Shown here piece by piece: positions 1 to 64,000 of a stretch of DNA of 64,000 nucleotides (position 1 is the stretch's first letter; each line of letters opens with the position of its first letter). The stretch comes from Rhodospirillales bacterium. Its GTDB lineage: Bacteria > Pseudomonadota > Alphaproteobacteria > Rhodospirillales > Casp-alpha2. The stretch spans positions 1 to 64,000 of the forward strand of contig JABJGO010000082.1 of NCBI GenBank assembly GCA_018662225.1. The letters are read 5' to 3'. The notes beneath the pieces were generated by a model. It had not been told where the DNA came from, searched no databases, and saw only the letters and a list, made by a program, of their open reading frames with translations. The translations under genes and the position numbers were made by a program.

Positions 1-30
1 AACGTGAGAATCAAAAGCCTACAAGTTTGC

Positions 31-61
31 CATATTATGCATCGCGTTGATGCATAATATG
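31..61. repeat. Perfect 13-bp inverted repeat, 5-nt loop
   Basis: Arms 31-43 and 49-61 are exactly complementary (CATATTATGCATC and its reverse complement) around the loop GCGTT. The arms are A+T-rich and no T-tract follows on either strand, so a simple intrinsic terminator is not obvious. It lies just outside the left inverted repeat at 71-125. Role unknown; it could be an operator, a transposition-related structure or part of a gene end left of the window. Confidence 0.6.
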
Positions 62-70
62 AAACAGTTG

Positions 71-125
71 TGACTCATATACTGAGAATAACCCGCATTC
101 TGGACTGATATAGCGAGAATCCGTT
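71..125 (+). repeat. IS21-like terminal repeat, left copy
   Basis: Two related ~20-bp units lie in tandem: TGACTCATATACTGAGAAT at 71-89 and TGGACTGATATAGCGAGAAT at 101-120, then CCGTT. The same two units in the same order occur on the minus strand at 938-892. A further GTGAGAAT at 4-11 suggests the array may begin before the window. Doubled repeats of this kind at inward-facing ends are typical of IS21-family elements; that assignment is by resemblance only. Confidence 0.45.
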
Positions 126-205
126 TTGTTCTGATTACGGGTGCAAAGCAGACTACATTTCAGATCACTAAAAAGGTCTGTAAATGACCCAAGTCGGAAA
201 TCTTC

Positions 206-694
206 CTAACTCTCACGATGCAACGCTCCCAAGAATTTGTCTACAACAAGGCCATCATCAGAAAGCGGCATTTTGATAATCTGGACGCGGAGATGCTCAC
301 GTTCTTGCCAAAAAACTGGGCCACTGGCGAGTGTAATTTTCTTTTCTGTCGCTAACATCGTTAAGAGGTTTTTGTCATCTTCGTCGAACCCAAAGTCTAA
401 CTCGCTCATACGTTTCCCGGTGAGATCGACGCCGTAAAGATCAACCGACTTTCCACCCCATAATCGGTAAACAAAATCATCTGTTCGGCCAGGCATGAAA
501 TCCCCGACGCGGAGCCTTCCGTACCAACCGTCAAAATCCTCAAAAGAGAAATCTTTCCACGCCGGGAGCAATAAATCCTGAAACTTTGACTGCCATAATT
601 CAACGAGTGGTTCAAAGACACCAAACTCTTTAACGGGCGTATCCACCTCGTAGACGTGGTAGGTCCAGCCTTGTGCTTCTTTCCAGAATGTCAT
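206..694 (-). CDS. PAS_5-type domain protein (162 aa)
   Basis: A single-domain soluble protein of 162 residues with no signal peptide or membrane segment. It carries the pattern seen in alphaproteobacterial PAS_5 proteins: FVYRLWG near residue 75, then YGVDLTGKRMSEL, and near the C-terminus MPLSDDG. A second protein here (30693-31220) has the same landmarks (FTYRFWG, DLSNKSIHEL, MPLSSDG), so the two are paralogues. Such proteins lack an output domain and their ligand and partner are not known. It sits alone between inverted repeats (71-938), unlinked to the nap operon on its left in transcription order. Domain call is by motif; function is not assigned. Confidence 0.65.
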   Translation of the reverse strand: MTFWKEAQGWTYHVYEVDTPVKEFGVFEPLVELWQSKFQDLLLPAWKDFSFEDFDGWYGRLRVGDFMPGRTDDFVYRLWGGKSVDLYGVDLTGKRMSELDFGFDEDDKNLLTMLATEKKITLASGPVFWQEREHLRVQIIKMPLSDDGLVVDKFLGALHRES

Positions 695-891
695 TTTTAT
701 ATATTTTCATCCATAAAAATGACCGTACATTTTATTTGGAAATAGCACAATGTCAGGCCCCTACTGCGAAAACGGGGATCGGTATCGTGAGGAAGACACG
801 CGAATGCAATTTTCCGCTTCTGGTTATTCTCGGAAGTGATCAACGCCCGACAAGAATGTCCGGCCCTGGTGGGTAACCAGAAACCATCGCT

Positions 892-938
892 AACGGAATT
901 CTCACCTTATGGGTCCACAATTCTCACTTTATGAGTCA
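892..938 (-). repeat. IS21-like terminal repeat, right copy
   Basis: Read on the minus strand, units TGACTCATAAAGTGAGAAT (938-920) and TGGACCCATAAGGTGAGAAT (917-898) are followed by TCCGTT. They match the left copy unit for unit, but the spacer between units is 2 nt here and 11 nt on the left. The copies face each other. Confidence 0.45.
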
Positions 939-948
939 AATCACACTT

Positions 949-987
949 CAAAAACCGAACAGATTGAGTCAATTTGTTCGGTTTTTG
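949..987 (-). terminator. Intrinsic terminator after napC
   Basis: Arms 949-961 and 975-987 are complementary (AAAAACCGAACA against TGTTCGGTTTTT plus a C-G pair), with a 13-nt loop. The A- and T-runs at the outer arms give a T-tract on either strand. It begins 2 bp after the napC stop. The minus-strand sequence from the stop codon inward resembles that after the gene at 55075-56430. Confidence 0.8.
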
Positions 988-989
988 CA

Positions 990-1586
990 CTAGTTCCAGC
1001 CTTCAACCCCGGTCATATCAGGCAGGTGGTGGGCGATCCCCTTGTGGCAATCGATGCAGGTTTTCTCACCCGTTCCTAACAATCGCTGGTGGCTGTTCGC
1101 CGCGCGGGCACTTTGGGCCGTGATGTCCATATATTCATAATTATGGCAGTTGCGACATTCCAGTGAATCATTGGCTTTCAAGCGCGCCCATTCGTTTTGG
1201 GCCAGCGTTAATCGCATGGCTTCAAATTTTTTGCGCGTATTGATGGTGCCAAAAACCTTGCCCCAGACTTCTTTTGAGGCCTGCATCTTGCGGGCGATCT
1301 TGTCCGTCCAATTGTGTGGCACATGGCAATCTGGACATGTGGCACGAACACCGGATCGATTTGAATAGTGCACGGTGGTCCGTAGTTCCTCAAATGCGTT
1401 GTTGCGCATCTCATGGCAACTGATACAGAAAGCTTCCGTATTCGTGGCTTCCAGCACCGTATTAAAGCCACCCCAGAAAATAATCCCGGCGACAAACCCG
1501 CCAATGGTCAGGGTCGCCAGTGAAAAGTGGCGGCTGGGACGGCCAAGGCCTTGCCAGATGTTCATCATGCGGCGAAACAGGTTCAC
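990..1586 (-). CDS. napC: NapC/NirT tetraheme cytochrome c
   Basis: Membrane-anchored quinol dehydrogenase that passes electrons from the quinol pool to NapB/NapA in the periplasm. The 198-aa protein has an N-terminal membrane anchor at about residues 20-42 and four CXXCH haem sites: CISCH, CPDCH, CRNCH and CIDCH, the last followed by KGIAHHLP, typical of NapC. Last gene of napEDABC, 25 bp after napB, with a terminator directly downstream. No napG/napH is present, so NapC is the only visible route from quinol. Length and haem number are normal for the family. Confidence 0.95.
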
Positions 1587-1611
1587 GGCAGTCTCCTCCT
1601 ACTGTTTCTGG

Positions 1612-2064
1612 CTACTGACCTGATGACAAATCATCAGCGTCGATAAACATGTTTTCCACGAGCGGTGAAACCGAAAGCTGCGGCACATGACACTGGTGAC
1701 AGAAATAGCGTTGCGCTGTCACGTCAGACAATACTTGTCCCACACGGTTCATAAAGTGCGTCACGCTAACCATAGGGGCCTGAGACAGGCCTACGGCCTT
1801 GCGACTGTGACAACTCATACATTTGTTGCTGTTCAGATCAATGCGGTAACCACGGATCTTATGCGGGATAACCGGCGGCTGTTCCGGATAATTCCGAACC
1901 TCACGTAATTCCGTGAAGGACGGCTTTGGCATATCCGGGGGCGTCGGTTGCTGGGTCAAATCAAAGGTACGCAAGGTAGCAATATTGTCTTCAGCAAAAC
2001 TGAGCGATGACGTCATCATGATGGCGAGCGCAAACAATCCAGCGGCAAGCCCGTGTGAAATCAT
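1612..2064 (-). CDS. napB: NapB diheme cytochrome c, small subunit
   Basis: Periplasmic electron-transfer subunit of nitrate reductase. It carries a cleavable signal peptide (hydrophobic stretch then SLSFAED) and two CXXCH haem motifs (CMSCH and CHQCH), as expected for NapB. The ATG chosen at 2064 lies 2 bp after the napA stop and gives 150 aa, the usual NapB length. An in-frame ATG at 2094, inside the end of napA, would add ten residues and has no better ribosome site. Translation is probably coupled to napA. Confidence 0.93.
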   Translation of the reverse strand: MISHGLAAGLFALAIMMTSSLSFAEDNIATLRTFDLTQQPTPPDMPKPSFTELREVRNYPEQPPVIPHKIRGYRIDLNSNKCMSCHSRKAVGLSQAPMVSVTHFMNRVGQVLSDVTAQRYFCHQCHVPQLSVSPLVENMFIDADDLSSGQ

Positions 2065-2066
2065 CC

Positions 2067-4616
2067 TCAGGCGGGAATAATTTTGACTGCACATTTCTTG
2101 TAATCCGTCTGCTTTGAAAGGGGATCGGTGGCATCAAGTGTCACCTTGTTAATAAGTTGGCTGGCATCGAACCAGGGTACGAAGACCAGACCTTTGGGCG
2201 GGCGGTTACGACCACGCGTTTCAACCCGGCTGTTAATCTCGCCACGCCTGGATACCACCCGAACCTCGCTACCCCGGCGCAAACCGCGGGCATCGGCATC
2301 ATCGGGATGCATATACACCTTGGCGTCCGGGTATGCTTTATAAAGCTCAGGCACGCGTTGGGTCATGGAGCCGGAGTGCCAGTGCTCCAGCACACGGCCG
2401 GTACACAGCCACATATCGTATTCGGCATCGGGCGATTCAGCCGGTGGCTCGTATGGCAATGCGAAAATATTCGCCCGACCATCCTTATGGCCATAGAACT
2501 GAATGCCCTTCCCGGATTCCACGTAAGGGTCCAGATCTTCACGAAACCGCCACTTGGTTTCCTTGCCGTCGACCACAGGCCAGCGCAACCCGCGCTCCTT
2601 GTGATAGGTATCGAAGTCGGCCAGGTCATGGGCGTGACCACGCCCGAACTGAGCGTATTCTTCAAACAATCCTTTTTGAATATAGAAACCAAAATCCTTG
2701 GATTCGTGGTTGTCATAGTCATGATGAGTTTCAGACAGTGGATAGCGATCCACGTTACCGTTCCGATACAGGATATCGTACAGCGTCTTGCCGCGGTGTT
2801 CCGGCATCTTGGCCAAAAGTTCTTCGGGCCAGACTTCTTCTACCTTGAAGCGTTTGGAGAACTCGACCAACTGCCACAAATCAGACTTGGACTCGCCCGG
2901 TGCCGGGACCAGTTCATGCCAGAACTGGGTACGCCGTTCAGCATTACCATAAGCGCCTTCTTTTTCCACCCACATTGCGGTAGGCAAAATCAGATCGGCG
3001 GCCTCGGCTGTGACCGTAGGATAAGCATCCGATACCACAATAAAGGCATCGGGGTTACGATATCCGGGTAACGTTTCCTCGTTGAGGTTAGCCGCGGCCT
3101 GAACGTTATTGTTCACCTGTACCCAATAAGCATTCAACTTGCCATCACGCAGCATGCGATTGTGCTGAACCGCGTGATAACCGGGTTTTTCAGGGATGGT
3201 GCCGTCGGGCAGCTTCCAGATGTCTTCGGCAATGGCGCGGTGCTTGGGGTTCTTAACCACCATATCAGCGGGTAACCGGTGCGAGAACGTACCGACCTCA
3301 CGCGCCGTGCCACACGCCGAAGGCTGCCCCGTCAACGAGAACGGACTGTTGCCCGGCTCGGAAATCTTGCCGGTAAGCAGGTGAATATTGTAGAGCAGGT
3401 TATTGCACCACACCCCACGGGTATGCTGATTGACACCCATGGTCCACAAGGACATCACCCGTGTATCGGGCTTGGCATACAGCTCAGCCAAAGCGATCAG
3501 ATCGTCTTTGGACACGCCGGACAATTCGGAGACTGTGTCCACGTCATAGTCGGCCACAAATGCAGCGTATTCTTCAAACGTGATTTCCGTGGAGCCGCCT
3601 GCCTTCTTGGCATTCTTGGCTTTTTTCTGGAGCGGGTGATCCGGCCGCAGGCCGTAACCGATATCCGTATTTCCACGTCTGAAATTGGTGTGGTCCTTCA
3701 CAAAATCCTTGTTCACTCGGCCCGTTTCAATGATGTATTTGGCGATAAAGTTGAGGATTGCCAGGTCCGTTTGTGGTGTAAACACCATGGGTATATCGGC
3801 CAAATCGAACGAACGGTGCTTGTACGTAGACAGAACGGCCACCTTCACATGTTTGTGGCTCAACCGGCGATCCGTTAACCGGGTCCACAGGATCGGATGC
3901 ATTTCCGCCATGTTGGAACCCCACAGCACGAACGCGTCAGCCGCTTCGAAATCGTCGTAACACCCCATGGGCTCATCAATACCGAACGTCCGCATAAAGC
4001 CACCGACGGCGGATGCCATACAATGCCGGGCGTTAGGATCGATATTGTTAGACCGGAAGCCAGCCTTCATCAGTTTGGATGCGGCATAGCCTTCCCACAC
4101 GGTCCACTGGCCTGAGCCGAACATACCCACAGACGTGGGGCCGTTCTTCTTCAACGCGGCCTTGAACTTCTCGGCCATAACATCGAAGGCCTGATCCCAC
4201 GATACAGGGGTAAATTCGCCTGTTTTGCTATAGGCGCCATCGGTCATGCGCAGCAAAGGCTGCGTCAGACGATCCTTACCGTACATAATCTTGGAAAGGA
4301 AATACCCTTTCACGCAATTCAGCCCGCGGTTGACCTCGGCCAGAATATCGCCGTGCGTTGCCACAACGCGTTCATTCTTAGTGGCCACCATGACGCTGCA
4401 ACCCGTGCCGCAAAACCGGCAAGGTGCCTTTGACCATTTCATTCTCGTGTTAGTTGTACTTGTAGCCAGACTGGATGCCGCTGCCGGGGCGCTCACACCA
4501 GCCGCTGCGGCTGCCGCAACCAGAGCGTTTGCCTTCATATAGTCACGACGGCTCAAACCTTTGTTGAGGCCTTTCTTTTGGCCCAGATCCTTTTCGATGT
4601 TCTTGGTGTCACGCAT
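2067..4616 (-). CDS. napA: Periplasmic nitrate reductase catalytic subunit
   Basis: Mo-bis-MGD enzyme reducing nitrate to nitrite in the periplasm. From the ATG at 4616 the protein has about 849 residues: a Tat signal (SRRDYMKA, residues 22-29, then an alanine-rich hydrophobic stretch), a 4Fe-4S site CRFCGTGC at about residues 66-73 with a later Cys in LNCVKGY, and the Mo-ligand Cys in [14 protein letters not shown] lies 9 nt before this ATG; in-frame ATGs at 4622 and 4625 are closer to it. The start overlaps the napD end. Full length, no visible defect. Confidence 0.96.
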
Positions 4617-4926
4617 CGCCATCATCCTCAATCTGGTGATAGACAAGTGAAACCGAGATAACACCGTCTGTCTTTTCTATCTTTGTGATTGTGCTCAACA
4701 ACTCAGAATCGCTGTTTGCTTCTACTGTCATGATGAGCTTACCAGGCGTTTCCGTTACATGAACTTCCACACCGGGTAGCGCCGTCAGTTGCGGCACGAT
4801 CGTGGGATTTTTCTCTGACCAGGCCTGTACATACAAACTGGCGATGTGTCCGGTGTCCGTATTAAACGCCCCGGTCAGTAACCCTCGCCGGGTTGTAAGG
4901 CCTGGATCGCGTGATTTTTGTATCAT
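4609..4926 (-). CDS. napD: NapD, NapA-specific Tat-signal chaperone
   Basis: Cytoplasmic chaperone that binds the NapA twin-arginine signal and holds back export until the cofactor is loaded. The C-terminal two thirds match NapD ([25 protein letters not shown]). The start at 4926 is chosen because GAAGGTGA sits about 6 nt upstream; earlier ATGs at 4956 and 4977 lack this. The 105-aa product has an N-terminal extension with [11 protein letters not shown], which resembles the start of NapF and Tat-like peptides rather than the short E. coli NapD. Overlaps napA. Confidence 0.9.
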
Positions 4927-4989
4927 TTTGTCACCTTCGGTATATCGACCAGCCATGACGCACTGGAAACGACTCATACGTAATTTTAT

Positions 4990-5151
4990 TTAAGAGATGC
5001 TGGGTGGACCGGTCAGAATTTGCGTTAGCCACACCGCAAATCCGTATCCCCCGACAATAGCCACTGCCAAAGCCGGCGCAACAATCATTGTCAGAAAAAG
5101 GAACAGCTTTAGCTCTCCACCTTTTGACACTGTAATCGGTTCGCTATTCAT
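4990..5151 (-). CDS. napE: NapE, small membrane protein of nap operon
   Basis: Single-span membrane protein of 53 residues from the ATG at 5151 (60 from the ATG at 5172). The NapE signature is plain: ELKLFLFLTMIVAP, then VGGYGFAVW and a terminal GPP. Its role in the Nap system is not settled; it is often the first gene of alpha- and gammaproteobacterial nap operons. Here it is first in napEDABC, 63 bp before napD and about 70 bp downstream of an FNR-like box. Confidence 0.88.
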   Translation of the reverse strand: MNSEPITVSKGGELKLFLFLTMIVAPALAVAIVGGYGFAVWLTQILTGPPSIS

Positions 5152-5221
5152 CCTGATTAGCCCTGTTTTCATAAATCAGACAACGTAGTGTCATGTTTAA
5201 TGCTGCTGATGTAATCATGCT

Positions 5222-5235
5222 TTGATCTAGATCAC
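5222..5235 (-). promoter_or_regulatory. FNR/Anr-type operator upstream of nap
   Basis: TTGATCTAGATCAC matches the FNR/CRP-superfamily palindrome TTGAT-N4-ATCAA with one mismatch. It lies 70 bp before the napE ATG at 5151 and 40 bp after the stop of the preceding gene, a sensible place for oxygen-dependent activation of nap. A nitric-oxide-responsive NnrR/Dnr regulator would use a very similar site, so the protein that binds cannot be told. Confidence 0.65.
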
Positions 5236-5274
5236 GATAACATACAATAAAATGCAGCGTAGCAAAAATATTTT

Positions 5275-6243
5275 CTAGTAACCTCTACCACGACGGTCTA
5301 CGCCGCTCTTCCGCCGGTTGCGGTCGCCGATGGGAATACGTTTGGCGCGACGGTCAATTGGGCTGCGCTTTATAGGAGGACTTTCGCTGCTGTCATTGTT
5401 GCTCGAAGCACTATTCATCCAGTCGGGCTTGCCTTCTTTCTTGGTGGGGTTGATTTCCACCATTCGGATTTCATTCTGCTTCTTGGGTTTGTGCTTAACT
5501 TCGACCATACGGTAGTCTGGAGTATACTCTTCCCGGTCCTTGCTGGTCACAACGACTTGATCCTGAAACACCCGCTCTTCGCTCATGGGGCCGGAAATGT
5601 CTCGGTCTTCACGGGTTTTCGTTTGTCCAAACCACCTGTTCGCCATATTTTTAGCGGCCAGTTTGGCCCATTCTGGCAAACCTTCAATTTGCTGGAATTC
5701 AATCGGTACACCACCGGCTTTCTTGACCGCTACAATTTTCTGGGCGTTCACCGTACCGTCTTCGTTGGTTATATCGTTCACATCTGCGGCCACCAGAATT
5801 TCCGGCACATCCATTTCCTGGAACCGATCGCTGAGTATGCTGGTTCCAATCTCGTTGATCAGGATCGCCGCCCGGTGATATCCCTGTTCCTTATCCACAC
5901 CATCAAATCGCATGATGAAATTATCGCCCTGAACTGCCGCCGAATCTTTGGGGCTTTTACGGGATAGCTCGAATTTGCGATCACAAATTTCCAGCAAGCC
6001 ATCGGCAGCCCGGCTATCGCGTCCCCCCATCATGTCAAATACGGGTGTCAGGCCAAAAATAAAGACTGTATCACCAGAACTGCCCCTACCAGCGCTGAGC
6101 ACCGTGTTGCCGTCCAGCGACTCCATCTCAGCCGATAACGTTTCTATCACGGACGCCTCTACGTCCTTGTCGATGTCCTCGGAAAGGTCATCTTCTTCCT
6201 TGAACGCATCCGCCAACCGGCCAAAAAGTGACTTCTTTGCCAT
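5275..6243 (-). CDS. Conserved hypothetical, degenerate GGDEF-like core
   Basis: A 322-aa cytoplasmic protein without membrane segments. The acidic N-terminus is followed by a region (about residues 55-150) whose spacing recalls a nucleotidyl-cyclase/GGDEF fold: FGLTPVFDMMGG, LLEICDRKF, then QGDNFIMRFDG and an AAILINEIG helix where a GGDEF protein has GGDEF and its next helix. The catalytic residues are not there, so any such fold would be inactive. The C-terminal third is low-complexity and strongly basic (many RR and KR pairs), suggesting RNA, DNA or membrane-lipid contact. Same strand as nap but separated by the FNR-like box. Real gene by length and codon use; function unknown. Confidence 0.6.
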   Translation of the reverse strand: MAKKSLFGRLADAFKEEDDLSEDIDKDVEASVIETLSAEMESLDGNTVLSAGRGSSGDTVFIFGLTPVFDMMGGRDSRAADGLLEICDRKFELSRKSPKDSAAVQGDNFIMRFDGVDKEQGYHRAAILINEIGTSILSDRFQEMDVPEILVAADVNDITNEDGTVNAQKIVAVKKAGGVPIEFQQIEGLPEWAKLAAKNMANRWFGQTKTREDRDISGPMSEERVFQDQVVVTSKDREEYTPDYRMVEVKHKPKKQNEIRMVEINPTKKEGKPDWMNSASSNNDSSESPPIKRSPIDRRAKRIPIGDRNRRKSGVDRRGRGY

Positions 6244-6372
6244 GCCATAAATCCATTATTATTACCTGCCCCCAAGGTTGGGTCTATTCTATGGGCATGA
6301 CGACAGGAATTTCCAGCGCAATATGGCCTGCACAACAACTTGTTACATGGTATGTTGTGCATGGTGTACCAC

Positions 6373-6435
6373 TAGAGCACGATCGTTTCGAATAGAATCA
6401 CTTCGTGATACTTTTGAAGCGTGAATCGTCCTCTA
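6373..6435. repeat. Imperfect REP-like hairpin element
   Basis: The left arm 6373-6401 starts TAGAGCACGATCGTTTCG; the right arm 6405-6435 ends CGTCCTCTA and pairs imperfectly with it around the loop TTC, with a perfect tip (ATCAC/GTGAT). It starts with TAGAGCA, a string also found directly at gene ends at 40883 and, on minus, at 55078. Looks like a decayed interspersed palindromic repeat. Confidence 0.5.
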
Positions 6436-6446
6436 CTCCATATATT

Positions 6447-6501
6447 TAGGGGCTTATTCACGTTCTTGAATGAATCAATCAAGAACGTGAATAAGCCCCT
6501 A
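6447..6501. repeat. Perfect 23-bp inverted repeat at gene end
   Basis: Arms 6447-6469 and 6479-6501 are exactly complementary with a 9-nt loop. The right arm contains the TAG stop of the DMT transporter (6499-6501), so the hairpin forms at the very 3' end of that mRNA. There is no T-tract after it on either strand. It may protect the transcript from 3' exonucleases or end transcription by another route. Confidence 0.75.
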
Positions 6502-7455
6502 GGGTGCAGGAGCCAGGGATTCATCGTCTTCCGCCTCAGCGAGCAGGCGTTCTCGGTAGAATACGTACAAGCCGGATGCCACAATAATGACGATACCCAC
6601 CCACGTAACCACATCCGGGAAGTCACCAAAGAACATATAGCCAAGTATCGTCGCGCTGATAATCTCCATATACTGGAACGGCGCGACCAGTCCCGCCCCC
6701 ACACGCCGCACCGCCATAATGATCATTAGATGGCCAAATGTGCCAATAAATCCAAGGCCACCAAGCAAGGCCCATTCCATGGCTGTGGGCCAGACAAAAC
6801 TGAGAGTATCTATACCGTTGACCTTGCCCACCAACAGGCCAGCAGACAGGGTAAGCATGCCGAAAACCCCTGTGTAGAACTGCATGGCGACGGCGCTACT
6901 GGTACCTGCCAACCAACGGGTAAGAACCATATAAAACGCGAACAGAGTCGCGGCGCCCAGAGGGTACAGGGCGCTGACACCGAATATCTCATAACTGGGT
7001 TGCACAATGATCATAGCACCACAGAACCCAACGCTGATCGCGGCCAATCGCCGCCACCCGACCCGCTCGCCTAACAACACCACCGACAACAGAGTCAGAA
7101 TAAACGGCTCAACAAAAAAGATCGCAATGGCATCCGCCAACGGCAGGACTCGGAGCGATGTAAAAAACATCAGCGTCGCCCCGCCGATCAAAACCCCGCG
7201 TGCCGCGTGCCCCCATATTTTCCGCCCGACGCCAAGTCCGCCATAGTACAGAACAAACGGAATCAAAATCACGGTCTGAAAAAAGAACCTAGACCATGTC
7301 ACCTGACCAGATGAGATCGTACCCGACACACCCTTGGCGATGGCGTCGATACCAGGCATGAGCAGCATGGCAATAATCATCAGCACCATGCCTTCCTGAA
7401 CGCGTTTGCGTGCGGCAACAGGCTTGGGCGTGTCAGCTATATTTTCGTTACTCAT
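6499..7455 (-). CDS. EamA/DMT-family transporter
   Basis: A 318-aa integral membrane protein with about ten predicted spans in two EamA repeats, a member of the drug/metabolite transporter superfamily. Both repeats show the usual features, including a Ser/Arg motif early (WSRFFFQT) and FFVEPFILTLLSVVLLGERV at the end of repeat one. Substrate cannot be predicted. Its ATG overlaps the stop of the preceding VOC gene (ATGA), so the two are co-transcribed. The stop lies within a perfect 23-bp hairpin. Confidence 0.85.
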   Translation of the reverse strand: MSNENIADTPKPVAARKRVQEGMVLMIIAMLLMPGIDAIAKGVSGTISSGQVTWSRFFFQTVILIPFVLYYGGLGVGRKIWGHAARGVLIGGATLMFFTSLRVLPLADAIAIFFVEPFILTLLSVVLLGERVGWRRLAAISVGFCGAMIIVQPSYEIFGVSALYPLGAATLFAFYMVLTRWLAGTSSAVAMQFYTGVFGMLTLSAGLLVGKVNGIDTLSFVWPTAMEWALLGGLGFIGTFGHLMIIMAVRRVGAGLVAPFQYMEIISATILGYMFFGDFPDVVTWVGIVIIVASGLYVFYRERLLAEAEDDESLAPAP

Positions 7456-7913
7456 TCAGATAATTCTTCCAGGGTGACGGGGGTCGCCATAATCCCCATT
7501 TCAGTGAAAGCCTGCTTGGCGGCATCGTCGGGTTGAATACGTTGGTAAAAGACTTCTAATTGATGCCCGTCGGGATCGAAAAAGTAAATGCCATAGGAAA
7601 TGCCATGATCCACTACGCCGGTGATATGCACGCCGCGATCCTGCAATTTTGTATGCAAGGCTTTCAGATCATCCAGTCCGCCGTCGATCTCAAATGACAC
7701 ATGGTTTACATCGATACCGCCTACGGTGCGGCGGTCACCTATGCCAAACAAAGCCAGGTCGTGATCTCGCGCACCAAATGACAAAAATGCGGCGGGTATC
7801 TGATCACTGGCATTGGTAATTTCCATGCCCAGCACATCCACATACCAATCCGCTGACGCCATGGCATCGGCCACGTACAGGACAACGTGGCCCAGTTTTT
7901 TGATCTTGGTCAT
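7452..7913 (-). CDS. VOC-family (glyoxalase/extradiol-like) protein
   Basis: A 153-aa vicinal-oxygen-chelate protein with two beta-alpha-beta-beta-beta modules. Visible metal ligand candidates are His in LGHVVLYV near residue 8, His in NHVSFEI, and Glu in HQLEVFYQ near the end. The start at 7913 is preferred over an upstream in-frame ATG at 8024: the domain begins right after it and AAGGGG lies upstream. Could be a dioxygenase-, lyase- or resistance-type enzyme. Overlaps the downstream DMT transporter by 4 nt, hinting that the exported compound and the enzyme substrate may be related. Confidence 0.85.
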   Translation of the reverse strand: MTKIKKLGHVVLYVADAMASADWYVDVLGMEITNASDQIPAAFLSFGARDHDLALFGIGDRRTVGGIDVNHVSFEIDGGLDDLKALHTKLQDRGVHITGVVDHGISYGIYFFDPDGHQLEVFYQRIQPDDAAKQAFTEMGIMATPVTLEELSE

Positions 7914-8074
7914 AAGAAGCCCCTTCTGCCTTCTTCTGTGCGCTTTAATAACGTAGAGGTCAACGGCAGAAAAATATGTGGGGTGCAAAACAAGTTTATG
8001 CCAATGTTGCTCAAGGTGGCTCACCCTCGTGGCGCATTGGCCACATGTATGAATGAGGAATCATGGAATGAATA

Positions 8075-8920
8075 ATGAATAACGGAACTTGTCTGTGCGG
8101 TAGCGTTACATGGGAATTGGCCACCGAGCCTCATGACGCCTACAACTGCTATTGCTCTATGTGTCAAAAAATACACGGCTCAGCTTTCGGTACCTATGCA
8201 TTTGTCCGGCCGGATCAGTTCAAGTGGACGAGTGGTACGGACACTATTATTCAGTACAAGTCGTCTCCGGGTCTGACCCGAAGCTCATGCCACAAATGCG
8301 GCTCGGTAGTGCCCTTTCCAAGCAAGGCCCATGATGGATGGGCCATACCCGCAGGCTGCCACGACCACGGCCGGAAACCTGATTGCAGTATATTCGCAGC
8401 GGGCTGTGCGCCTTGGTATGAGGTGACGGATAACGTGCCGCGCCATGACGCCTATCCCGGTGGTATGGACAGACCCACGGTCGACGACAAGCCGCTCGAC
8501 GAGCAACCGGATGGTGTGATTCGTGGCAGTTGCCATTGTGAGGCCATAGCATTTCATGTGACCGAGCCCTTCAAAGTGGCGCACAATTGCCATTGCTCAC
8601 GTTGTCGGCGGGCACGGGCAGCGGCCCATGCCAGCAACGGATTCGTGTCTATGGATGGCGTTGAGTTCCTGCGTGGCGAGGGCTATCTCAAAACCTATAA
8701 AGTACCCGACGCCAAATTCTTCACTCAGGTGTTCTGCAAGGTGTGCAGTTCAGCCATGCCACGGGTTGACCCTGAGCGTGGGATTGCGGTCATTCCATTG
8801 GGATCGCTTGATGATGATCCTGTCGTCAAACCGGTCGACCATATCTTTGTCTCGTCTAAAGCTGATTGGCATGAGATCACCGATGACCTCCCCACCTATA
8901 AGGATGGCCCTCCCCGTTAA
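8075..8920 (+). CDS. Double GFA-domain (CENP-V/GFA) zinc protein
   Basis: Contains two tandem GFA folds, named after glutathione-dependent formaldehyde-activating enzyme. Each carries a full set of zinc cysteines: domain 1 has CLCG, CYCSMC and CHKC; domain 2 has CHCE, CHCSRC and CKVC. Most family members have one domain of about 130 residues, so this 281-aa protein is a tandem fusion. Substrate unknown; formaldehyde-glutathione chemistry is established for only part of the family. Stands alone, convergent with the cytochrome gene at 8946. Confidence 0.85.
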   Translation: MNNGTCLCGSVTWELATEPHDAYNCYCSMCQKIHGSAFGTYAFVRPDQFKWTSGTDTIIQYKSSPGLTRSSCHKCGSVVPFPSKAHDGWAIPAGCHDHGRKPDCSIFAAGCAPWYEVTDNVPRHDAYPGGMDRPTVDDKPLDEQPDGVIRGSCHCEAIAFHVTEPFKVAHNCHCSRCRRARAAAHASNGFVSMDGVEFLRGEGYLKTYKVPDAKFFTQVFCKVCSSAMPRVDPERGIAVIPLGSLDDDPVVKPVDHIFVSSKADWHEITDDLPTYKDGPPR

Positions 8921-8945
8921 GGAATAGGGATCGTGGTTTAGTCTC

Positions 8946-9437
8946 TTAGTCGCCGTTTTGTTTGCTCATAAGGTCATGGCGCTCTCGTATCTCAGGCGGC
9001 CATGTACTTTTGATGTAGGACAATACAGCAAGGATGTCCTCGTCGCTGTATTCATCGCCAAACGCAGGCATGTCCGTGGCATAGTCAGCACCGGCAAAAT
9101 GCTGAACACCCAACTTGGTAATATCAAACAACTGTTGTTCCTGATGATGCCAGGTATGGCCGGCATCATCATGGGGCGGCGCCGGCAATTTGCCATCGGC
9201 TTTACGGACCTGCCAGTCGGCTTGCCCTTCCAGATCGTCCCCGTGGCATGACGCACAGGCATCTGCATAAATCACAGCACCAGAAGAAACGATTGTTGGG
9301 TTATCGGGCTCAAACCTAACGCGACCATCGCCAGTAAAAGGGATGCCGAACGCCATATAAAATGCACCCAACGCCAACGCCACAAATATGACAATCACGC
9401 CAATACGATTCTTCACTCTCTCATCCCGTCCCACCAA
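8946..9437 (-). CDS. Membrane-anchored mono-haem cytochrome c
   Basis: A 163-aa c-type cytochrome. An uncleaved-looking N-terminal membrane span (about residues 11-30) is followed by a periplasmic domain with one haem site CASCHG near residue 62 and a likely axial Met in MPAFGDEYSDEDI. The pattern fits class I cytochrome c (cbb3 subunit III-like). No oxidase or dehydrogenase genes lie beside it, so its partner is unknown. Lone gene. Confidence 0.88.
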   Translation of the reverse strand: MVGRDERVKNRIGVIVIFVALALGAFYMAFGIPFTGDGRVRFEPDNPTIVSSGAVIYADACASCHGDDLEGQADWQVRKADGKLPAPPHDDAGHTWHHQEQQLFDITKLGVQHFAGADYATDMPAFGDEYSDEDILAVLSYIKSTWPPEIRERHDLMSKQNGD

Positions 9438-9571
9438 TCCAAAACCGGAATCATCTTATAGATGTGAGTTAACTCATAAAGCAAGAAACGAGCGGTCATT
9501 GGCGCGAATATCGGAAATCAAAGAGGCCAAGTTGCGCTTGAAAAACGACCAGCAACCCAGTAATTTTCGTC

Positions 9572-10492
9572 ATGGATCCCGTAACATTATCGAAAATTCA
9601 TCAACAAATCTTGAGTGACGCGCAGAAAGATCGCGCTCGCAGTCCCGGACATGGCATTCAACAGCTCATGACAAAGCCTGTTTTTTCTGGGTTCGTCGAG
9701 GTTGGTTTTATCAATAATGTTTCCGTGTCCATGTTCCTTTGTGAAAACGACGATGGAGTTGCATTAAGGTGTCTGTGGAATGGTTCATTCGAACCGATGT
9801 CCCTGGCGCTTTGGAGCGTCCTTACCAACTACGCAGATTGCGTATTTGATGTGGGTGCACATACCGGCATTTACTCACTGGTTGCTCACGCGATCAACCC
9901 GGCGGCCGTTATTGTTTCTATTGAGCCTTTTCCTCTCAATTTTGGTCGATTGTCCATGAACTTGCGAGCGAATGGCTTTACTGCCGTTCACGCCATCAAC
10001 GCGGCTGTATCAAACAGGGAAGGTGTCGTACCATTTAGCGTATCCAGCGCTCCCTGGTATCTGTCCAGTGGCGGGACGATCGGCTCTGATACCCAGGTCG
10101 ATAGTATTCCAGTAAACTGCACTACTCTGGATAAAGTCATGATTGGCGGAGGTCTTAGTCCCACACTCGTCAAACTTGATGTGGAAGGACACGAGGCTCT
10201 GGCGCTCCAGGGCGGCTTGGCCTTATTGGACACCCACTCACCTGATATAATCCTTGAATGCATATTCGATCAGGATAACCAGAGCTTACAGAAATTACTA
10301 GCCAGCCGCGGGTATGATTTCTATGTAATCGACGATGACAATCTTGCACTTATGCCTGTGGATCAACTCCGTTCCACATCACCGACTGCAAAGAACAAAG
10401 GTCGCTTCAACCGGCTAGCGACGAAACGCAGCGCTCATGAAATTTTATCCTTCGAATTTGCGGCACAAACTTTACTGGCAAAAGACAATTGA
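9572..10492 (+). CDS. FkbM-family SAM-dependent methyltransferase
   Basis: A 306-aa soluble protein with the FkbM Rossmann core: motif I is FDVGAHTGIYS near residue 94, then SIEPFPLNFGRL, and LVKLDVEGHEALALQGG near residue 202, the FkbM hallmark. Usually these methylate sugar or polyketide hydroxyls. No glycan cluster is nearby, so the substrate is open. No good ribosome site precedes the ATG at 9572; a later in-frame ATG at residue 33 is possible. Confidence 0.85.
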   Translation: MDPVTLSKIHQQILSDAQKDRARSPGHGIQQLMTKPVFSGFVEVGFINNVSVSMFLCENDDGVALRCLWNGSFEPMSLALWSVLTNYADCVFDVGAHTGIYSLVAHAINPAAVIVSIEPFPLNFGRLSMNLRANGFTAVHAINAAVSNREGVVPFSVSSAPWYLSSGGTIGSDTQVDSIPVNCTTLDKVMIGGGLSPTLVKLDVEGHEALALQGGLALLDTHSPDIILECIFDQDNQSLQKLLASRGYDFYVIDDDNLALMPVDQLRSTSPTAKNKGRFNRLATKRSAHEILSFEFAAQTLLAKDN

Positions 10493-10716
10493 TTCCGTCT
10501 TTTGCAACGATCCCCTTCTTCCTGGTCGCCGATGACGAGGCTTTGAATGTATTAACACCCACTTCTTGAAATGTATAATGACCGCTCAGGGTCATGAATG
10601 GAAGTATTAGCAAGCCGCGATTCACGTCCGCTCTGCATCACAAATCGAATATTGCCTGTGGCGCCAAGCCCAGTCCGTCTCAGATCAAAACATATAACCG
10701 GGAGGTGCGGGATCAA

Positions 10717-12384
10717 TCAGTTCCGGTTACTCAGAAGTCCGCGCGCAATAACGTGGCTTTGGATTTCCGCCGCACCTTCAAAAATATTCAGGATGCGGGC
10801 ATCGCAGAGTACGCGAGAGATCGGGAATTCCAGGGCGTAACCGTTGCCGCCGTGGACCTGTAACGCGTTGTCGGCATTGGACCACGCCACGCGGGCGGCC
10901 AGAAGTTTTGCCATGCCAGCTTCAATGTCACAGCGCCGGTCTGAATCACGCTCGCGCGCGGCAAAATACGTCAACTGCCGTGCCATCATAGTCTCCACCG
11001 CCATGAAGGCGATTTTGCCACCAATGCGTGGAAAAGCGTACAGCGGTTTACCGAACTGAATGCGGTCCATGGCGTATTTGTGACCCAGTTCCATGGCGTT
11101 TTGCGCCACGCCCACGGCGCGCGCTGCCGTCTGGATGCGGGCGGATTCGAACGTGGCCATCAGCTGTTTGAAGCCCTGCCCCTCGACTTCGCCCAACAGG
11201 TTTTCAGCTGGCACCGCGAAGTCTTCGAAGCGCAGGTCGTATTCTTTCATACCGCGGTAGCCGAGCACAGGGATCTCGCCGCCGCTCATGCCGTCAGCCG
11301 GGAACGCATCGTCCTCGGTGCCGCGTGGCTTTTCAGCCAGAAACATGGAGAGCCCCTTGTAGCCAGCCTCATCCGGGTTGGTGCGGGTGAGCAACGTCAT
11401 CATGTCGGACCGGCTGGCATGGGGGATCCATGTTTTGTTGCCGGTGATCTTATAGGTATCGCCACCCCGCACCGCGCGGGTGCGAAGGCTGCCCAGATCG
11501 GAGCCTGTGTTGGGCTCAGTAAACACCGCCGTGGGCAGGATTTCACCCGTAGCGAGCTTAGGCAGGTAATGTTCTTTCTGCGCCGTCGTGCCGCCCAATC
11601 TGATGAGTTCTGCGGCAATTTCCGAACGCGTCCCCAACGAGCCTACGCCGATATAGCCGCGTGACAGTTCTTCGGTCACCACACACATGGCCGTCTTGGT
11701 CATACCAAGGCCGCCCCATTCTTCAGGGATGGTCAGGCCGAACACACCGAGCTCCGCCATCTGATCGACGATCTCGATGGGGATCAGCACATCGTCCAGG
11801 TGCCACTGGTGGCAATGGGGAACGACCTGTTCTTCGGAGAAGCGGCGGAACTGATCGCGCACCATATCCAGCATTTCATCATCGAAACCCAACGCACCGT
11901 AGTTGCCGTCTTCCAGCGAGCTTTCGATCTCAGCCGCCAGCGCCATATGACAGCCCGACGTGTTGCCTTCGGTGATCAGGGTTTTCACCGCACCTTTAAA
12001 AAACGCATGGGTTTCTTTCGACGTGATACCCAGATCACGCGGCCGTACGATCTCCACTTGCGACAAGGGGATACCGCCATAAAGCTGGGCACAATATTCA
12101 CCAAAGCCTATTTGCAGAATCAGCTTTTCTTTATCTCCTAAGGAGCCTTCACCGTCCAGGCGCTCGGCCCAGCCATGAAGTTGTCGCAGACCTTCCACAT
12201 AGGTCGCCATCCAGGCAAAGCCATGGGCCGCAAGCTGTTCCGCTTCCAGCTTATCGCCATCAACGCGGCTATCAACGATCACACGCTCAGACACATGGGC
12301 CCGCGCGGCAACAAGCAGCGCATCAGCATTGGAAACAGCCTCACGGGTGAGGGAAAGAAGATTAAGGAGAATAAGCTGAGTCAT
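10717..12384 (-). CDS. mcd: (2S)-Methylsuccinyl-CoA dehydrogenase
   Basis: FAD enzyme of the ethylmalonyl-CoA pathway that oxidises (2S)-methylsuccinyl-CoA to mesaconyl-CoA. The 555-aa length is longer than ordinary acyl-CoA dehydrogenases (about 380). The extra N-terminal ~150 residues are characteristic of Mcd. The acyl-CoA dehydrogenase core follows: FTEPNTGSDLGSLRTRA and, near the end, QVHGGNGYALEFPISR. Assignment is strengthened by ccr and ecm within 5 kb. Transcribed with the same polarity as ccr, but an unrelated ATPase gene is in between. Confidence 0.88.
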   Translation of the reverse strand: MTQLILLNLLSLTREAVSNADALLVAARAHVSERVIVDSRVDGDKLEAEQLAAHGFAWMATYVEGLRQLHGWAERLDGEGSLGDKEKLILQIGFGEYCAQLYGGIPLSQVEIVRPRDLGITSKETHAFFKGAVKTLITEGNTSGCHMALAAEIESSLEDGNYGALGFDDEMLDMVRDQFRRFSEEQVVPHCHQWHLDDVLIPIEIVDQMAELGVFGLTIPEEWGGLGMTKTAMCVVTEELSRGYIGVGSLGTRSEIAAELIRLGGTTAQKEHYLPKLATGEILPTAVFTEPNTGSDLGSLRTRAVRGGDTYKITGNKTWIPHASRSDMMTLLTRTNPDEAGYKGLSMFLAEKPRGTEDDAFPADGMSGGEIPVLGYRGMKEYDLRFEDFAVPAENLLGEVEGQGFKQLMATFESARIQTAARAVGVAQNAMELGHKYAMDRIQFGKPLYAFPRIGGKIAFMAVETMMARQLTYFAARERDSDRRCDIEAGMAKLLAARVAWSNADNALQVHGGNGYALEFPISRVLCDARILNIFEGAAEIQSHVIARGLLSNRN

Positions 12385-12413
12385 GGCATTATACCTGTTG
12401 GATAATCAAAAAA

Positions 12414-13952
12414 TTAAACCGGATAAAGACGGTCACGAAAAAATTGAAGGTCACGGGTTAGATACCCTTTGGCTTCATAAAATTGTTTTTGTTGTTCATC
12501 AAAAATAGGCGAATAAAGAACTTTTTCGACGCGCCAATCGGTAAGGCGGCGACCTTCTTTGGTTTGAAGGAACCTGTCTACATGCTCATCGAAAACTTGA
12601 AGGGCGGCACCATCATGGGCTGATGCTGAACGCTTGCAGGACCCAAACCGAACACAGGGCTCGTCTTCATTCAGGGCCACCAGATCAATCTCTATGTCAG
12701 AACCATCGGCCTTGTTCCAGTAACCATGGACGAAATCTGTCAGCGCGAAATCACCCACACCCTTGCGCGAAGATTCCTGTGTCAAAAGTCGGGTCATTTT
12801 TTCAAATGCAAACCCTTCGTGCGTTTTGAGAGCCTCATCTGCCCGCGCTAACGGGCGATCTATGGGTTGCACTTTTGCCATTTGTAGATTGCGTCGGATT
12901 GCTCGCATCCAGGCGGTGAGAAAATTGTCGGTAATGGCATAACGGGTTTTACGTGAACGCTCACCAGAAAATATAGGTTGTTGTTTCTCCACCATTTGAT
13001 AACGGTCGGTTAGGACAGCAAGATAGGCGCTTAGTTCTCGTTCAGCGCCTGTACGTTCGTATTCGGACCTTAGCTCGCTGGATGCACTGGGACCATTATT
13101 CGCCAGTAATTTCAGCACACTGTCATAGCGCCCACGCAACTCGCGCAGGAACCAGTTTTCCGCCTCATCTTTGAGCGGACTGGAGCCCTCAAAGAACAAT
13201 TTTAGCAAAGTCGTCTGCCGATAATCATCCTTCAAAGACAAAACACCCTGATCAAAACAGTCTCGGTAAAATTTGGGTACTCCCTCAAACAAAGACCACA
13301 AGAACAGCCAATGCTCCGGCTCCTCTACATTATGCTCATCGAACATCTCAAAGAGGGTAGAGAAATCCCAATGCTCCAAAGAAACCGTATCAGTAAGACG
13401 CCCGAACAATGGGGATGCCCGATCTTCCAGAACAGCTGTCATTTCTGTATGGATAGAACCAAGGACAAAAATTCCACCCATGGGTCTTTCCTCATCATCC
13501 CATTCGTACTCATTCGCCCTAAGCTCGTCGACAGCTTTTTGAAGATAAGATGTGAAAGGTGAAAGTTGTTTTCGGTGAAAATATTGAAACTCATCAATTA
13601 TAACTATCCACCCGGCAATATTCATCAGCCGGGTTAAAAATACCATATCTTGAAAAGTTTTCACCAATTCAGGAATGTCAAATTTTTCTACGGCTTCTGC
13701 CCCGATACCGGAGTCAAAAGTGTCTTCCCAAGCCTCCCAGAATGCTTGAACTACACCGCGCTCATCACTGTCTGGAACCTGAAAGTAGAAAAACGGGCGA
13801 TCCAGGTTTTGAAGCACCTGTTTAATCAAGGTGGTCTTACCGATACGACGACGCCCAGAGATCGAACAGAAAAACCATCTGTCCGATGATATAATCCGTT
13901 CAATATCCGCCAACTCGCTTTCGCGACCATAAAACTCCCAGTTATTTGACAC
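12414..13952 (-). CDS. AAA ATPase with C-terminal DUF234-like domain
   Basis: A ~512-aa protein of the archaeal-type ATPase (PF01637-like) class. It has Walker A GRRRIGKTTL near residue 38 and Walker B WIVIIDEFQ near residue 115, then a helix-turn-helix-like middle and a nuclease-fold-like end (EIDLVALN, then FGSCKRS). In DUF234 proteins this last motif is usually a GECK-type PD-(D/E)XK site; here Glu is replaced by Ser. The GTG at 13952 is chosen because GGAG lies 7 nt upstream; a TTG at 13964 is the alternative. The gene looks A+T-richer than its neighbours and breaks the ccr-mcd unit, consistent with horizontal acquisition. Function unknown. Confidence 0.72.
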   Translation of the reverse strand: MSNNWEFYGRESELADIERIISSDRWFFCSISGRRRIGKTTLIKQVLQNLDRPFFYFQVPDSDERGVVQAFWEAWEDTFDSGIGAEAVEKFDIPELVKTFQDMVFLTRLMNIAGWIVIIDEFQYFHRKQLSPFTSYLQKAVDELRANEYEWDDEERPMGGIFVLGSIHTEMTAVLEDRASPLFGRLTDTVSLEHWDFSTLFEMFDEHNVEEPEHWLFLWSLFEGVPKFYRDCFDQGVLSLKDDYRQTTLLKLFFEGSSPLKDEAENWFLRELRGRYDSVLKLLANNGPSASSELRSEYERTGAERELSAYLAVLTDRYQMVEKQQPIFSGERSRKTRYAITDNFLTAWMRAIRRNLQMAKVQPIDRPLARADEALKTHEGFAFEKMTRLLTQESSRKGVGDFALTDFVHGYWNKADGSDIEIDLVALNEDEPCVRFGSCKRSASAHDGAALQVFDEHVDRFLQTKEGRRLTDWRVEKVLYSPIFDEQQKQFYEAKGYLTRDLQFFRDRLYPV

Positions 13953-13970
13953 ACTTAACTCCAAAAAACC

Positions 13971-13996
13971 AATAACATAATTAAAATTATGTTATT
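13971..13996 (-). terminator. A+T-rich hairpin between ccr and ATPase gene
   Basis: Arms 13971-13981 and 13986-13996 pair over 11 bp with the 4-nt loop TAAA. On the minus strand it follows the ccr stop by about 30 bp and is followed by TGGTTTTTTGG, so it could end ccr transcripts. It also ends about 20 bp before the ATPase start and might act as an operator. Confidence 0.5.
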
Positions 13997-14025
13997 TTTC
14001 ATGAATTGTCAAATCAACTTGGAAA

Positions 14026-15306
14026 CTACCCCTCGACACAATCCTCAATGGTACGGCGGCCAGGCTTCTTGGCCTGGACCAGCACGGCCATGTTGCCGGG
14101 CTTGTGCTCGTTTTTCATCATTTTCATGTGGGCCGCCGGGATGTCATCCCATGAGAACACTTCGGACATGGACGGATCGATGCGTCGCTCGATAACCAGC
14201 TGATTAGCCTGCGAGGACTGTTTCAGGTTGGCAAAATGGCTACCCTGAATACGTTTCTGACGCATCCACACAAAACGCGCATCCATGGTCAGGTTAAACC
14301 CGGTTGTGCCAGCACAGAACACAACCATGCCGCCACGCTTCACGATGTTACAACTGACCGGGAAGGTTGCTTCACCGGGGTGCTCGAACACAAAATCTAC
14401 GTCCTTGCCCTTGCCGGTGATGTCCCAGATGGCTTTACCGAACTTGCGGGTTTCTTTCATGTAGTCGCCGAATCCTTCGCCGTTTACTTCGGGCAATTGG
14501 CCCCAGCAATTGAACTCCTTGCGGTTGATCACACCTTTGGCACCCAGTGACAAAACAAAGTCGCGTTTGGAATCGTCAGATATGACTCCGATGGCGTTAG
14601 CCCCTGCCGTGGCGCACAACTGAACAGCCATGGCCCCCAGGCCACCCGATGCACCCCATACCAATACATTATGACCGGGGCGCAGGATGTGTGGACGGTG
14701 GCCGAACAGCATGCGGTAAGCCGTCGCCAGTGTCAGTACGTAGCAGGCACTTTCTTCCCAGGTCAGATGCTTGGGACGGGGCATGCACTGCTGCGCCTGA
14801 ACGCGACAGAATTGCGCAAACGAACCGTCCGGTGTCTCATAACCCCAGATGCGTTGGGAGGTAGAGAACATGGGATCGCCGCCGTTGCATTCCTCATCAT
14901 CACCGTCGTCCTGGTTACAATGAACCACGACTTCATCACCCACTTTGACGCGGGTAACCCTGGAGCCCACGGCCCAGACGATGCCGGACGCGTCGGAACC
15001 CGCGATGTGGTATTCGGCCTTGTGATAATCAAACGGAGAGATTGGTGTTCCGAGAGCAGCCCATACACCGTTGTAGTTCACACCAGCCGCCATCACCATG
15101 ATCAGCACATCGTGGCTGTCCAGTGCGGGCGTATCCACCACTTCCATCTGCATGGCTGTATCCGGATCGCCGTGCCGTTCTTTCCGAATGGCCCACGCGT
15201 ACATGCTTTTCGGCACATGACCAAGCGGCGGAAACTCGCCCAGCTCATACAGGTCTTTCTTTTCCTGGCCAGGAAACAGATCAACGACTTCTGCGGCTTC
15301 ACTCAT
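14026..15306 (-). CDS. ccr: Crotonyl-CoA carboxylase/reductase
   Basis: Key enzyme of the ethylmalonyl-CoA pathway: NADPH-dependent reductive carboxylation of crotonyl-CoA to (2S)-ethylmalonyl-CoA. The 426-aa protein is an MDR-fold enzyme of normal Ccr length, with HIAGSDASGIVWAVG, the nucleotide-binding VWGASGGLGAMAVQL near residue 217, and a characteristic N-terminus (DLYELGEFPPLGHVPKSMYA). Divergent from ecm across a 198-bp shared promoter region. Together with mcd and ecm it defines acetyl-CoA assimilation without isocitrate lyase. Confidence 0.95.
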   Translation of the reverse strand: MSEAAEVVDLFPGQEKKDLYELGEFPPLGHVPKSMYAWAIRKERHGDPDTAMQMEVVDTPALDSHDVLIMVMAAGVNYNGVWAALGTPISPFDYHKAEYHIAGSDASGIVWAVGSRVTRVKVGDEVVVHCNQDDGDDEECNGGDPMFSTSQRIWGYETPDGSFAQFCRVQAQQCMPRPKHLTWEESACYVLTLATAYRMLFGHRPHILRPGHNVLVWGASGGLGAMAVQLCATAGANAIGVISDDSKRDFVLSLGAKGVINRKEFNCWGQLPEVNGEGFGDYMKETRKFGKAIWDITGKGKDVDFVFEHPGEATFPVSCNIVKRGGMVVFCAGTTGFNLTMDARFVWMRQKRIQGSHFANLKQSSQANQLVIERRIDPSMSEVFSWDDIPAAHMKMMKNEHKPGNMAVLVQAKKPGRRTIEDCVEG

Positions 15307-15504
15307 GTTCGTCTTCCTCTAATAAAGGCTCAACAAAAATTAGGTGTAGAAACAAGTTGCCAAAGTTTTATACTCCTCTTAATTATTCCGCAATGCACAA
15401 AAAGACATATCGTTCACGTTCTATCCCGAAAGGGGTAATTTTGTTGCCTAAAATGGCTATTTTCTGTAATTAAGCATCAAAAATCCGACGCTGGAGACAA
15501 AAAA
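15307..15504. promoter_or_regulatory. Divergent ccr/ecm promoter region
   Basis: 198 bp between divergent pathway genes. Two similar strings, GTTGCCAAAG (near 15356) and GTTGCCTAAAA (15443-15453), and the stretch CGCAATGCAC between them could be regulator sites. GGAG ends about 9 nt before the ecm ATG. No site can be assigned to a named regulator with confidence; the XRE-cupin gene after ecm is a natural candidate. Confidence 0.35.
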
Positions 15505-17547
15505 ATGACCGAACCTCTCGCACCCGCAAAAGAAAATGGTGCGCCGCAACGTAATGCAGAACGAGACACAGAACGAGCCAAAGAGCGAGACAAGCCTTGG
15601 CTGTTCAGAACCTATTCGGGTCATTCATCGGCCGCTGAATCCAATGCGCTGTATCGGAACAACCTGAAAAAGGGCCAGACAGGTCTATCGGTGGCCTTCG
15701 ATTTACCCACACAGACCGGTTACGATTCGGATCATGTGCTGGCCAAGGGCGAAGTGGGCAAGGTCGGTGTGCCCATATCCCATCTGGGCGATATGGAGAC
15801 CTTGTTCGACGGCATTCCGCTCGGCGAGATGAACACGTCCATGACCATCAATGCGCCTGCCACATGGTTACTAGCGCTGTATATTGCCGCCGCTGAACGC
15901 CAGGGCGTCGATCGCAAAGACCTGACTGGCACGGTACAGAACGACATCATCAAAGAGTATCTGTCGCGTGGTACTTATATCTTCCCACCCAAACCAAGCC
16001 TGAAGCTGATCGCCGACACAGTGGCCTTTACCTATACCGAAGTGCCCAAGTGGAACCCCATGAACGTGTGCTCCTATCATTTACAGGAAGCCGGGGCCAC
16101 GCCGGTACAGGAACTGGCCTTTGCGCTGGCCACCGCTACCGCTGTATTGGACGAGGTCAAAAATTCCGGACAAGTGCCCGAAGAAGACTTCCCCATCGTG
16201 GTAGGGCGTATCAGCTTTTTCGTGAACGCCGGCATTCGATTTGTGACCGAGATTTGCAAGATGCGGGCCTTCACGGAACTGTGGGATGAAATCACAAAGG
16301 AGCGCTACAGGGTTGAAGACCCGAAACTGCGCCGCTTTCGTTATGGCGTTCAGGTCAACAGCCTTGGCCTGACCGAACAGCAGCCGGAAAACAACGTGTA
16401 CCGCGTATTGCTGGAAATGCTGGCGGTGACGTTATCCAAGGGTGCTCGTGCTCGCGCGGTGCAATTACCGGCCTGGAACGAAGCCCTCGGCCTGCCCCGG
16501 CCATGGGATCAGCAATGGTCGCTGCGCCTGCAACAGATTGTGGCTTATGAAACGGACCTGCTGGAATATGCCGATATCTTTGATGGCTCCAAGGCTATTG
16601 AAGAAAAGGTCGCGGCCCTCAAAGTTGAAGCCATGGACGAGTTAGCCTGTATTGACGAGTTGGGCGGCGCGGTGGAAGCCGTTGACCAAAGCTATATGAA
16701 ACGACAGTTGGTGGAATCCAATGCCGCACGACTGGCCGCGATCGAGAGCGGAGAGCAGACCGTTGTGGGCGTGAACAAATATACGGAAACCGAAGAAAGC
16801 CCGCTGACCGCTGGTGACGGTTCTATCCTGACCATTGATCCGCGCGCCGAGTCAGAACAGATCGAGCGCTTGCAAGCCTGGCGCGAAACCCGCGATCAAT
16901 CCGCCGTAGACACCGCCATCGCAAACTTGCGCAACGCGGCACAGGATGGCGGCAACATCATGCTAACCTCCATCGCCTGTGCCCATGCCGGTGTGACCAC
17001 CGGCGAATGGGGTCAGACCTTACGCGACGTGTTTGGTGAATACCGCGCGCCCACAGGTATTCATGGATCATCGACGACGGAAGTCAGCAACATCGAAGAA
17101 GCCCGTGAGCGGGTGAACAATGCGTCAAACAAACTGGGACGGCGTTTAAAAATGCTGGTGGGCAAGCCCGGTCTGGACGGTCATTCCAATGGCGCAGAAC
17201 AGATCGCCGTGCGCGCGCGCGATGCTGGCTTCGAAGTCGTCTATGAAGGCATCCGCCTGACCCCCACCGAGATCGTCGATGCGGCATTGCAGGAAAACGT
17301 CCACGTGGTTGGCCTGTCTATCCTGTCCGGATCGCACATCTCGCTGGTGACCGAGGTACTTGAGCTTATGAAGACCAAGGGCATGGACGACGTGCCCGTC
17401 ATCATTGGTGGCATCATCCCGCCGGAAGACGCTGAGACGTTGCTGAACGCCGGTGTTGCCCGTGTCTATACGCCGAAGAACTTCGATCTCAACGCCATCA
17501 TGACCGACATCGCTAGTGTGGTGGAAGAAGTGGCTGACGCTGCATAG
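15505..17547 (+). CDS. ecm: Ethylmalonyl-CoA mutase
   Basis: Adenosylcobalamin-dependent mutase converting (2R)-ethylmalonyl-CoA to (2S)-methylsuccinyl-CoA. The 680-aa single chain has the mutase barrel (PWLFRTYSGHSSAAESN near the start) and the C-terminal cobalamin-binding domain with DGHSNG at residues 558-563; His560 would be the lower Co ligand. It is shorter than methylmalonyl-CoA mutase large subunits, and pathway context with ccr and mcd favours Ecm. Needs B12, which fits the B12-riboswitch-controlled cobalt transporter at 45800-47055. Confidence 0.92.
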   Translation: MTEPLAPAKENGAPQRNAERDTERAKERDKPWLFRTYSGHSSAAESNALYRNNLKKGQTGLSVAFDLPTQTGYDSDHVLAKGEVGKVGVPISHLGDMETLFDGIPLGEMNTSMTINAPATWLLALYIAAAERQGVDRKDLTGTVQNDIIKEYLSRGTYIFPPKPSLKLIADTVAFTYTEVPKWNPMNVCSYHLQEAGATPVQELAFALATATAVLDEVKNSGQVPEEDFPIVVGRISFFVNAGIRFVTEICKMRAFTELWDEITKERYRVEDPKLRRFRYGVQVNSLGLTEQQPENNVYRVLLEMLAVTLSKGARARAVQLPAWNEALGLPRPWDQQWSLRLQQIVAYETDLLEYADIFDGSKAIEEKVAALKVEAMDELACIDELGGAVEAVDQSYMKRQLVESNAARLAAIESGEQTVVGVNKYTETEESPLTAGDGSILTIDPRAESEQIERLQAWRETRDQSAVDTAIANLRNAAQDGGNIMLTSIACAHAGVTTGEWGQTLRDVFGEYRAPTGIHGSSTTEVSNIEEARERVNNASNKLGRRLKMLVGKPGLDGHSNGAEQIAVRARDAGFEVVYEGIRLTPTEIVDAALQENVHVVGLSILSGSHISLVTEVLELMKTKGMDDVPVIIGGIIPPEDAETLLNAGVARVYTPKNFDLNAIMTDIASVVEEVADAA

Positions 17548-17634
17548 CTTGACGATGCACACGGCTTGCGCTGCATCATATCCCGCCATATGGTTGCTAC
17601 AGGTTTCCGGGAACAACAGGAAATGTGAACAACC

Positions 17635-18249
17635 ATGCAAGACCCCCATGATCTAGCTGGTGGTGGACGCACCAATAGCCTTGAGATCGCTATCGGTGGC
17701 GAGGTGCGAATTTTTCGCCGCCAACAGGATATGACTGTGGCCGAGTTGGCCAAAAGCGCCGGGGTGTCCACCGGCATGCTGTCCAAGATTGAAAACGGCA
17801 TTACGTCACCAAGTTTAAGCACCCTACAATCGCTATCCAGCGCATTGCAGGTTCCCGTGACCGCATTCTTCCGACGCTTTGAAGAAGAACGCGAAGCCAC
17901 GTTCGTTAAATCGGGCGAAGGCCTGAAGATCGAGCGTCGCGGGTCACGAGCCGGACACCAGTACCAGTTGCTGGGCCATAGTGCGGGCAAAAACCTGTCG
18001 GTTGAGCCCTATCTGATCACGCTGACCGAGGCGTCCGATGTATTCCCCTTGTTTCAACACGAAGGGGTCGAATTCCTGTTCGTGCTGGAAGGCGAAGTTG
18101 TCTACCGGCACGCTGACCAGACCTATACCCTGACACCGGGCGATTCCCTGTTCTTTGATGCAGATGTGCCCCACGGCCCGGAAGACCTGATCAAGCTGCC
18201 CATCAAGTTCCTGTCCGTCATTACATACAACCGCGCAGGCGATGAGTGA
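17635..18249 (+). CDS. XRE-family regulator with cupin sensor domain
   Basis: A 204-aa regulator: helix-turn-helix of the Cro/CI type at about residues 15-70 (RIFRRQQDMTVAELAKSAGVS, read in two parts, and SKIENGITSPSLSTLQ) and a cupin_2 barrel at about 115-200 (LFQHEGVEFLFVLEGEV, DSLFFDADVPHGPE). Such proteins sense small molecules through the cupin. It follows ecm by 87 bp on the same strand. XRE-cupin regulators beside ecm occur in other alphaproteobacteria, so control of the ethylmalonyl-CoA genes is a reasonable inference. Confidence 0.87.
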   Translation: MQDPHDLAGGGRTNSLEIAIGGEVRIFRRQQDMTVAELAKSAGVSTGMLSKIENGITSPSLSTLQSLSSALQVPVTAFFRRFEEEREATFVKSGEGLKIERRGSRAGHQYQLLGHSAGKNLSVEPYLITLTEASDVFPLFQHEGVEFLFVLEGEVVYRHADQTYTLTPGDSLFFDADVPHGPEDLIKLPIKFLSVITYNRAGDE

Positions 18250-18290
18250 CGGGGTTGGGGATCACAAATTGTGGTAAGGCATAAATAGTA

Positions 18291-19214
18291 ATGGATGTCT
18301 CTACCCACTTTATCTTTCAGCATAAAGTCTTCAACGTGGAAGGCAGTTATTTCTCGGCTAACCAAGACGGCAGCGAACCTTACTTTTCCATGCCCATGGG
18401 TGATAGCATTGCACAATTGGATTTCCCTGCAATATGCGAGGAATTTTCAATCTCTGACGATTGTGATGACGGACAACTACTCCGCGTCGTAGATCGTGCG
18501 TTGAAATATGTGAAGGTCATTCGGCCAAACGATTCCATTCCCAACGAGTTAATCGATGGCTCCGCCTCCTGGACCGTCGAGGAGCGACACGGCCTGATTG
18601 CAAGGGGAAGGTTAACCTTGCAGCTTATTGCCTGGATATCGGGCCGGGCGGCGAAAGAGGAAAATATCATCGAAGTACTGGATGAACTGGAAAAACCCGC
18701 CGTTAAGGAAAAGGTCAGAGACTCTCTTGAAAAGCTGACGCAGCAGCTTGGCCTTGGGGTCGGTGGTATAGGCGAGGTGGAAAGGCGAATTGATGCAATT
18801 GTCCATGAGATGTCGTACATAGAAGCCCTTCGCGAGCGCCTGATGGCCATTTACAAAATAGAAGGCATGGTCAAAAAAGCGGCGGCCACATGTAACAAAC
18901 GGATGTCTGCAAAAGATAGCGCAGAGAGAGTTACCGTACTGCTACCTTATGCGTTCACGAAACTGGGTAGCGAGTTCGAGCTCATCGATAAATTGAATCA
19001 AAACTTCGTCGATATCCTCAAGGATGTAGATGGGTCAATCGAACTCACCCGAGAGGTTCGGGATGAAATTCACTGCACGTTGAAAATTTGGGATGATTTA
19101 GTTTCTGCGTGGCAAGAGGACGGCCATAGCAAAGATATAGATGTTGCTTCATCTTTACTTGGTCAGACCCACCGTTTCCTGGCTGAAAATTACCCTATCA
19201 TGCACAGTTGGTGA
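18291..19214 (+). CDS. Hypothetical protein, helical, 307 aa
   Basis: No family recognised. The protein is soluble, without signal peptide or membrane segment, and largely helical with charged heptad-like stretches (about residues 120-210, KEENIIEVLDELEKPAVKEK and onward). The first 80 residues look like a small beta domain. Short gap (41 bp) after the XRE-cupin gene on the same strand may mean co-transcription, but codon use and A+T content look different from the pathway genes. Convergent with the histidine kinase at 19250. Existence is supported by length and uninterrupted frame. Confidence 0.55.
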   Translation: MDVSTHFIFQHKVFNVEGSYFSANQDGSEPYFSMPMGDSIAQLDFPAICEEFSISDDCDDGQLLRVVDRALKYVKVIRPNDSIPNELIDGSASWTVEERHGLIARGRLTLQLIAWISGRAAKEENIIEVLDELEKPAVKEKVRDSLEKLTQQLGLGVGGIGEVERRIDAIVHEMSYIEALRERLMAIYKIEGMVKKAAATCNKRMSAKDSAERVTVLLPYAFTKLGSEFELIDKLNQNFVDILKDVDGSIELTREVRDEIHCTLKIWDDLVSAWQEDGHSKDIDVASSLLGQTHRFLAENYPIMHSW

Positions 19215-19249
19215 CAGGGTTTCAGGATAGCAGCCCGCGTTCTTCGACA

Positions 19250-21100
19250 TTATGTGATGACACTTACGGCAGGAAATTCCAGTGTCACAGTTGTGCCTAC
19301 GCCCGGTTCGCTTTCAAGTTCCAACGTACCGTTGTGTAGCTCCATAAGGCTTTTACTTAAGGGAAGGCCAAGCCCGGTTCCCTCGTGAGACAACTGAGCA
19401 TTCGCTCTTACCTGACCAAAGGGCTCAAGCACGATTGCCAAGTCCTTCGCGGAAATACCGACGCCTGTGTCGGTTATCGTAACAAGTATATTATCGCTCT
19501 CGTCTGTCCTTACCGAGACCGTGATGCTTCCATTCATGGGGGTAAACTTGTCCGCATTGGATAACAGATTAAGAAGGATTTGCCTGACTATACGTTCATC
19601 AGCATATATTTCATCTACTTGGCCCAGGGTTTCAGTCTTGATGCGGCCATAGTTCCCTTCACTCTTGGCGACGACCAGTTTGATGCAGTCTTCTATCGCT
19701 GGGCGAAGTTCAAACCACTCAGGCAGAAAGGTGAGCTCACCGGCTTCAACCTTGGACAGGTCGAGTATGTCATTGATAACGGAAAGAAGATGATTACCGG
19801 CGCCGAGTATATCGCCAGAGTATTCCTGATACTTGGGATGCCCATGTTTGCCGAACGTACAGTTTTCCATCAATTGCGCATAACCCGTAATAGCGTTTAA
19901 CGGGGTACGTAACTCATGGCTCATATGGGCGAGAAAATCGGATTTCGTCAGGCTTGCCGTTTCTGCCTGTTCTTTTGAATCGCGAAGCTCAGCTTCCATT
20001 TCCTTTCGTTGAATCAATTCGACTTCTGACTTTATTTGTAGTTCCTGCTTCAGGGTCACAGACGACTGCAAGGATTCGAGCGCAACGCGCATGTTACTGA
20101 ATTCGTCACCACCCGTGGATGGAATTCGAAAACTCGTAACGCCATCGGCAAGGCTCTCCAGAATAAATGCAAACCGCTTGATCTTTCGAAATACTGAGAA
20201 GTGGAGCAACACCCATGCCAGCAGGAAGCTGGTTACCGATACAACAATAACAACCGCAACTGACCGGTTTTGAAGATCGACTGCAGCCATGTTAAGACTG
20301 GACATATCCCGTGTTACAGCCCCCACAGCCCAAGGTTCACCGATCGTCCCATGGAGGGGAATGTATAGTGTTTGTAGATTGCTTTCTGCCACGTCCGAGT
20401 CATTAGCTTCATTTTCGCCAGTGGGCTCGCTATGGATCAGGACCTCGCCATCAACGTTTGTGAGTTCGAACACGCCGCCCGCCACGTCGGCCATACCCAC
20501 AAGGGCGGTCATTGGATCAATGACGAACTCAATATACCCCAGCAATCGAAAGCCGCCGATGGGCTCAATCGTACTGTGGACGGGCCGCCCATCGATGGTT
20601 TTCCAAAGAACCTTTAATCCGGTTCTTTTTCGGCCATCAGAAAAAGCTCTCAGTCGTTCAATATTGTCAGGCCGATCACTCAGGTTATCATCTGTGCCCC
20701 TCGCAGACATGGTCACAAGATTCATCTCGTGGTCATAAATAGCCACATTGATCAGATCAAAAATTTCGTTTTTTACCTCCAACGTGCTGAACATGCGGTC
20801 CGCGGCAACAACAAGCTTATTCAAGTCATTTTCGTTAATGCCGTTGATCAGCGTCGGGATAAGTGACCAACCATCCGTGAATGAAGCGACATTCCTGCTG
20901 TGGAATCGTTCAAGCTGCTGGTGGATAAGCTTCTCTGTAATTTCTGTCGACAGACTGGTCAGTGTATCTCGCGTGAATCGCTGATACTCGCCCGTCGCCC
21001 AGATCAAGGTTCCTGCCAGCCCGATCGAGAGAACGAAAATGATGAGGAGCAGAATTTTTCGGATTGTCCAAGTCATATTTTGCCAAAATACCCACACCAA
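19250..21100 (-). CDS. Membrane sensor histidine kinase
   Basis: A 616-aa kinase with a membrane span at about residues 14-35, a large periplasmic sensor (about 36-275), a second span near 280-300 and a HAMP-like linker. Then come a HisKA domain with FLAHMSHELRTPLN, whose phospho-acceptor is His395, and an HATPase_c domain with the N box NLLSNADKF, DTGVGIS and GTGLGLPLS. No receiver domain and no response regulator is adjacent. The start codon is TTG at 21100; GTG at 21097 or ATG at 21076 are alternatives. Stimulus unknown. Confidence 0.88.
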   Translation of the reverse strand: MVWVFWQNMTWTIRKILLLIIFVLSIGLAGTLIWATGEYQRFTRDTLTSLSTEITEKLIHQQLERFHSRNVASFTDGWSLIPTLINGINENDLNKLVVAADRMFSTLEVKNEIFDLINVAIYDHEMNLVTMSARGTDDNLSDRPDNIERLRAFSDGRKRTGLKVLWKTIDGRPVHSTIEPIGGFRLLGYIEFVIDPMTALVGMADVAGGVFELTNVDGEVLIHSEPTGENEANDSDVAESNLQTLYIPLHGTIGEPWAVGAVTRDMSSLNMAAVDLQNRSVAVVIVVSVTSFLLAWVLLHFSVFRKIKRFAFILESLADGVTSFRIPSTGGDEFSNMRVALESLQSSVTLKQELQIKSEVELIQRKEMEAELRDSKEQAETASLTKSDFLAHMSHELRTPLNAITGYAQLMENCTFGKHGHPKYQEYSGDILGAGNHLLSVINDILDLSKVEAGELTFLPEWFELRPAIEDCIKLVVAKSEGNYGRIKTETLGQVDEIYADERIVRQILLNLLSNADKFTPMNGSITVSVRTDESDNILVTITDTGVGISAKDLAIVLEPFGQVRANAQLSHEGTGLGLPLSKSLMELHNGTLELESEPGVGTTVTLEFPAVSVIT

Positions 21101-21185
21101 TCTCCAATCGCTCGGATACCCTAGCCGCTATGTTTGATGGTTGAAAGTTAATAGCTCATTTCGACGAGACCCGGAACAAACTGGT

Positions 21186-21270
21186 TTTACTGGTGCCTGA
21201 CCGGGTTTCAGGCCAGTAAACATACATTTCCTCACAGGAAACTATGTTTACTGGGGTTGATTCTTTTTTT
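21186..21270 (+). promoter_or_regulatory. Leader with two mutually exclusive hairpins
   Basis: TTTACTGG (21186-21193), CCAGTAAA (21213-21220) and TTTACTGG again (21247-21254) alternate, so the middle element can pair left or right. Hairpin A (21186-21220) adds CCTGA/TCAGG inside. Hairpin B (21213-21254) has a perfect 12-bp outer stem and a 6-bp inner stem TTTCCT/AGGAAA with loop CAC. A run of seven T follows at 21264-21270, 9 nt after B. This is the arrangement of an attenuator; it could also be three copies of an operator. The first gene starts at 21353. Confidence 0.6.
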
Positions 21271-21352
21271 ACACTCCGCTAGAGTCCCAAACATCACAAC
21301 CAGACATCGTTCTGGTCATGATTTTGTTTAACTTTATCAAGAGGTTGCTCCC

Positions 21353-22258
21353 ATGTGTGGCATTGCAGGAATTCTCTTCAAAGGTGATCATCGTAACCTG
21401 ACCGCCGGGCAGGCATTGATTAACATGCTTGATGGTTGTCAGCACCGTGGCCCTGACTCAACGGGGTTCGCCCTTTACCGGGAACCACAGGAAGGCGAAC
21501 TGCGGCTGCGTTTTATCGTCGGTGACGGCGTTGAAGCGCAAAAGGCTATCGCCGATATTCGCGAAAAATTTGCCGAATGGGGCGCCGACGTTATTGATGA
21601 AGAGACATCCGGCATCACCCGCAGTTACACGGTGAAATTCGATGGCGATGTACAACAATTCTCATACGCCATGGAACATGCCGCCAAGTTGGTCTCTATC
21701 GGGGAAAGCCTGGACATCATTAAAGACATCGGTAGCGCCCATGATGTGGACGACATTTATGCCGTAAATGGCTTTAACGGCACGCACGGTTTGGGCCATG
21801 TGCGCCTTGCCACCGAATCAGATGTGAAACCGGAAGCCGCCCACCCGTTCTGGGCCACCGGATTTGCCGATGTGGCGATTGTTCACAACGGCCAGATCAC
21901 CAACTACTGGAAAATGCGCCGTCGCCTTGAAAAGCGCGGCTTCGAATTTCACACCGATAATGACAGCGAACTGGTTGCTGTGTATCTGGCTGAAAAACTT
22001 AAGTTGGGCTACACGCTGAAAGACGCGCTTAAAGAATCCATTGATGATCTGGATGGCACGTTTTCGTTCCTGGTCTCCACCAAAGACGAAATCGGCTATG
22101 CCAAAGACCGTTTGGCTGTGAAGCCAATGGTCAAGTTTGAAGACGACGACATCATCGCCATTGCCTCGGAAGAAGTATCACTGAACAAGCTGTTCCCTGG
22201 CATGGCTCTTAACACCATGGAACCACCTCCAGGGACTTACGATACATGGCACAAGTAG
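21353..22258 (+). CDS. Class II glutamine amidotransferase (MgsA/GlxB-like)
   Basis: Releases ammonia from glutamine for a partner synthase. The 301-aa protein starts MCGIAGI, so Cys2 becomes the N-terminal nucleophile, with QHRGPDSTG, VHNGQITNYW and DNDSELVA following the Ntn-hydrolase glutaminase pattern. Length matches the stand-alone amidotransferase subunit of N-methylglutamate synthase (MgsA) and rhizobial GlxB rather than GltB. Overlaps the next gene by 13 nt, so the subunits are probably made in step. Function as ammonia or amine supplier is inferred from family and context. Confidence 0.82.
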   Translation: MCGIAGILFKGDHRNLTAGQALINMLDGCQHRGPDSTGFALYREPQEGELRLRFIVGDGVEAQKAIADIREKFAEWGADVIDEETSGITRSYTVKFDGDVQQFSYAMEHAAKLVSIGESLDIIKDIGSAHDVDDIYAVNGFNGTHGLGHVRLATESDVKPEAAHPFWATGFADVAIVHNGQITNYWKMRRRLEKRGFEFHTDNDSELVAVYLAEKLKLGYTLKDALKESIDDLDGTFSFLVSTKDEIGYAKDRLAVKPMVKFEDDDIIAIASEEVSLNKLFPGMALNTMEPPPGTYDTWHK

Positions 22259-24198
22259 TAGATCTCAGCGCACTTTCTGTTACAGAAGGCAACAAACTGA
22301 TCCGTCAATATGCCGAAGCTGGCGAAAACATTGACGTGCTCAATCCAGATGCGCGCCATCATATTGGCGTGGGTGTCACCAATGAAGTAACCATTCGTGT
22401 GCATGGTTCAGCCGGATATTTCTGTGCTGGCCTGACCGATGGTCCGAACTTTGTCGTCGACAACAACGTGGGCTGGGGCGTGGCGGATAACATGCTCAAA
22501 GGCTCGGTTGTGGTGAACGGTAACGCTGGTGCTATCGCCGGTGTGGCCATTCGTGGTGCCGAAGTTGTTGTCCACGGTAACATCGGATCACGCGCCGGAC
22601 AGGTGATGAAAGAAGGCACGTTGCTGTGCCGAGGCAACGCCAACTTCATGGCGGGTTACATGATGTACGGCGGACGAATTATTATTCTGGGCGATGCCGG
22701 TGATCGGGTTGGCGAAGGCCTGACCGGTGGCAGCATCTATGTAGCTGGGAAAATCAACGACGTGGGTAAAGGTGCCGAGAAAATCGACCTACCTTCGGAT
22801 GAGCTGGATTCCATCAAAGAATTCCTTGACCGTTACGAAATCCCCTTCAATGGCACGCTGCAAAAATTGCAACCATCCGGCGCGGGATTGCGTTATGGCA
22901 CGCTGGAACCGCGGGTCCGCAACGTTCCATTCTACACGTTCTCTGGCGCGTCCGATTACTGGAACACCAAAGTTCAGGAAGACATACACGTTAAGGCCCA
23001 GATTGGCCGCTATCGGCTGCGCGGTTATGGTGCTGCGCGGGCATTACCGCACCTGGGCGATATCGCTTTCCGCAAGGACCTGAGCGACACCAGCGACGAT
23101 GCGAACGTATTGGACAAGGTGAACCTTAAAACAGAGATCGGCGGTGACAACGGAGCCGAAGCGATCAAGCTGTCCATGCCGGTCATGATTGCGCCTATGA
23201 GCTACGGCGCATTATCCAAATCAACCAAGGTTGCACTAGCCATCGCATCGGGACTTTCCGGCATTTCGGAAAACACCGGTGAAGGCGGCATGTCCGATGA
23301 ACAGCGCGAAGCCGCTGATCAACTGATCTACCAATGTCTGTCTGGCCGGTTGGGCTGGAACATCCATGACATGCAGCGGGCCAACGCCTTGGAAATTTAC
23401 ATCAGTCAAGGTGCCAAACCCGGCCTGGGTGGTCAGTTGATGGCCAAAAAAGTCACCAAGGCCATTGCTGAAATTCGCGGCATCCCGGAGGGTATCGATC
23501 TGCGATCCCCATCCCGTCACCCTGACGTTCTGGGTGCCGATGATCTGGTCATCAAAGTAGAAGAATTCCGTGAAGCCACCGGATACAAAGTCCCGGTCGC
23601 GGTCAAACTTGGTGCCGGTCGCGTGCGCGATGACATCAAGATTGCCATGAAAGACGGCTTTGATTTCGTTGAACTGGATGGTCTGCAAGGATCAACCGGT
23701 GCGGCCAGTACCGAAGTACTTGAATTCGTCGGCATTCCAACCCTGTCCGCTATTCAGGAAGCGTTGGATGCACTGGAAGAAATCGATAGCGCGGGTAAGT
23801 TACAGATCGTGCTCATGGGCGGCATCAAAGACGGCATCGATGCGGCCAAGGCTATCGCGCTGGGTGCAGACGCTGTTGCCGTTGGTACCGGTGCCATCAT
23901 CGCCGGTGGCTGTATCGCGTGCATGCAGTGCCATGTGGGCACCTGTGTTGTGGGCATTGCCACGCAGGACCCCGTGCATGAGGCCCGTTACGACACACAG
24001 GTAGAGGCACAGAACATTCACCGCTATCTGGAAAGTATGCGCTGGCAGATGGCCGCCATCGCCCACGCCCATGGACATGATGATATCCATAAGATGGGCC
24101 GGGACGATCTGGTCGCTCTCACACCAGAAGCCGCTGAAATCACAGGCCTGCCGTACGAGCCGGGCTACCGCAACCAGCAAACCGTTGCTGCGGAATAG
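22246..24198 (+). CDS. Fused GXGXG + FMN glutamate-synthase-like protein
   Basis: A 650-aa fusion. Residues about 1-220 are the GXGXG beta-helix of the GltB C-terminus (GDAGDRVGEGLTGGSIYVAG). Residues about 290-610 are the FMN barrel of glutamate synthase (MIAPMSYGALSKSTKVAL, QGAKPGLGGQL, DGLQGSTGAAS, then CIACMQCHVGTC for the 3Fe-4S cluster). In N-methylglutamate synthase these are two proteins, MgsB and MgsC (GlxC and GlxD in rhizobia); here they are joined in reverse order to GltB. Likely forms a complex with the amidotransferase upstream. Substrate (ammonia, methylamine or another amine acceptor) not proven. Confidence 0.8.
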   Translation: MAQVVDLSALSVTEGNKLIRQYAEAGENIDVLNPDARHHIGVGVTNEVTIRVHGSAGYFCAGLTDGPNFVVDNNVGWGVADNMLKGSVVVNGNAGAIAGVAIRGAEVVVHGNIGSRAGQVMKEGTLLCRGNANFMAGYMMYGGRIIILGDAGDRVGEGLTGGSIYVAGKINDVGKGAEKIDLPSDELDSIKEFLDRYEIPFNGTLQKLQPSGAGLRYGTLEPRVRNVPFYTFSGASDYWNTKVQEDIHVKAQIGRYRLRGYGAARALPHLGDIAFRKDLSDTSDDANVLDKVNLKTEIGGDNGAEAIKLSMPVMIAPMSYGALSKSTKVALAIASGLSGISENTGEGGMSDEQREAADQLIYQCLSGRLGWNIHDMQRANALEIYISQGAKPGLGGQLMAKKVTKAIAEIRGIPEGIDLRSPSRHPDVLGADDLVIKVEEFREATGYKVPVAVKLGAGRVRDDIKIAMKDGFDFVELDGLQGSTGAASTEVLEFVGIPTLSAIQEALDALEEIDSAGKLQIVLMGGIKDGIDAAKAIALGADAVAVGTGAIIAGGCIACMQCHVGTCVVGIATQDPVHEARYDTQVEAQNIHRYLESMRWQMAAIAHAHGHDDIHKMGRDDLVALTPEAAEITGLPYEPGYRNQQTVAAE

Positions 24199-24207
24199 GA
24201 AACTGAT

Positions 24208-26769
24208 ATGACGTCTGACGTATACAACATCGACCGCATTGCCCCCGCGGCGGCCCCTGAAGGCTCCCGTGACGATACGGCCCTGTCCCACTATGTGCCG
24301 GCCCCTTGTCAGGTGGCCTGCCCGATCGGTACGGACGCGCCGTCTTACATCGGCTACATCTGGGAAAACAAAATCGAAGAAGCCTTCGAAGCCATCACAG
24401 CAACCAACCCGTTCAGCTCGATCTGTGGTCGGGTATGTGATGCACCGTGTGAACCAGCTTGCCGCCGGGCTGATTCCGATGGCCCGATTGCTATTCGAAA
24501 TCTCAAACGTTATGTGATGGAACAGTTGGGCAAAGATCACCGTCTTCCTGTCGTCGAAGTTTCACAGAAGAAAACTGTCGGCATCGTTGGTGGTGGCCCC
24601 GCTGGCATGACCGCCGCACAGGACCTGGCCGAGGCCGGTTACGAAGTGCACGTATACGAAATGACGGATCGTTTGGGCGGTATGATGATCTGGGGCATCC
24701 CTGCCTTCCGCCTGCCCGTTGGCACCATCGCCGAAGACATGGACCGCATGTTGGCCCATTGCCCTGGCATCAAGGTTCACCTGAACACGCCGCTCGGCAA
24801 GGAAATGGGCGATGGTGGTGTGACGCTTGAAGAGCTTAAAGAAAAGCATGACGCCGTTCTGCTATCCATCGGTGCGTGGTGGGGCAAGTCCATGAAAGTG
24901 GAAGGCGATGACGACGACCGCGTTGTGGATGGCGTTGGATTCCTGCGCAAAGTCAACAACGGTGAACGCCCGCAAATGCCATCCGTCGTAACCGTTATTG
25001 GCGGCGGCGATGTGGCTATGGATGCCTGTCGTGCCGCAGCGCGCCTGCCTGGTTGCGAGAAAGTCAAAGTGATCTACCGCCGTGGCCCGGAAGAAATTCC
25101 CGCTCGTTTAGACGAGTTGGAAGGTGCCATCAAAGAAGACATTGAGATTATTTATAACGAACAGCCCGTGGCTGTTGTACCCGATGGTGATGCGCTGAAA
25201 TTACGCTGTATCAAAACCGAAATGGGTGAACCCGATGAAGACGGTCGCCGCCGCCCAGTTAACGTAGAGGGCAGCGAGCACGATATCGATTGCGGTCTGG
25301 TCATCATGGCCGTTGGCCAGCAAACGGAATCAGAGCACCTGGACGGTCACGGCCTGATCAATCGTGATCGGGTGCAAACCGAATGGGATGGCATGCGCAC
25401 ACCTGATGAACAGGTATTCGCCGCTGGCGATGGCGCTTTCGGTGGCTCGACCATCGTTATGGCCATGCAGCACGGTCATCGGTCAGCCTACTACATCAAA
25501 GCTTTCCTTGAAGGTCGGGAAAACCCAGTGCCTTATCGTGTCCCCTTCCGCACGCGCGACGTGCCCGTGGCACAGGATGCTGACTGGGAAATATTCGCTC
25601 GTGAAGAACAGGAATTCCACGGCCTTGGTAGCGATCCAGTTTCTTTTCCGGAAATCGAATCCACATACACACCACGTTCTGCCAAGTGCGAAGCGGCGCG
25701 GTGTTATCGCTGTGACGTGGAAACCGGATCCCAGGATTACTCCGTTAAAAACCGCGAAGACCTGTTCGTTATGGCCCGTACGGCACCACAGGATACCCGC
25801 ACCCAACGCGCCATTCTGAACAAACGTAGTCAACCGCGCGAAAACCCGTTCCCCGAAGGTGGCTTACCCACATTCGATGACCTGGTGTTCCTGCCCGCTA
25901 ACCTGTCACGTCTGGTGATCGACCCTTACCGGGACGATTGCAACGTGATCACCAAAATCGCCGACCGCCTGAAACTGGCATCGCCCAGTATCGTCGCCGG
26001 CCTGGATGATGCGGCAGACGAAGTTCGTGCCGACATCGCCAAGGGTGTCGCCACACACGGCACCGCCTATATCGGACGCCGCGCGTTGTCAGCTGACGTT
26101 CCCTGGGTTCAGTTATTGGCGTCCGGCGATGCACCTGACAGCAATGCCGTTGGTTATATCATCGCCGATGCGAGTGCTGATCTTACCGCCATGAAAGCGG
26201 CTGCAGGTGATGACAAATTCACCGGTATGGTATTTACCAGTAACAACCTGGAGGCCAGCATTGTTAAAGCGCTGGAAGCTGAACTGGATGTTGCGTTGCT
26301 GGACGGCACACGTGGTATTACATCTGCATGGAGCGAGCTTGTCGTCGATTGTGATCTGGAATTGCTGCGTGACACCATCGCCATCATGCGTGGCATGAAC
26401 CGGGAAGAAGATCTGGATATCCTTTACTTCGGCGGTTTACGGTCCGGCACCGACGTGGCAAAAGCGTTGGCATTGGGTTGCAACGCAGGCGTGCTGGGTA
26501 TGAGCATTGCCATGGCCGCTGGCGGCACGCCTGAAGAAGATGGCACGGTTGGCTTCTATTCTGACTACACCTCAGAAGACCGCACCAATGGTGTGGTGCA
26601 GATTCTTCAGGCCACGTCTGGCGAGGCCTCCATCATGGCCAGGTGCACGGGCAAAACCAATGTGCATAACCTGGAACCTGAAGACATGCGGTCCGTTACC
26701 ATAACGTCCGCCCGCGCCGCCGGCATTCCATTGGCTGGCACCAACAGAATTATGGAAGCGGCAGAGTAA
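24208..26769 (+). CDS. GltD-like oxidoreductase fused to degenerate FMN barrel
   Basis: An 853-aa two-part protein. The N-terminal ~470 residues match the glutamate synthase small subunit: cysteine clusters CQVACPIG and CGRVCDAPCEPACRR, FAD-binding VGIVGGGPAGMTAAQ near residue 125, and NADPH-binding VTVIGGGDVAMDACR near 262. After a linker with paired cysteines (AKCEAARCYRCD) comes a ~300-residue barrel-like part ending DILYFGGLRSGTDVAKALAL, like the phosphate-binding end of the GltB FMN barrel but without its GGTGAS motif or Fe-S cysteines. Probably the electron-input subunit for the preceding synthase. Nine bp after the previous gene. Confidence 0.78.
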   Translation: MTSDVYNIDRIAPAAAPEGSRDDTALSHYVPAPCQVACPIGTDAPSYIGYIWENKIEEAFEAITATNPFSSICGRVCDAPCEPACRRADSDGPIAIRNLKRYVMEQLGKDHRLPVVEVSQKKTVGIVGGGPAGMTAAQDLAEAGYEVHVYEMTDRLGGMMIWGIPAFRLPVGTIAEDMDRMLAHCPGIKVHLNTPLGKEMGDGGVTLEELKEKHDAVLLSIGAWWGKSMKVEGDDDDRVVDGVGFLRKVNNGERPQMPSVVTVIGGGDVAMDACRAAARLPGCEKVKVIYRRGPEEIPARLDELEGAIKEDIEIIYNEQPVAVVPDGDALKLRCIKTEMGEPDEDGRRRPVNVEGSEHDIDCGLVIMAVGQQTESEHLDGHGLINRDRVQTEWDGMRTPDEQVFAAGDGAFGGSTIVMAMQHGHRSAYYIKAFLEGRENPVPYRVPFRTRDVPVAQDADWEIFAREEQEFHGLGSDPVSFPEIESTYTPRSAKCEAARCYRCDVETGSQDYSVKNREDLFVMARTAPQDTRTQRAILNKRSQPRENPFPEGGLPTFDDLVFLPANLSRLVIDPYRDDCNVITKIADRLKLASPSIVAGLDDAADEVRADIAKGVATHGTAYIGRRALSADVPWVQLLASGDAPDSNAVGYIIADASADLTAMKAAAGDDKFTGMVFTSNNLEASIVKALEAELDVALLDGTRGITSAWSELVVDCDLELLRDTIAIMRGMNREEDLDILYFGGLRSGTDVAKALALGCNAGVLGMSIAMAAGGTPEEDGTVGFYSDYTSEDRTNGVVQILQATSGEASIMARCTGKTNVHNLEPEDMRSVTITSARAAGIPLAGTNRIMEAAE

Positions 26770-26791
26770 TCACCCGTACATATAGGTCAGT

Positions 26792-26812
26792 GCGCGGCAT
26801 TTTATGCCGCGC
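26792..26812. terminator. GC-rich hairpin between convergent genes
   Basis: GCGCGGCAT at 26792-26800 pairs perfectly with 26804-26812, with loop TTT. It lies between the stops of the GltD-like gene and the convergent hypothetical gene. No T-tract follows, so it is a probable transcript end only by position. Confidence 0.45.
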
Positions 26813-26835
26813 CTGCGTGATGTGACCGGCAAGAA

Positions 26836-27324
26836 TTACCGATCTTCGTCTGTATCAGTATCGGTTAGCCTGTTCGCATCGGACGTTTCTATAGCCTGTA
26901 GTAATGCCAGCCCGGACCCCATGCTGTTTTGAATATTATTATCGGCGACGAGATTTCCAGCGTTGTTGGTCTGTGGTCCGGCGTGGTCATCATTGATCGC
27001 TGAATTCGTCAGCATGGCCTGCTTGATCTTCTCGGCGATCATATCCTCAATCATGCCACGTTGCTCAGGCGACATTTCGGCCAGTTGCTCCTCGTTAAGG
27101 CCCATGGCTTCAAGGATTTTGGACCGAAGCTCCTCCATTCTCTTTGCATGGATTTCTTCTACATAGGCCATGAAGCCCTTCTCGCGAATCTCATCAATCA
27201 CGGAAGGTTCTTTATCTTCTTCCAATACCTTTGCGGAATTTTTTGAAGCCGTGGATGATGTGCCCGACGCGGGCTTGTTCGCCATGGCGAAGGCTAGATT
27301 TTGCTCTGGTGTGTCAATTTGCAT
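26836..27324 (-). CDS. Hypothetical acidic helical protein, 162 aa
   Basis: No known family recognised. The middle (about residues 45-100) is a strongly charged helical segment containing ILEAMGLNEEQLAEMSPEQR and a following MIEDMIAEKIKQA, a pattern I recall from other uncharacterised alphaproteobacterial proteins. The N- and C-terminal parts are low complexity, rich in Ser, Thr, Asn and Asp. No signal peptide or membrane span. It separates the synthase operon from glnT and is divergent from glnT. Probably a real gene; function unknown. Confidence 0.5.
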   Translation of the reverse strand: MQIDTPEQNLAFAMANKPASGTSSTASKNSAKVLEEDKEPSVIDEIREKGFMAYVEEIHAKRMEELRSKILEAMGLNEEQLAEMSPEQRGMIEDMIAEKIKQAMLTNSAINDDHAGPQTNNAGNLVADNNIQNSMGSGLALLQAIETSDANRLTDTDTDEDR

Positions 27325-27551
27325 GACGCTCTCCCTTCGGTTTTGCGCAATTTCCCCATAAAACAGGGGGCTTTTTTCTGTTTCTTGTATCTATCGACGC
27401 AATTATCGCGCCAACCGCAGATTCATGGCAAAAATCGCAGGATTTGGCTGGAAACAAGAGCTAAATTAGGGGTAATCTAAGGCAACTTTTTTCACTGTGC
27501 TGACTCATCACTTGAACTGATTTGCACGAATTTATAGAAGGAAAACTCTCC

Positions 27552-28859
27552 ATGGCCATTGATCTGGCGAAAGTCGCAAAAGATAAAAAAATTAAATACT
27601 TCCTGGTCAGTTTTGTTGATCTGTTTGGCGTACTGCGCTCCAAGTTGGTCCCGGCACGGGCCATCGGTGGCATGCAGAAAAATGGCGCCGGTTTTGCCGG
27701 TTTCGCAGCTTGGCTGGATTTGAATCCGGCGCACCCCGATATGTTTGCGATGCCTGATGCGGACAGTATGATCATTCTGCCGTGGCAGCGCGACGTGGCC
27801 TGGGTGGCCAGCGACCTGTACATGGACGGTAAGGCGCTTGCAGCATCACCCCGCGTCGCCCTGCGGGCCCAAATGGCAAAAGCCAAAAAGATGGGCTACA
27901 CCTTCAAGACCGGTGTGGAATGCGAATTCCACCTGATCAACGCGGACGGCTCAGATATCTACGACGAACGCGATACTCAGGAAAAGCCCTGTTACGATCA
28001 GAGCGCACTGATGCGCCGCTATGACGTGATCTCGGAAATCTGTGACGCCATGATCGAGCTCAAGTGGGGCGCCTACCAGAACGACCACGAAGATGCCAAT
28101 GGCCAGTGGGAAATGAACTGGGACTACGATGACGTTCTAAAAACTGCCGATCGTCATGTGTTCTTCAAATACATGACCAAAACCGTGGCCGAAAAGCATG
28201 GTATGCGCGCAACCTTTATGCCCAAGCCATTCATGAATCTGACCGGTAACGGCTGCCACATCAATGCGTCGTTGTGGGATAAAACCGGCAAGAAGAACAT
28301 GTTCCAGGATCCTAAAGGGGAGCTGGGTCTCAGCAAAGCTGCCTACAACTTCCTGGGCGGCGTGATCACCAATGTGGATCAGTTGTGCTCGATCTTTAAT
28401 CCGACCGTGAACAGCTACAAACGTATTAACGCGCCTCGTACCTCATCCGGCGCGACCTGGGCACCAAATACCATCACATACGGTGGCAACAATCGGACAC
28501 ACATGGTTCGCATCCCAGAAGCCAACCGGCTTGAGTTCCGGCTGGCGGATGGTGCCATGAACCCGTATCTGGCACCGGCTGGTTTGTTGGCCTGTGGTCT
28601 ACACGGTATCAAGAACAAGACCGATCCCGGCAAGCGTCTGGACATCGACATGTACGCAGATGGCCACAAGGTTAAGGGTGCCAAGAAACTGCCACTGAAC
28701 CTGCTGGATGCCTTGCGTCTGACAGATAAAAGCAAGACTGTACGCGAAGCCATGGGCGACGAACTGATTGATGCCTATGTGAAATTGCGGATGGAAGACT
28801 GGCAGCATTATTCATCATACCTCTCCCAGTGGGAGCGCGATCACACACTGGATTGCTAA
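27552..28859 (+). CDS. glnT: GlnT/GmaS-type glutamine synthetase
   Basis: ATP-dependent ligase joining glutamate to ammonia (GlnT) or methylamine (gamma-glutamylmethylamide synthetase, GmaS); the two are close homologues. The 435-aa protein has the glutamine synthetase core: VECEFHL, NDHEDANGQWEMNW, GNGCHINASLW, NSYKRINAPRT and RLEFRLADGAMNPY. The start at 27552 is chosen because AGAAGGA lies about 10 nt upstream and the family starts here; an in-frame ATG at 27522 has no such site. Clusters with the synthase-like genes at 21353-26769 in a way typical of mgs-gmaS or glx-glnT loci. A strong terminator follows. Confidence 0.85.
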   Translation: MAIDLAKVAKDKKIKYFLVSFVDLFGVLRSKLVPARAIGGMQKNGAGFAGFAAWLDLNPAHPDMFAMPDADSMIILPWQRDVAWVASDLYMDGKALAASPRVALRAQMAKAKKMGYTFKTGVECEFHLINADGSDIYDERDTQEKPCYDQSALMRRYDVISEICDAMIELKWGAYQNDHEDANGQWEMNWDYDDVLKTADRHVFFKYMTKTVAEKHGMRATFMPKPFMNLTGNGCHINASLWDKTGKKNMFQDPKGELGLSKAAYNFLGGVITNVDQLCSIFNPTVNSYKRINAPRTSSGATWAPNTITYGGNNRTHMVRIPEANRLEFRLADGAMNPYLAPAGLLACGLHGIKNKTDPGKRLDIDMYADGHKVKGAKKLPLNLLDALRLTDKSKTVREAMGDELIDAYVKLRMEDWQHYSSYLSQWERDHTLDC

Positions 28860-28882
28860 TCTTCCAGCGTCACGAGCGTTTT

Positions 28883-28921
28883 AAAATGGCTGAACCCTAT
28901 ATTGGGTTCGGCCATTTTTTT
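28883..28921 (+). terminator. Intrinsic terminator after glnT
   Basis: Arms 28883-28897 and 28904-28918 form a 15-bp stem with one G-T pair and a 6-nt loop, followed by T through 28921. It begins 24 bp after the glnT stop. Confidence 0.9.
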
Positions 28922-28976
28922 GTAGGTTCACAAGAGACATGCTAATGTTCGTCAACAAAGCTTCAGGGCATATACG

Positions 28977-29363
28977 CTAAATCGACAGCTCGGCGATAAC
29001 CTGTTCCAACCGTGCCTTTACCGTCATCGGGTCTTTATCTTTCGTGATGTAATCTTTTGCACCGCCAAGGATGCAGGATTCCACCACAGCCTGATTGCTG
29101 ACTGTCGTCATCATGACCACGTTTGCCGTGGCATCACGAGCGAGGATGGATTTCAGCGTGGAAACGCCGTCTTTTACCGGCATATCAATATCGAGCAGCA
29201 CCAGATCGGGTCGTGTTTCCTGAAAAAGGGTGAGGCCCAAGGCACCATTCTCTGCTTCACCCACAACCTCGACGCCAATGGCACCCAGAATCGCTTTAGC
29301 CATGGCGCGAATACTGGTCATATCATCGATGATGATGGCAGTTGTCTTTGGCCGATCGTTCAT
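28977..29363 (-). CDS. Single-domain CheY-like response regulator
   Basis: A 128-aa receiver domain with no output domain. The acidic pocket is IIDDMTS near residue 11, the phospho-acceptor Asp lies in LLDIDMPVKDG near residue 58, the switch Thr is in MMTTVSNQ, and the conserved Lys is in YITKD near residue 107. AGGA lies about 9 nt before the ATG. No kinase is adjacent; the orphan kinase at 19250 or an unlinked one could be its partner. Such proteins act in chemotaxis or phosphorelays. Confidence 0.9.
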   Translation of the reverse strand: MNDRPKTTAIIIDDMTSIRAMAKAILGAIGVEVVGEAENGALGLTLFQETRPDLVLLDIDMPVKDGVSTLKSILARDATANVVMMTTVSNQAVVESCILGGAKDYITKDKDPMTVKARLEQVIAELSI

Positions 29364-29485
29364 TCTGTGATCCTAATCTACTCTTACCCCTCAATACAAT
29401 TCTAAGGCTTTCATGAACCTGTTCAAGCGCTCTGGCCTAATATACCAGGCTTGGCGACGGGTGAGGCGTCGGCTATACCAACCCC

Positions 29486-30658
29486 ATGCAAACCCATGAT
29501 GTGATCATAATTGGCGGCGGGGCGGCGGGCCTTATGTGTGCCGCCGAAGCAACCAGACGCGGCCGCCGGGTTCTGGTGCTGGATCAGGCTGACAAGGTTG
29601 CACAAAAAATTCGCATTTCCGGCGGCGGGCGAGCGAACTTTACCAATCTGCATGCTACCTCGGCCAATTTTCTGTCGGACAATCCCCGGTTCTGTGTTTC
29701 GGCCCTGAAGCGCTACACCCAACACGATTTTATCGCGCTGGTTGAAAAACACGGCATCCCCTATCATGAAAAAAACCTGGGCCAGTTGTTCTGTGATGGT
29801 TCAGCCCAACAGATTATAGACATGTTGCTGGATGAGGCTCGAGGCACTGATATCCAAACCGCCACATGGATAAAGGATATTCAAAAATCTGATGACGGTT
29901 ATACAGTAGAAACCAACCAGGGCACCTATGTGGCAATGTCATTGGTGATCGCCACTGGTGGCCCATCAATACCGAAAATGGGATCCAGTAGTTTTGCCTA
30001 TGATGTGGCAAGACAGTTCGGGTTGAGGGTGGTTGATCCTCGCGCAGGTTTGGTGCCGCTTACTTTTGATTCTGAAATGCTGAGTAGCCTTGAGGGTTTG
30101 TCGGGCGTATCGGTGGATATCACCGTGAAATTGGCAAAGGCTGTTTTCAAGGAAGCGCTGTTGTTCACCCACCGGGGGCTCAGCGGACCCGCCATTCTCC
30201 AGATATCATCCTACTGGCAACCGGGCGATACCATCACAATTGACCTGCTGCCGGGTGTGGATGCATTTCAGTATCTGAAAGACGCCAAGGCAGACACGCC
30301 TAAAAAAGACACCCATACCGTGCTGTCGCAGGTGTTGCCTAAAAGCCTGGCAGGGCGGCTGACAGAACGATGTGAGTGCCGCAACCGCTTGGCCGAAACA
30401 CCGGACAAGTCCTTACGACGATTGGCCGATCATATCAACCTCTGGGCGGTCACACCCAATGGATCGGAAGGATACCGAACGGCCGAAGTCACGGTGGGCG
30501 GTGTGGATACCCGCGATCTGTCATCCAAAACAATGGAAGCCAATGACGTACCAGGGCTGCATTTCATCGGTGAAGCGGTGGACGTGACGGGCCATCTGGG
30601 CGGGTTCAATTTCCAGTGGGCGTGGTCATCGGGTCATGCATGCGGTCAGGTGGTCTAG
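29486..30658 (+). CDS. HI0933/YhiN-family flavoprotein
   Basis: A 390-aa FAD-dependent oxidoreductase-like protein. An N-terminal dinucleotide fold (VIIIGGGAAGLMCAAEA) is followed by KIRISGGGRANFTN, the HI0933 family hallmark, and near the C-terminus PGLHFIGEAVDVTGHLGG and NFQWAWSSG. Members are widespread, and their biochemical reaction is mostly unknown (rRNA-dihydrouridine-related chemistry has been proposed for relatives). Monocistronic, convergent with a PAS_5-like gene. Confidence 0.88.
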   Translation: MQTHDVIIIGGGAAGLMCAAEATRRGRRVLVLDQADKVAQKIRISGGGRANFTNLHATSANFLSDNPRFCVSALKRYTQHDFIALVEKHGIPYHEKNLGQLFCDGSAQQIIDMLLDEARGTDIQTATWIKDIQKSDDGYTVETNQGTYVAMSLVIATGGPSIPKMGSSSFAYDVARQFGLRVVDPRAGLVPLTFDSEMLSSLEGLSGVSVDITVKLAKAVFKEALLFTHRGLSGPAILQISSYWQPGDTITIDLLPGVDAFQYLKDAKADTPKKDTHTVLSQVLPKSLAGRLTERCECRNRLAETPDKSLRRLADHINLWAVTPNGSEGYRTAEVTVGGVDTRDLSSKTMEANDVPGLHFIGEAVDVTGHLGGFNFQWAWSSGHACGQVV

Positions 30659-30692
30659 GTAGGCTATGAGTATATCAGTTGGCTTGGGTGAT

Positions 30693-31220
30693 TTATTCAA
30701 ATTTTTCTCGGATTTTATCGCGATTTTCGCTATAACCCTCGACGCTCATCACCATATCGATGTTCACACCATCCGATGACAACGGCATACGAATAATGGC
30801 GTAAAATTTGGGTATGCCTAATTCCAATGGCACTTCGTTCAGAAAGCCTTTTGGCTGACCACCTCGGGCTGTAGCTTGATATTGCGCAAGGACTGTTTCT
30901 GCCAATGCCGGTGGTCTGAGTTCATGAATAGATTTATTGCTCAAGTCGAAATGATACATCTCGGTCAAGGCTGTACCCCAAAACCGATACGTAAAATCGG
31001 TATGATTAGGATTCGTGTTGACCACAGAAGCTCGTGGAATGACAGACGACTCCAGTTCCAGCATATCAATATCAGTCCACGCAGGCGCTATCCGACCAGC
31101 CTTGAGCCGTTGCCAGTACGCAAATACCTTTACCAATTCCGGATACGCCCGATCCATTGGATCAAACGCTACATACGATGCGCGCATTTTCCTACCCATA
31201 GCCGAATGCTTCTCGTCCAC
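30693..31220 (-). CDS. PAS_5-type domain protein (175 aa)
   Basis: Paralogue of the protein at 206-694, sharing FTYRFWGTALTEMYHFDL in the same place as FVYRLWG of the other, then KSIHELRPP and IRMPLSSDG. One PAS-like fold with no output domain, signal or membrane span. Its gene starts next to the uppP end and is convergent with the HI0933 gene. Alternative start at residue 8 (31199). Sensor without known partner. Confidence 0.65.
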   Translation of the reverse strand: MDEKHSAMGRKMRASYVAFDPMDRAYPELVKVFAYWQRLKAGRIAPAWTDIDMLELESSVIPRASVVNTNPNHTDFTYRFWGTALTEMYHFDLSNKSIHELRPPALAETVLAQYQATARGGQPKGFLNEVPLELGIPKFYAIIRMPLSSDGVNIDMVMSVEGYSENRDKIREKFE

Positions 31221-31334
31221 AACTATGCAGATAAGAAGTCACGCGACTCCCCCGAGCCACGACAGGTACCTTAATACGAAACTACGACGGTATTGCAAGC
31301 CCGTTTATGTCGATATGTAATAGTGTTCTTGGTT

Positions 31335-32141
31335 TTAGCCAATATAGCCATAGGCCAATGCCAGCAAGGCGCAGCCCAGTACCAAACGGTACAAAACAAA
31401 GGGTGCAAAGCTGGCCCGGCGCAACCACGCCATCATGATCAGGATCGCCACCAATGCGGTGCCAAAAGACATACCGGCAACAATCATCACATCACTGGTC
31501 AACTGGACATCACCGGACTGGTACAGCTCCAGCCCTTTGAGAACCCCCGCCCCGGCAATAGCCGGAATAGACAGCAACATGGAAAACCGCGCCGCATCTG
31601 GTCGTTCCAGGCCCAGTAGGCGCGCGGCCGACATGGTAATGCCCGCACGGCTGGTTCCAGGGATCAGGGCCAGGACCTGAAACACGCCAATGATCAAAGC
31701 ATCGGAAATACGGATATGGTCCATTCGGCGGACGGTCATACCGAGCCAGTCAGTCAGCCCCAGAAACAGCCCGAACCCGAGCATGGTCCAGCCAATAACG
31801 GCGATACTTCGAAATCCGCCCGGATAATACTGGTTCATGAAATACCCGGCGACGACCACCGGAATAGTACCGATAATAATATACAGCGCCATACGGGCAC
31901 GGCTATCGCGACGGCCACGCGATACATTATACAAACCAGCAAAAATTCCTGCGATATCGCCAATCAAATAAAGAAGGACGGCCCCAAGGGTGCCCACATG
32001 AACAGCCACATCCATGAGCAGGCCCTGATCTTCCCACCCGGTGAACACCGGCACCAACACAAGATGCCCGGATGAGCTAACCGGTAGGAATTCCGTGATC
32101 CCCTGCACCAATGCTAAAACAACCAAATGTAGAAGCGACAA
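31335..32141 (-). CDS. uppP: Undecaprenyl-diphosphate phosphatase
   Basis: Inner-membrane enzyme dephosphorylating undecaprenyl diphosphate for reuse as a cell-wall and glycan lipid carrier (BacA family; bacitracin resistance). The 268-aa protein has the two family motifs, QGITEFLPVSSSGHL near residue 14 and PGTSRAGITMSAARL near residue 160, and about eight membrane spans. Translation starts at TTG (32141): no suitable ATG exists and GGGGGAG sits about 9 nt upstream. Confidence 0.95.
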   Translation of the reverse strand: MSLLHLVVLALVQGITEFLPVSSSGHLVLVPVFTGWEDQGLLMDVAVHVGTLGAVLLYLIGDIAGIFAGLYNVSRGRRDSRARMALYIIIGTIPVVVAGYFMNQYYPGGFRSIAVIGWTMLGFGLFLGLTDWLGMTVRRMDHIRISDALIIGVFQVLALIPGTSRAGITMSAARLLGLERPDAARFSMLLSIPAIAGAGVLKGLELYQSGDVQLTSDVMIVAGMSFGTALVAILIMMAWLRRASFAPFVLYRLVLGCALLALAYGYIG

Positions 32142-32440
32142 TCAGCTTCTCCCCCAATATATTGCATCCATACATTATTTATATCATCGTGATTCCGCCT
32201 CGCCTACCATGTATTTAGTACCACATCAGTACTATACTGATGTCGAAGTTCGCTAATTCCTCAAATTCGTCGATGCACTGGAGGGAATACAGTGACGATG
32301 TAGTATTTTAAGACAGCAATGCTGTCTTTATTGTTGTTGTGTTCTCCTTGATTCCCGGCCATATATGTTGCCCGCCACCCTAGCGGTGGCCCAAAACAAA
32401 CGAGAATACCGACTGCGCTCCAGATCAAAGGGTTGGGTTA
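32142..32440 (+). promoter_or_regulatory. uppP-gltD intergenic region with leader hairpin
   Basis: 299 bp without a gene between divergent uppP and gltD. The only clear structure is the hairpin AAGACAGC-AAT-GCTGTCTT at 32310-32328, followed by TTATTGTTGTTG on the plus strand, 112 bp before gltD. It could be part of the gltD mRNA leader or a terminator for an unseen short transcript. No convincing promoter or sigma-54 site recognised. Confidence 0.4.
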
Positions 32441-33901
32441 ATGGCCGACAAGATGCAACGATTCGTGGATATCAACGCCCGGATGCCGGACAAACGGACT
32501 GCCGATGCGCGCCGTACTGATTTCGGCGAAATATACGATCCCTATACTCCGGCACGCGCCACGGAACAGTCATCGAGGTGCGAGCAATGCGGTATCCCGT
32601 ATTGCCAAATCCACTGCCCATTGCAGAACAACATTCCCGATTGGTTGCGCCTGGCCGCGGAAGACCGGTTGGAAGAGGCGTATGCCCTGGCACAAGCCAC
32701 CAACACCTTTCCCGAAATCTGTGGTCGAATTTGCCCGCAGGACCGCCTGTGTGAAGGCTCATGCGTCCTGGAACAGTCCCGCCACGGTAGCGTTACCATC
32801 GGCGCTGTTGAAAAGCACATTACCGACACCGCATGGGAACAGGGTTGGGTCAAAGGTCCTGCCCCTACCCAGGAACGCGCTGAGAGTATCGGTATCATTG
32901 GTGCCGGCCCCGGCGGTTTGGCGGCGGCCGATGCCCTCCGCACGGCGGGTTATCAGGTTCATGTTTATGACCGATATGACCGCGCGGGTGGATTGTTGAT
33001 CTACGGCATCCCGAACTTCAAGCTGGAAAAGGAAGTGGTCGAGCGTCGCACCCGTCTGCTGGCTGATAGCGGCGTTGTATTTCATCAAAATTTCGAAGTT
33101 GGCAAAAAGGGCAAACAGCATGCGACGTTGGCTGAGTTGCGCGAAAAACATGATGCGGTACTAATTGCGACCGGCGTCTACAAAGCCCGCGACCTGAATG
33201 CACCGGGCTCGGGCTTAGGCGGTATTCTGGCCGCAATGGATTACCTGACGGCCTCCAACAGGGCCGGACTAGGTGATCGTGTCGCCGGGTTGAAAGACGG
33301 CAGCCTCAACGCCGAAGGCAAGAACGTAGTGGTCATTGGCGGTGGTGATACGGCCATGGATTGCGTCCGCACCGCCGTGCGCCAGGGGGCAAAGTCCGTC
33401 AAATGTCTATACCGTCGTGACCGGGCGAATATGCCGGGCTCCATGCGCGAAGTATCCAACGCCGAAGAAGAAGGCGTGGAATTCGTGTGGTTAGCGGCAC
33501 CCGAAGCCTTCCTCGGCGATGACACAGTTTCTGGTGTTCGCACCCATATGATGCGTTTGGGCGCACCGGACGCGTCCGGCCGTCAAACACCCGAAATCAT
33601 TGACGGCTCGTCCTATACCATTGATGCGGATATGGTTATCACGGCGCTAGGCTTTGATCCGGAAGACCTGCCCACCCTGTTTGGCGAGCCCACATTACCG
33701 GTCACGGACTGGGGCACCATATCGGTGAATCCGGTATCGAAAATGAGCGCCCTGCCCGGTGTGTTTGCCGCTGGTGATATCGTGCGCGGCGCTTCACTGG
33801 TGGTTTGGGCCATTCGCGATGGCCGAGATGCCGCCGGAGCCATCCATCAATTTATCCAACGCAAGGATACCGCACCGGCACCTTCAGGAGACCTGCCATG
33901 A
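32441..33901 (+). CDS. gltD: Glutamate synthase (NADPH) small subunit
   Basis: Supplies electrons from NADPH through FAD and Fe-S clusters to GltB for glutamine-dependent glutamate synthesis. The 486-aa protein has the N-terminal cysteine clusters CEQCGIPYCQIHC and CGRICPQDRLCEGSC, FAD-binding IGIIGAGPGGLAAADALR near residue 148 and NADPH-binding VVVIGGGDTAMDCVR near 286. Its stop overlaps the gltB start (ATGA). Canonical length and domain order, unlike the fused 853-aa paralogue at 24208-26769. Confidence 0.96.
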   Translation: MADKMQRFVDINARMPDKRTADARRTDFGEIYDPYTPARATEQSSRCEQCGIPYCQIHCPLQNNIPDWLRLAAEDRLEEAYALAQATNTFPEICGRICPQDRLCEGSCVLEQSRHGSVTIGAVEKHITDTAWEQGWVKGPAPTQERAESIGIIGAGPGGLAAADALRTAGYQVHVYDRYDRAGGLLIYGIPNFKLEKEVVERRTRLLADSGVVFHQNFEVGKKGKQHATLAELREKHDAVLIATGVYKARDLNAPGSGLGGILAAMDYLTASNRAGLGDRVAGLKDGSLNAEGKNVVVIGGGDTAMDCVRTAVRQGAKSVKCLYRRDRANMPGSMREVSNAEEEGVEFVWLAAPEAFLGDDTVSGVRTHMMRLGAPDASGRQTPEIIDGSSYTIDADMVITALGFDPEDLPTLFGEPTLPVTDWGTISVNPVSKMSALPGVFAAGDIVRGASLVVWAIRDGRDAAGAIHQFIQRKDTAPAPSGDLP

Positions 33902-36900
33902 CGATCAAGGATCAAGGACAACAGTTCACCGACCAGTGGCAGGCCAATGCAGAATACTTAAGCGAACATGGCCTGTACCGCCCGGAAGATGAACACGATG
34001 CCTGTGGTGTTGGTATGGTCGTCGCCATTGACGGTAAACCACGCCGTGAGATTGTGGAAAAAGGTGTCGAGGCCCTGAAAAAAGTCTGGCACCGGGGCGC
34101 TGTGGATGCCGACGGAAAGACCGGTGATGGTGCCGGTATTCACGTGGAAATTCCACATGGATTTTTCAAGCAACACATTCGCGACACCGGACATGAGCCC
34201 GGTGACGGACACCTGGCGGCAGGTATGGTATTCCTGCCAAAAACCGATCTGGTTGCACAGGAAATGTGCCGAGCCATCGTGGAAACCGAAATCCTGAAGG
34301 CTGGATACAAGATTTATGGTTGGCGTCAGGTGCCGATCAACGCCAGCGTCATCGGCGAAAAAGCCAACGCCACCCGCCCCGAAATCGAACAGATTATGAT
34401 TGATGGTGGCACGGAAAAGGATGGCCCTGCGTTCGAAACGGACCTTTATGTCATTCGACGCCGGATTGAACGGCGGGTTTTGGACGAGCACAATACTGAA
34501 TTCTACATCTGTTCGCTCAGCGCCCGCTCCATCATCTACAAAGGCATGTTCCTGGCTGAGCAGCTAACCGATTTTTATCCTGATCTGCTGGATGAGCGAT
34601 TTGTCTCCAGCTTCGCTATTTATCACCAGCGCTATTCCACCAATACATTTCCCACATGGCGACTGGCACAGCCCTTCCGTATGCTGGCGCACAATGGTGA
34701 GATCAACACCGTTACCGGCAACATTCGGTGGATGAAAGCCCACGAGCCCAAGATGGAAAGCCCGGTCTTTGGTGATTCCATTGAAGATATCAAACCCGTC
34801 ATTCAATCCGGCAGCTCGAATTCTGCTGCATTGGATGCGGTGTACGAGGTCATGTGCCGGGCTGGACGGTCAGCGGCGGCCGTCAAAGCATTGCTGATCC
34901 CGGAATCCACCGGTCAGGACAAAACAATGACGGAAGCCCACCGGGATTTCTGTTCATATTGTTACACCGTCATGGAATCCTGGGATGGCCCCGCCGCCAT
35001 TTGTGCCACTGACGGGCGATGGGTCGTGGCCGGATTGGACCGAAATGGATTGCGCCCCATTCGCTATTGCGTGACGGAGGATGGCCTGCTGGTTCTGGGA
35101 TCAGAGACAGGCATGGTTGATCTGGACGAGACAACCATCATCGAAAAAGGTCGGTTGGGCCCCGGTGGCCTGATGGGTGTAGATTTGCAGGAAGGTGTTC
35201 TGTTTCGCGACAAAGAGCTGAAAGATCATTTGGCCAGCGCACAACCATTTGCTGAATGGACCAGTGGTATTCGAAGAATGGACAGCCTGACCGACCGGGC
35301 CGAAGACGGCACAACCAGTCGGTTGTTTAACGCCGATGAATTGCGCCGCCGTCAGCATGTGTTTGGCATGACCATGGAAGACGTGGAACTGATCCTACAC
35401 CCCATGGCCGAAGACGCGAAAGAGGCCATTGGCTCCATGGGCGACGATACCCCGTTGGCTGTTTTGTCAGACCAGTACCGTGGCCTGCACCAATTTTTCC
35501 GTCAGGCATTTAGCCAGGTTACCAACCCGCCGATCGACAGCTTGCGCGAACGATCCGTCATGTCGCTGAATACTCGGTTCGGCAATTTGAACAACATTTT
35601 GGCCGAAGAGGGCGAGCAATGCGAGACCCTGCAACTGGATAGCCCGGTTCTATCCAATGCTGCCTTTAATACCGTGCTTGGGTATCTTGGCGCGGGTGCC
35701 ATTGAAATAGATTGCACCTTCGATCCCGCCAGCGGCGCAGCTGGTATGCATGCGGCGCTGGACCGTATCCGTCAGGAAGCCGAAGACGCCGTACGCGGTG
35801 GCCGCACCCACTTGATCCTAAGCGATCTGGCGCTTAGTGCTAAACGCGCTCCGGTTCCCATGATTTTGGCAACCTCGGGCGTTCATACTCATCTCATTCA
35901 CAACAGCCTGCGCACCTTCACCTCGATCAATGTTCGTTCAGCCGAATGTCTTGATGTCCATTATTTTGCGGTTCTGGTTGGCGTTGGGGCGACCACGGTA
36001 AACGCCTATCTGGCCGAAGAAGCCATTGCCGATCGGCATTCACGCGGCCTGTTCGGTGACATGTCCATGACTGAATGCGTGAAGAACTTTGTCAGCGCCA
36101 CTGATCAGGGCCTACTGAAAATTATGTCCAAAATGGGCATTAGCGTGATTAGCGCCTATCGCGGCGGCTGCAATTTCGAAGCCGTGGGCCTGAGCCGTAC
36201 CCTGATGGCCGAGTTTTTCCCCGGCATGTCGTCACGTATTTCCGGCATCGGCCTGTCCGGTATCTGCGCCAAACTAACAGACCGCCACACAACAGCCTTT
36301 CAGCCGGATGTGGTGCCTCTGTCTGTGGGCGGGTTCTATCGCTATCGCGCGGGAAGCGAGCGACACGGACACGATGGCAAGCTCATCCATATCCTGCAAA
36401 GTGCGGTAACCAGAGAATCCTTTGGAACCTATAAGAAATACGCCGAAGGGGTGAACAGCCGGGATCCCATCTATTTGCGTGACCTGTTAGGTTTCCGCAA
36501 ACTGCACGATCCGATCCCGGTAGAAGACGTGCAATCCATTACCGAAATTCGAAAACGGTTGGTGTCGCCGGGCATCTCGCTGGGCGCGTTAAGCCCTGAG
36601 GCCCACGAAACCCTGTCCATTGCCATGAACCGCATTGGAGCAAAATCCGATTCTGGTGAGGGCGGTGAAGACCCTGACCGTTACAAGCCACGCGCCAATG
36701 GTGATAACGCATCCAGTGCGATCAAACAGGTTGCCTCGGGTCGCTTCGGTGTGACCGCCGAATACCTCAACAACTGTACCGAACTTGAAATCAAGATGGC
36801 ACAGGGCGCCAAACCCGGCGAAGGGGGCCAACTTCCCGGTCACAAGGTATCATTTCAGATCGCCAAGCTTCGCCATGCTACCGAAGGCGTTACCCTGATC

Positions 36901-38445
36901 TCACCACCACCACACCACGACATTTATTCCATCGAAGACCTGGCGCAGTTAATCTATGACCTGAAACAGATCAATCCTGATGCCAAAGTTTGCGTCAAGC
37001 TGGTGGCTCGGTCCGGTATTGGCGCTATTGCCGCCGGTGTGGCGAAAGCAAAAGCCGACGTGATCCTGATCTCAGGTCATGACGGCGGCACCGGTGCCAG
37101 TCCGCAAAGCTCGATCAAATATGCCGGCCTGCCGTGGGAAATGGGCATTGCCGAGGCCAATCAGGTGCTCACGCTCAACCGCCTTCGTCATTCGGTGAAA
37201 CTGCGCGTTGATGGTGGTATCAAAACCGGTCGTGACGTGGTTATTGCCGCCATGCTGGGTGGCGAAGAATTCGGCATCGGCACGGCATCCCTTGTGGCCA
37301 TGGGCTGTATCATGGTGCGCCAGTGTCATTCCAATACCTGTCCGGTGGGCGTCTGCACCCAAGATGAGAAACTGCGTGAACGGTTCATGGGCACGCCAGA
37401 AAAAGTCGTCAATCTGTTCTCATTCATCGCCGAGGATGTGGCCGAAATTCTGGCCGACCTCGGTTTCAAATCGCTTGAAGATATCATTGGCCGGTCTGAT
37501 CTGTTGAGTCAGGTCAGCCGCGGTCATGATGATCTGGATGATCTGGATCTGAACGCTTTGCTGGCACAGGCCGATTCCGGTGGCTTGCCACGGTTCTGCA
37601 CCCTAGCCGAGCGCAACCCCGTCCCTGATACGCTGGATGCGCAAATTTTGGCCGATGCGGTGGCAACTCTCGATCAGGGTGAGAAAATGCAGCTGACTTA
37701 TTCGGTCCAGAATACGCACCGCGCCGTCGGTACCCGCACCAGTTCTGCCATTGTGCGCAAGTACGGCATGACAGGCTTACGCCCCGGCCATCTGACGGTA
37801 CGATTGCGCGGCTCCGCCGGGCAGTCTCTGGGTGCATTTGCGGTTCAGGGTCTGACACTGGAAGTCTTTGGCGATGCCAATGATTACGTGGGTAAAGGCC
37901 TTTCCGGCGGCACCATTGTCGTGCGCCCACCGGTTTCCAGTCCCATTGACGCGCACAAAAACACGATCATTGGCAACACCGTTTTGTACGGCGCCACCTC
38001 GGGGAAGTTGTTTGCTGCGGGACAGGCGGGTGAACGGTTCTGTGTTCGTAATTCAGGTGCCCAGGCCGTGGTCGAAGGTTGCGGCTCAAACGGGTGTGAG
38101 TACATGACTGGTGGCGTCGCCGTCATTCTGGGACCAGTGGACGCCAATTTCGGAGCCGGCATGACCGGTGGCATGGCCTTCGTGCATGACCCGGATGATC
38201 AGTTCCAATACCGGGTGAATTCAGACACGGTGACGTGCCAACGCATTGAAACTGAATATTGGGATGATGTGCTCAAAGTTCTGGTGGGCCAGCACGTGAA
38301 GCACACAGGGTCACCCTTTGCCGATCAGTTGTTGTCCACATGGCAACGTAGCGTGGGGGAATTTTGGCAAGTGGTGCCGAAGGAGATGCTCAACAAGCTG
38401 GAACATCCGGTGCGCAATCAGGATGCAGAAACGTTAACGGCCTAA
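33898..38445 (+). CDS. gltB: Glutamate synthase (NADPH) large subunit
   Basis: Makes two glutamates from glutamine and 2-oxoglutarate. The 1515-aa protein holds, in order, the class II amidotransferase domain (catalytic Cys36 in DACGVGM after a propeptide-like 35 residues), the central domain, the FMN barrel (HDGGTGASPQSS; 3Fe-4S cysteines in CIMVRQCHSNTC) and the GXGXG beta-helix at the C-terminus. The start at 33898 has AGGAG about 8 nt upstream and overlaps gltD; the longer open frame from 33805 lies within gltD and is not used. Full-length canonical enzyme. Confidence 0.97.
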   Translation: MTIKDQGQQFTDQWQANAEYLSEHGLYRPEDEHDACGVGMVVAIDGKPRREIVEKGVEALKKVWHRGAVDADGKTGDGAGIHVEIPHGFFKQHIRDTGHEPGDGHLAAGMVFLPKTDLVAQEMCRAIVETEILKAGYKIYGWRQVPINASVIGEKANATRPEIEQIMIDGGTEKDGPAFETDLYVIRRRIERRVLDEHNTEFYICSLSARSIIYKGMFLAEQLTDFYPDLLDERFVSSFAIYHQRYSTNTFPTWRLAQPFRMLAHNGEINTVTGNIRWMKAHEPKMESPVFGDSIEDIKPVIQSGSSNSAALDAVYEVMCRAGRSAAAVKALLIPESTGQDKTMTEAHRDFCSYCYTVMESWDGPAAICATDGRWVVAGLDRNGLRPIRYCVTEDGLLVLGSETGMVDLDETTIIEKGRLGPGGLMGVDLQEGVLFRDKELKDHLASAQPFAEWTSGIRRMDSLTDRAEDGTTSRLFNADELRRRQHVFGMTMEDVELILHPMAEDAKEAIGSMGDDTPLAVLSDQYRGLHQFFRQAFSQVTNPPIDSLRERSVMSLNTRFGNLNNILAEEGEQCETLQLDSPVLSNAAFNTVLGYLGAGAIEIDCTFDPASGAAGMHAALDRIRQEAEDAVRGGRTHLILSDLALSAKRAPVPMILATSGVHTHLIHNSLRTFTSINVRSAECLDVHYFAVLVGVGATTVNAYLAEEAIADRHSRGLFGDMSMTECVKNFVSATDQGLLKIMSKMGISVISAYRGGCNFEAVGLSRTLMAEFFPGMSSRISGIGLSGICAKLTDRHTTAFQPDVVPLSVGGFYRYRAGSERHGHDGKLIHILQSAVTRESFGTYKKYAEGVNSRDPIYLRDLLGFRKLHDPIPVEDVQSITEIRKRLVSPGISLGALSPEAHETLSIAMNRIGAKSDSGEGGEDPDRYKPRANGDNASSAIKQVASGRFGVTAEYLNNCTELEIKMAQGAKPGEGGQLPGHKVSFQIAKLRHATEGVTLISPPPHHDIYSIEDLAQLIYDLKQINPDAKVCVKLVARSGIGAIAAGVAKAKADVILISGHDGGTGASPQSSIKYAGLPWEMGIAEANQVLTLNRLRHSVKLRVDGGIKTGRDVVIAAMLGGEEFGIGTASLVAMGCIMVRQCHSNTCPVGVCTQDEKLRERFMGTPEKVVNLFSFIAEDVAEILADLGFKSLEDIIGRSDLLSQVSRGHDDLDDLDLNALLAQADSGGLPRFCTLAERNPVPDTLDAQILADAVATLDQGEKMQLTYSVQNTHRAVGTRTSSAIVRKYGMTGLRPGHLTVRLRGSAGQSLGAFAVQGLTLEVFGDANDYVGKGLSGGTIVVRPPVSSPIDAHKNTIIGNTVLYGATSGKLFAAGQAGERFCVRNSGAQAVVEGCGSNGCEYMTGGVAVILGPVDANFGAGMTGGMAFVHDPDDQFQYRVNSDTVTCQRIETEYWDDVLKVLVGQHVKHTGSPFADQLLSTWQRSVGEFWQVVPKEMLNKLEHPVRNQDAETLTA

Positions 38446-38454
38446 GTTCGGCAC

Positions 38455-38667
38455 CTAATCTTGATTACGCGGTGGACGTAGGCGCCAGGCTGGAATCATA
38501 AAAACGATGCAAGCCGCCAGAAACAACAGACTGGCAATCACAGCCACACCATCACCGGCTCGTGCCGAGGACCATATGTAAAAAACGGCAGACGAGGTAA
38601 AGAGTAACCACCCCGTCATATTGAAGCACCATTCCTTGCGTGGGGACATCAGTGGGTATTCCTTCAT
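38455..38667 (-). CDS. Small two-span membrane protein
   Basis: A 70-aa hypothetical with two hydrophobic segments (about residues 17-33 and 40-60) separated by SSARAGDG, and a basic C-terminus. The layout TGWLLFTSSAVFYIWSS-RAGD recalls small uncharacterised membrane proteins of other alphaproteobacteria. Convergent with gltB, 9 bp between stops. Function unknown. Confidence 0.6.
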   Translation of the reverse strand: MKEYPLMSPRKEWCFNMTGWLLFTSSAVFYIWSSARAGDGVAVIASLLFLAACIVFMIPAWRLRPPRNQD

Positions 38668-38801
38668 GGCAATTTTAGTGACTTGTTCAAATCGTTTAAC
38701 ACGGCACCCGCCGGATGCCCCCTTTGACCCGCATCAATGCGCGCGCAGAAACTTTCGCGTAAGTACCATATATTAAGTATTATCCACTACATATTTCAGG
38801 C

Positions 38802-39533
38802 ATGAACACACCCGCATCCACACGACCCATGATTGGCATTCTTCTGGATTACGTCGCAGAGGGGTCCTTTTCGTCACGCCCACACTATGCCCTTCGCCAA
38901 GGGTATTTCGATGCCATTGAGGCCGCCGGCGGCATGCCCGTGGCCCTGCCCTACCAACATGGCGTCATGACTGATTACCTGAGCGCCATGGACGGCATTG
39001 TGATACCGGGCGGATTTTATCCTTTCCCAAAATCCTATTACGGTGAGGTCACAGATACAGACGAGGTCATTCACCCCCGTGTCGCCTTCGAATCAGACTT
39101 CGCCAAGGCAATACTGGACGAGGACAAACCCGTGTTCGGCATTTGTGCCGGCTTGCAGGTTCTGGGCGCAGCCATGGGTGCAATGCTGTACCGCGATCTA
39201 CACGACGTCATCGACACAGAAATCGATCACCTGAACGAAAAACCTGCCGAAGAAATAGCCCATGAGGTAGCCATTACACCGGGCACACAACTGCATGACA
39301 TTGTGGGATGCGATACCATGGGCGTGAATACAGCCCACCGCGAGGCGCTGGCGGAAATACCGGACGGTGCGACCATGAATGCAATTGCCCCCGACGGGGT
39401 GATCGAGGGCATGGAGATTCCATCCCGCAAATTTGCCATGGCGGTTCAATGGCACCCGGAATTTTTCCGCACGCCCGGCGATCCCAACCAGGCCCTGTTT
39501 GAACATTTGGTAGAGGCTGCGAGCAATGGGTAA
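38802..39533 (+). CDS. Peptidase C26/PuuD-like gamma-glutamyl hydrolase
   Basis: A 243-aa class I amidotransferase-fold hydrolase. The catalytic Cys is in FGICAGLQVLGAAMG near residue 111 and the catalytic His in VQWHPEFF near residue 220, with IPGGFYPFP forming the oxyanion region. Relatives hydrolyse gamma-glutamyl bonds such as gamma-glutamyl-GABA (PuuD) or spermidine conjugates. No putrescine pathway genes lie nearby, so the exact substrate is open. Overlaps the DUF423 gene by 8 nt, starting a three-gene operon. Confidence 0.87.
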   Translation: MNTPASTRPMIGILLDYVAEGSFSSRPHYALRQGYFDAIEAAGGMPVALPYQHGVMTDYLSAMDGIVIPGGFYPFPKSYYGEVTDTDEVIHPRVAFESDFAKAILDEDKPVFGICAGLQVLGAAMGAMLYRDLHDVIDTEIDHLNEKPAEEIAHEVAITPGTQLHDIVGCDTMGVNTAHREALAEIPDGATMNAIAPDGVIEGMEIPSRKFAMAVQWHPEFFRTPGDPNQALFEHLVEAASNG

Positions 39534-39924
39534 TAAGAACAAAGAACGCGCAAGAGGCTGGATGATTATCGCGGCCCTCAACGGATTCATGGTTGTTGGT
39601 ATGGGCGCCTATGGGGCGCATGGTTTAAGTGGACAGGCAGACTATCTGGTCGACAGCTTTAACACCGGTGTTCAGTACCAGATGTGGCATGGCCTGGCCT
39701 TGATGGGTGTGGCCTGGATGGTTCAGCAAACCGGGAACCTTTACATACGGCTATCTGGTGCCGCCTTCACATTGGGCAATATTACGTTTTCCGGCACACT
39801 TTATGTGTTTGGTATGACCGGCGATGTACCCTTTCAAGGGGCTGCACCGGCAGGTGGCATGATTTTGATGGCGGGCTGGGCCTTATTGGCCTTCGGGTCA
39901 TGGCGGGAACGAGGTCGTGACTGA
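39526..39924 (+). CDS. DUF423 membrane protein
   Basis: A 132-aa inner-membrane protein of about four spans, of the DUF423/YgdD family: AYGAHGLSG near residue 28, YQMWHGLALMGVAW near 52, and GNITFSGTLYVFG near 84 are family landmarks. Function not known. Middle gene of a tightly overlapping trio with the amidotransferase and the K+ channel (8-nt overlaps on each side). Confidence 0.87.
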   Translation: MGNKNKERARGWMIIAALNGFMVVGMGAYGAHGLSGQADYLVDSFNTGVQYQMWHGLALMGVAWMVQQTGNLYIRLSGAAFTLGNITFSGTLYVFGMTGDVPFQGAAPAGGMILMAGWALLAFGSWRERGRD

Positions 39925-40885
39925 GCACCAATCAATCAACAAGAGTTTACGCCAGCACGTGCACGAGACGCTGGAAGCCGGGCGGGTTGAAACGCCGATT
40001 GGCCGTATTGTTGATATCGCACTGATCGTCCTGATCTCGCTTAACGTTATAGCCGTAATCATGGAATCCGTGCCGTCATTTCATCAGGACTATGAACAAT
40101 CATTCCTGATATTCGAGATATGTTCCGTCAGTATCTTTGCGGTGGAATATGTGCTTCGGGTGTGGTCTGTACCTGAACAAACCGACCTGGACGCAAATCG
40201 CGGATTTATCAGTCGGGTTCGCTATATGCTGACCCCCATGGCGCTGCTGGATTTGATCGTCATCCTGCCATTCTTCCTGGGCTTCTTTTTTCAGATGGAC
40301 TTGCGGGTGTTGCGAGTCCTGCGGCTGTTTCGTGTTTTCCGCCTGTCCCGTTACTCTTCATCCATGAGCGTTCTGGTCCATGTTCTGAAAGAAGAATCGG
40401 CCAATATTGGTGCCGCCATGTTTGTGCTGATGATGATGATTATCCTCGCCGCCAATATCGTTTATCTGGCCGAGCACGACGCACAACCCGAAGCCTTTGG
40501 CACCATCCCGGATGCCTTATGGTGGGCGGTCATTACCATGACGACGATTGGTTACGGTGATGTTATTCCGGTAACGGTGATCGGTCGCGTGTGCGGGGCC
40601 GGTATCGGTATTCTCAGTGTTGGCATGGTCGCCTTGCCCGCCGGTATTCTGGCATCGGGTTTCAATGACGCCCTGCACAGACGCCGGCAACAGTTCAAGG
40701 AAATGGTCGATGACGCCTTCATGGACGGTGTTCTGGACGAAAATGAACTTTCCGGCATTCGGGAAGAACGTGACGTTCTGGGCCTCAACGAAAAACAGGC
40801 CAACGCCATTATTCAGGAAGCCAGTAATCAAACCAGAGTTCGGTTAGGTTCCTGCCCTCACTGCGGCAAACAAATCCGCGGCTAG
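39917..40885 (+). CDS. Voltage-gated-type potassium channel
   Basis: A 322-aa six-span ion channel subunit. S4 carries regularly spaced arginines (LRVLRVLRLFRVFRLSR, about residues 133-149), and the pore has TTIGYGDVIP, a K+-selectivity filter. The cytoplasmic C-terminus is acidic-helical and ends with CPHCGKQ, a single CXXC pair that could bind metal across subunits of the tetramer. It starts with GTG and overlaps the DUF423 stop by 8 nt. The TAG stop begins a TAGAGCAAAAC element. Confidence 0.9.
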   Translation: MTEHQSINKSLRQHVHETLEAGRVETPIGRIVDIALIVLISLNVIAVIMESVPSFHQDYEQSFLIFEICSVSIFAVEYVLRVWSVPEQTDLDANRGFISRVRYMLTPMALLDLIVILPFFLGFFFQMDLRVLRVLRLFRVFRLSRYSSSMSVLVHVLKEESANIGAAMFVLMMMIILAANIVYLAEHDAQPEAFGTIPDALWWAVITMTTIGYGDVIPVTVIGRVCGAGIGILSVGMVALPAGILASGFNDALHRRRQQFKEMVDDAFMDGVLDENELSGIREERDVLGLNEKQANAIIQEASNQTRVRLGSCPHCGKQIRG

Positions 40886-40912
40886 AGCAAAACTTCACCC
40901 GATTCGATCAGG
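40883..40912. repeat. TAGAGCA element half-copy
   Basis: TAGAGCAAAACTTCACCCG begins exactly at the channel stop codon and runs into the end of pckA. Its first 11 bases match the minus-strand start of the element at 55078. It seems to be one arm of an interspersed palindrome whose other arm is missing. Confidence 0.35.
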
Positions 40913-42515
40913 CCGCGGCGTGAATAGCCGCTGCCTTGACGCCATCGGTCACATGGCTTTCGAACTGAACGAAATTCTTCTCAAACCGTTGGGTCAGATC
41001 ACGCGCCTGGCTGTCGTAGGCGGAACCATCACTCCACGTATTACGGGGGTTCAACACATCACCCGGCACATCCGGACAGGATGTTGGCACCATAACACCG
41101 AAGTTGGGATCGGCATCAAACCCGGCTGATTCCAAGCGACCATCCAGTGCCGCATTCACCATGGCACGGGTGTATGCGATCTTCATACGATCACCCACTC
41201 CATAACCACCACCGGACCAGCCGGTGTTAACCAGCCAACATTTGGCACCGTGTGCGGCCATTTTTTCGCCCAGCAGTTTAGCGTACACCGTTGGGTGCCG
41301 TGGCATGAACGGTGCTCCAAAACAGGTGGAGAACGTGGCTGCCGGTTCTTTCAAACCGCGCTCGGTACCCGCAACCTTTGCTGTATAACCCGACAGAAAG
41401 TGATACATGGCCTGATCAGAGGTCAATTGCGATACAGGCGGCAACACACCAAATGCATCGCAGGTCAGCATCACGATATTCTTGGGATGCCCCGTCATAC
41501 CGGTCTCCGACGCATTGGGAATTTGTGAAATATCGTAGGCTACGCGACCATTCTCACTGTACCTGGTATCAAAGAAATCCAGCTCCCGCGTGGCATCATC
41601 CATCATCACGTTTTCGATGATGGAGCCAAAGGTGCGCGTGGTCTCGAAAATCTCGGGCTCAGTCTCAAGGGTCAGGTTGATCGTCTTGGCATAACAGCCG
41701 CCTTCAAAATTGAAAATGCCGTCCGGACTCCAACCATGTTCGTCATCACCGATCAGGGTCCTAGACGAATCCGCCGATAGCGTCGTCTTACCCGTTCCCG
41801 ACAAGCCAAAGAAGATCGCGGAATCGCCGGCGGATCCCACATTGGCGGAACAATGCATGGGCAAAACATCACGTGGCGGCAACAGGAAGTTCATGATTGA
41901 GAAGATGGACTTCTTCATTTCGCCGGCATAGGCCGAGCCACCAATCAGAACCAGACGCTTGGCCAAGTTGACCACGATAAAGGTACCGGACGTAGTACCG
42001 TCGGCTTCGGGGTCGGCAAGCAGGCTGGGGGCCTGCAAGACTGTAAAGCTGGGCTCAAAGCTGCCCAACTCACTGCCATCAGGCTGAATGAACATGTTAC
42101 GCACGAACAGATTATGCCACGCATTCTCCGTCACAAGGCGTACAGGCAGACGATAGTTGGTATCGGCGCCTGCGTAACAATCCTGAACGAACGCGTCCTT
42201 ACCCTTATAATGGGCCAGCATCTTTTCATACAGATTGTCGAAATGAGCCGACGATATGGGACGGTTTACATCACCCCACCAAATCTCGTCCCTGGTTTCA
42301 TCGTCTTCCACAATGAAACGGTCATGAGGTGAACGGCCAGTATGTTGACCAGTCAGCGTCACAAGTGATCCGCCACGGGCCAGATTTCCTTCACCACGCG
42401 CAATGGCCATTTCGACCAGTCGCGAAGCACTCATATTCCAGTAAGCGGTCTTGATGTCTTTCAAACCCTGGTTGTTCAGTCCGAAAGTACTCACCGCATG
42501 TCCAACGTCTTGCAC
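40908..42515 (-). CDS. pckA: Phosphoenolpyruvate carboxykinase (ATP)
   Basis: Gluconeogenic enzyme converting oxaloacetate and ATP to phosphoenolpyruvate, the exit from C4 acids made by the ethylmalonyl-CoA pathway. The 535-aa protein has the kinase P-loop FFGLSGTGKTTLSAD near residue 237, ISAYAGEM-like metal-site region (GGSAYAGEMKKSIF) and VNTGWSGGGYG. In many alphaproteobacteria pckA is divergent from chvI; here about 4.7 kb of other genes has come between them. Confidence 0.97.
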   Translation of the reverse strand: MQDVGHAVSTFGLNNQGLKDIKTAYWNMSASRLVEMAIARGEGNLARGGSLVTLTGQHTGRSPHDRFIVEDDETRDEIWWGDVNRPISSAHFDNLYEKMLAHYKGKDAFVQDCYAGADTNYRLPVRLVTENAWHNLFVRNMFIQPDGSELGSFEPSFTVLQAPSLLADPEADGTTSGTFIVVNLAKRLVLIGGSAYAGEMKKSIFSIMNFLLPPRDVLPMHCSANVGSAGDSAIFFGLSGTGKTTLSADSSRTLIGDDEHGWSPDGIFNFEGGCYAKTINLTLETEPEIFETTRTFGSIIENVMMDDATRELDFFDTRYSENGRVAYDISQIPNASETGMTGHPKNIVMLTCDAFGVLPPVSQLTSDQAMYHFLSGYTAKVAGTERGLKEPAATFSTCFGAPFMPRHPTVYAKLLGEKMAAHGAKCWLVNTGWSGGGYGVGDRMKIAYTRAMVNAALDGRLESAGFDADPNFGVMVPTSCPDVPGDVLNPRNTWSDGSAYDSQARDLTQRFEKNFVQFESHVTDGVKAAAIHAAA

Positions 42516-42662
42516 AGTGTGCTCCTAATTCCTCAATAAATACCCACAATTTTTATTGGTATTATTCTTCGTGAGCCTGAGAACGATAGCGCTGTGAACA
42601 AGTGCCTACAAGGCTTGAATCGCAAGAATTTGGGGATCGAATCGGGGCAACCTGGGGCGAAA

Positions 42663-43400
42663 TCAATTGCCGAGGCGGGTGCGGGCCTGTTTTGCCATTT
42701 CAACCAGCGCACGACGGCACTGGTCCGCGTTTGCCACGGGTTCTTCGAAATCCAAACGGGTAAACCGTGATCCGCACACCATATCAAAGCCTTCCGGATC
42801 CAAGGCAACCATCCGCCAACCAACCCCGCGCCGACCGGCAAGGCCTTGGGCGCAGATATCCAGTGCCGCACCATGGTCTGTGTTCATGTGTTCGATCACG
42901 CTGGCTTCAGCCTCAATCAGGTCTGATATTGCGCCGGTATCGCGTAACGTGAAATGTTTGGCTCCAAGCCATCGGGCCTTGGCAAATCCACCCACCCAAT
43001 GAACCCGGTCCACCGCCATTTTATAAAAGGCGAAATCGCCGAACCCTGCATACAGGCTGGCATCCGGATGATGGGCCAGGAACCGCGTGGACAATCGCTT
43101 GTCTCTGGTCTTCCTGATCTTACCACTTAAGGTAACGCGTGGGCCGGTTTGTGGGTTTCGTCTTCGGGACGCCGCCTCGAACAAAAGCGATGCACGGTTG
43201 TCGATCGTCAAATTTTGGGTGTGATCAGCCAGCTCGGAAAACAGCATGATGGGGCTGGCATCCATGTCACAGGCCACGGTCACGAACGATGCGTAGGGGT
43301 GACAATCGTGTTTATCGAGTACCGTAGCCAGCGTCGCTGACCTGGCACGCCGCACAATCCCGCGTCCCGCCAACGCTACAGATTCTCGGTCATCAGTCAT
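42663..43400 (-). CDS. HugZ-like PNPOx/DUF2470 flavin protein
   Basis: A 245-aa protein with an N-terminal split-barrel FMN-binding fold (ATLATVLDKHDCHPYAS, then MLFSELADHTQNL) and a C-terminal DUF2470 domain (VIEHMNTDHGAALDICAQ). This is the build of HugZ-type haem oxygenases and of glutamyl-tRNA-reductase-binding proteins; VHWVGGFAKARW fits the family. Haem degradation is possible but not shown. Last gene of the DUF1538/P-II/CBS operon, 5 bp after the CBS gene. Confidence 0.8.
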   Translation of the reverse strand: MTDDRESVALAGRGIVRRARSATLATVLDKHDCHPYASFVTVACDMDASPIMLFSELADHTQNLTIDNRASLLFEAASRRRNPQTGPRVTLSGKIRKTRDKRLSTRFLAHHPDASLYAGFGDFAFYKMAVDRVHWVGGFAKARWLGAKHFTLRDTGAISDLIEAEASVIEHMNTDHGAALDICAQGLAGRRGVGWRMVALDPEGFDMVCGSRFTRLDFEEPVANADQCRRALVEMAKQARTRLGN

Positions 43401-43405
43401 TGGCG

Positions 43406-43813
43406 TCAGTCATTGGTCTCGATCTGGCACAGGGCCATATCGCGCAAGGTGGCAAGGCCAACGGGTGTGCGCGAGGCATCAATAACCAATGCGCGGGTCA
43501 GACGGAACCGGACCAGCAGGCGCACGGCATAACGAATATCCATATCCGCCGCAAGGCTCATCACCGGCTTGGACATGATTTCGTACACATTGGTTCGGCT
43601 GGGCGAACGATCTGTCGCAACCACTTCCTTGGCGATGTCATAGACTTCAAGCAAGCCGTATTCATCATGCTCACCACGGCGCTCAACCACCAGCGAACTT
43701 ACATGATGATCGCGCATTTCCTTTACGGCGTCAGCGACGGTCGCCATGCCGCTAATGGTGTGAACACCACGCGACATAACCTCGCCCACGCTCGTATATT
43801 TCTTTTCATTCAT
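43406..43813 (-). CDS. CBS-pair protein
   Basis: A 135-aa stand-alone protein made of two CBS motifs (VGEVMSRGVHTISGMATVAD and VYEIMSKPVMSLAADMDIRY). CBS pairs bind adenine nucleotides and often gate transporters. Its ATG overlaps the stop of the P-II-like gene. Together with that gene it offers two candidate sensors for the DUF1538 membrane proteins encoded upstream in the same operon. No enzymatic domain present. Confidence 0.9.
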   Translation of the reverse strand: MNEKKYTSVGEVMSRGVHTISGMATVADAVKEMRDHHVSSLVVERRGEHDEYGLLEVYDIAKEVVATDRSPSRTNVYEIMSKPVMSLAADMDIRYAVRLLVRFRLTRALVIDASRTPVGLATLRDMALCQIETND

Positions 43814-44160
43814 AACGATTCCTCGATTTCCTGAATAATGGTTTCCTGTTGGGTCTTCATCCCGACTGCGTCTTCAATTTCCAGTTGGAAGGCCATGCCA
43901 GAGCCTGGCTCTTCATCAAATTTACCAGCGTCAGCAATCGTCTCGAGAATGCTTCGAGCGAGCGGGGCTGCCACGATGAACAGCAACATATCCCGTTGCG
44001 CCGTCAACTCAAGGCCCAGAAAAGATTTCTCGGGCTTTAAGCCTTCGCCTCTGACACTGGTAATGACGGTGGCGCCTGTGGCACCGGCTTCTCGCGCGGC
44101 AGCCATGACAGCATCCGTTTTTTCATCAGCCACCAATGCGGTAATGAGCTTGAGATTCAT
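43810..44160 (-). CDS. P-II-like signalling protein
   Basis: A 116-aa protein of the P-II superfamily. The ferredoxin-like core is seen in LKLITALVADEKTDAVMAAA, GATGATVITSVRGEG and the C-terminal GSGMAFQLEIEDAVGM. The T-loop region (KPEKSFLGLELTAQRDM) lacks the tyrosine that GlnB/GlnK use for uridylylation and the usual GlnK T-loop sequence, so it is unlikely to be a classical nitrogen sensor. Overlaps by 4 nt with the DUF1538 gene before it and the CBS gene after it. P-II proteins beside a transporter usually gate it. Confidence 0.85.
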   Translation of the reverse strand: MNLKLITALVADEKTDAVMAAAREAGATGATVITSVRGEGLKPEKSFLGLELTAQRDMLLFIVAAPLARSILETIADAGKFDEEPGSGMAFQLEIEDAVGMKTQQETIIQEIEESL

Positions 44161-44984
44161 TGGATATTCCTCTTGTTCTCAGGTGTTTCTAGTGATGTTT
44201 CATCTTGTTTTTGTTTTTGCCGCTGGTGATACCAGTCGGCTAATTTTGCATACCCAAATACGGCCATAATGGGAAATACGCTGGCGAAAGCGATCAGGCC
44301 AAACCCATCCAGCAACGGGCTACGACCGGGTATGGTCGAGGCCAGCCCAAGGCCCAGGGCCGCCACCACCGGCACGGTCACGGTTGATGTGGTGACCCCG
44401 CCTGAATCATAGGCCAGCGGGATAATCATCTTGGATGCCCGCAGGGTCTGGAAGATGACCACAACGTAGCCAGCCATGATGTAATAAGGGAGCGGCGTCC
44501 CGGTCACAATACGGTATGAGCCAAGCGACACACCTACCGCCACGCCAAACGCCACGGCCAGACGCAGGCCTAGTGCATTCAATGCGCCACCCGAAATCTC
44601 TTCAGCTTTCAACGCCACCGCAATAAGGGACGGCTCGGCAATGGTGGTGGAGAACCCAATAGCAAAGGCAAATACATAGACCCATATATAATCGCGCCAT
44701 TGGACCACTGTCGCCGATGCAGGTTGAATAAATTCAGGCGCTGTCAGTTGCGCTGCCATGGTCTCGCCCATGGGGAACAACGCTTCCTCCAAACCCACCA
44801 AAAACAGGGTCAGCCCGACAATCACATAGCCAAAACCCACAGCCATACGTTGGGGGTTGGGGGGCATTTTGCGCACGACAAACAATTGAAAGCCCAACAG
44901 AATGGCCGCAATAGGCAACACATCTCGAATCGTTCCCACGGCGGAGGTGCCTATATGAACAGTCAGATCAATGATCATATCCAT
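44157..44984 (-). CDS. DUF1538 membrane protein, second copy
   Basis: A 275-aa integral membrane protein with about seven spans. It shares with its upstream neighbour the DUF1538 hallmarks [31 protein letters not shown] and [16 protein letters not shown]. In other bacteria two DUF1538 halves may occur in one chain; here they are separate genes joined by TGATG. The hydrophilic C-terminal tail is rich in Lys, Gln and Glu. Transport activity is likely from topology and from the paired inverted-repeat-like design, but no substrate is known. Confidence 0.82.
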   Translation of the reverse strand: MDMIIDLTVHIGTSAVGTIRDVLPIAAILLGFQLFVVRKMPPNPQRMAVGFGYVIVGLTLFLVGLEEALFPMGETMAAQLTAPEFIQPASATVVQWRDYIWVYVFAFAIGFSTTIAEPSLIAVALKAEEISGGALNALGLRLAVAFGVAVGVSLGSYRIVTGTPLPYYIMAGYVVVIFQTLRASKMIIPLAYDSGGVTTSTVTVPVVAALGLGLASTIPGRSPLLDGFGLIAFASVFPIMAVFGYAKLADWYHQRQKQKQDETSLETPENKRNIQ

Positions 44985-45718
44985 CAGTAGACCATCCCAT
45001 ACACCATCACGAAGATCATCGGCGTTAGACTGGCAAAGGCGATCAGGCCAAACCCGTCAATCATGGGGTTACGGCCACGGATAACACCAGCAAGCCCAAC
45101 GCCCAGTGCTGTCACCAATGGAACCGTAATCGTCGACGTGGTTACCCCGCCGGAATCATAGGCAATACCAATAATCTCAGGAGGCGCGAACAACGTGATC
45201 ACCACGACCAGAATATAGCCCCCGATAATCAGGTACTGAATAGGCCAACCTTTCAGGATACGAAACACACCCAACACCAGAGCAAACCCCACGGACAAAG
45301 CCACCGTCAAGCGCAGCCCCGTGGCATAGCTGTCACGGGACTGGTCGCTGTCCACGATGACGCCACCGATGCTGGCGACACTGGCGGCTTCGGCGGCAAC
45401 CGCAATCAGGGCAGGCTCCGCGATAGTGGTGCCAAAGCCCAGACAAAAAGCAAAACCCAACAGGGCCGGTAGGCTGCCTTTACGGGCAAGCGCGTCGGCC
45501 ATGGCCTCACCAATGGGGAACAGGCCCATCTCCAGCCCCTGAATAAACAGGGCCAGGCCCAGAACTACAAAGATCAAACCAACGATGGTATTTTCCAGGT
45601 TGGGGAATGGGGCCTGTAGAACAATCAGCTGAAAAAAGGCAATAACCCCTACGATGGGCGATAGATCACGCGCCGCACCAACAACCAAACCCATAAAGTT
45701 CTTAAGCGACTTGTTCAT
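44984..45718 (-). CDS. DUF1538 membrane protein, first copy
   Basis: A 244-aa paralogue of the next gene, with [34 protein letters not shown] and [15 protein letters not shown] in the same order. First gene of the operon DUF1538-DUF1538-P-II-CBS-HugZ, all with overlaps or gaps under 6 bp, so stoichiometric production is likely. The two copies probably form a heterodimeric permease. GGGG lies about 5 nt before the ATG. Confidence 0.82.
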
Positions 45719-45799
45719 ACAACCCCGAGCAATTTAGCCACTCTTTAGTGATACATAATCACCACAGAACTGTCACCCGGCAATGACTCTGATCAAACG

Positions 45800-46498
45800 T
45801 CAGGCGTCTTCGAACTTGTTGAAGAAATACCCTACCAACCCACCTAAGACAGCCCAGAATAATCCCACTGTGACCAACGACGAAACCGCAAACTGTGCCA
45901 CCACTTCAGTGGGCAGATCATGGGTGAATTCGCCTGGGCGCGGTGCACCCACCACATGGGGAATGACCATGATGACCACACCGGCAATCCGCATCACCGC
46001 GTTCGTGCCAAACACCAGCAAGCCCAGGCTTATGGCTGTGGCAATAGCTGTGGCAATCCACCACAGCTGACGATGATCAATATCACCACCCATCATGCCC
46101 GGCAATTCTGGCGGTATTCCCAAGGCGGGTGCCACGTACAGCGAGGCGAACCCGGCCAGCCCCCATAACACCCCCTGCCGGGTATCCACATTCTGTCCAC
46201 GCAAGGCGAACAACGCGGCCAACATGAAGCTGTAGCCAACGCTCATCAACACCGAGGTCAGCAGCGTAAACCCGTGCCGCTCGAAACCTTCTTCCGGCAT
46301 CCAGGCCATACTGTGATCATGGCTGGATTCCTCACCATCGGTCGCTTCTTCGCCGTGTTCGTGCCCGGATTCAGCGCCGCCTTCGTACTGTTCAGCAAAA
46401 CTGATAAGGGGAACGGTGGTGACCATTTGCAGGCCGGTTACAAATATACCAGCGAGCGCGCCAGCGGCCAACGCGGTCATTACAATACGCCTGAACAT
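45800..46498 (-). CDS. cbtA: CbtA cobalt transporter subunit
   Basis: Predicted cobalt permease of about five membrane spans (232 aa). The first periplasmic loop is His/Glu-rich (ESGHEHGEE, SSHDHSMAW), a likely metal collector, and the family motif GGDIDHRQLWWIATA follows later. The ATG at 46498 has AGGAG 7 nt upstream. Follows cbtB by 85 bp under a cobalamin riboswitch. The transport role is predicted for the family by regulon, not measured. Confidence 0.88.
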   Translation of the reverse strand: MFRRIVMTALAAGALAGIFVTGLQMVTTVPLISFAEQYEGGAESGHEHGEEATDGEESSHDHSMAWMPEEGFERHGFTLLTSVLMSVGYSFMLAALFALRGQNVDTRQGVLWGLAGFASLYVAPALGIPPELPGMMGGDIDHRQLWWIATAIATAISLGLLVFGTNAVMRIAGVVIMVIPHVVGAPRPGEFTHDLPTEVVAQFAVSSLVTVGLFWAVLGGLVGYFFNKFEDA

Positions 46499-46583
46499 CA
46501 TAGGGCTCCTGAATATACACAAGCATAACACGTCGCACCGGCACGAGCCGGGCGAGCATCAAACCAGGACTTGAACGAAAACC

Positions 46584-46769
46584 CTAGTGACAGGGCAGCG
46601 CAAAAGCGTGACGGCTGTCGTGTGCAGCATTGTGAATTTCAGTGGGCTGAGCGAAACCTACGCCGTAGACCATGAATACACCAAATACCAAGGCGAAGGC
46701 GGCGGGCAGAACCCGGCTGGATACGTCATCGGCAATAGCATTACGAATATCAGTTACTTTGGTTGTCAT
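46584..46769 (-). CDS. cbtB: CbtB cobalt transporter small subunit
   Basis: A 61-aa single-span protein that partners CbtA. After the span (LPAAFALVFGVFMVYGVGFA) comes the conserved His-rich end EIHNAAHDSRHAFALPCH, a clear CbtB signature. The frame is open upstream to 46904, but that part is the riboswitch and leader; the ATG at 46769 fits family length. Confidence 0.9.
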   Translation of the reverse strand: MTTKVTDIRNAIADDVSSRVLPAAFALVFGVFMVYGVGFAQPTEIHNAAHDSRHAFALPCH

Positions 46770-46833
46770 GTGATTGGTTCCATACCTTAAATAATCAACT
46801 CGAATCCAAATCACCGCCTTAGGATACAATCCT

Positions 46834-46858
46834 GCTCTGAGACACCCCGTCTCTGAGC
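46834..46858 (-). promoter_or_regulatory. Hairpin in cbtB leader after riboswitch
   Basis: Arms 46834-46843 and 46849-46858 pair over 10 bp with one T-T mismatch, loop ACCCC. It lies between the B12 box and the cbtB start. No T-tract follows, which favours control of translation or a Rho-dependent switch over intrinsic termination. Confidence 0.5.
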
Positions 46859-46871
46859 TGACGATGACACT

Positions 46872-47055
46872 TAATGGCAGGTCTCCTGGCTCACGGATCA
46901 TCACATCATCCAGCCTTCCCGGTCACCCTCAGCTGGGCGACTAGTGGCCTTTTCGAACAATGCTCACCGCTAACAGTTGCGGGGGCAGCCACGGTTTAGA
47001 TCCCCTATTGGGTCGATCTTTCCGCATTCCCTATTAATCCCCAGGCTTTATCGCC
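46872..47055 (-). ncRNA. Cobalamin riboswitch
   Basis: Read on the minus strand the region shows the cobalamin riboswitch landmarks in order: AATAGGGAA near the 5' end, GGCTGCCCCCGCAACTGT, GCCACTAG, and the B12 box GAGCCAGGAGACCTGCC at 46892-46876. It precedes cbtB and cbtA, a standard target. Rising adenosylcobalamin should shut off cobalt uptake. Ends are approximate. Confidence 0.93.
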
Positions 47056-47189
47056 ATAAACGGGGAACCATCACCGCGACTATAATCCGTCAAAAAGTGC
47101 GCGGTCAATGCACAGAAATCATCATTCGCTATATTTTTGCCACAAAGTGCTGCCCTACTGCTAAAAGTACATACTTATTCGGAGGACAC

Positions 47190-47882
47190 ATGGTCGAAAA
47201 AATCGCACTGGTAGATGATGATCGCAACATCCTGGCGTCGGTAACGATGGCGCTGGAAGCGGAAGGTTACGACGTCACCACCTATAATAACGGCGAAGAT
47301 GCTTTGAGTGGTCTGAACAAGTCCGCCGTCGATCTGGCGGTTCTGGATATCAAGATGCCGCGCATGGATGGTATGGAGCTGCTAAAACGGCTGCGCGATG
47401 ACAATGAACTGCCCGTTATATTTTTAACCTCCAAGGATGATGAGATTGACGAAATGCTGGGCTTGCGCATGGGGGCGGATGATTACATCACCAAGCCGTT
47501 CTCCCAACGGTTGCTGATTGAACGGATTCGCGCGGTTCTGCGTCGGCGGTCCTCGGTGGAATCACCAGAAGATGACAAGAAGATCGTTCGTCGTGGCGAT
47601 CTGTTGCTCGACCCCACCCGGCACCTGTGTGCATGGAAAGGCGATCATGTGAACCTCACCGTTACAGAATTCCTGTTGCTGGAAGCGCTGGCCCGCCGAC
47701 CGGGGCTGGTGAAAAACCGGGATCAGCTGATTGATGCGGCTTATGGAGAGCATATCTACGTAGACGATCGCACCATCGATAGCCACATCAAGCGGTTGAG
47801 ACGAAAATTCAAAGCTGTGGATGACGATTTTTCAGAAATTGAGACTCTCTATGGCATAGGATACCGTTACCGCACCGAATAA
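47190..47882 (+). CDS. chvI: ChvI-type response regulator
   Basis: OmpR-family regulator of 230 aa. The receiver has VDDDRN, phospho-acceptor Asp in [11 protein letters not shown] near residue 52, and Lys in YITKPF near 101. The winged helix at the C-terminus has [17 protein letters not shown] and YGIGYRY. The start at 47190 is fixed by GGAGG at 47181-47185; the longer open frame from 46977 runs through the riboswitch. Paired with the ChvG kinase that follows; in this class ChvGI governs envelope, acid and carbon responses. Confidence 0.93.
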
Positions 47883-47901
47883 GGTGTTTGAACGGGGTCA
47901 T

Positions 47902-49581
47902 ATGGAATCGAGAGACAAAATATCAACACCACCAGACTTGGAGCCTATCCGGTCCCATGATCGCGCGCCTGTAAATCGGTCCAGACGTAAACGCCGGTTC
48001 TCGCCTATCAAGCGGCGCATTCTGACGGTTAATGTTCTGGCGCTCGGGATGATCATCGCCGGGTTACTTTATCACGGCGAGTACCGCGACAACCTGATCG
48101 AATCCGAGATCACGGCCCTGCGCGCTCATGCTGACATGTTTTCTGCGGCGCTTGGCGAAGGCGCGGTGGGCGGCAAAACACCGTTGGATCAGGTTCTGGT
48201 GCGGGAAACGGCCAATCGCATTGTGTTGCGTATGGTGGAAAGCACTGACACCCGCGCACGCCTGTTTCGCTTTAACGGCCAACTGGTCGCCGATTCTCGC
48301 AGCCTGATGCATGCGGGCCGGGATGTGGAAGTAGAAGTCCTGCTCCCCCCCATTGAAGCCCCGGCGGTTCTGCATGCCCTGTTTGGCTTGTATGACCGGC
48401 TCGTTAGCTACCTGACGGGTCGCGAAACCCTGAAGCCTTATGTGGAGCATCCCCGCCAACATGCCCGGCAATACCCGGAGGTCATCCTGGCGTTGCAAGG
48501 TCAGGCCGCCAAAGCCATTCGAACCTATGGACGGGACCAACTGCTTATCTCTGTATCAGTTCCCGTACAGCGCTATAAAAAGGTTCTGGGTGCGGTGCTG
48601 GTCACCAAAACATCCAAAGACATCGATCAGGCCATGTTCGAAGTTCGCCTGAATATTCTCAAGATTTTTGCCGTGACCCTGGCTATAACGTCCCTGCTGT
48701 CTCTTTATCTGGCCGGCACGATTGCCCAGCCTATCCTGAAACTGTCCGATGCCGCCGACAAAATTCGTCATTCTCTAAACCGACAGGACAGGCTTTCCGA
48801 ACTGGAAGCGAGAGACGACGAGATCGGTGATCTGGCCCAGTCCCTGCACGATATGACGGATGCCCTGTGGGATCGCATGGATGCTATCGAGCGATTTGCC
48901 GCCGATGTATCTCACGAAATCAAAAACCCGCTCACGTCTCTCAAAAGTGCGGTGGAGACGGCCGCCCGCGTGACCGAGCCTGAGCAGCAACAAAAGCTGC
49001 TGGCTATTATTCAGGATGATGTGGAACGACTGGATCGCTTGATCACGGATATATCCAATGCGTCCAGACTGGATGCAGAACTGTCGCGAACCGCCCTGAC
49101 CAAAATCAATGTGGGCGACATGCTGGAAACACTGACAGATATCCATACGTCAACAGCAAAGGAAGGTGCACCGCGCATCGTTGTTGAGATGGGCACCAAC
49201 ACAGCGTGTGCTGTATCAGGCATGGAGGACCGATTGGTGCAGGTGTTCCGGAACCTGATCGCCAACGCCATAACCTTCAGCCCGACCGAAGGCCTGATCA
49301 CTATCGCCTTGCACCAGGACGATGATGGGTGTGCTATTGTCACCGTCAGTGACGAAGGCCCCGGCATTCAACCGGGCAAGGAGACAACCATCTTTGAGCG
49401 ATTTTATTCAGAACGGCCAGAGGGTGAGAAATTTGGCACCCATTCCGGGCTGGGCCTCAGCATTTCCAAGCTAATCATCGATGCCCACCACGGCACGATT
49501 GCCGCGGGTAATCGGTACGCCACAAATGGCGCTGTCATTGGGGCACGGTTTACGGTTACCTTGCCCGCCATAACCGGTTAA
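47902..49581 (+). CDS. chvG: ChvG-type sensor histidine kinase
   Basis: A 559-aa kinase: membrane span near residues 25-50, periplasmic stimulus-sensing domain, second span near 250-275, HAMP, HisKA with FAADVSHEIKNPLTSLKSAV, and HATPase_c ending with GLGLSISKLIIDAHHG. Architecture and place (next to chvI and hprK) identify ChvG/ExoS. The ATG at 47902 is preferred; a GTG at 47884 gives six more residues. Confidence 0.93.
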   Translation: MESRDKISTPPDLEPIRSHDRAPVNRSRRKRRFSPIKRRILTVNVLALGMIIAGLLYHGEYRDNLIESEITALRAHADMFSAALGEGAVGGKTPLDQVLVRETANRIVLRMVESTDTRARLFRFNGQLVADSRSLMHAGRDVEVEVLLPPIEAPAVLHALFGLYDRLVSYLTGRETLKPYVEHPRQHARQYPEVILALQGQAAKAIRTYGRDQLLISVSVPVQRYKKVLGAVLVTKTSKDIDQAMFEVRLNILKIFAVTLAITSLLSLYLAGTIAQPILKLSDAADKIRHSLNRQDRLSELEARDDEIGDLAQSLHDMTDALWDRMDAIERFAADVSHEIKNPLTSLKSAVETAARVTEPEQQQKLLAIIQDDVERLDRLITDISNASRLDAELSRTALTKINVGDMLETLTDIHTSTAKEGAPRIVVEMGTNTACAVSGMEDRLVQVFRNLIANAITFSPTEGLITIALHQDDDGCAIVTVSDEGPGIQPGKETTIFERFYSERPEGEKFGTHSGLGLSISKLIIDAHHGTIAAGNRYATNGAVIGARFTVTLPAITG

Positions 49582-49600
49582 CAACACAGAGAGATCGCGC

Positions 49601-50038
49601 GTGCCCCAAATTCATGCAACCGCCGTCAGCATCAAAGGCAATGGCATCGTCCTGTGTGGTGATTCGGGTGCGGGAAAGTCTGATCTTGGCCTGCGGATGA
49701 TTGATCGTGGCGCGCGTTTAGTGGCCGATGACCGGTGTGATCTGAACATGGTGGATGACCAACTGATAGCCTCATGTCCGCAAACGATCTTCGGCCTGAT
49801 GGAAGTACGCGGCATTGGCATCCTGCGGTTTGAATGCGAAGGCGCGGCCCCGGTGCGGTTAATCGTAGAACTGTGCGACGCATCCGATATTGAACGTCTG
49901 CCCGAACAACGCATGAACAAAAAATACGGAATCGAAATACCAACGATCAGAATAGCGCCGTTCGAGGCGTCAGCAGCCACCAAGATTATCGTGGCGCTGG
50001 GCCATGTTCTGGGCGAGATCGAAAGCCAATCGGCATGA
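49601..50038 (+). CDS. hprK: HPr kinase/phosphorylase, short alphaproteobacterial form
   Basis: Phosphorylates HPr on serine in answer to metabolites. At 145 aa it has only the C-terminal catalytic half: Walker A GDSGAGKSDLGLRM near residue 20 and the VRGIGIL signature near 66; the N-terminal domain of Gram-positive HprK is missing, as is normal in Alphaproteobacteria. GTG start. Overlaps rapZ (ATGA). Confidence 0.93.
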   Translation: MPQIHATAVSIKGNGIVLCGDSGAGKSDLGLRMIDRGARLVADDRCDLNMVDDQLIASCPQTIFGLMEVRGIGILRFECEGAAPVRLIVELCDASDIERLPEQRMNKKYGIEIPTIRIAPFEASAATKIIVALGHVLGEIESQSA

Positions 50039-50919
50039 CACAAAACGGAACAACCAGACGCGTAATCTTTGTAACTGGTGTTTCCGGTGCAGGAAAATCC
50101 ACCGCGCTGAACGTGTTCGAAGACTTAGGCTTCGAGGCCGTAGACAATCTACCTGTTTCCTTGCTGCCTTCCTTATTGGCCAATCAGGTGCTGTCCGAGG
50201 TCGGCCAGATGATTGCTATTGGTATTGATGTGCGAGCACGGGATTTCGATGCCCGCAATCTGCGCGACAAAATTGACCGCTTCAAGTCTATGCCAGACGT
50301 TGATGTAACGTTGCTATTCCTTGATTGTGAAGACAGCGAACTTGAAAATCGCTTTTCCGCTACCCGCCGCCGTCACCCGTTGGCCCAGGACCGCCGGGTA
50401 CTGGATGGTATCATCCAGGAACGCGACCTGTTGGCACCCTTAAAGGAATCGGCGGACATGGTGATGGATTCAACAAATTGCACCGTGGCCGATTTCCGAC
50501 ACCTGATGGAGGAACATTTCAGCAGCGAAGACACCAATGATCTGACTATTTTTGTCACGTCATTTTCCTTCGCTAAGGGTGTGCCACGGGACGCAGACAT
50601 GGTTTTTGATGTTCGATTTTTGCAAAACCCTCACTACATCGATGATTTGCGCCGCTTAAGCGGTCTCGATGAACCCATTGGCGCATATATAAGCCAAGAC
50701 CCTGATTTTCCATCGTTTATTGATAACCTGAAGCAGCTTCTCGGGCCTTTACTGCCCCGATATGCTGATGAAGGAAAACGATATTTGACCATTGCCGTTG
50801 GCTGTACAGGGGGGCGACATCGCTCGGTTTTCCTGACAGAAACGCTGGCTGCATGGATATTATCCACAGGCAGGCAGGCGCAAATTCATCACAGGGACTT
50901 GGAAAATGCGGGAAAATAG
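50035..50919 (+). CDS. rapZ: RapZ-family nucleotide-binding protein
   Basis: A 294-aa P-loop protein: Walker A GVSGAGKSTALNVFEDLG near residue 14, DNLPVSLLPSL, and the C-terminal domain with AVGCTGGRHRSVFLTETLA, as in RapZ (YvcJ). In enterobacteria RapZ delivers GlmZ/GlmY sRNA to RNase E; its alphaproteobacterial role is less clear. Lies in the regulatory PTS operon between hprK and the EIIA gene. Confidence 0.93.
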   Translation: MTQNGTTRRVIFVTGVSGAGKSTALNVFEDLGFEAVDNLPVSLLPSLLANQVLSEVGQMIAIGIDVRARDFDARNLRDKIDRFKSMPDVDVTLLFLDCEDSELENRFSATRRRHPLAQDRRVLDGIIQERDLLAPLKESADMVMDSTNCTVADFRHLMEEHFSSEDTNDLTIFVTSFSFAKGVPRDADMVFDVRFLQNPHYIDDLRRLSGLDEPIGAYISQDPDFPSFIDNLKQLLGPLLPRYADEGKRYLTIAVGCTGGRHRSVFLTETLAAWILSTGRQAQIHHRDLENAGK

Positions 50920-50975
50920 TCTGAAATCCTTCCAATAAGAAGAAACTGCGCTCTTAAACGAAGGAAAAGATAACG

Positions 50976-51383
50976 ATGATCGGTTTGGTCCTTGTTACCC
51001 ACGGTCGCCTTGCCGAGGAACTTATCGCCGCGCTGGAACATGTGGTTGGCCCACAGGAAAGTGTCGTTGCGGTCTGTATCGGACCTGATGACGATATGGA
51101 ACGTCGTCGCACCGATATTCTGGAAAGTATCGAGCGGGCAAATTCCGGGGGTGGCGTCATCCTGCTCACCGACATGTTCGGTGGTACGCCGTCGAACCTG
51201 GCTATTTCCGTTATGGAACAGGCACAAGTCGAGGTTATTGCCGGTGCCAACCTGCCTATGCTGATCAAGCTGGCCAGTGTACGCGCAACCGCCAGTTTGG
51301 AAGACGCCGCAGAACAAGCCGCAGACGCCGGACGCAAATATATCAACATCGCCTCGCAATTGTTGCAGGAGGACGGCACGTGA
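50976..51383 (+). CDS. PTS EIIA component, mannose type
   Basis: A 135-aa single EIIA(Man)-fold protein with active-site His9 in LVTHGRLAEEL, then LTDMFGGTPSNLA near residue 68. No EIIB or EIIC is encoded nearby, so it most likely acts as a regulatory phospho-acceptor rather than in sugar uptake. Four-nt overlap with the HPr gene. Confidence 0.92.
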   Translation: MIGLVLVTHGRLAEELIAALEHVVGPQESVVAVCIGPDDDMERRRTDILESIERANSGGGVILLTDMFGGTPSNLAISVMEQAQVEVIAGANLPMLIKLASVRATASLEDAAEQAADAGRKYINIASQLLQEDGT

Positions 51384-51670
51384 CCTCTTCGGGCTCGGGT
51401 GCTGACAGCTGTCTGGTCACAATCGTCAACAAACGAGGCCTGCATGCACGGGCGGCGGCCAAGTTCGTAAAAACGGCCACCGATTTTGATGCCCGGATTG
51501 ACGTCAGCCGAAATGGCCAGACGGTATCGGGTAAATCGATTATGGGCCTGATGATGCTGGCCGCATCGCCGGGTACAGAGATCGAAATTACTGCCGTCGG
51601 CCCGGCGGGTGCCGATGCTATGTCAGCACTTAAAGCACTGGTCCAGGCCGGGTTCGATGAAGAGGACTAA
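51380..51670 (+). CDS. ptsH: HPr phosphocarrier protein
   Basis: Phosphocarrier between enzyme I and EIIA, also substrate of HprK. The active His22 is in NKRGLHARAAAKF and the serine phosphorylation region is GKSIMGLMMLAASPG near residue 54. 96 aa, GTG start, stop 5 bp before ptsI. Confidence 0.94.
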   Translation: MTSSGSGADSCLVTIVNKRGLHARAAAKFVKTATDFDARIDVSRNGQTVSGKSIMGLMMLAASPGTEIEITAVGPAGADAMSALKALVQAGFDEED

Positions 51671-51675
51671 GTGGC

Positions 51676-53448
51676 ATGGCTCGTAAAACGCCCTCTGCAC
51701 CAACCAGAGAACAGTCATTCAGCGGCTTGGGGGTATCCCCAGGCATCGCCATTGGCCCGGCTTACGTGCGTGAGCACGGTGCCATTGATATCCCCGAGTA
51801 CACCATCCCCGACAGCAAGATCAAAGCCGAATGCAAACGGCTGGATGCTGCGGTCGAACGCGCACAGCGCCAAATGGCACGACTCAGAGCCAAAGCCAAG
51901 ACCATGCCGGAGACCGCCGCCGATGAACTGGGGTTTCTGGTCGAAGCCTACGAGCAGATGCTCAAGGATTCCCGTCTGATCCGGGGCGCCAAACAGCGCA
52001 TTTCCTCCGATCACATGAACGCTGAAGCCGCCATTCAGGCCGAGATCACCGACATCACCCACGCCTTTGCCGCCATGGATGATGTGTATATCGCCGCCCG
52101 CATTGACGATATTCGCGGCGTCGGTCGTCGCCTGATCCTGAACCTGACCCAAACGCCGGTAAAACCGTTCGCTTCGGTGCCCAAGGGCAGCATCATTATT
52201 GCCGATGAACTGACACCCGCCGATACGGCGCAACTCAACCCCGAACGGGTGGTTGGTGCAGCGGCTGATCTGGGTGGTGGCGAAGGTCATACGGCCATTA
52301 TGGCCCGCGCGCTCGGCTTGCCTACGGTATTGGGTGCCCAGGATATGCTACGCAACGTGCGGCACGGTGAAATGATCATGATCGACGGCACGGTGGGCCG
52401 GGTTGTCATCAACCCCAGCAAAGCTACGCTGGACGCCGCCACCAAACAGCAAAAAGCATACCGCCGTCAGGCCGAGCGCCTGCACCGTATGCGTGACCTA
52501 CCCGCGATTACCCGCGATGAGGTCGATATCATCCTACAGGCCAATGTGGAACTACCTATTGAAATGACCATGGTCAAAACGTCGGGCGCCGCCGGGGTGG
52601 GCCTGTTGCGCTCAGAATTCATGTTTATGGGCCGCGACGATGTACCGGATGAAGAAGAGCAATACGAAAGTTTCCGCGATGTGGTGCTGGCTGCCGATGG
52701 TCCGGTCACCATTCGCACGTTGGACGTGGGTGGCGAAAAACCAGCCGAAGCCCTGTTCAAAGGCATGGATGAGAAAGCCACATCGGCGCTGGGCCTGCGC
52801 GGTATTCGCCTGTCGCTGTTGCAACCCGATATTCTGGAAACACAGTTCCGGGCTATTTTACGCGCTGCCAACCATGGCCCGGTTCGTATTCTGCTGCCCA
52901 TGGTGTCCACCGTATCCGAAGTCCGCCAGGCCAAGGCTATTTTGAAGAAGGCCGTGACCAAGCTGAAACGCCGCAAGGCCACTGTACCCAACCCTATTCC
53001 GCCCATTGGTTGTATGATTGAGGTGCCGGGTGCGGCACTGGCGGCGGATGCGCTGGCACAGGTGTGCGATTTCTTTGCCATCGGGTCCAACGATCTGACC
53101 ATGTACACGTTGGCCATCGATCGGGGTAATGAGTACGTGGCTGATCTGTTCGATCCATTGCATCCGGCCGTGCTCAGGCTCATCCAGTTTTCAGCCGAGG
53201 CCGCGCGACGGATGGATATCCCGGTCAGCATCTGTGGCGAAATGGCGGGCGATCCCCGGTACACGGCGTTGCTCGTCGGGCTGGGGTTTCGCGAATTATC
53301 CATGACCGCCCTGAATATTCCGCGCGTGAAACAGCGCATTCGCGATCTGGACGTGATTGCCGCCAACCGGCGCGCCAGCCAGATTATGGATCAGGTGGAT
53401 TCAGGCCGTATCGCCACCCTGATAGATGATATGAACGAGATGGGTTAA
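51676..53448 (+). CDS. ptsI: PTS enzyme I
   Basis: Phosphoenolpyruvate-protein phosphotransferase, 590 aa. The phospho-accepting His205 is in GGGEGHTAIMARALG, and the PEP-binding barrel has IGCMIEVPGAALAAD, FFAIGSNDLTMY and the Cys signature VSICGEMAGDP. No extra GAF domain at the N-terminus, so it is not the nitrogen-type EI-Ntr. Last gene of hprK-rapZ-EIIA-ptsH-ptsI. Confidence 0.94.
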   Translation: MARKTPSAPTREQSFSGLGVSPGIAIGPAYVREHGAIDIPEYTIPDSKIKAECKRLDAAVERAQRQMARLRAKAKTMPETAADELGFLVEAYEQMLKDSRLIRGAKQRISSDHMNAEAAIQAEITDITHAFAAMDDVYIAARIDDIRGVGRRLILNLTQTPVKPFASVPKGSIIIADELTPADTAQLNPERVVGAAADLGGGEGHTAIMARALGLPTVLGAQDMLRNVRHGEMIMIDGTVGRVVINPSKATLDAATKQQKAYRRQAERLHRMRDLPAITRDEVDIILQANVELPIEMTMVKTSGAAGVGLLRSEFMFMGRDDVPDEEEQYESFRDVVLAADGPVTIRTLDVGGEKPAEALFKGMDEKATSALGLRGIRLSLLQPDILETQFRAILRAANHGPVRILLPMVSTVSEVRQAKAILKKAVTKLKRRKATVPNPIPPIGCMIEVPGAALAADALAQVCDFFAIGSNDLTMYTLAIDRGNEYVADLFDPLHPAVLRLIQFSAEAARRMDIPVSICGEMAGDPRYTALLVGLGFRELSMTALNIPRVKQRIRDLDVIAANRRASQIMDQVDSGRIATLIDDMNEMG

Positions 53449-53547
53449 TCCCCCTTTGGGCATTTACCAACGCCGAGGTTCATGCTAGGAACGCGCCATA
53501 AAATAAGCCTTTTTCTAAAGAATTCCCCCCATCAGGAGACACGTTCT

Positions 53548-54954
53548 ATGAGCTCGACAGACGATTATCAGGTAGCCGACATTTCACTGGCCGATTTTGG
53601 CCGTAAAGAACTGGACATTGCTGAGTCCGAAATGCCGGGCCTTATGTCCACCCGCGAAGAGTTTGCCGCCTCTCAGCCCCTTAAAGGCGCTCGCATCGCA
53701 GGCTCAATCCACATGACCATTCAGACCGGTGTGTTGATCGAAACACTGGAAGCTCTCGGCGCCGAAGTCCGCTGGGCATCATGCAACATCTATTCAACCC
53801 AGGATCACGCTGCTGCGGCCATCGCCGCCAACGGCACACCGGTTTTCGCCCATAAGGGTGAAACATTGGAAGAATACTGGGATTTCGCTCATCGCATTTT
53901 TGATTGGCACGACGGCGGCACACCCAACATGATTTTGGATGATGGCGGCGATGCCACCATGCTGATCTATCTGGGCTCCGAGGCCGAAAAAGATATCTCG
54001 GTGCTGGATAATCCGGGCAGCGAAGAAGCCGAGGTTATGTTTGCCTCCATCAAAGCCAAGTTGGCCATCGATCCCACCTGGTATTCTCGGAACCTGGCCA
54101 CCATCAAAGGTGTGACCGAAGAAACCACCACCGGCGTTCACCGGCTCGTTGAGATGGAAAAGGAAGGCACATTGCCCTTCCCGGCCATCAACGTGAATGA
54201 CTCGGTGACAAAATCCAAATTCGACAACAAATACGGTTGCCGCGAAAGTCTGGTGGATGCGATCCGTCGTGCCACCGACGTGATGATGGCCGGTAAAGTT
54301 GGCGTTGTTTGTGGTTACGGCGATGTGGGCAAAGGCTCCGCCGACTCGCTTCGTAATGCCGGTTGCCGCGTTCTGGTCACCGAAGCCGATCCCATCTGTG
54401 CCCTTCAGGCCTGCATGGAAGGTTTTGAAGTTGTGACCATGGAACAGGCCACCAGCCGCGGTGATATCTTCGTCACCACCACCGGCAACATCGACGTGAT
54501 TACCGTTGATCACATGCGCGCCATGAAAGACCGAGCCATCGTTTGTAACATCGGCCACTTCGATTCTGAAATTCAGATCGCGGCACTGAAAAACATGGAA
54601 TGGAACAACATCAAGCCACAGGTGGACGAAATCACCTTCCCGGATGGCAACCGCATCATCCTGCTGGCCGAAGGCCGCCTGGTTAACCTGGGCTGTGCCA
54701 CCGGCCACCCCAGCTTTGTGATGAGCGCGTCTTTCACCAACCAGACACTGGCCCAGATCGAGTTGTTCGCCAATAACGACGACGGCCAGTACGGAAACAA
54801 AGTTTACGTACTGCCAAAATGGCTGGACGAAAAAGTGGCTATGCTGCACCTGGGTAAACTGGGCGCATCACTGACCACGCTGAGCCAGGAACAGGCCGAC
54901 TACATCGGCGTCGAAGTAGCTGGCCCTCACAAACCTGAGGCCTATCGTTACTAG
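53548..54954 (+). CDS. ahcY: S-adenosylhomocysteine hydrolase
   Basis: NAD-dependent enzyme splitting S-adenosylhomocysteine to adenosine and homocysteine. 468 aa with [20 protein letters not shown] near the start, NAD-binding [17 protein letters not shown] near residue 252 and the terminal KPEAYRY. The ATG at 53548 has AGGAG about 9 nt upstream; an in-frame ATG at 53482 lacks this. Regular neighbour of the PTS genes in Alphaproteobacteria. Followed by a perfect terminator. Confidence 0.97.
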
Positions 54955-54975
54955 GTTCCAGCTTTAGACCAAATC

Positions 54976-55012
54976 AAAAAAGGGCGGCTCTGAGATAGAG
55001 CCGCCCTTTTTT
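54976..55012 (+). terminator. Intrinsic terminator after ahcY
   Basis: Perfect 16-bp stem (54976-54991 with 54997-55012), 5-nt loop GAGAT, with A-run and T-run at its ends. It starts 21 bp after the ahcY stop and may also work for the gene on the other strand. Confidence 0.93.
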
Positions 55013-55037
55013 ATTGCCTTAGATATTACGCAAAGCC

Positions 55038-55078
55038 ACCTTCGCAAATTGAGCCAATTTGCTCGGGTTTTGCTCTAA
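55038..55078 (-). repeat. TAGAGCA element with hairpin at gene end
   Basis: Beginning with the stop codon of the minus-strand reductase gene, the sequence reads TAGAGCAAAACCCGAGC and then GCAAATTG-GCT-CAATTTGC, an 8-bp hairpin at 55044-55062. The minus strand after napC (990) reads TAGTGCAAAAACCGAAC and then AAATTGACTCAAT, so the two gene ends look related. The plus-strand copy at 40883 shares only TAGAGCAAAAC. Confidence 0.45.
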
Positions 55079-56430
55079 AACATACTTTTCAGGTCTGACG
55101 AAAACGTGGGAAAGGCGAACATATCATTCTTTATGGCACTGGCCGGAATCTTATGACGCATGGCCATGGCGAACAGATGGATCAATTCCTGTGATTGATG
55201 CCCAACCATATGGGCACCGACGATCTGATCCGTACTTTCATCAACCAATACCTTGGACCACGCAACGGATTCCGCATAGGTCTTGGTGGAAAACCAGCCG
55301 GACATATCGCTGGTCGTGACTTTTACATCCACCCCCTGCCGGGCGGCATCTTCTTCGCTCAGCCCCACAGTACTTAGAGCAGGTACAGTATAAATACCAC
55401 TCGGGATCACGCTGTAGTCTGGTTTCACAAATGGCCCCGCAGGCCCCCTGACGATGTTCTCACCCACAAGGCGGCCCTCATAGGTGGCGATGGGCGATAG
55501 CTGCGGGGAGGTGACCAGAGCATCACCCACAACCCATACTGACGGATTTGACGTGGAACGCAGGTATTCATCGGTCTCAACCGCAATACGGTCATGCTTC
55601 ACGTTACCCGCATTCAGATCAAGTGTTTCCACATTGGCGACCCGACCGGCACCATTGATGACCCGGTCAGCCTTCACGGTTTGCTCAGCACCATCAAGGT
55701 CGTAAGTGACGGCTAGTTTGTCGCCCGACTTCGCAACAGCCTTGACCTGTACGTCTGTTTTGACGTTGATGCCCAGCCGCTCACTTTCAGCCTGAATAGC
55801 GGCCACAGCACCCGCTTCAACACGGGGCAGCAAACGCGGCATAACTTCCAGAATGGTGACTTTGGTTCCAGCGCGGGCATAGACATGGCTGAATTCCATG
55901 GCGATAACGCCACCACCGATAAAGACGACTTCGCCGGGTTGTTCTTCTTCCGATAAAACTTCATCCGACGTGATCATCAACTCGGCTCCCGGAATAGGTA
56001 AAGGTCGGGTTTTTGATCCGGTGGCGATAACAATGTTGTCGCCCTCCAGCACCTTGCCATCTACTTCAACGCTGTTGGGGCCCACAAACCGGGCAGAACC
56101 CCAGAACACATCGCCCCGCTTTTTGGCCACGTCATGCATGGCGTCGGGAATAAAGCTGATCAAACCCTTTTCACGCTGGATCAGTTTGGTCCAGTTCAGC
56201 TTCGGTTTGCTGACCTCAATATGGTGGGCGCTGGCGGTCTCAATCTCATGCAGTGCATGCCCGGCGGCCACCAGAACCTTTTTGGGCGTACAGCCCCGGT
56301 TGGGGCAGGTGCCGCCGAAATCCCGTTGCTCAACAAAGGCAATTCGTTTGCCCGCTTCATGGGCCACGGCTGAAACGCCAAGACCGGCATTCCCACCGCC
56401 CAGGATGATGACATCGTATTTATCTGACAT
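55075..56430 (-). CDS. Glutathione-reductase-like FAD disulfide oxidoreductase
   Basis: A 451-aa class I pyridine-nucleotide disulfide oxidoreductase: FAD-binding VIILGGGNAGLGVSAVA, redox cysteines GGTCPNRGCTPKK near residue 40, NAD(P)H-binding VVFIGGGVIAMEFSHVYA near 170, and WVVGDAL near 300. The usual C-terminal HPTXXE pair of glutathione reductase is replaced by FAFPTFSSDL, so the partner disulfide may differ. First enzyme downstream in the operon that is divergent from tetR; likely electrophile or disulfide stress. Confidence 0.85.
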   Translation of the reverse strand: MSDKYDVIILGGGNAGLGVSAVAHEAGKRIAFVEQRDFGGTCPNRGCTPKKVLVAAGHALHEIETASAHHIEVSKPKLNWTKLIQREKGLISFIPDAMHDVAKKRGDVFWGSARFVGPNSVEVDGKVLEGDNIVIATGSKTRPLPIPGAELMITSDEVLSEEEQPGEVVFIGGGVIAMEFSHVYARAGTKVTILEVMPRLLPRVEAGAVAAIQAESERLGINVKTDVQVKAVAKSGDKLAVTYDLDGAEQTVKADRVINGAGRVANVETLDLNAGNVKHDRIAVETDEYLRSTSNPSVWVVGDALVTSPQLSPIATYEGRLVGENIVRGPAGPFVKPDYSVIPSGIYTVPALSTVGLSEEDAARQGVDVKVTTSDMSGWFSTKTYAESVAWSKVLVDESTDQIVGAHMVGHQSQELIHLFAMAMRHKIPASAIKNDMFAFPTFSSDLKSMF

Positions 56431-56455
56431 AATAATTCTTCCTATAATGATGTGT

Positions 56456-56929
56456 TCACAAGCCCAGATCGGTTAATCCGGGATGGTCGTCAGGGCGTTT
56501 GCCCGTTTGACCACGGGTCCATAAAAACTTGCGGTCGGCTTCTTCAATGGGCAGATCATTGATACTGGCGATCCGGCACCTCATGAGGCCGTGTTCATCG
56601 AATTCCCAGTTCTCATTCCCATAGGCCCGGAACCAGTTGTTGTTATGGTCGTGGTACTCATAGGCAAACCGCACCCCGATTCGGTTATGGGTGAACGCCC
56701 AAAGTTCCTTGATCAGGCGGTAATCCAGCTCCTTCGCCCATTTGCGAGTGAGAAGGTCTTCGATTTCGGCGCGCCCGGTGATGAACTGGGTGCGGTTTCG
56801 CCACACACTATCCTCGGTATAGGCCAGCGCGATTTTAGCAGGCTCCCGTGTGTTCCAGCCATCTTCGGCAGCACGAACTTTGGTGGCGGCCGATGCTTCA
56901 TCAAACGGCGGCAGGGGTGGACGGCTCAT
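56456..56929 (-). CDS. NTF2-like (DUF1348/SnoaL) protein
   Basis: A 157-aa protein of the nuclear transport factor 2-like superfamily, matching the DUF1348 pattern: [17 protein letters not shown] near residue 37, [20 protein letters not shown], and [20 protein letters not shown]. Function in this subgroup unknown. ATGA overlap with the PNPOx-like gene upstream and 25 bp before the reductase gene. Confidence 0.83.
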
Positions 56930-57534
56930 GATGCTGTTCCTTGTTTATCACTCAGTTGTTGTTCCAACTGGGCGATGCGCTGCTGCAATGGCTCGACGAC
57001 TTCTGCCACGTCGGCTTCGGTATATCGCGGCGTAATGTGCTGCGGGCAATTGATGTCCCAGGCGGTGATGTCAAAAATGATCGCCTGTTCCGGCAGGCCG
57101 CGATAATCAGAATCCCGCATTTGCTCCATCACATCCGGGTCATCCACCACACGGGCATGACCCCAGATTTTAATGCGCCGACGATTGGGGTAATCCATCA
57201 GGAAGATATAGGCCTTGTCGTTCTCGCTCAGGTTTCCGGACGATATGTACTGTCGATTACCCCGGAAATCGGCAAAGCCCAGCGTCTTGTCATCCAGGAC
57301 TTTCAGGAATCCCGGTTTACCACCACGGTGTTGGATATAGGGCTGGCCTTCGGCGTTGGCAGTGCCCAGATAGAACGAGTCCCGATCGTTAATAAACTGG
57401 ACCAGATCAACCGTTATGGTTTCCTGCCAACCGGCACCCTCTTCCATGGCCGCGTAACCGTCGCGTGACCCTTTGCTTTCCTGAAGGCGCTTTACCGCCG
57501 GGGTAAAGGCCACATCACTTGCATAACTCGACAT
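56926..57534 (-). CDS. PNPOx-like split-barrel flavin protein
   Basis: A 202-aa pyridoxamine-phosphate-oxidase-like protein ([51 protein letters not shown]) with a coiled-coil C-terminus. Probably an FMN enzyme of unknown substrate; often next to TetR-family genes. The ATG at 57534 has GGAG about 8 nt upstream; the ATG at 57552 is less likely. First gene of the three-gene operon that carries the operator at 57603-57618 before it. Confidence 0.83.
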
Positions 57535-57602
57535 TTGAATTCTCCTGCTCACCTCAATGAGCGCTAATGAATACGGCGTTGTGTCTGTGTTAAATTGATT
57601 AA

Positions 57603-57618
57603 TAGACTGATCGTTCTA
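57603..57618. promoter_or_regulatory. TetR/NemR-like operator 1
   Basis: TAGACTGATCGTTCTA is a near palindrome agreeing with the NemR-type TAGACC-N4-GGTCTA at all but two positions. It lies 69 bp before the PNPOx-like start. A second similar site is beside tetR. Confidence 0.6.
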
Positions 57619-57727
57619 TCTTGTCAATCTTTTTTCAATCCACCCCTATTTTAGCGTGAAATTCAAGCTATTGTTACGTAGATTAAAGTAAAATCTATCT
57701 TGATTTTCTCGAAAATAACCATAATAT

Positions 57728-57743
57728 TATACCGATCGATCTA
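57728..57743. promoter_or_regulatory. TetR/NemR-like operator 2
   Basis: TATACCGATCGATCTA matches TAGACCGATCGGTCTA in 14 of 16 positions, and has the same GATC centre as operator 1. It ends 25 bp before the tetR ATG, placed for autoregulation. Confidence 0.6.
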
Positions 57744-57768
57744 TTTATTATTCATACGAGGGCACCCC

Positions 57769-58317
57769 ATGGCTTCGGGAAAACGGGATCATCTTATCGA
57801 TACGGCGCTTGAACTGTTCTGTCAGGACGGCTTTCACGCCACGGGCGTTGATAAGATTATTGAGACGGCGGGCGTGGCCCGCATGACCATGTACAACCAC
57901 TTTAAATCGAAAGATGAACTGATCCTGGCCACCCTGCGCCGCCGTGATGAGAAGTTCCGAAACGGCTTCATGCGCGCCGTGGAACGCCTCGGTCGCACGC
58001 CCAAGGACCGCCTGCTCGCCATCTTCGATGCGCTGGAAGAATGGTTCAGGGAAGACAACTTCTCGGGCTGCATGTTCATTAATGCCTCCGCCGAATTCTC
58101 AGGCACCGACGATCCCATCCACATGGCATCGGCAGAACACAAAATACTCATGCGACAGTATTTCAAGAAACTGACCACCGAAGCCAATACCGATGCCCCC
58201 GACGAACTGGCTGACGAACTCATGCTCCTGGCCGAAGGCGCAATCGTCATGGCCTATGTGGCAGGTGATGCCAATGCGGCTGCCCGAGCCAAGGCGACGG
58301 CTGGGAAGTTGATCTAG
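57769..58317 (+). CDS. TetR/AcrR-family repressor (NemR-like)
   Basis: A 182-aa regulator. The N-terminal helix-turn-helix is typical TetR (IDTALELFCQDGFHATGVDK, then GVARMTMYNHFKSKDEL), and the ligand-binding part includes EWFREDNFSGCMFINASAEF with a Cys that could sense electrophiles. The start at 57769 is chosen by family length; the open frame extends upstream to 57700. Divergent from the PNPOx/NTF2/reductase operon, with two matching operators in between. A fragment of this gene recurs at 59079-59261. Confidence 0.9.
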   Translation: MASGKRDHLIDTALELFCQDGFHATGVDKIIETAGVARMTMYNHFKSKDELILATLRRRDEKFRNGFMRAVERLGRTPKDRLLAIFDALEEWFREDNFSGCMFINASAEFSGTDDPIHMASAEHKILMRQYFKKLTTEANTDAPDELADELMLLAEGAIVMAYVAGDANAAARAKATAGKLI

Positions 58318-58403
58318 CAAAAGTTCTATTTTCCTCATTAGAACCGTGAGGATTAGTGGTGCCAGATTCCGGTTTTGTCCGGGTTCGATTAAATTGACAA
58401 TTT

Positions 58404-58429
58404 GTATGTTTCGTAATAAACGTACATAC
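58404..58429. promoter_or_regulatory. Inverted repeat upstream of toxin-antitoxin genes
   Basis: GTATGT (58404-58409) and ACATAC (58424-58429) face each other 23 bp before the antitoxin ATG, with GTTT/AAAC nested inside. Phd-type antitoxins bind such palindromes to repress their own operon; assignment by position. Confidence 0.45.
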
Positions 58430-58451
58430 CGTACAAAATAGGAGCCTTAAG

Positions 58452-58706
58452 ATGGCCAATATCCAAGTATCAGACGTTCGGGACAACTTGTCGGACTGTA
58501 TCAATCGGTCGCATTACGGAAAGGAACGATTAATCATTGAACGCCACGGCAAACCAGTGGCAGCGTTGGTTTCTGTGGATGATGCAAAATTTTTGATGGA
58601 GTTAGAGGCCAGCATGGATTTGGCCTATGCACGGGATATACTGGCAAAAACAGCAGAAAGTGACATTACCGATTGGGACGACCTGAAAGCTGACCTGGGT
58701 CTGTAA
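58452..58706 (+). CDS. Phd/YefM-family antitoxin
   Basis: An 84-aa protein with the Phd/YefM N-terminal DNA-binding fold (QVSDVRDNLSDCINRS, ERLIIERHGKPVAALVSVDD) and an acidic C-terminal tail that would cover the toxin. The stop overlaps the toxin ATG (TAATG), the standard coupling in these modules. Confidence 0.9.
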   Translation: MANIQVSDVRDNLSDCINRSHYGKERLIIERHGKPVAALVSVDDAKFLMELEASMDLAYARDILAKTAESDITDWDDLKADLGL

Positions 58707-59032
58707 TGTCCTATCGCGTCGGACTGGCACCGGCTGCCAAAACTGAACTCAAGAAGCTGAACAAAAAGGCCCCTAAAAAAGTAATGCGGGCCATCGCCGA
58801 CGCTATCGATTCACTGAAAGAAAATCCACGCCCACACGGAACGGAAAAACTCTCCGTCGTCGAAGGCTTGTACAGAATACGGAAAGGAAACTTCCGCATT
58901 ATCTATCAAGTAAGAGACGAAGAACTGCTCGTGCTCATTGTTAAAGTAGCAGACCGAAAAGAGGCCTACGACAGGATACTCAAGGAAGCGAAACGCCGGA
59001 TACAGGCACACACAGACGCCCGAACGTCATAA
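58706..59032 (+). CDS. RelE/ParE-family toxin
   Basis: A 108-aa basic toxin: LAPAAKTELKKLNKKAPKKV, PHGTEKLSVVEGLYRIRKGN, FRIIYQVRDEELLVLIVKVA and the end RKEAYDRI fit the RelE fold, whose members cut mRNA at the ribosome. Arginines at RIRKGNFRI are in the usual catalytic place. The module lies between tetR and a partial tetR copy. Confidence 0.9.
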   Translation: MSYRVGLAPAAKTELKKLNKKAPKKVMRAIADAIDSLKENPRPHGTEKLSVVEGLYRIRKGNFRIIYQVRDEELLVLIVKVADRKEAYDRILKEAKRRIQAHTDARTS

Positions 59033-59078
59033 ACCTGCGACACGTCAATAATAGACGTCTGAATTCGGAGCAACATGC

Positions 59079-59261
59079 ATGGACAACATCCAACGGATTC
59101 ATGCGCTGGGGGAATGGTTCCAGGAAGACAGTTTCTCGGGCTGCATGTTCATCAACGCTTCCGCCGAATTCTCAGGCCCAGACGATCCCATCCACATGGC
59201 ATCGGCCGAACACAAAATACTGATCCGACAGTATTCTAATGGGCCAGCGATGAAGGCATAG
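59079..59261 (+). pseudogene. Partial duplicate of tetR (middle segment)
   Basis: Residues EWFQEDSFSGCMFINASAEF and onward repeat the TetR protein EWFREDNFSGCMFINASAEF almost exactly. DNA identity by eye is high from about 59105 to 59235, against 58031-58165. The copy lacks the DNA-binding domain and the C-terminus, and the open frame of 60 codons is probably not functional. It marks a duplication or recombination that left the Phd/RelE pair between the two tetR sequences. Confidence 0.8.
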
Positions 59262-59433
59262 GCTTAATACTATAAAGCCAAGAAATAATACCAAAACTAT
59301 GCAGGAAAGTGTTCAGAATAAAGAGCCATCTCCGTTACCCCAAATTACTAACTTCAACACAGCACCTTCCAATGTATGCAAATTTATACAATTTTATTAT
59401 GAGTCGACTTATTGATACGCTACCAATAATAGT

Positions 59434-59958
59434 ATGGTGCTCAACCAATCGCGGGAGTTTTTTTTAGGAATGGTGGAAAAGAAATCGAAAACACAAAGCA
59501 AATCTCATACATCGAATAGCTCAGCACCGGCGGAAATGGGCGACTCACTCGAACTTATAAGATTTTTGAGAGAGCACTTGGTTCGATTCTCGGCTATTGC
59601 CAACACAGGTGGCGTGGTCGCCGTGATCTCGGTTCTAGGAGCTACCTCACATGATGGGGAAGTCTTGAATATCCTTGCCATCCCGCTGTCGTTGTTTTGC
59701 CTTGGAATCATTTCGGCACTTCTGAATGTAGTCAATGCGATGGCCATGGAAGTACACGAAAAAAAGGTCATGGATTTGAACAAGAGAAGCGATCCAATCA
59801 AAAAGAAGGGCGAATCCTCTATCCGTCGAATTGGGAAGACATCTCTCTTCAATTTGTTCCGGTTTTCATACACGTCCGGGGCTTATCTCTTAGTTGGCAT
59901 GGTCACATTCTTTATACTGGGATGCGTATCAGGTGTTGCGCTTATTGCTCTTGCCTGA
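59434..59958 (+). CDS. Hypothetical three-span membrane protein
   Basis: A 174-aa protein of no recognised family. A charged N-terminus (KKSKTQSKSHTSNSS) is followed by three hydrophobic segments, at about residues 57-75, 80-105 and 150-173, with a basic cytoplasmic loop between (KKVMDLNKRSDPIKKKGE). A later ATG at 59470 could be used. The gene looks A+T-richer than its neighbours and stands alone next to the toxin-antitoxin region; it may be acquired. Function unknown. Confidence 0.55.
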   Translation: MVLNQSREFFLGMVEKKSKTQSKSHTSNSSAPAEMGDSLELIRFLREHLVRFSAIANTGGVVAVISVLGATSHDGEVLNILAIPLSLFCLGIISALLNVVNAMAMEVHEKKVMDLNKRSDPIKKKGESSIRRIGKTSLFNLFRFSYTSGAYLLVGMVTFFILGCVSGVALIALA

Positions 59959-60042
59959 TCACCGAAGTGTCACACGCTCCCCCCTTGCGATAATCACTCG
60001 CCCCCCATAAGATTCCCTACCGATTCGCTGTTGGCGTGATTT

Positions 60043-62403
60043 ATGGATCCTATTGTTGCTTTTGCTGCTGGTGTGGGTGTGAGTGCTGTTTTGGGCAGTG
60101 TTGGCGCTTGGGTTTATTTGCGGCGATCTGACACCAGCCCGACTATTCCCGCCATCGCCCAACCCCCTGAGACGTCCGATCTGGATGCGGCCATGCTGGC
60201 GTTGTATCAGGCGCAGCCTGATGGCATCTATGCCTGGGTCAATGATGTTGACCCACCGGGTCAGTGCTCTGCGGCGCTGGAAGAAATGTTACAGCTGCCG
60301 CGTGGATCGGTCACCAGGTTCGAGAGCGTGGCCGGGGCCTTTGGGTCTGCGGAAAGTGCGTCACTGAACCAGGCCGCCGGCGCACTGCGATCCCAGGGTA
60401 AGATATTCGATATCGTGTTGCCGCTGGGCGAGCGCATGGTTCATGTGGTTGGCCGGCGGGCACGGGAAGCGGGCGGCAAGATTATCGGCGACATTATCTG
60501 GTTCCGCGATGTATCCACGCTGGCAGGCGCAGCCGATCTGTCCTCCGCAGAAGACCAGATGCGCGCCGTGTTTGATGCCATGCCGATCCCGGTGTGGTTG
60601 CGCGATCCTGATCTGGAGCTGGCCTTTACCAACACACTGGCGGCTGCATCGGGTAATGCCGTTGCCCGCCGCGCCACGGAGATTGCATCGAAAGTTGCAC
60701 AGGGAGGCGGGGCGCAGACCGAACGCCGTATGCTGGACGTGGATGGCACGCGCCGGGTACTGGAAATCACCGAAGCCTCATTGGGCGAAGGTGGCGGCAC
60801 GATTGGCTTTGCTGTGGAACACATGGGCGGTGATGTGGAGGACCTGAAAGCCCATATGACGCGCCAGCGCACCGTATTTGATCACATGCTGGGCAATTTG
60901 AGTGCCGGTATCGTTGTGTACGGCCCCGACAAACGTATTGAGACCCACAACGCGGCCTTTGCCATGCTGTGGGCCATGGACGAGGCATGGTTGGAAGAAC
61001 GGCCCACCCTGTCACAGGTTCTGGATCACATGCGCGATACGCGACTGGCCGAGGAAATGCCCGACTTCAACAAATACCGTGCCGAGGAAAACGCCTTGTT
61101 CGACACGCTGGATGCCGCCGTCGAGAACACCCACTACCTGCCGGGTGGCCGCACCCTCCGGGTCACGGTGGCACCTGCGGGTGGTGGTGGGCTGACGTAC
61201 ATATACGAAGACATCAGCGACTCTCTGAACCTGCAACGATCCTTCAAGACCCTTGATTTGGTTCAGCGCCACACCATCGATAATCTACAGGAAGCCGTAG
61301 CCGTATTTGGCAGCGATACACGTTTGAAGCTGCACAATGCGCCGTTTGCCAAAATGTGGGGCCTTGGGGAAAACATGGGGGAAGGCGACGAAACTACCGA
61401 GCCGCTACTGTCCGAAGTGGTGGAGCATATGCGTGATCCAGACATGGATGATGCGGCGTGGGAGGCGCGCCACCAGAATATCCTCGCCAATCTGTCACAA
61501 CGCCGCCCGCACAAGGAGCGGTTCCGGCGTGGCGAGAATGAGGTGTACGACGTGGCTTGCGTGCCATTGCCCGATGGTGCGGTGCTGATCAGTTATCTGG
61601 ACATCACCGACGAAGCCCAAGTGGAAGACGCGCTTCGCGAGCGGACCGATATACTGGAAGAGACGAACCGGCTTAAATCCAAGTTCATCGATGATGTGTC
61701 TTATGAGGTCCGCACGCCGTTGACCACCATCACCGGATTTTCCGAAATCCTCACCGCCGGATATTTCGGTGATCTGAATACTCGCCAGCAGGAATATCTG
61801 GATGGCATTCAGGCCACCGCCAATACGCTAATGAGTGTGGTCGCCGATATTCTGGAACTGGCCGCTATCGAAGGTGGCACCGCCGCACTGGAAAAAGACG
61901 CCGTGGATATCCACGCCATGCTGGCCCAGTGCATGAAGCTGATCACCGAACGCGCCCGGCAGAAAGAAATTCACCTGACGTTTGATGTGCCGACGGACAT
62001 AGGCTGGATTTCGGCTGATCCCAAACGCCTGCAACAGGCTATATTCAACCTGCTCGCCAATGCTGTACGCTTTACGCCCAACCGGGGTGGCGTGCGTATC
62101 AGTGCCGAACGCGATGATAACGATGTGATCCTGAGTGTCTCAGATACTGGCGTGGGCATCCCGCAGGCCGACATCGACCGGGTGTTTGAGAAGTTCTCCA
62201 AAGTGATACAGGCCAACAAAGGATCCACGGGCGAGCCTGAAGGCGCCGGGCTGGGTCTTGCCATGGTCAAGAGTTTCGTTGAATTGCACGGCGGCGTGGT
62301 TAATATTCATTCGCCCCGCAACCGGGGCACCACAGTAACCTGTCGCCTGCCCGCCACGGGTACCGAAGGCGGCGATGCACGGGACGCATTTACGCATGAG
62401 TGA
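60043..62403 (+). CDS. divL: DivL-type atypical histidine kinase (Tyr at H-box)
   Basis: A 786-aa protein with an N-terminal membrane span (residues 5-26), several PAS-like domains (about 45-520, including two similar blocks with LHNAPFAKMWGL and THNAAFAMLWAM), a HisKA dimerisation domain and an HATPase_c domain (DTGVGIPQAD, GAGLGLAMVKSF). The H-box reads DVSYEVRTPL: Tyr554 replaces the phospho-acceptor His, the hallmark of DivL, which in Caulobacter modulates CckA and thereby CtrA. Length and tyrosine position are close to Caulobacter DivL. Confidence 0.9.
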   Translation: MDPIVAFAAGVGVSAVLGSVGAWVYLRRSDTSPTIPAIAQPPETSDLDAAMLALYQAQPDGIYAWVNDVDPPGQCSAALEEMLQLPRGSVTRFESVAGAFGSAESASLNQAAGALRSQGKIFDIVLPLGERMVHVVGRRAREAGGKIIGDIIWFRDVSTLAGAADLSSAEDQMRAVFDAMPIPVWLRDPDLELAFTNTLAAASGNAVARRATEIASKVAQGGGAQTERRMLDVDGTRRVLEITEASLGEGGGTIGFAVEHMGGDVEDLKAHMTRQRTVFDHMLGNLSAGIVVYGPDKRIETHNAAFAMLWAMDEAWLEERPTLSQVLDHMRDTRLAEEMPDFNKYRAEENALFDTLDAAVENTHYLPGGRTLRVTVAPAGGGGLTYIYEDISDSLNLQRSFKTLDLVQRHTIDNLQEAVAVFGSDTRLKLHNAPFAKMWGLGENMGEGDETTEPLLSEVVEHMRDPDMDDAAWEARHQNILANLSQRRPHKERFRRGENEVYDVACVPLPDGAVLISYLDITDEAQVEDALRERTDILEETNRLKSKFIDDVSYEVRTPLTTITGFSEILTAGYFGDLNTRQQEYLDGIQATANTLMSVVADILELAAIEGGTAALEKDAVDIHAMLAQCMKLITERARQKEIHLTFDVPTDIGWISADPKRLQQAIFNLLANAVRFTPNRGGVRISAERDDNDVILSVSDTGVGIPQADIDRVFEKFSKVIQANKGSTGEPEGAGLGLAMVKSFVELHGGVVNIHSPRNRGTTVTCRLPATGTEGGDARDAFTHE

Positions 62404-62623
62404 AACTGGTTTCCCTGATCTTAAAACCCTGGTCGATATCAAGAACCTGATCGATCAGGTGGCCTTGATTGAAGACAAATTGGCCGATGCCGAAAAAGGC
62501 CTGTATCATGAGTTGCGCGACAAATACGCATCCGAAGTGGCCATTGGATTTGAAGACAAGGTGCTGCTGGAAGTCATGCTGCGCAATGTGACGATCCGGA
62601 AAGATATGGACATTCCTATCTAG
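62396..62623 (+). CDS. Small helical protein after divL
   Basis: A 75-aa hypothetical, mostly helical with a charged amphipathic stretch (DQVALIEDKLADAEKGLYHE). The ATG at 62396 overlaps the divL stop by 8 nt, suggesting translational coupling; the open frame further upstream lies in divL. It overlaps the end of the convergent glycosyltransferase gene by 8 nt. No family recognised. Confidence 0.6.
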   Translation: MSETGFPDLKTLVDIKNLIDQVALIEDKLADAEKGLYHELRDKYASEVAIGFEDKVLLEVMLRNVTIRKDMDIPI

Positions 62624-63299
62624 ATCGATACGCCAACGCGCCTATGGTCCAAATGATCTTGCACGCGGCCCCGATCACACCGTGCACCGTACCCGAAATT
62701 TTTGAGACCCCTATACGCATCCGATAAGACACCGGCACTTCGCGAATGCGAAGCCCTGCCACGACGGCCTTGATCTGCATCTCAATGGTCCAGCCGTAAT
62801 CTTGATCCACCATCTCAAGCCCCGCCAGTGCAGCGCGATCAATAGCCCGAAACGGCCCCAGGTCATGGTACTGATAGCCCCAGATCAGCTTGATCAGCCA
62901 GCACGCCAGCGCGTTCCCGTAGTGCTGTGCCGGGGTGATGGCGTTTTTGTCGGGATGGCGAACACCAATCACCAGATCAGCGCTGCCTTCTATGACCGCG
63001 CCCGCAATCTGGTCAATTTCGGATGGATCATCGCTGAAATCTCCATCCAGAAAGACCACCACATCAGTCTGGCCCAGCGCATCGATCCCTTTGAGACACG
63101 CCCGACCATAACCGCGCACCGGTTCGGATATCACTTGTGCACCGTGCTGCCCGGCTATCTCGGCGGTGCTATCGGTCGATCCGTTATCTACCACGATCAC
63201 CTGATCCACCCACGCGGGCAAGGCGCTGATCACGGCAGCGATTGACGGTGCCTCATTCAGCGCCGGGATAATAACGGATATGTGTTTACCAGCGCGCAT
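62616..63299 (-). CDS. Family 2 glycosyltransferase (DPM/DPG-like)
   Basis: A 227-aa GT-A transferase: SVIIPALNEAPSIAAVI at the start, VVDNGSTDSTAEIA, VVFLDGDFSDDPSEID for the metal-binding DXD, and GPFRAIDRAALAGLEM. Resembles dolichyl/polyprenyl-phosphate sugar synthases, but lacks clear C-terminal membrane anchors except a hydrophobic end. Overlaps the upstream mannosyltransferase-like gene by 14 nt, so both likely act on one lipid-linked sugar path. Confidence 0.88.
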   Translation of the reverse strand: MRAGKHISVIIPALNEAPSIAAVISALPAWVDQVIVVDNGSTDSTAEIAGQHGAQVISEPVRGYGRACLKGIDALGQTDVVVFLDGDFSDDPSEIDQIAGAVIEGSADLVIGVRHPDKNAITPAQHYGNALACWLIKLIWGYQYHDLGPFRAIDRAALAGLEMVDQDYGWTIEMQIKAVVAGLRIREVPVSYRMRIGVSKISGTVHGVIGAACKIIWTIGALAYRSR

Positions 63300-64000
63300 G
63301 TGATCTGAACCTGTACCAAAGCAGCATCACCATAACCGGGCCATGTTCCAACCATACGATGCCGTGGTCAAAATAATCCGGGTTCTCCACGAAGAACGGA
63401 TGAAACCGGAGATGATAAAGTGGCAACGTGGCCGTCCATAGCATCATGGCTGGATTGGGTGCCAGCACCACAAATGCAAATATCCAACTGGCGTACCAGG
63501 GATAGGCCGCCGGTGATAACAGAAACAGTACCGCCGTCATGCACAGAACCCGTTGGCAAAGTTGATCGCTGCGGGTTGTACTGGAACGGGCCAGTAACAG
63601 GGAGACAAGGATCAAGACACCGGCGAGGATTGCGCGTACCAGTTTAGGCCCATCAAACTCGTAAAGACTGAATGCGGAAAACAGGCTTGTAAGCAAATGC
63701 TCAAACGCCCCGAACAGGGCACTGTTGGTCTGCCATGATCCGGCAAAGGCGGTCAGGCCCGATCTTTGCCCAAGCCCGCTGGTGATCATGGGAAATAGAA
63801 TGACCAGACTGGTCAGCCCAAACATGCTTAACGCCAGTATCTTGTGTCTTCGAATCAAACCACCATGGCGAAACAATGTTGGGAACAGCAATACAGGCCA
63901 CAGTTTGACGCCTACTGCCAAACCTAAAAACCCGCTCATCACCACAGGTCGGAGCCGAATGGCAAACAGCAAAGCCGCCAACATGAACGGGATTAGCAAA
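63286..64000 (-). CDS. GT-C type glycosyltransferase, partial
   Basis: C-terminal ~237 residues of a polytopic membrane protein; the gene continues past the right edge, so its start is not seen. Hydrophobic segments recur every 25-35 residues, and GVKLWPVLLFPTLF and AAYPWYASWIFAF match bacterial GT87/DUF2029-like or PIG-M-like mannosyltransferases that use polyprenyl-phosphate sugars. The neighbouring family 2 enzyme could make that donor. Confidence 0.7.
   Translation of the reverse strand, partial: LLIPFMLAALLFAIRLRPVVMSGFLGLAVGVKLWPVLLFPTLFRHGGLIRRHKILALSMFGLTSLVILFPMITSGLGQRSGLTAFAGSWQTNSALFGAFEHLLTSLFSAFSLYEFDGPKLVRAILAGVLILVSLLLARSSTTRSDQLCQRVLCMTAVLFLLSPAAYPWYASWIFAFVVLAPNPAMMLWTATLPLYHLRFHPFFVENPDYFDHGIVWLEHGPVMVMLLWYRFRSHARW

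Follow-up and report, generated by a model that had tools for sequence, protein, structure and literature searches.

A DUF1538 membrane pair co-encoded with P-II-like and CBS-pair proteins, a probable nucleotide-gated monovalent cation/H+ antiporter

Four genes in the order umpA-umpB-pii-cbs, found in the window (the whole 64,000-nucleotide stretch of Rhodospirillales DNA that was analysed), are likely to encode a nucleotide-gated monovalent cation/H+ antiporter, working by the full mechanism set out below, restraint by the sensors included. The antiporter pair is almost constantly co-encoded with a P-II-like gene, and usually with a CBS or second P-II-like gene, which suggests that the energy state of the cell opens and closes the antiporter. 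For the family at large, we lean slightly towards the view that DUF1538 proteins form a widespread and structurally undescribed group of antiparallel 7+7 TM antiporters, almost always accompanied by dedicated adenine-nucleotide sensors; among cation/H+ antiporters, it would be the first, as far as the literature found shows, to have a P-II-type gate of its own. Antiport by UmpAB was already known; the sensor linkage, the opposite charge bias of the two subunits, and a UmpA model without a significant fold match are new.

A sequence-only reading of this DNA had proposed an operon of five genes, and all five open reading frames are indeed present on the minus strand. The umpA-like gene (44984..45718) encodes DUF1538 subunit A (244 aa), and the umpB-like gene (44157..44984) encodes subunit B (275 aa), which ends in a basic C-terminal tail. 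These are followed by pii (43810..44160), for a P-II-like regulator of 116 aa (PF00543), by cbs (43406..43813), for a stand-alone CBS-pair protein of 135 aa (PF00571 in two stretches), and by a HugZ-like gene (42663..43400) with CREG_beta-barrel and DUF2470 matches in Pfam. The overlap had been described as four-fold, but we count three: 1 nt between umpA and umpB (44984), 4 nt between umpB and pii (44157-44160), and 4 nt between pii and cbs (43810-43813). The HugZ-like gene is separated from cbs by a gap of 5 nt (43401-43405).

To call the membrane pair a pair of unknown function, as that reading did, is out of date. DUF1538 is matched twice in the window (Pfam, 2.7e-68 and 1.7e-63), with PF07556 scores of 229.9 bits for the umpA-like and 214.2 bits for the umpB-like product, so that two adjacent genes pass the cut-off of 22.6. 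DUF1538 pairs include the characterised UmpAB of Halomonas zhaodongensis, a two-component Na+(Li+,K+)/H+ antiporter that forms a hetero-dimer, carries out Na+/Li+/K+-dependent H+ antiport, and rescues Na+, Li+, and alkaline-pH sensitivity in Escherichia coli (PMC5484666). The window pair likewise consists of adjacent, homologous DUF1538 membrane proteins, and its best NCBIfam models are UmpA (NF041627, 354.2 bits) and UmpB (NF041628, 342.5 bits), but the scores fall under the equivalog cut-offs of 490 and 500, respectively. The published growth rescue came from a 4.2-kb clone, none of whose four listed ORFs is a P-II or CBS gene, and a construct with umpA and umpB alone was functional in E. 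coli (PMC5484666). Since the published pair works from these two genes alone, the P-II-like and CBS proteins are probably regulators of the antiporter. Term searches of the published text (PMC5484666) gave no mention of P-II, CBS domain, topology, or antiparallel; these aspects are additions of the present analysis to the UmpAB account.

The sequence-only reading had recommended surveying DUF1538 neighbourhoods for P-II-like genes, and here it was borne out. Our survey of named loci listed 80, with 77 evaluable for pii and 76 for cbs: the order umpA-umpB-pii is conserved in 76 of the 77, and cbs follows pii in 74 of the 76. Among these listed loci, the overlap between pii and cbs measures exactly 4 nt in 66 of 74, and the start of pii lies between -16 and +84 nt from the umpB stop, with a median of +8. 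Such conservation of gene order greatly exceeds what chance would give. The P-II-like gene also lies beside DUF1538 in all 15 evaluable loci of a class survey, in all five plasmid loci read (of nine matches), and in all 20 further genome loci. Nine of those 20 are split or close-fused and carry one P-II type with no second P-II, and the other 11, which are distant fused loci, carry another P-II type together with a second P-II homologue. In distant fused loci, this homologue stands in place of CBS (15/15 checked). Pfam missed it, as all 6 proteins tried either scored under the cut-off or matched no P-II model, and therefore profile-profile comparison was used, followed by a profile search; by profile-profile comparison it is a P-II homologue, unrelated to CBS, for which a CBS profile served as the negative control. 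For the umpA-umpB-pii-cbs set, conservation, translational overlap, and this swap together give good support, as a prediction from gene order and sequence, to the proposal of a transporter served by two nucleotide sensors.

Exceptions are few. One locus (L094), the sole such case among the 77 evaluable loci listed, has umpAB without a P-II gene, and three split-type loci (L064, L113, L044) and two plasmid loci (L160, L163) have a P-II gene with neither CBS nor second P-II. No clean division into the two P-II types is seen among the five plasmid loci; these were recovered with a DUF1538 query, and no close relatives of the P-II-like protein were found on plasmids. In genomes with a pair of DUF1538 systems (G000, L166, L201), a separate P-II-like gene accompanies each. 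Going by record titles, the module is present in Vibrio, Colwellia, methane oxidisers, sulfur oxidisers, and Alphaproteobacteria, with a variant form in Bacillota, and none of the 77 pattern matches in viral_contigs encodes a relative.

UmpA is predicted to have seven TM segments with the N-terminus inside and the C-terminus outside (model pLDDT 89), and two of its helices are predicted to be broken, one at A100-E101-P102 and one after D188; E101 and D188 (UmpA numbering) are each kept in 132 of 133 sequences. For UmpB, the prediction is N-out/C-in. The positive-inside charge bias of UmpA is consistent in 42/42 sequences, that of UmpB is opposite in 34/35, and the halves of fused DUF1538 proteins show opposite bias (28/28 for each half), with loop borders set manually from one model for these counts. 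Leaving out the C-terminal tail weakens the UmpB bias (27 for, 3 against, and 5 neutral, n=35). From this bias we predict, as a new result, that UmpA and UmpB are inserted upside-down relative to each other. EmrE-like SMR pairs and DUF606 proteins are likewise antiparallel; they too consist of homologous halves with opposite charge bias, which are encoded either by two genes or by one fused gene. UmpA and UmpB differ from them in a predicted seven TM segments for each half and in a fold that has yet to find a match. A UmpA profile found no solved relative in the PDB, and the UmpA model matched no solved fold significantly (best Foldseek E 0.58); the best VIA match, a phycobiliprotein (Z 6.0, rmsd 4.4, 122 residues), is read as noise. 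This lack of a match does not prove a new fold. No internal repeat was detected inside one DUF1538 half (E 0.14; reversed control 0.16).

The window P-II-like protein matches PF00543 above the cut-off (2.1e-12), and its Foldseek matches are led by GlnK/GlnB (E 1.3e-06). The structural match to 1hwu (Z 13.1, rmsd 1.8, 83 residues) is followed closely by CutA chains (Z 12.1). That the T-loop lacks the uridylylation tyrosine is confirmed: the stretch has no Tyr in 44 of the 45 sequences aligned, among them that of the window protein. Neither of the canonical P-II signatures, which we take to be a T-loop uridylylation-site pattern and the C-terminal pattern G-[DY]-G-[KR]-[IV]-[FW], is carried by any of the 45; the genome's own GlnB, the positive control, carries both. 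The T-loop is non-canonical, with a conserved RGEGL...KTF-GL. As in AmtB-GlnK and SbtA-SbtB, a P-II-fold protein is encoded beside its putative transporter target, but no PDB chain related to UmpA was found by sequence or fold, and the window module does without the canonical signatures and has a second putative sensor gene.

The CBS protein has two PF00571 stretches in one chain (2.7e-17), and its PDB matches are CBS pairs, the best by sequence being CBS-CP12 (5nmu, 2.6e-28). The pattern G-h-x-[T/S]-x-x-D, presumably that of ribose binding, is present in the second CBS motif in 10/10 sequences; in its first motif, the window protein deviates from this pattern. The protein is a probable adenine-nucleotide sensor. 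MgtE and CNNM/CorB likewise associate a CBS pair with ion transport; the window CBS pair is, in contrast, a separate protein and not a fused domain. Published precedents exist for P-II-gated and for CBS-gated transporters.

The mechanism that we propose is as follows. UmpA and UmpB, as homologous 7-TM halves of opposite insertion, would form one antiparallel heterodimer, in which the near-invariant Glu and Asp from each half, at the breaks in two helices, may serve as the sites for cations and protons. For the P-II-like protein, we expect a trimer with adenine nucleotides bound at its subunit interfaces; it would dock directly on the cytoplasmic side through the conserved T-loop, probably against the basic loop and tail of UmpB. 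The CBS-pair protein, translationally coupled with it, would supply a second adenine-nucleotide input. As the antiporter can work without them, the sensors together most likely restrain it, and proton motive force would go into Na+/K+ extrusion and pH control only if the energy state allows. Both the sensor ligands (adenine nucleotides) and the inhibition are what we infer. The literature found gives no report of physical association of the sensors with UmpAB, or of a P-II-controlled cation/H+ antiporter; the nearest published hint encountered is a remark in a review that cyanobacterial SbtB has been seen to interact with further transporters required in salt acclimation.

Other readings deserve to be weighed. 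It is unlikely that in vivo the DUF1538 complex transports some other solute (bicarbonate, for instance, or a different anion together with Na+, on the model of SbtA-SbtB) and that the antiport observed in E. coli is incidental. The literature does report P-II-like partners for a Na+-dependent bicarbonate transporter, and the distant fused types are 34-36 % identical to UmpA (four halves aligned), with no assay found in the literature; but the rescue and H+ antiport published for UmpAB (PMC5484666) speak against it, as does the inclusion of DUF1538 among the Pfam families linked to growth pH in one published source. Near-universal linkage and 4-nt overlaps would also suit P-II-like and CBS proteins that are obligate structural subunits rather than switchable regulators, an idea we consider improbable given that Halomonas umpAB functions from two genes (PMC5484666) and that pii is absent from one named locus and cbs from three split-type loci.

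We find it just as doubtful that the sensors act on something else, a metabolic enzyme or transcription, and that the genes merely co-travel. P-II-like genes of this subfamily do lie apart from DUF1538 in certain lineages, and related ones stand alone near argB in some, but the partners are constant over distant groups, genomes with two DUF1538 systems have one P-II-like gene per system, and pii keeps close to the umpB stop. That all five genes, the flavin/haem-type one included, form one redox-linked machine is very improbable and largely refuted. The short gap to cbs in the window favours it, as does the same neighbour in L050 and L059, but these are the two loci in which a HugZ-like gene adjoins cbs, among 72 evaluable of the 74 listed loci with cbs, and the 16 class-survey loci (some of which end at contig ends) gave no HugZ-like match. 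It is here that the sequence-only reading of a single five-gene unit fails: the HugZ-like gene, which scores 24.7 bits against NCBIfam HugZ (TIGR04109, cut-off 240), is rejected as a module part and is a lineage-specific passenger.

To our knowledge, little is understood of the way in which the antiporter itself links bacterial Na+/K+ and pH homeostasis to the energy state. If the reading is true, energy charge sets the amount of proton motive force that goes into salt and pH homeostasis, the P-II superfamily gains a new target class, and structural biology gains a two-gene/one-gene antiparallel transporter family for which the UmpA searches found no solved relative. The four-gene module is self-contained and so can be tested in an existing heterologous assay with the antiporter-deficient laboratory strain E. 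coli KNabc.

No PADLOC match at E 0.01 was obtained for any of the five proteins, and a role in anti-phage defence was rejected. Upstream of umpA lie a cbtA-like gene for a proposed cobalt transporter (45800..46531, minus strand; TIGR02458, 252 bits) and a cbtB-like ORF (46584..46904, minus strand; PF09489, 1.5e-17, residues 62-106 matched). CbtBA was likewise rejected as a module part, as it has its own cobalamin riboswitch upstream (46859..47087, minus strand; RF00174, 108.2 bits) and as cbtA/cbtB matches occur in L050 only among the 80 listed loci; L050 has the same riboswitch. The true start of the cbtB-like gene is probably downstream of the ORF start.

The umpA-umpB-pii-cbs module probably encodes a nucleotide-gated cation/H+ antiporter. 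ORF reading confirmed the five minus-strand genes of the sequence-only reading: UmpA-like (45718-44984), UmpB-like (44984-44157), P-II-like (44160-43810), CBS (43813-43406), and HugZ-like (43400-42663). The UmpA-like and UmpB-like genes overlap by 1 nt, and the UmpB-like/P-II-like and P-II-like/CBS pairs by 4 nt each; the HugZ-like gene follows the CBS gene after a 5-nt gap, so there are three overlaps rather than the four claimed.

Both membrane proteins carry Pfam DUF1538, and their best NCBIfam models are UmpA (354.2 bits, below the strict cut-off of 490) and UmpB (342.5 bits, below 500). The pair had been described as being of unknown function, but a characterised member exists, and the antiporter UmpAB itself is already known. 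In the passages of the Halomonas zhaodongensis paper (PMC5484666) used here, UmpAB restores tolerance to salt, lithium, and alkaline pH in antiporter-deficient E. coli KNabc, co-immunoprecipitation links its subunits, and the authors report Na+(Li+,K+)/H+ antiport. Rescue came from a 4.2-kb fragment that carried ORF2-4 and an incomplete ORF1 (ORF4 being umpB), and a construct with umpA and umpB and no other genes was also functional. A term search of the main text of PMC5484666 returned no mention of P-II, CBS domain, topology, or antiparallel. According to the part of a 2026 paper drawn on here, DUF1538 is among the Pfam families linked to growth pH.

The UmpA model (pLDDT 89, pTM 0.81) has seven segments by our reading, the number also given in the excerpted published prediction (PMC5484666), and has no significant solved-structure match by sequence or fold. 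Counting K+R per loop, with borders that we set from this model, UmpA is positive on the N-terminus side in 42/42 proteins (window plus 41 named loci from the best 80 of 589 relatives); for UmpB the positive side is the other one in 34/35, with one neutral (window plus 34 loci of the same sample). Without the UmpB C tail the bias is kept in 27/35, contrary in 3, and neutral in 5. Proteins with both halves fused show UmpA-like bias in the first half and UmpB-like bias in the second (28/28). From these opposite biases, UmpA and UmpB are predicted to be an antiparallel 7+7 TM unit. Helices of the UmpA model are broken around A100-E101-P102 and after D188; both acids, each kept in 132/133 halves, are likely ion sites.

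The P-II-like protein has a P-II fold (AlphaFold model, pLDDT 84), with GlnK as best Foldseek match (E 1.3e-06) and a VIA Z of 13.1 against 1hwu (rmsd 1.8, 83 residues). Scored with what we take to be the uridylylation-site and C-terminal P-II signature patterns, 0/45 P-II-like sequences carry either; GlnB of the same genome carries both. A tyrosine occurs in the T-loop stretch of 1/45, which bears out the view that this T-loop lacks the uridylylation tyrosine. The T-loop pattern R37, G38, E39, G40, T46, F47, G49, D57 is kept in 41 to 45 of the 45, T46 being Ser in the window protein. The best PDB sequence match of the CBS protein is CBS-CP12.

The named-genome sample is limited to the best 80 of the 589 relatives that were confirmed and so is weighted to close ones; three of its loci are truncated at a contig edge. 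The proposed neighbourhood survey upheld the pairing, pii standing directly 3' of umpB in 76 of these 77 evaluable loci. The sole exception in this best-80 sample is a Thiomargarita MAG (L094:3332-4789), in which umpAB precedes a different gene and no P-II-like gene lies downstream; this could be a naturally occurring form that lacks the sensor, or an error of assembly. Again among the best 80 of 589, cbs comes next in 74 of the 76 (missing in L064 and L113), with a pii/cbs overlap of exactly 4 nt in 66/74. The HugZ-like gene, by contrast, falls outside the conserved module: it adjoins cbs at L050 and L059 only among these 74 loci, two of which lie on contigs too short past cbs to tell.

More widely, DUF1538 occurs in 16/190 genomes of the class-level survey, own genome included, and 116/299 of a wider one, and is absent from 14/14 control genomes. 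A P-II-like gene directly follows in 15/15 evaluable class-survey loci (16 read, L033-L048, including the own genome's second locus; one cut at a contig end) and adjoins DUF1538 in 20/20 wider-survey loci, picked for diversity although several share genera. On plasmids, an annotated P-II gene is next in 5/5 loci read of 9 matches, three being Clostridia. All 66 DUF1538 genomes of G190-G324 and the own genome have a P-II-like match at E 3.1e-12 or better; genomes with only weaker matches reach 8.5e-9, and 28, not itemised by name, have none.

The second regulator is a CBS pair in split and close fused forms. In the distant fused form, a second, divergent P-II homologue comes after the P-II-like gene; barely detected by Pfam, it matches the first P-II profile (E 1.5e-19) and not the CBS profile. 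Profile search placed it in 15/15 distant fused loci (L033, L046-L048, L169-L179; five outside the search profile) and 0/9 split or close-fused loci (L164-L168, L180-L183). Across L164-L183 each of the two DUF1538 forms invariably has its own P-II type, a division that the plasmid loci do not follow cleanly. Neither CBS nor second P-II matched in split-type L044, L064, and L113 or in plasmid loci L160 and L163. Clostridial loci have a P-II protein of 222-224 residues (L159:5461-6135; L161:4683-5351; L162:4650-5318), over the Pfam cut-off in the C-terminal half only (two tested); by eye, its N-terminal half looks like a second, tandem P-II domain. The own genome also has the distant fused form, on another contig (L033:7324-11311, contig 82), as a DUF1538x2 protein and two successive P-II-like genes. 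A ZIP-like protein (weak, below the Pfam cut-off) containing a cyclic-nucleotide-binding domain lies 3' of them.

In the proposed mechanism, UmpA and UmpB would be the antiparallel transport unit, a P-II-like trimer would dock on its cytoplasmic side, and the CBS pair would supply a second input; direct binding, ligands, and direction of control are what we infer. The sensors more likely restrain or tune the transporter than build it, because published UmpAB is functional without sensor genes. Transporters under P-II control (AmtB-GlnK, SbtA-SbtB) and precedents for CBS control appear in the consulted part of one review, which names no cation/H+ antiporter under P-II control. The consulted part of a second reports interaction of the P-II-like SbtB with other salt-acclimation transporters, said to need study, and lists Na+/H+ antiporters among putative c-di-AMP receptors. 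Neither the P-II/CBS pairing nor the antiparallel topology of DUF1538 was found in the text seen of the open-licence PMC matches listed; other papers could hold them.

Strong P-II-like matches also occur without a DUF1538 match (G206, G293, G305, G320), and solo copies exist in several lineages, in some cases with argB and an SH3-domain gene nearby. Elsewhere in bacteria, acetylglutamate kinase (argB) is among the known targets of P-II. Solo genes of the same subfamily lie near argB in L188, L189, L190, and L194, with an SH3-type membrane protein gene between in the last three (family names by eye).

Around the window operon, a voltage-gated-type ion channel gene (Ion_trans, Pfam; 39917-40885, plus strand) lies a few kb away, and a cobalamin riboswitch (46859-47087, minus strand) lies 5' of cbtBA, itself directly upstream of umpAB. 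L050, alone among the best 80 of 589 relatives in having a cbtA/cbtB match, has the riboswitch, cbtBA, and umpA in the same order, umpA being set off by a wider gap.
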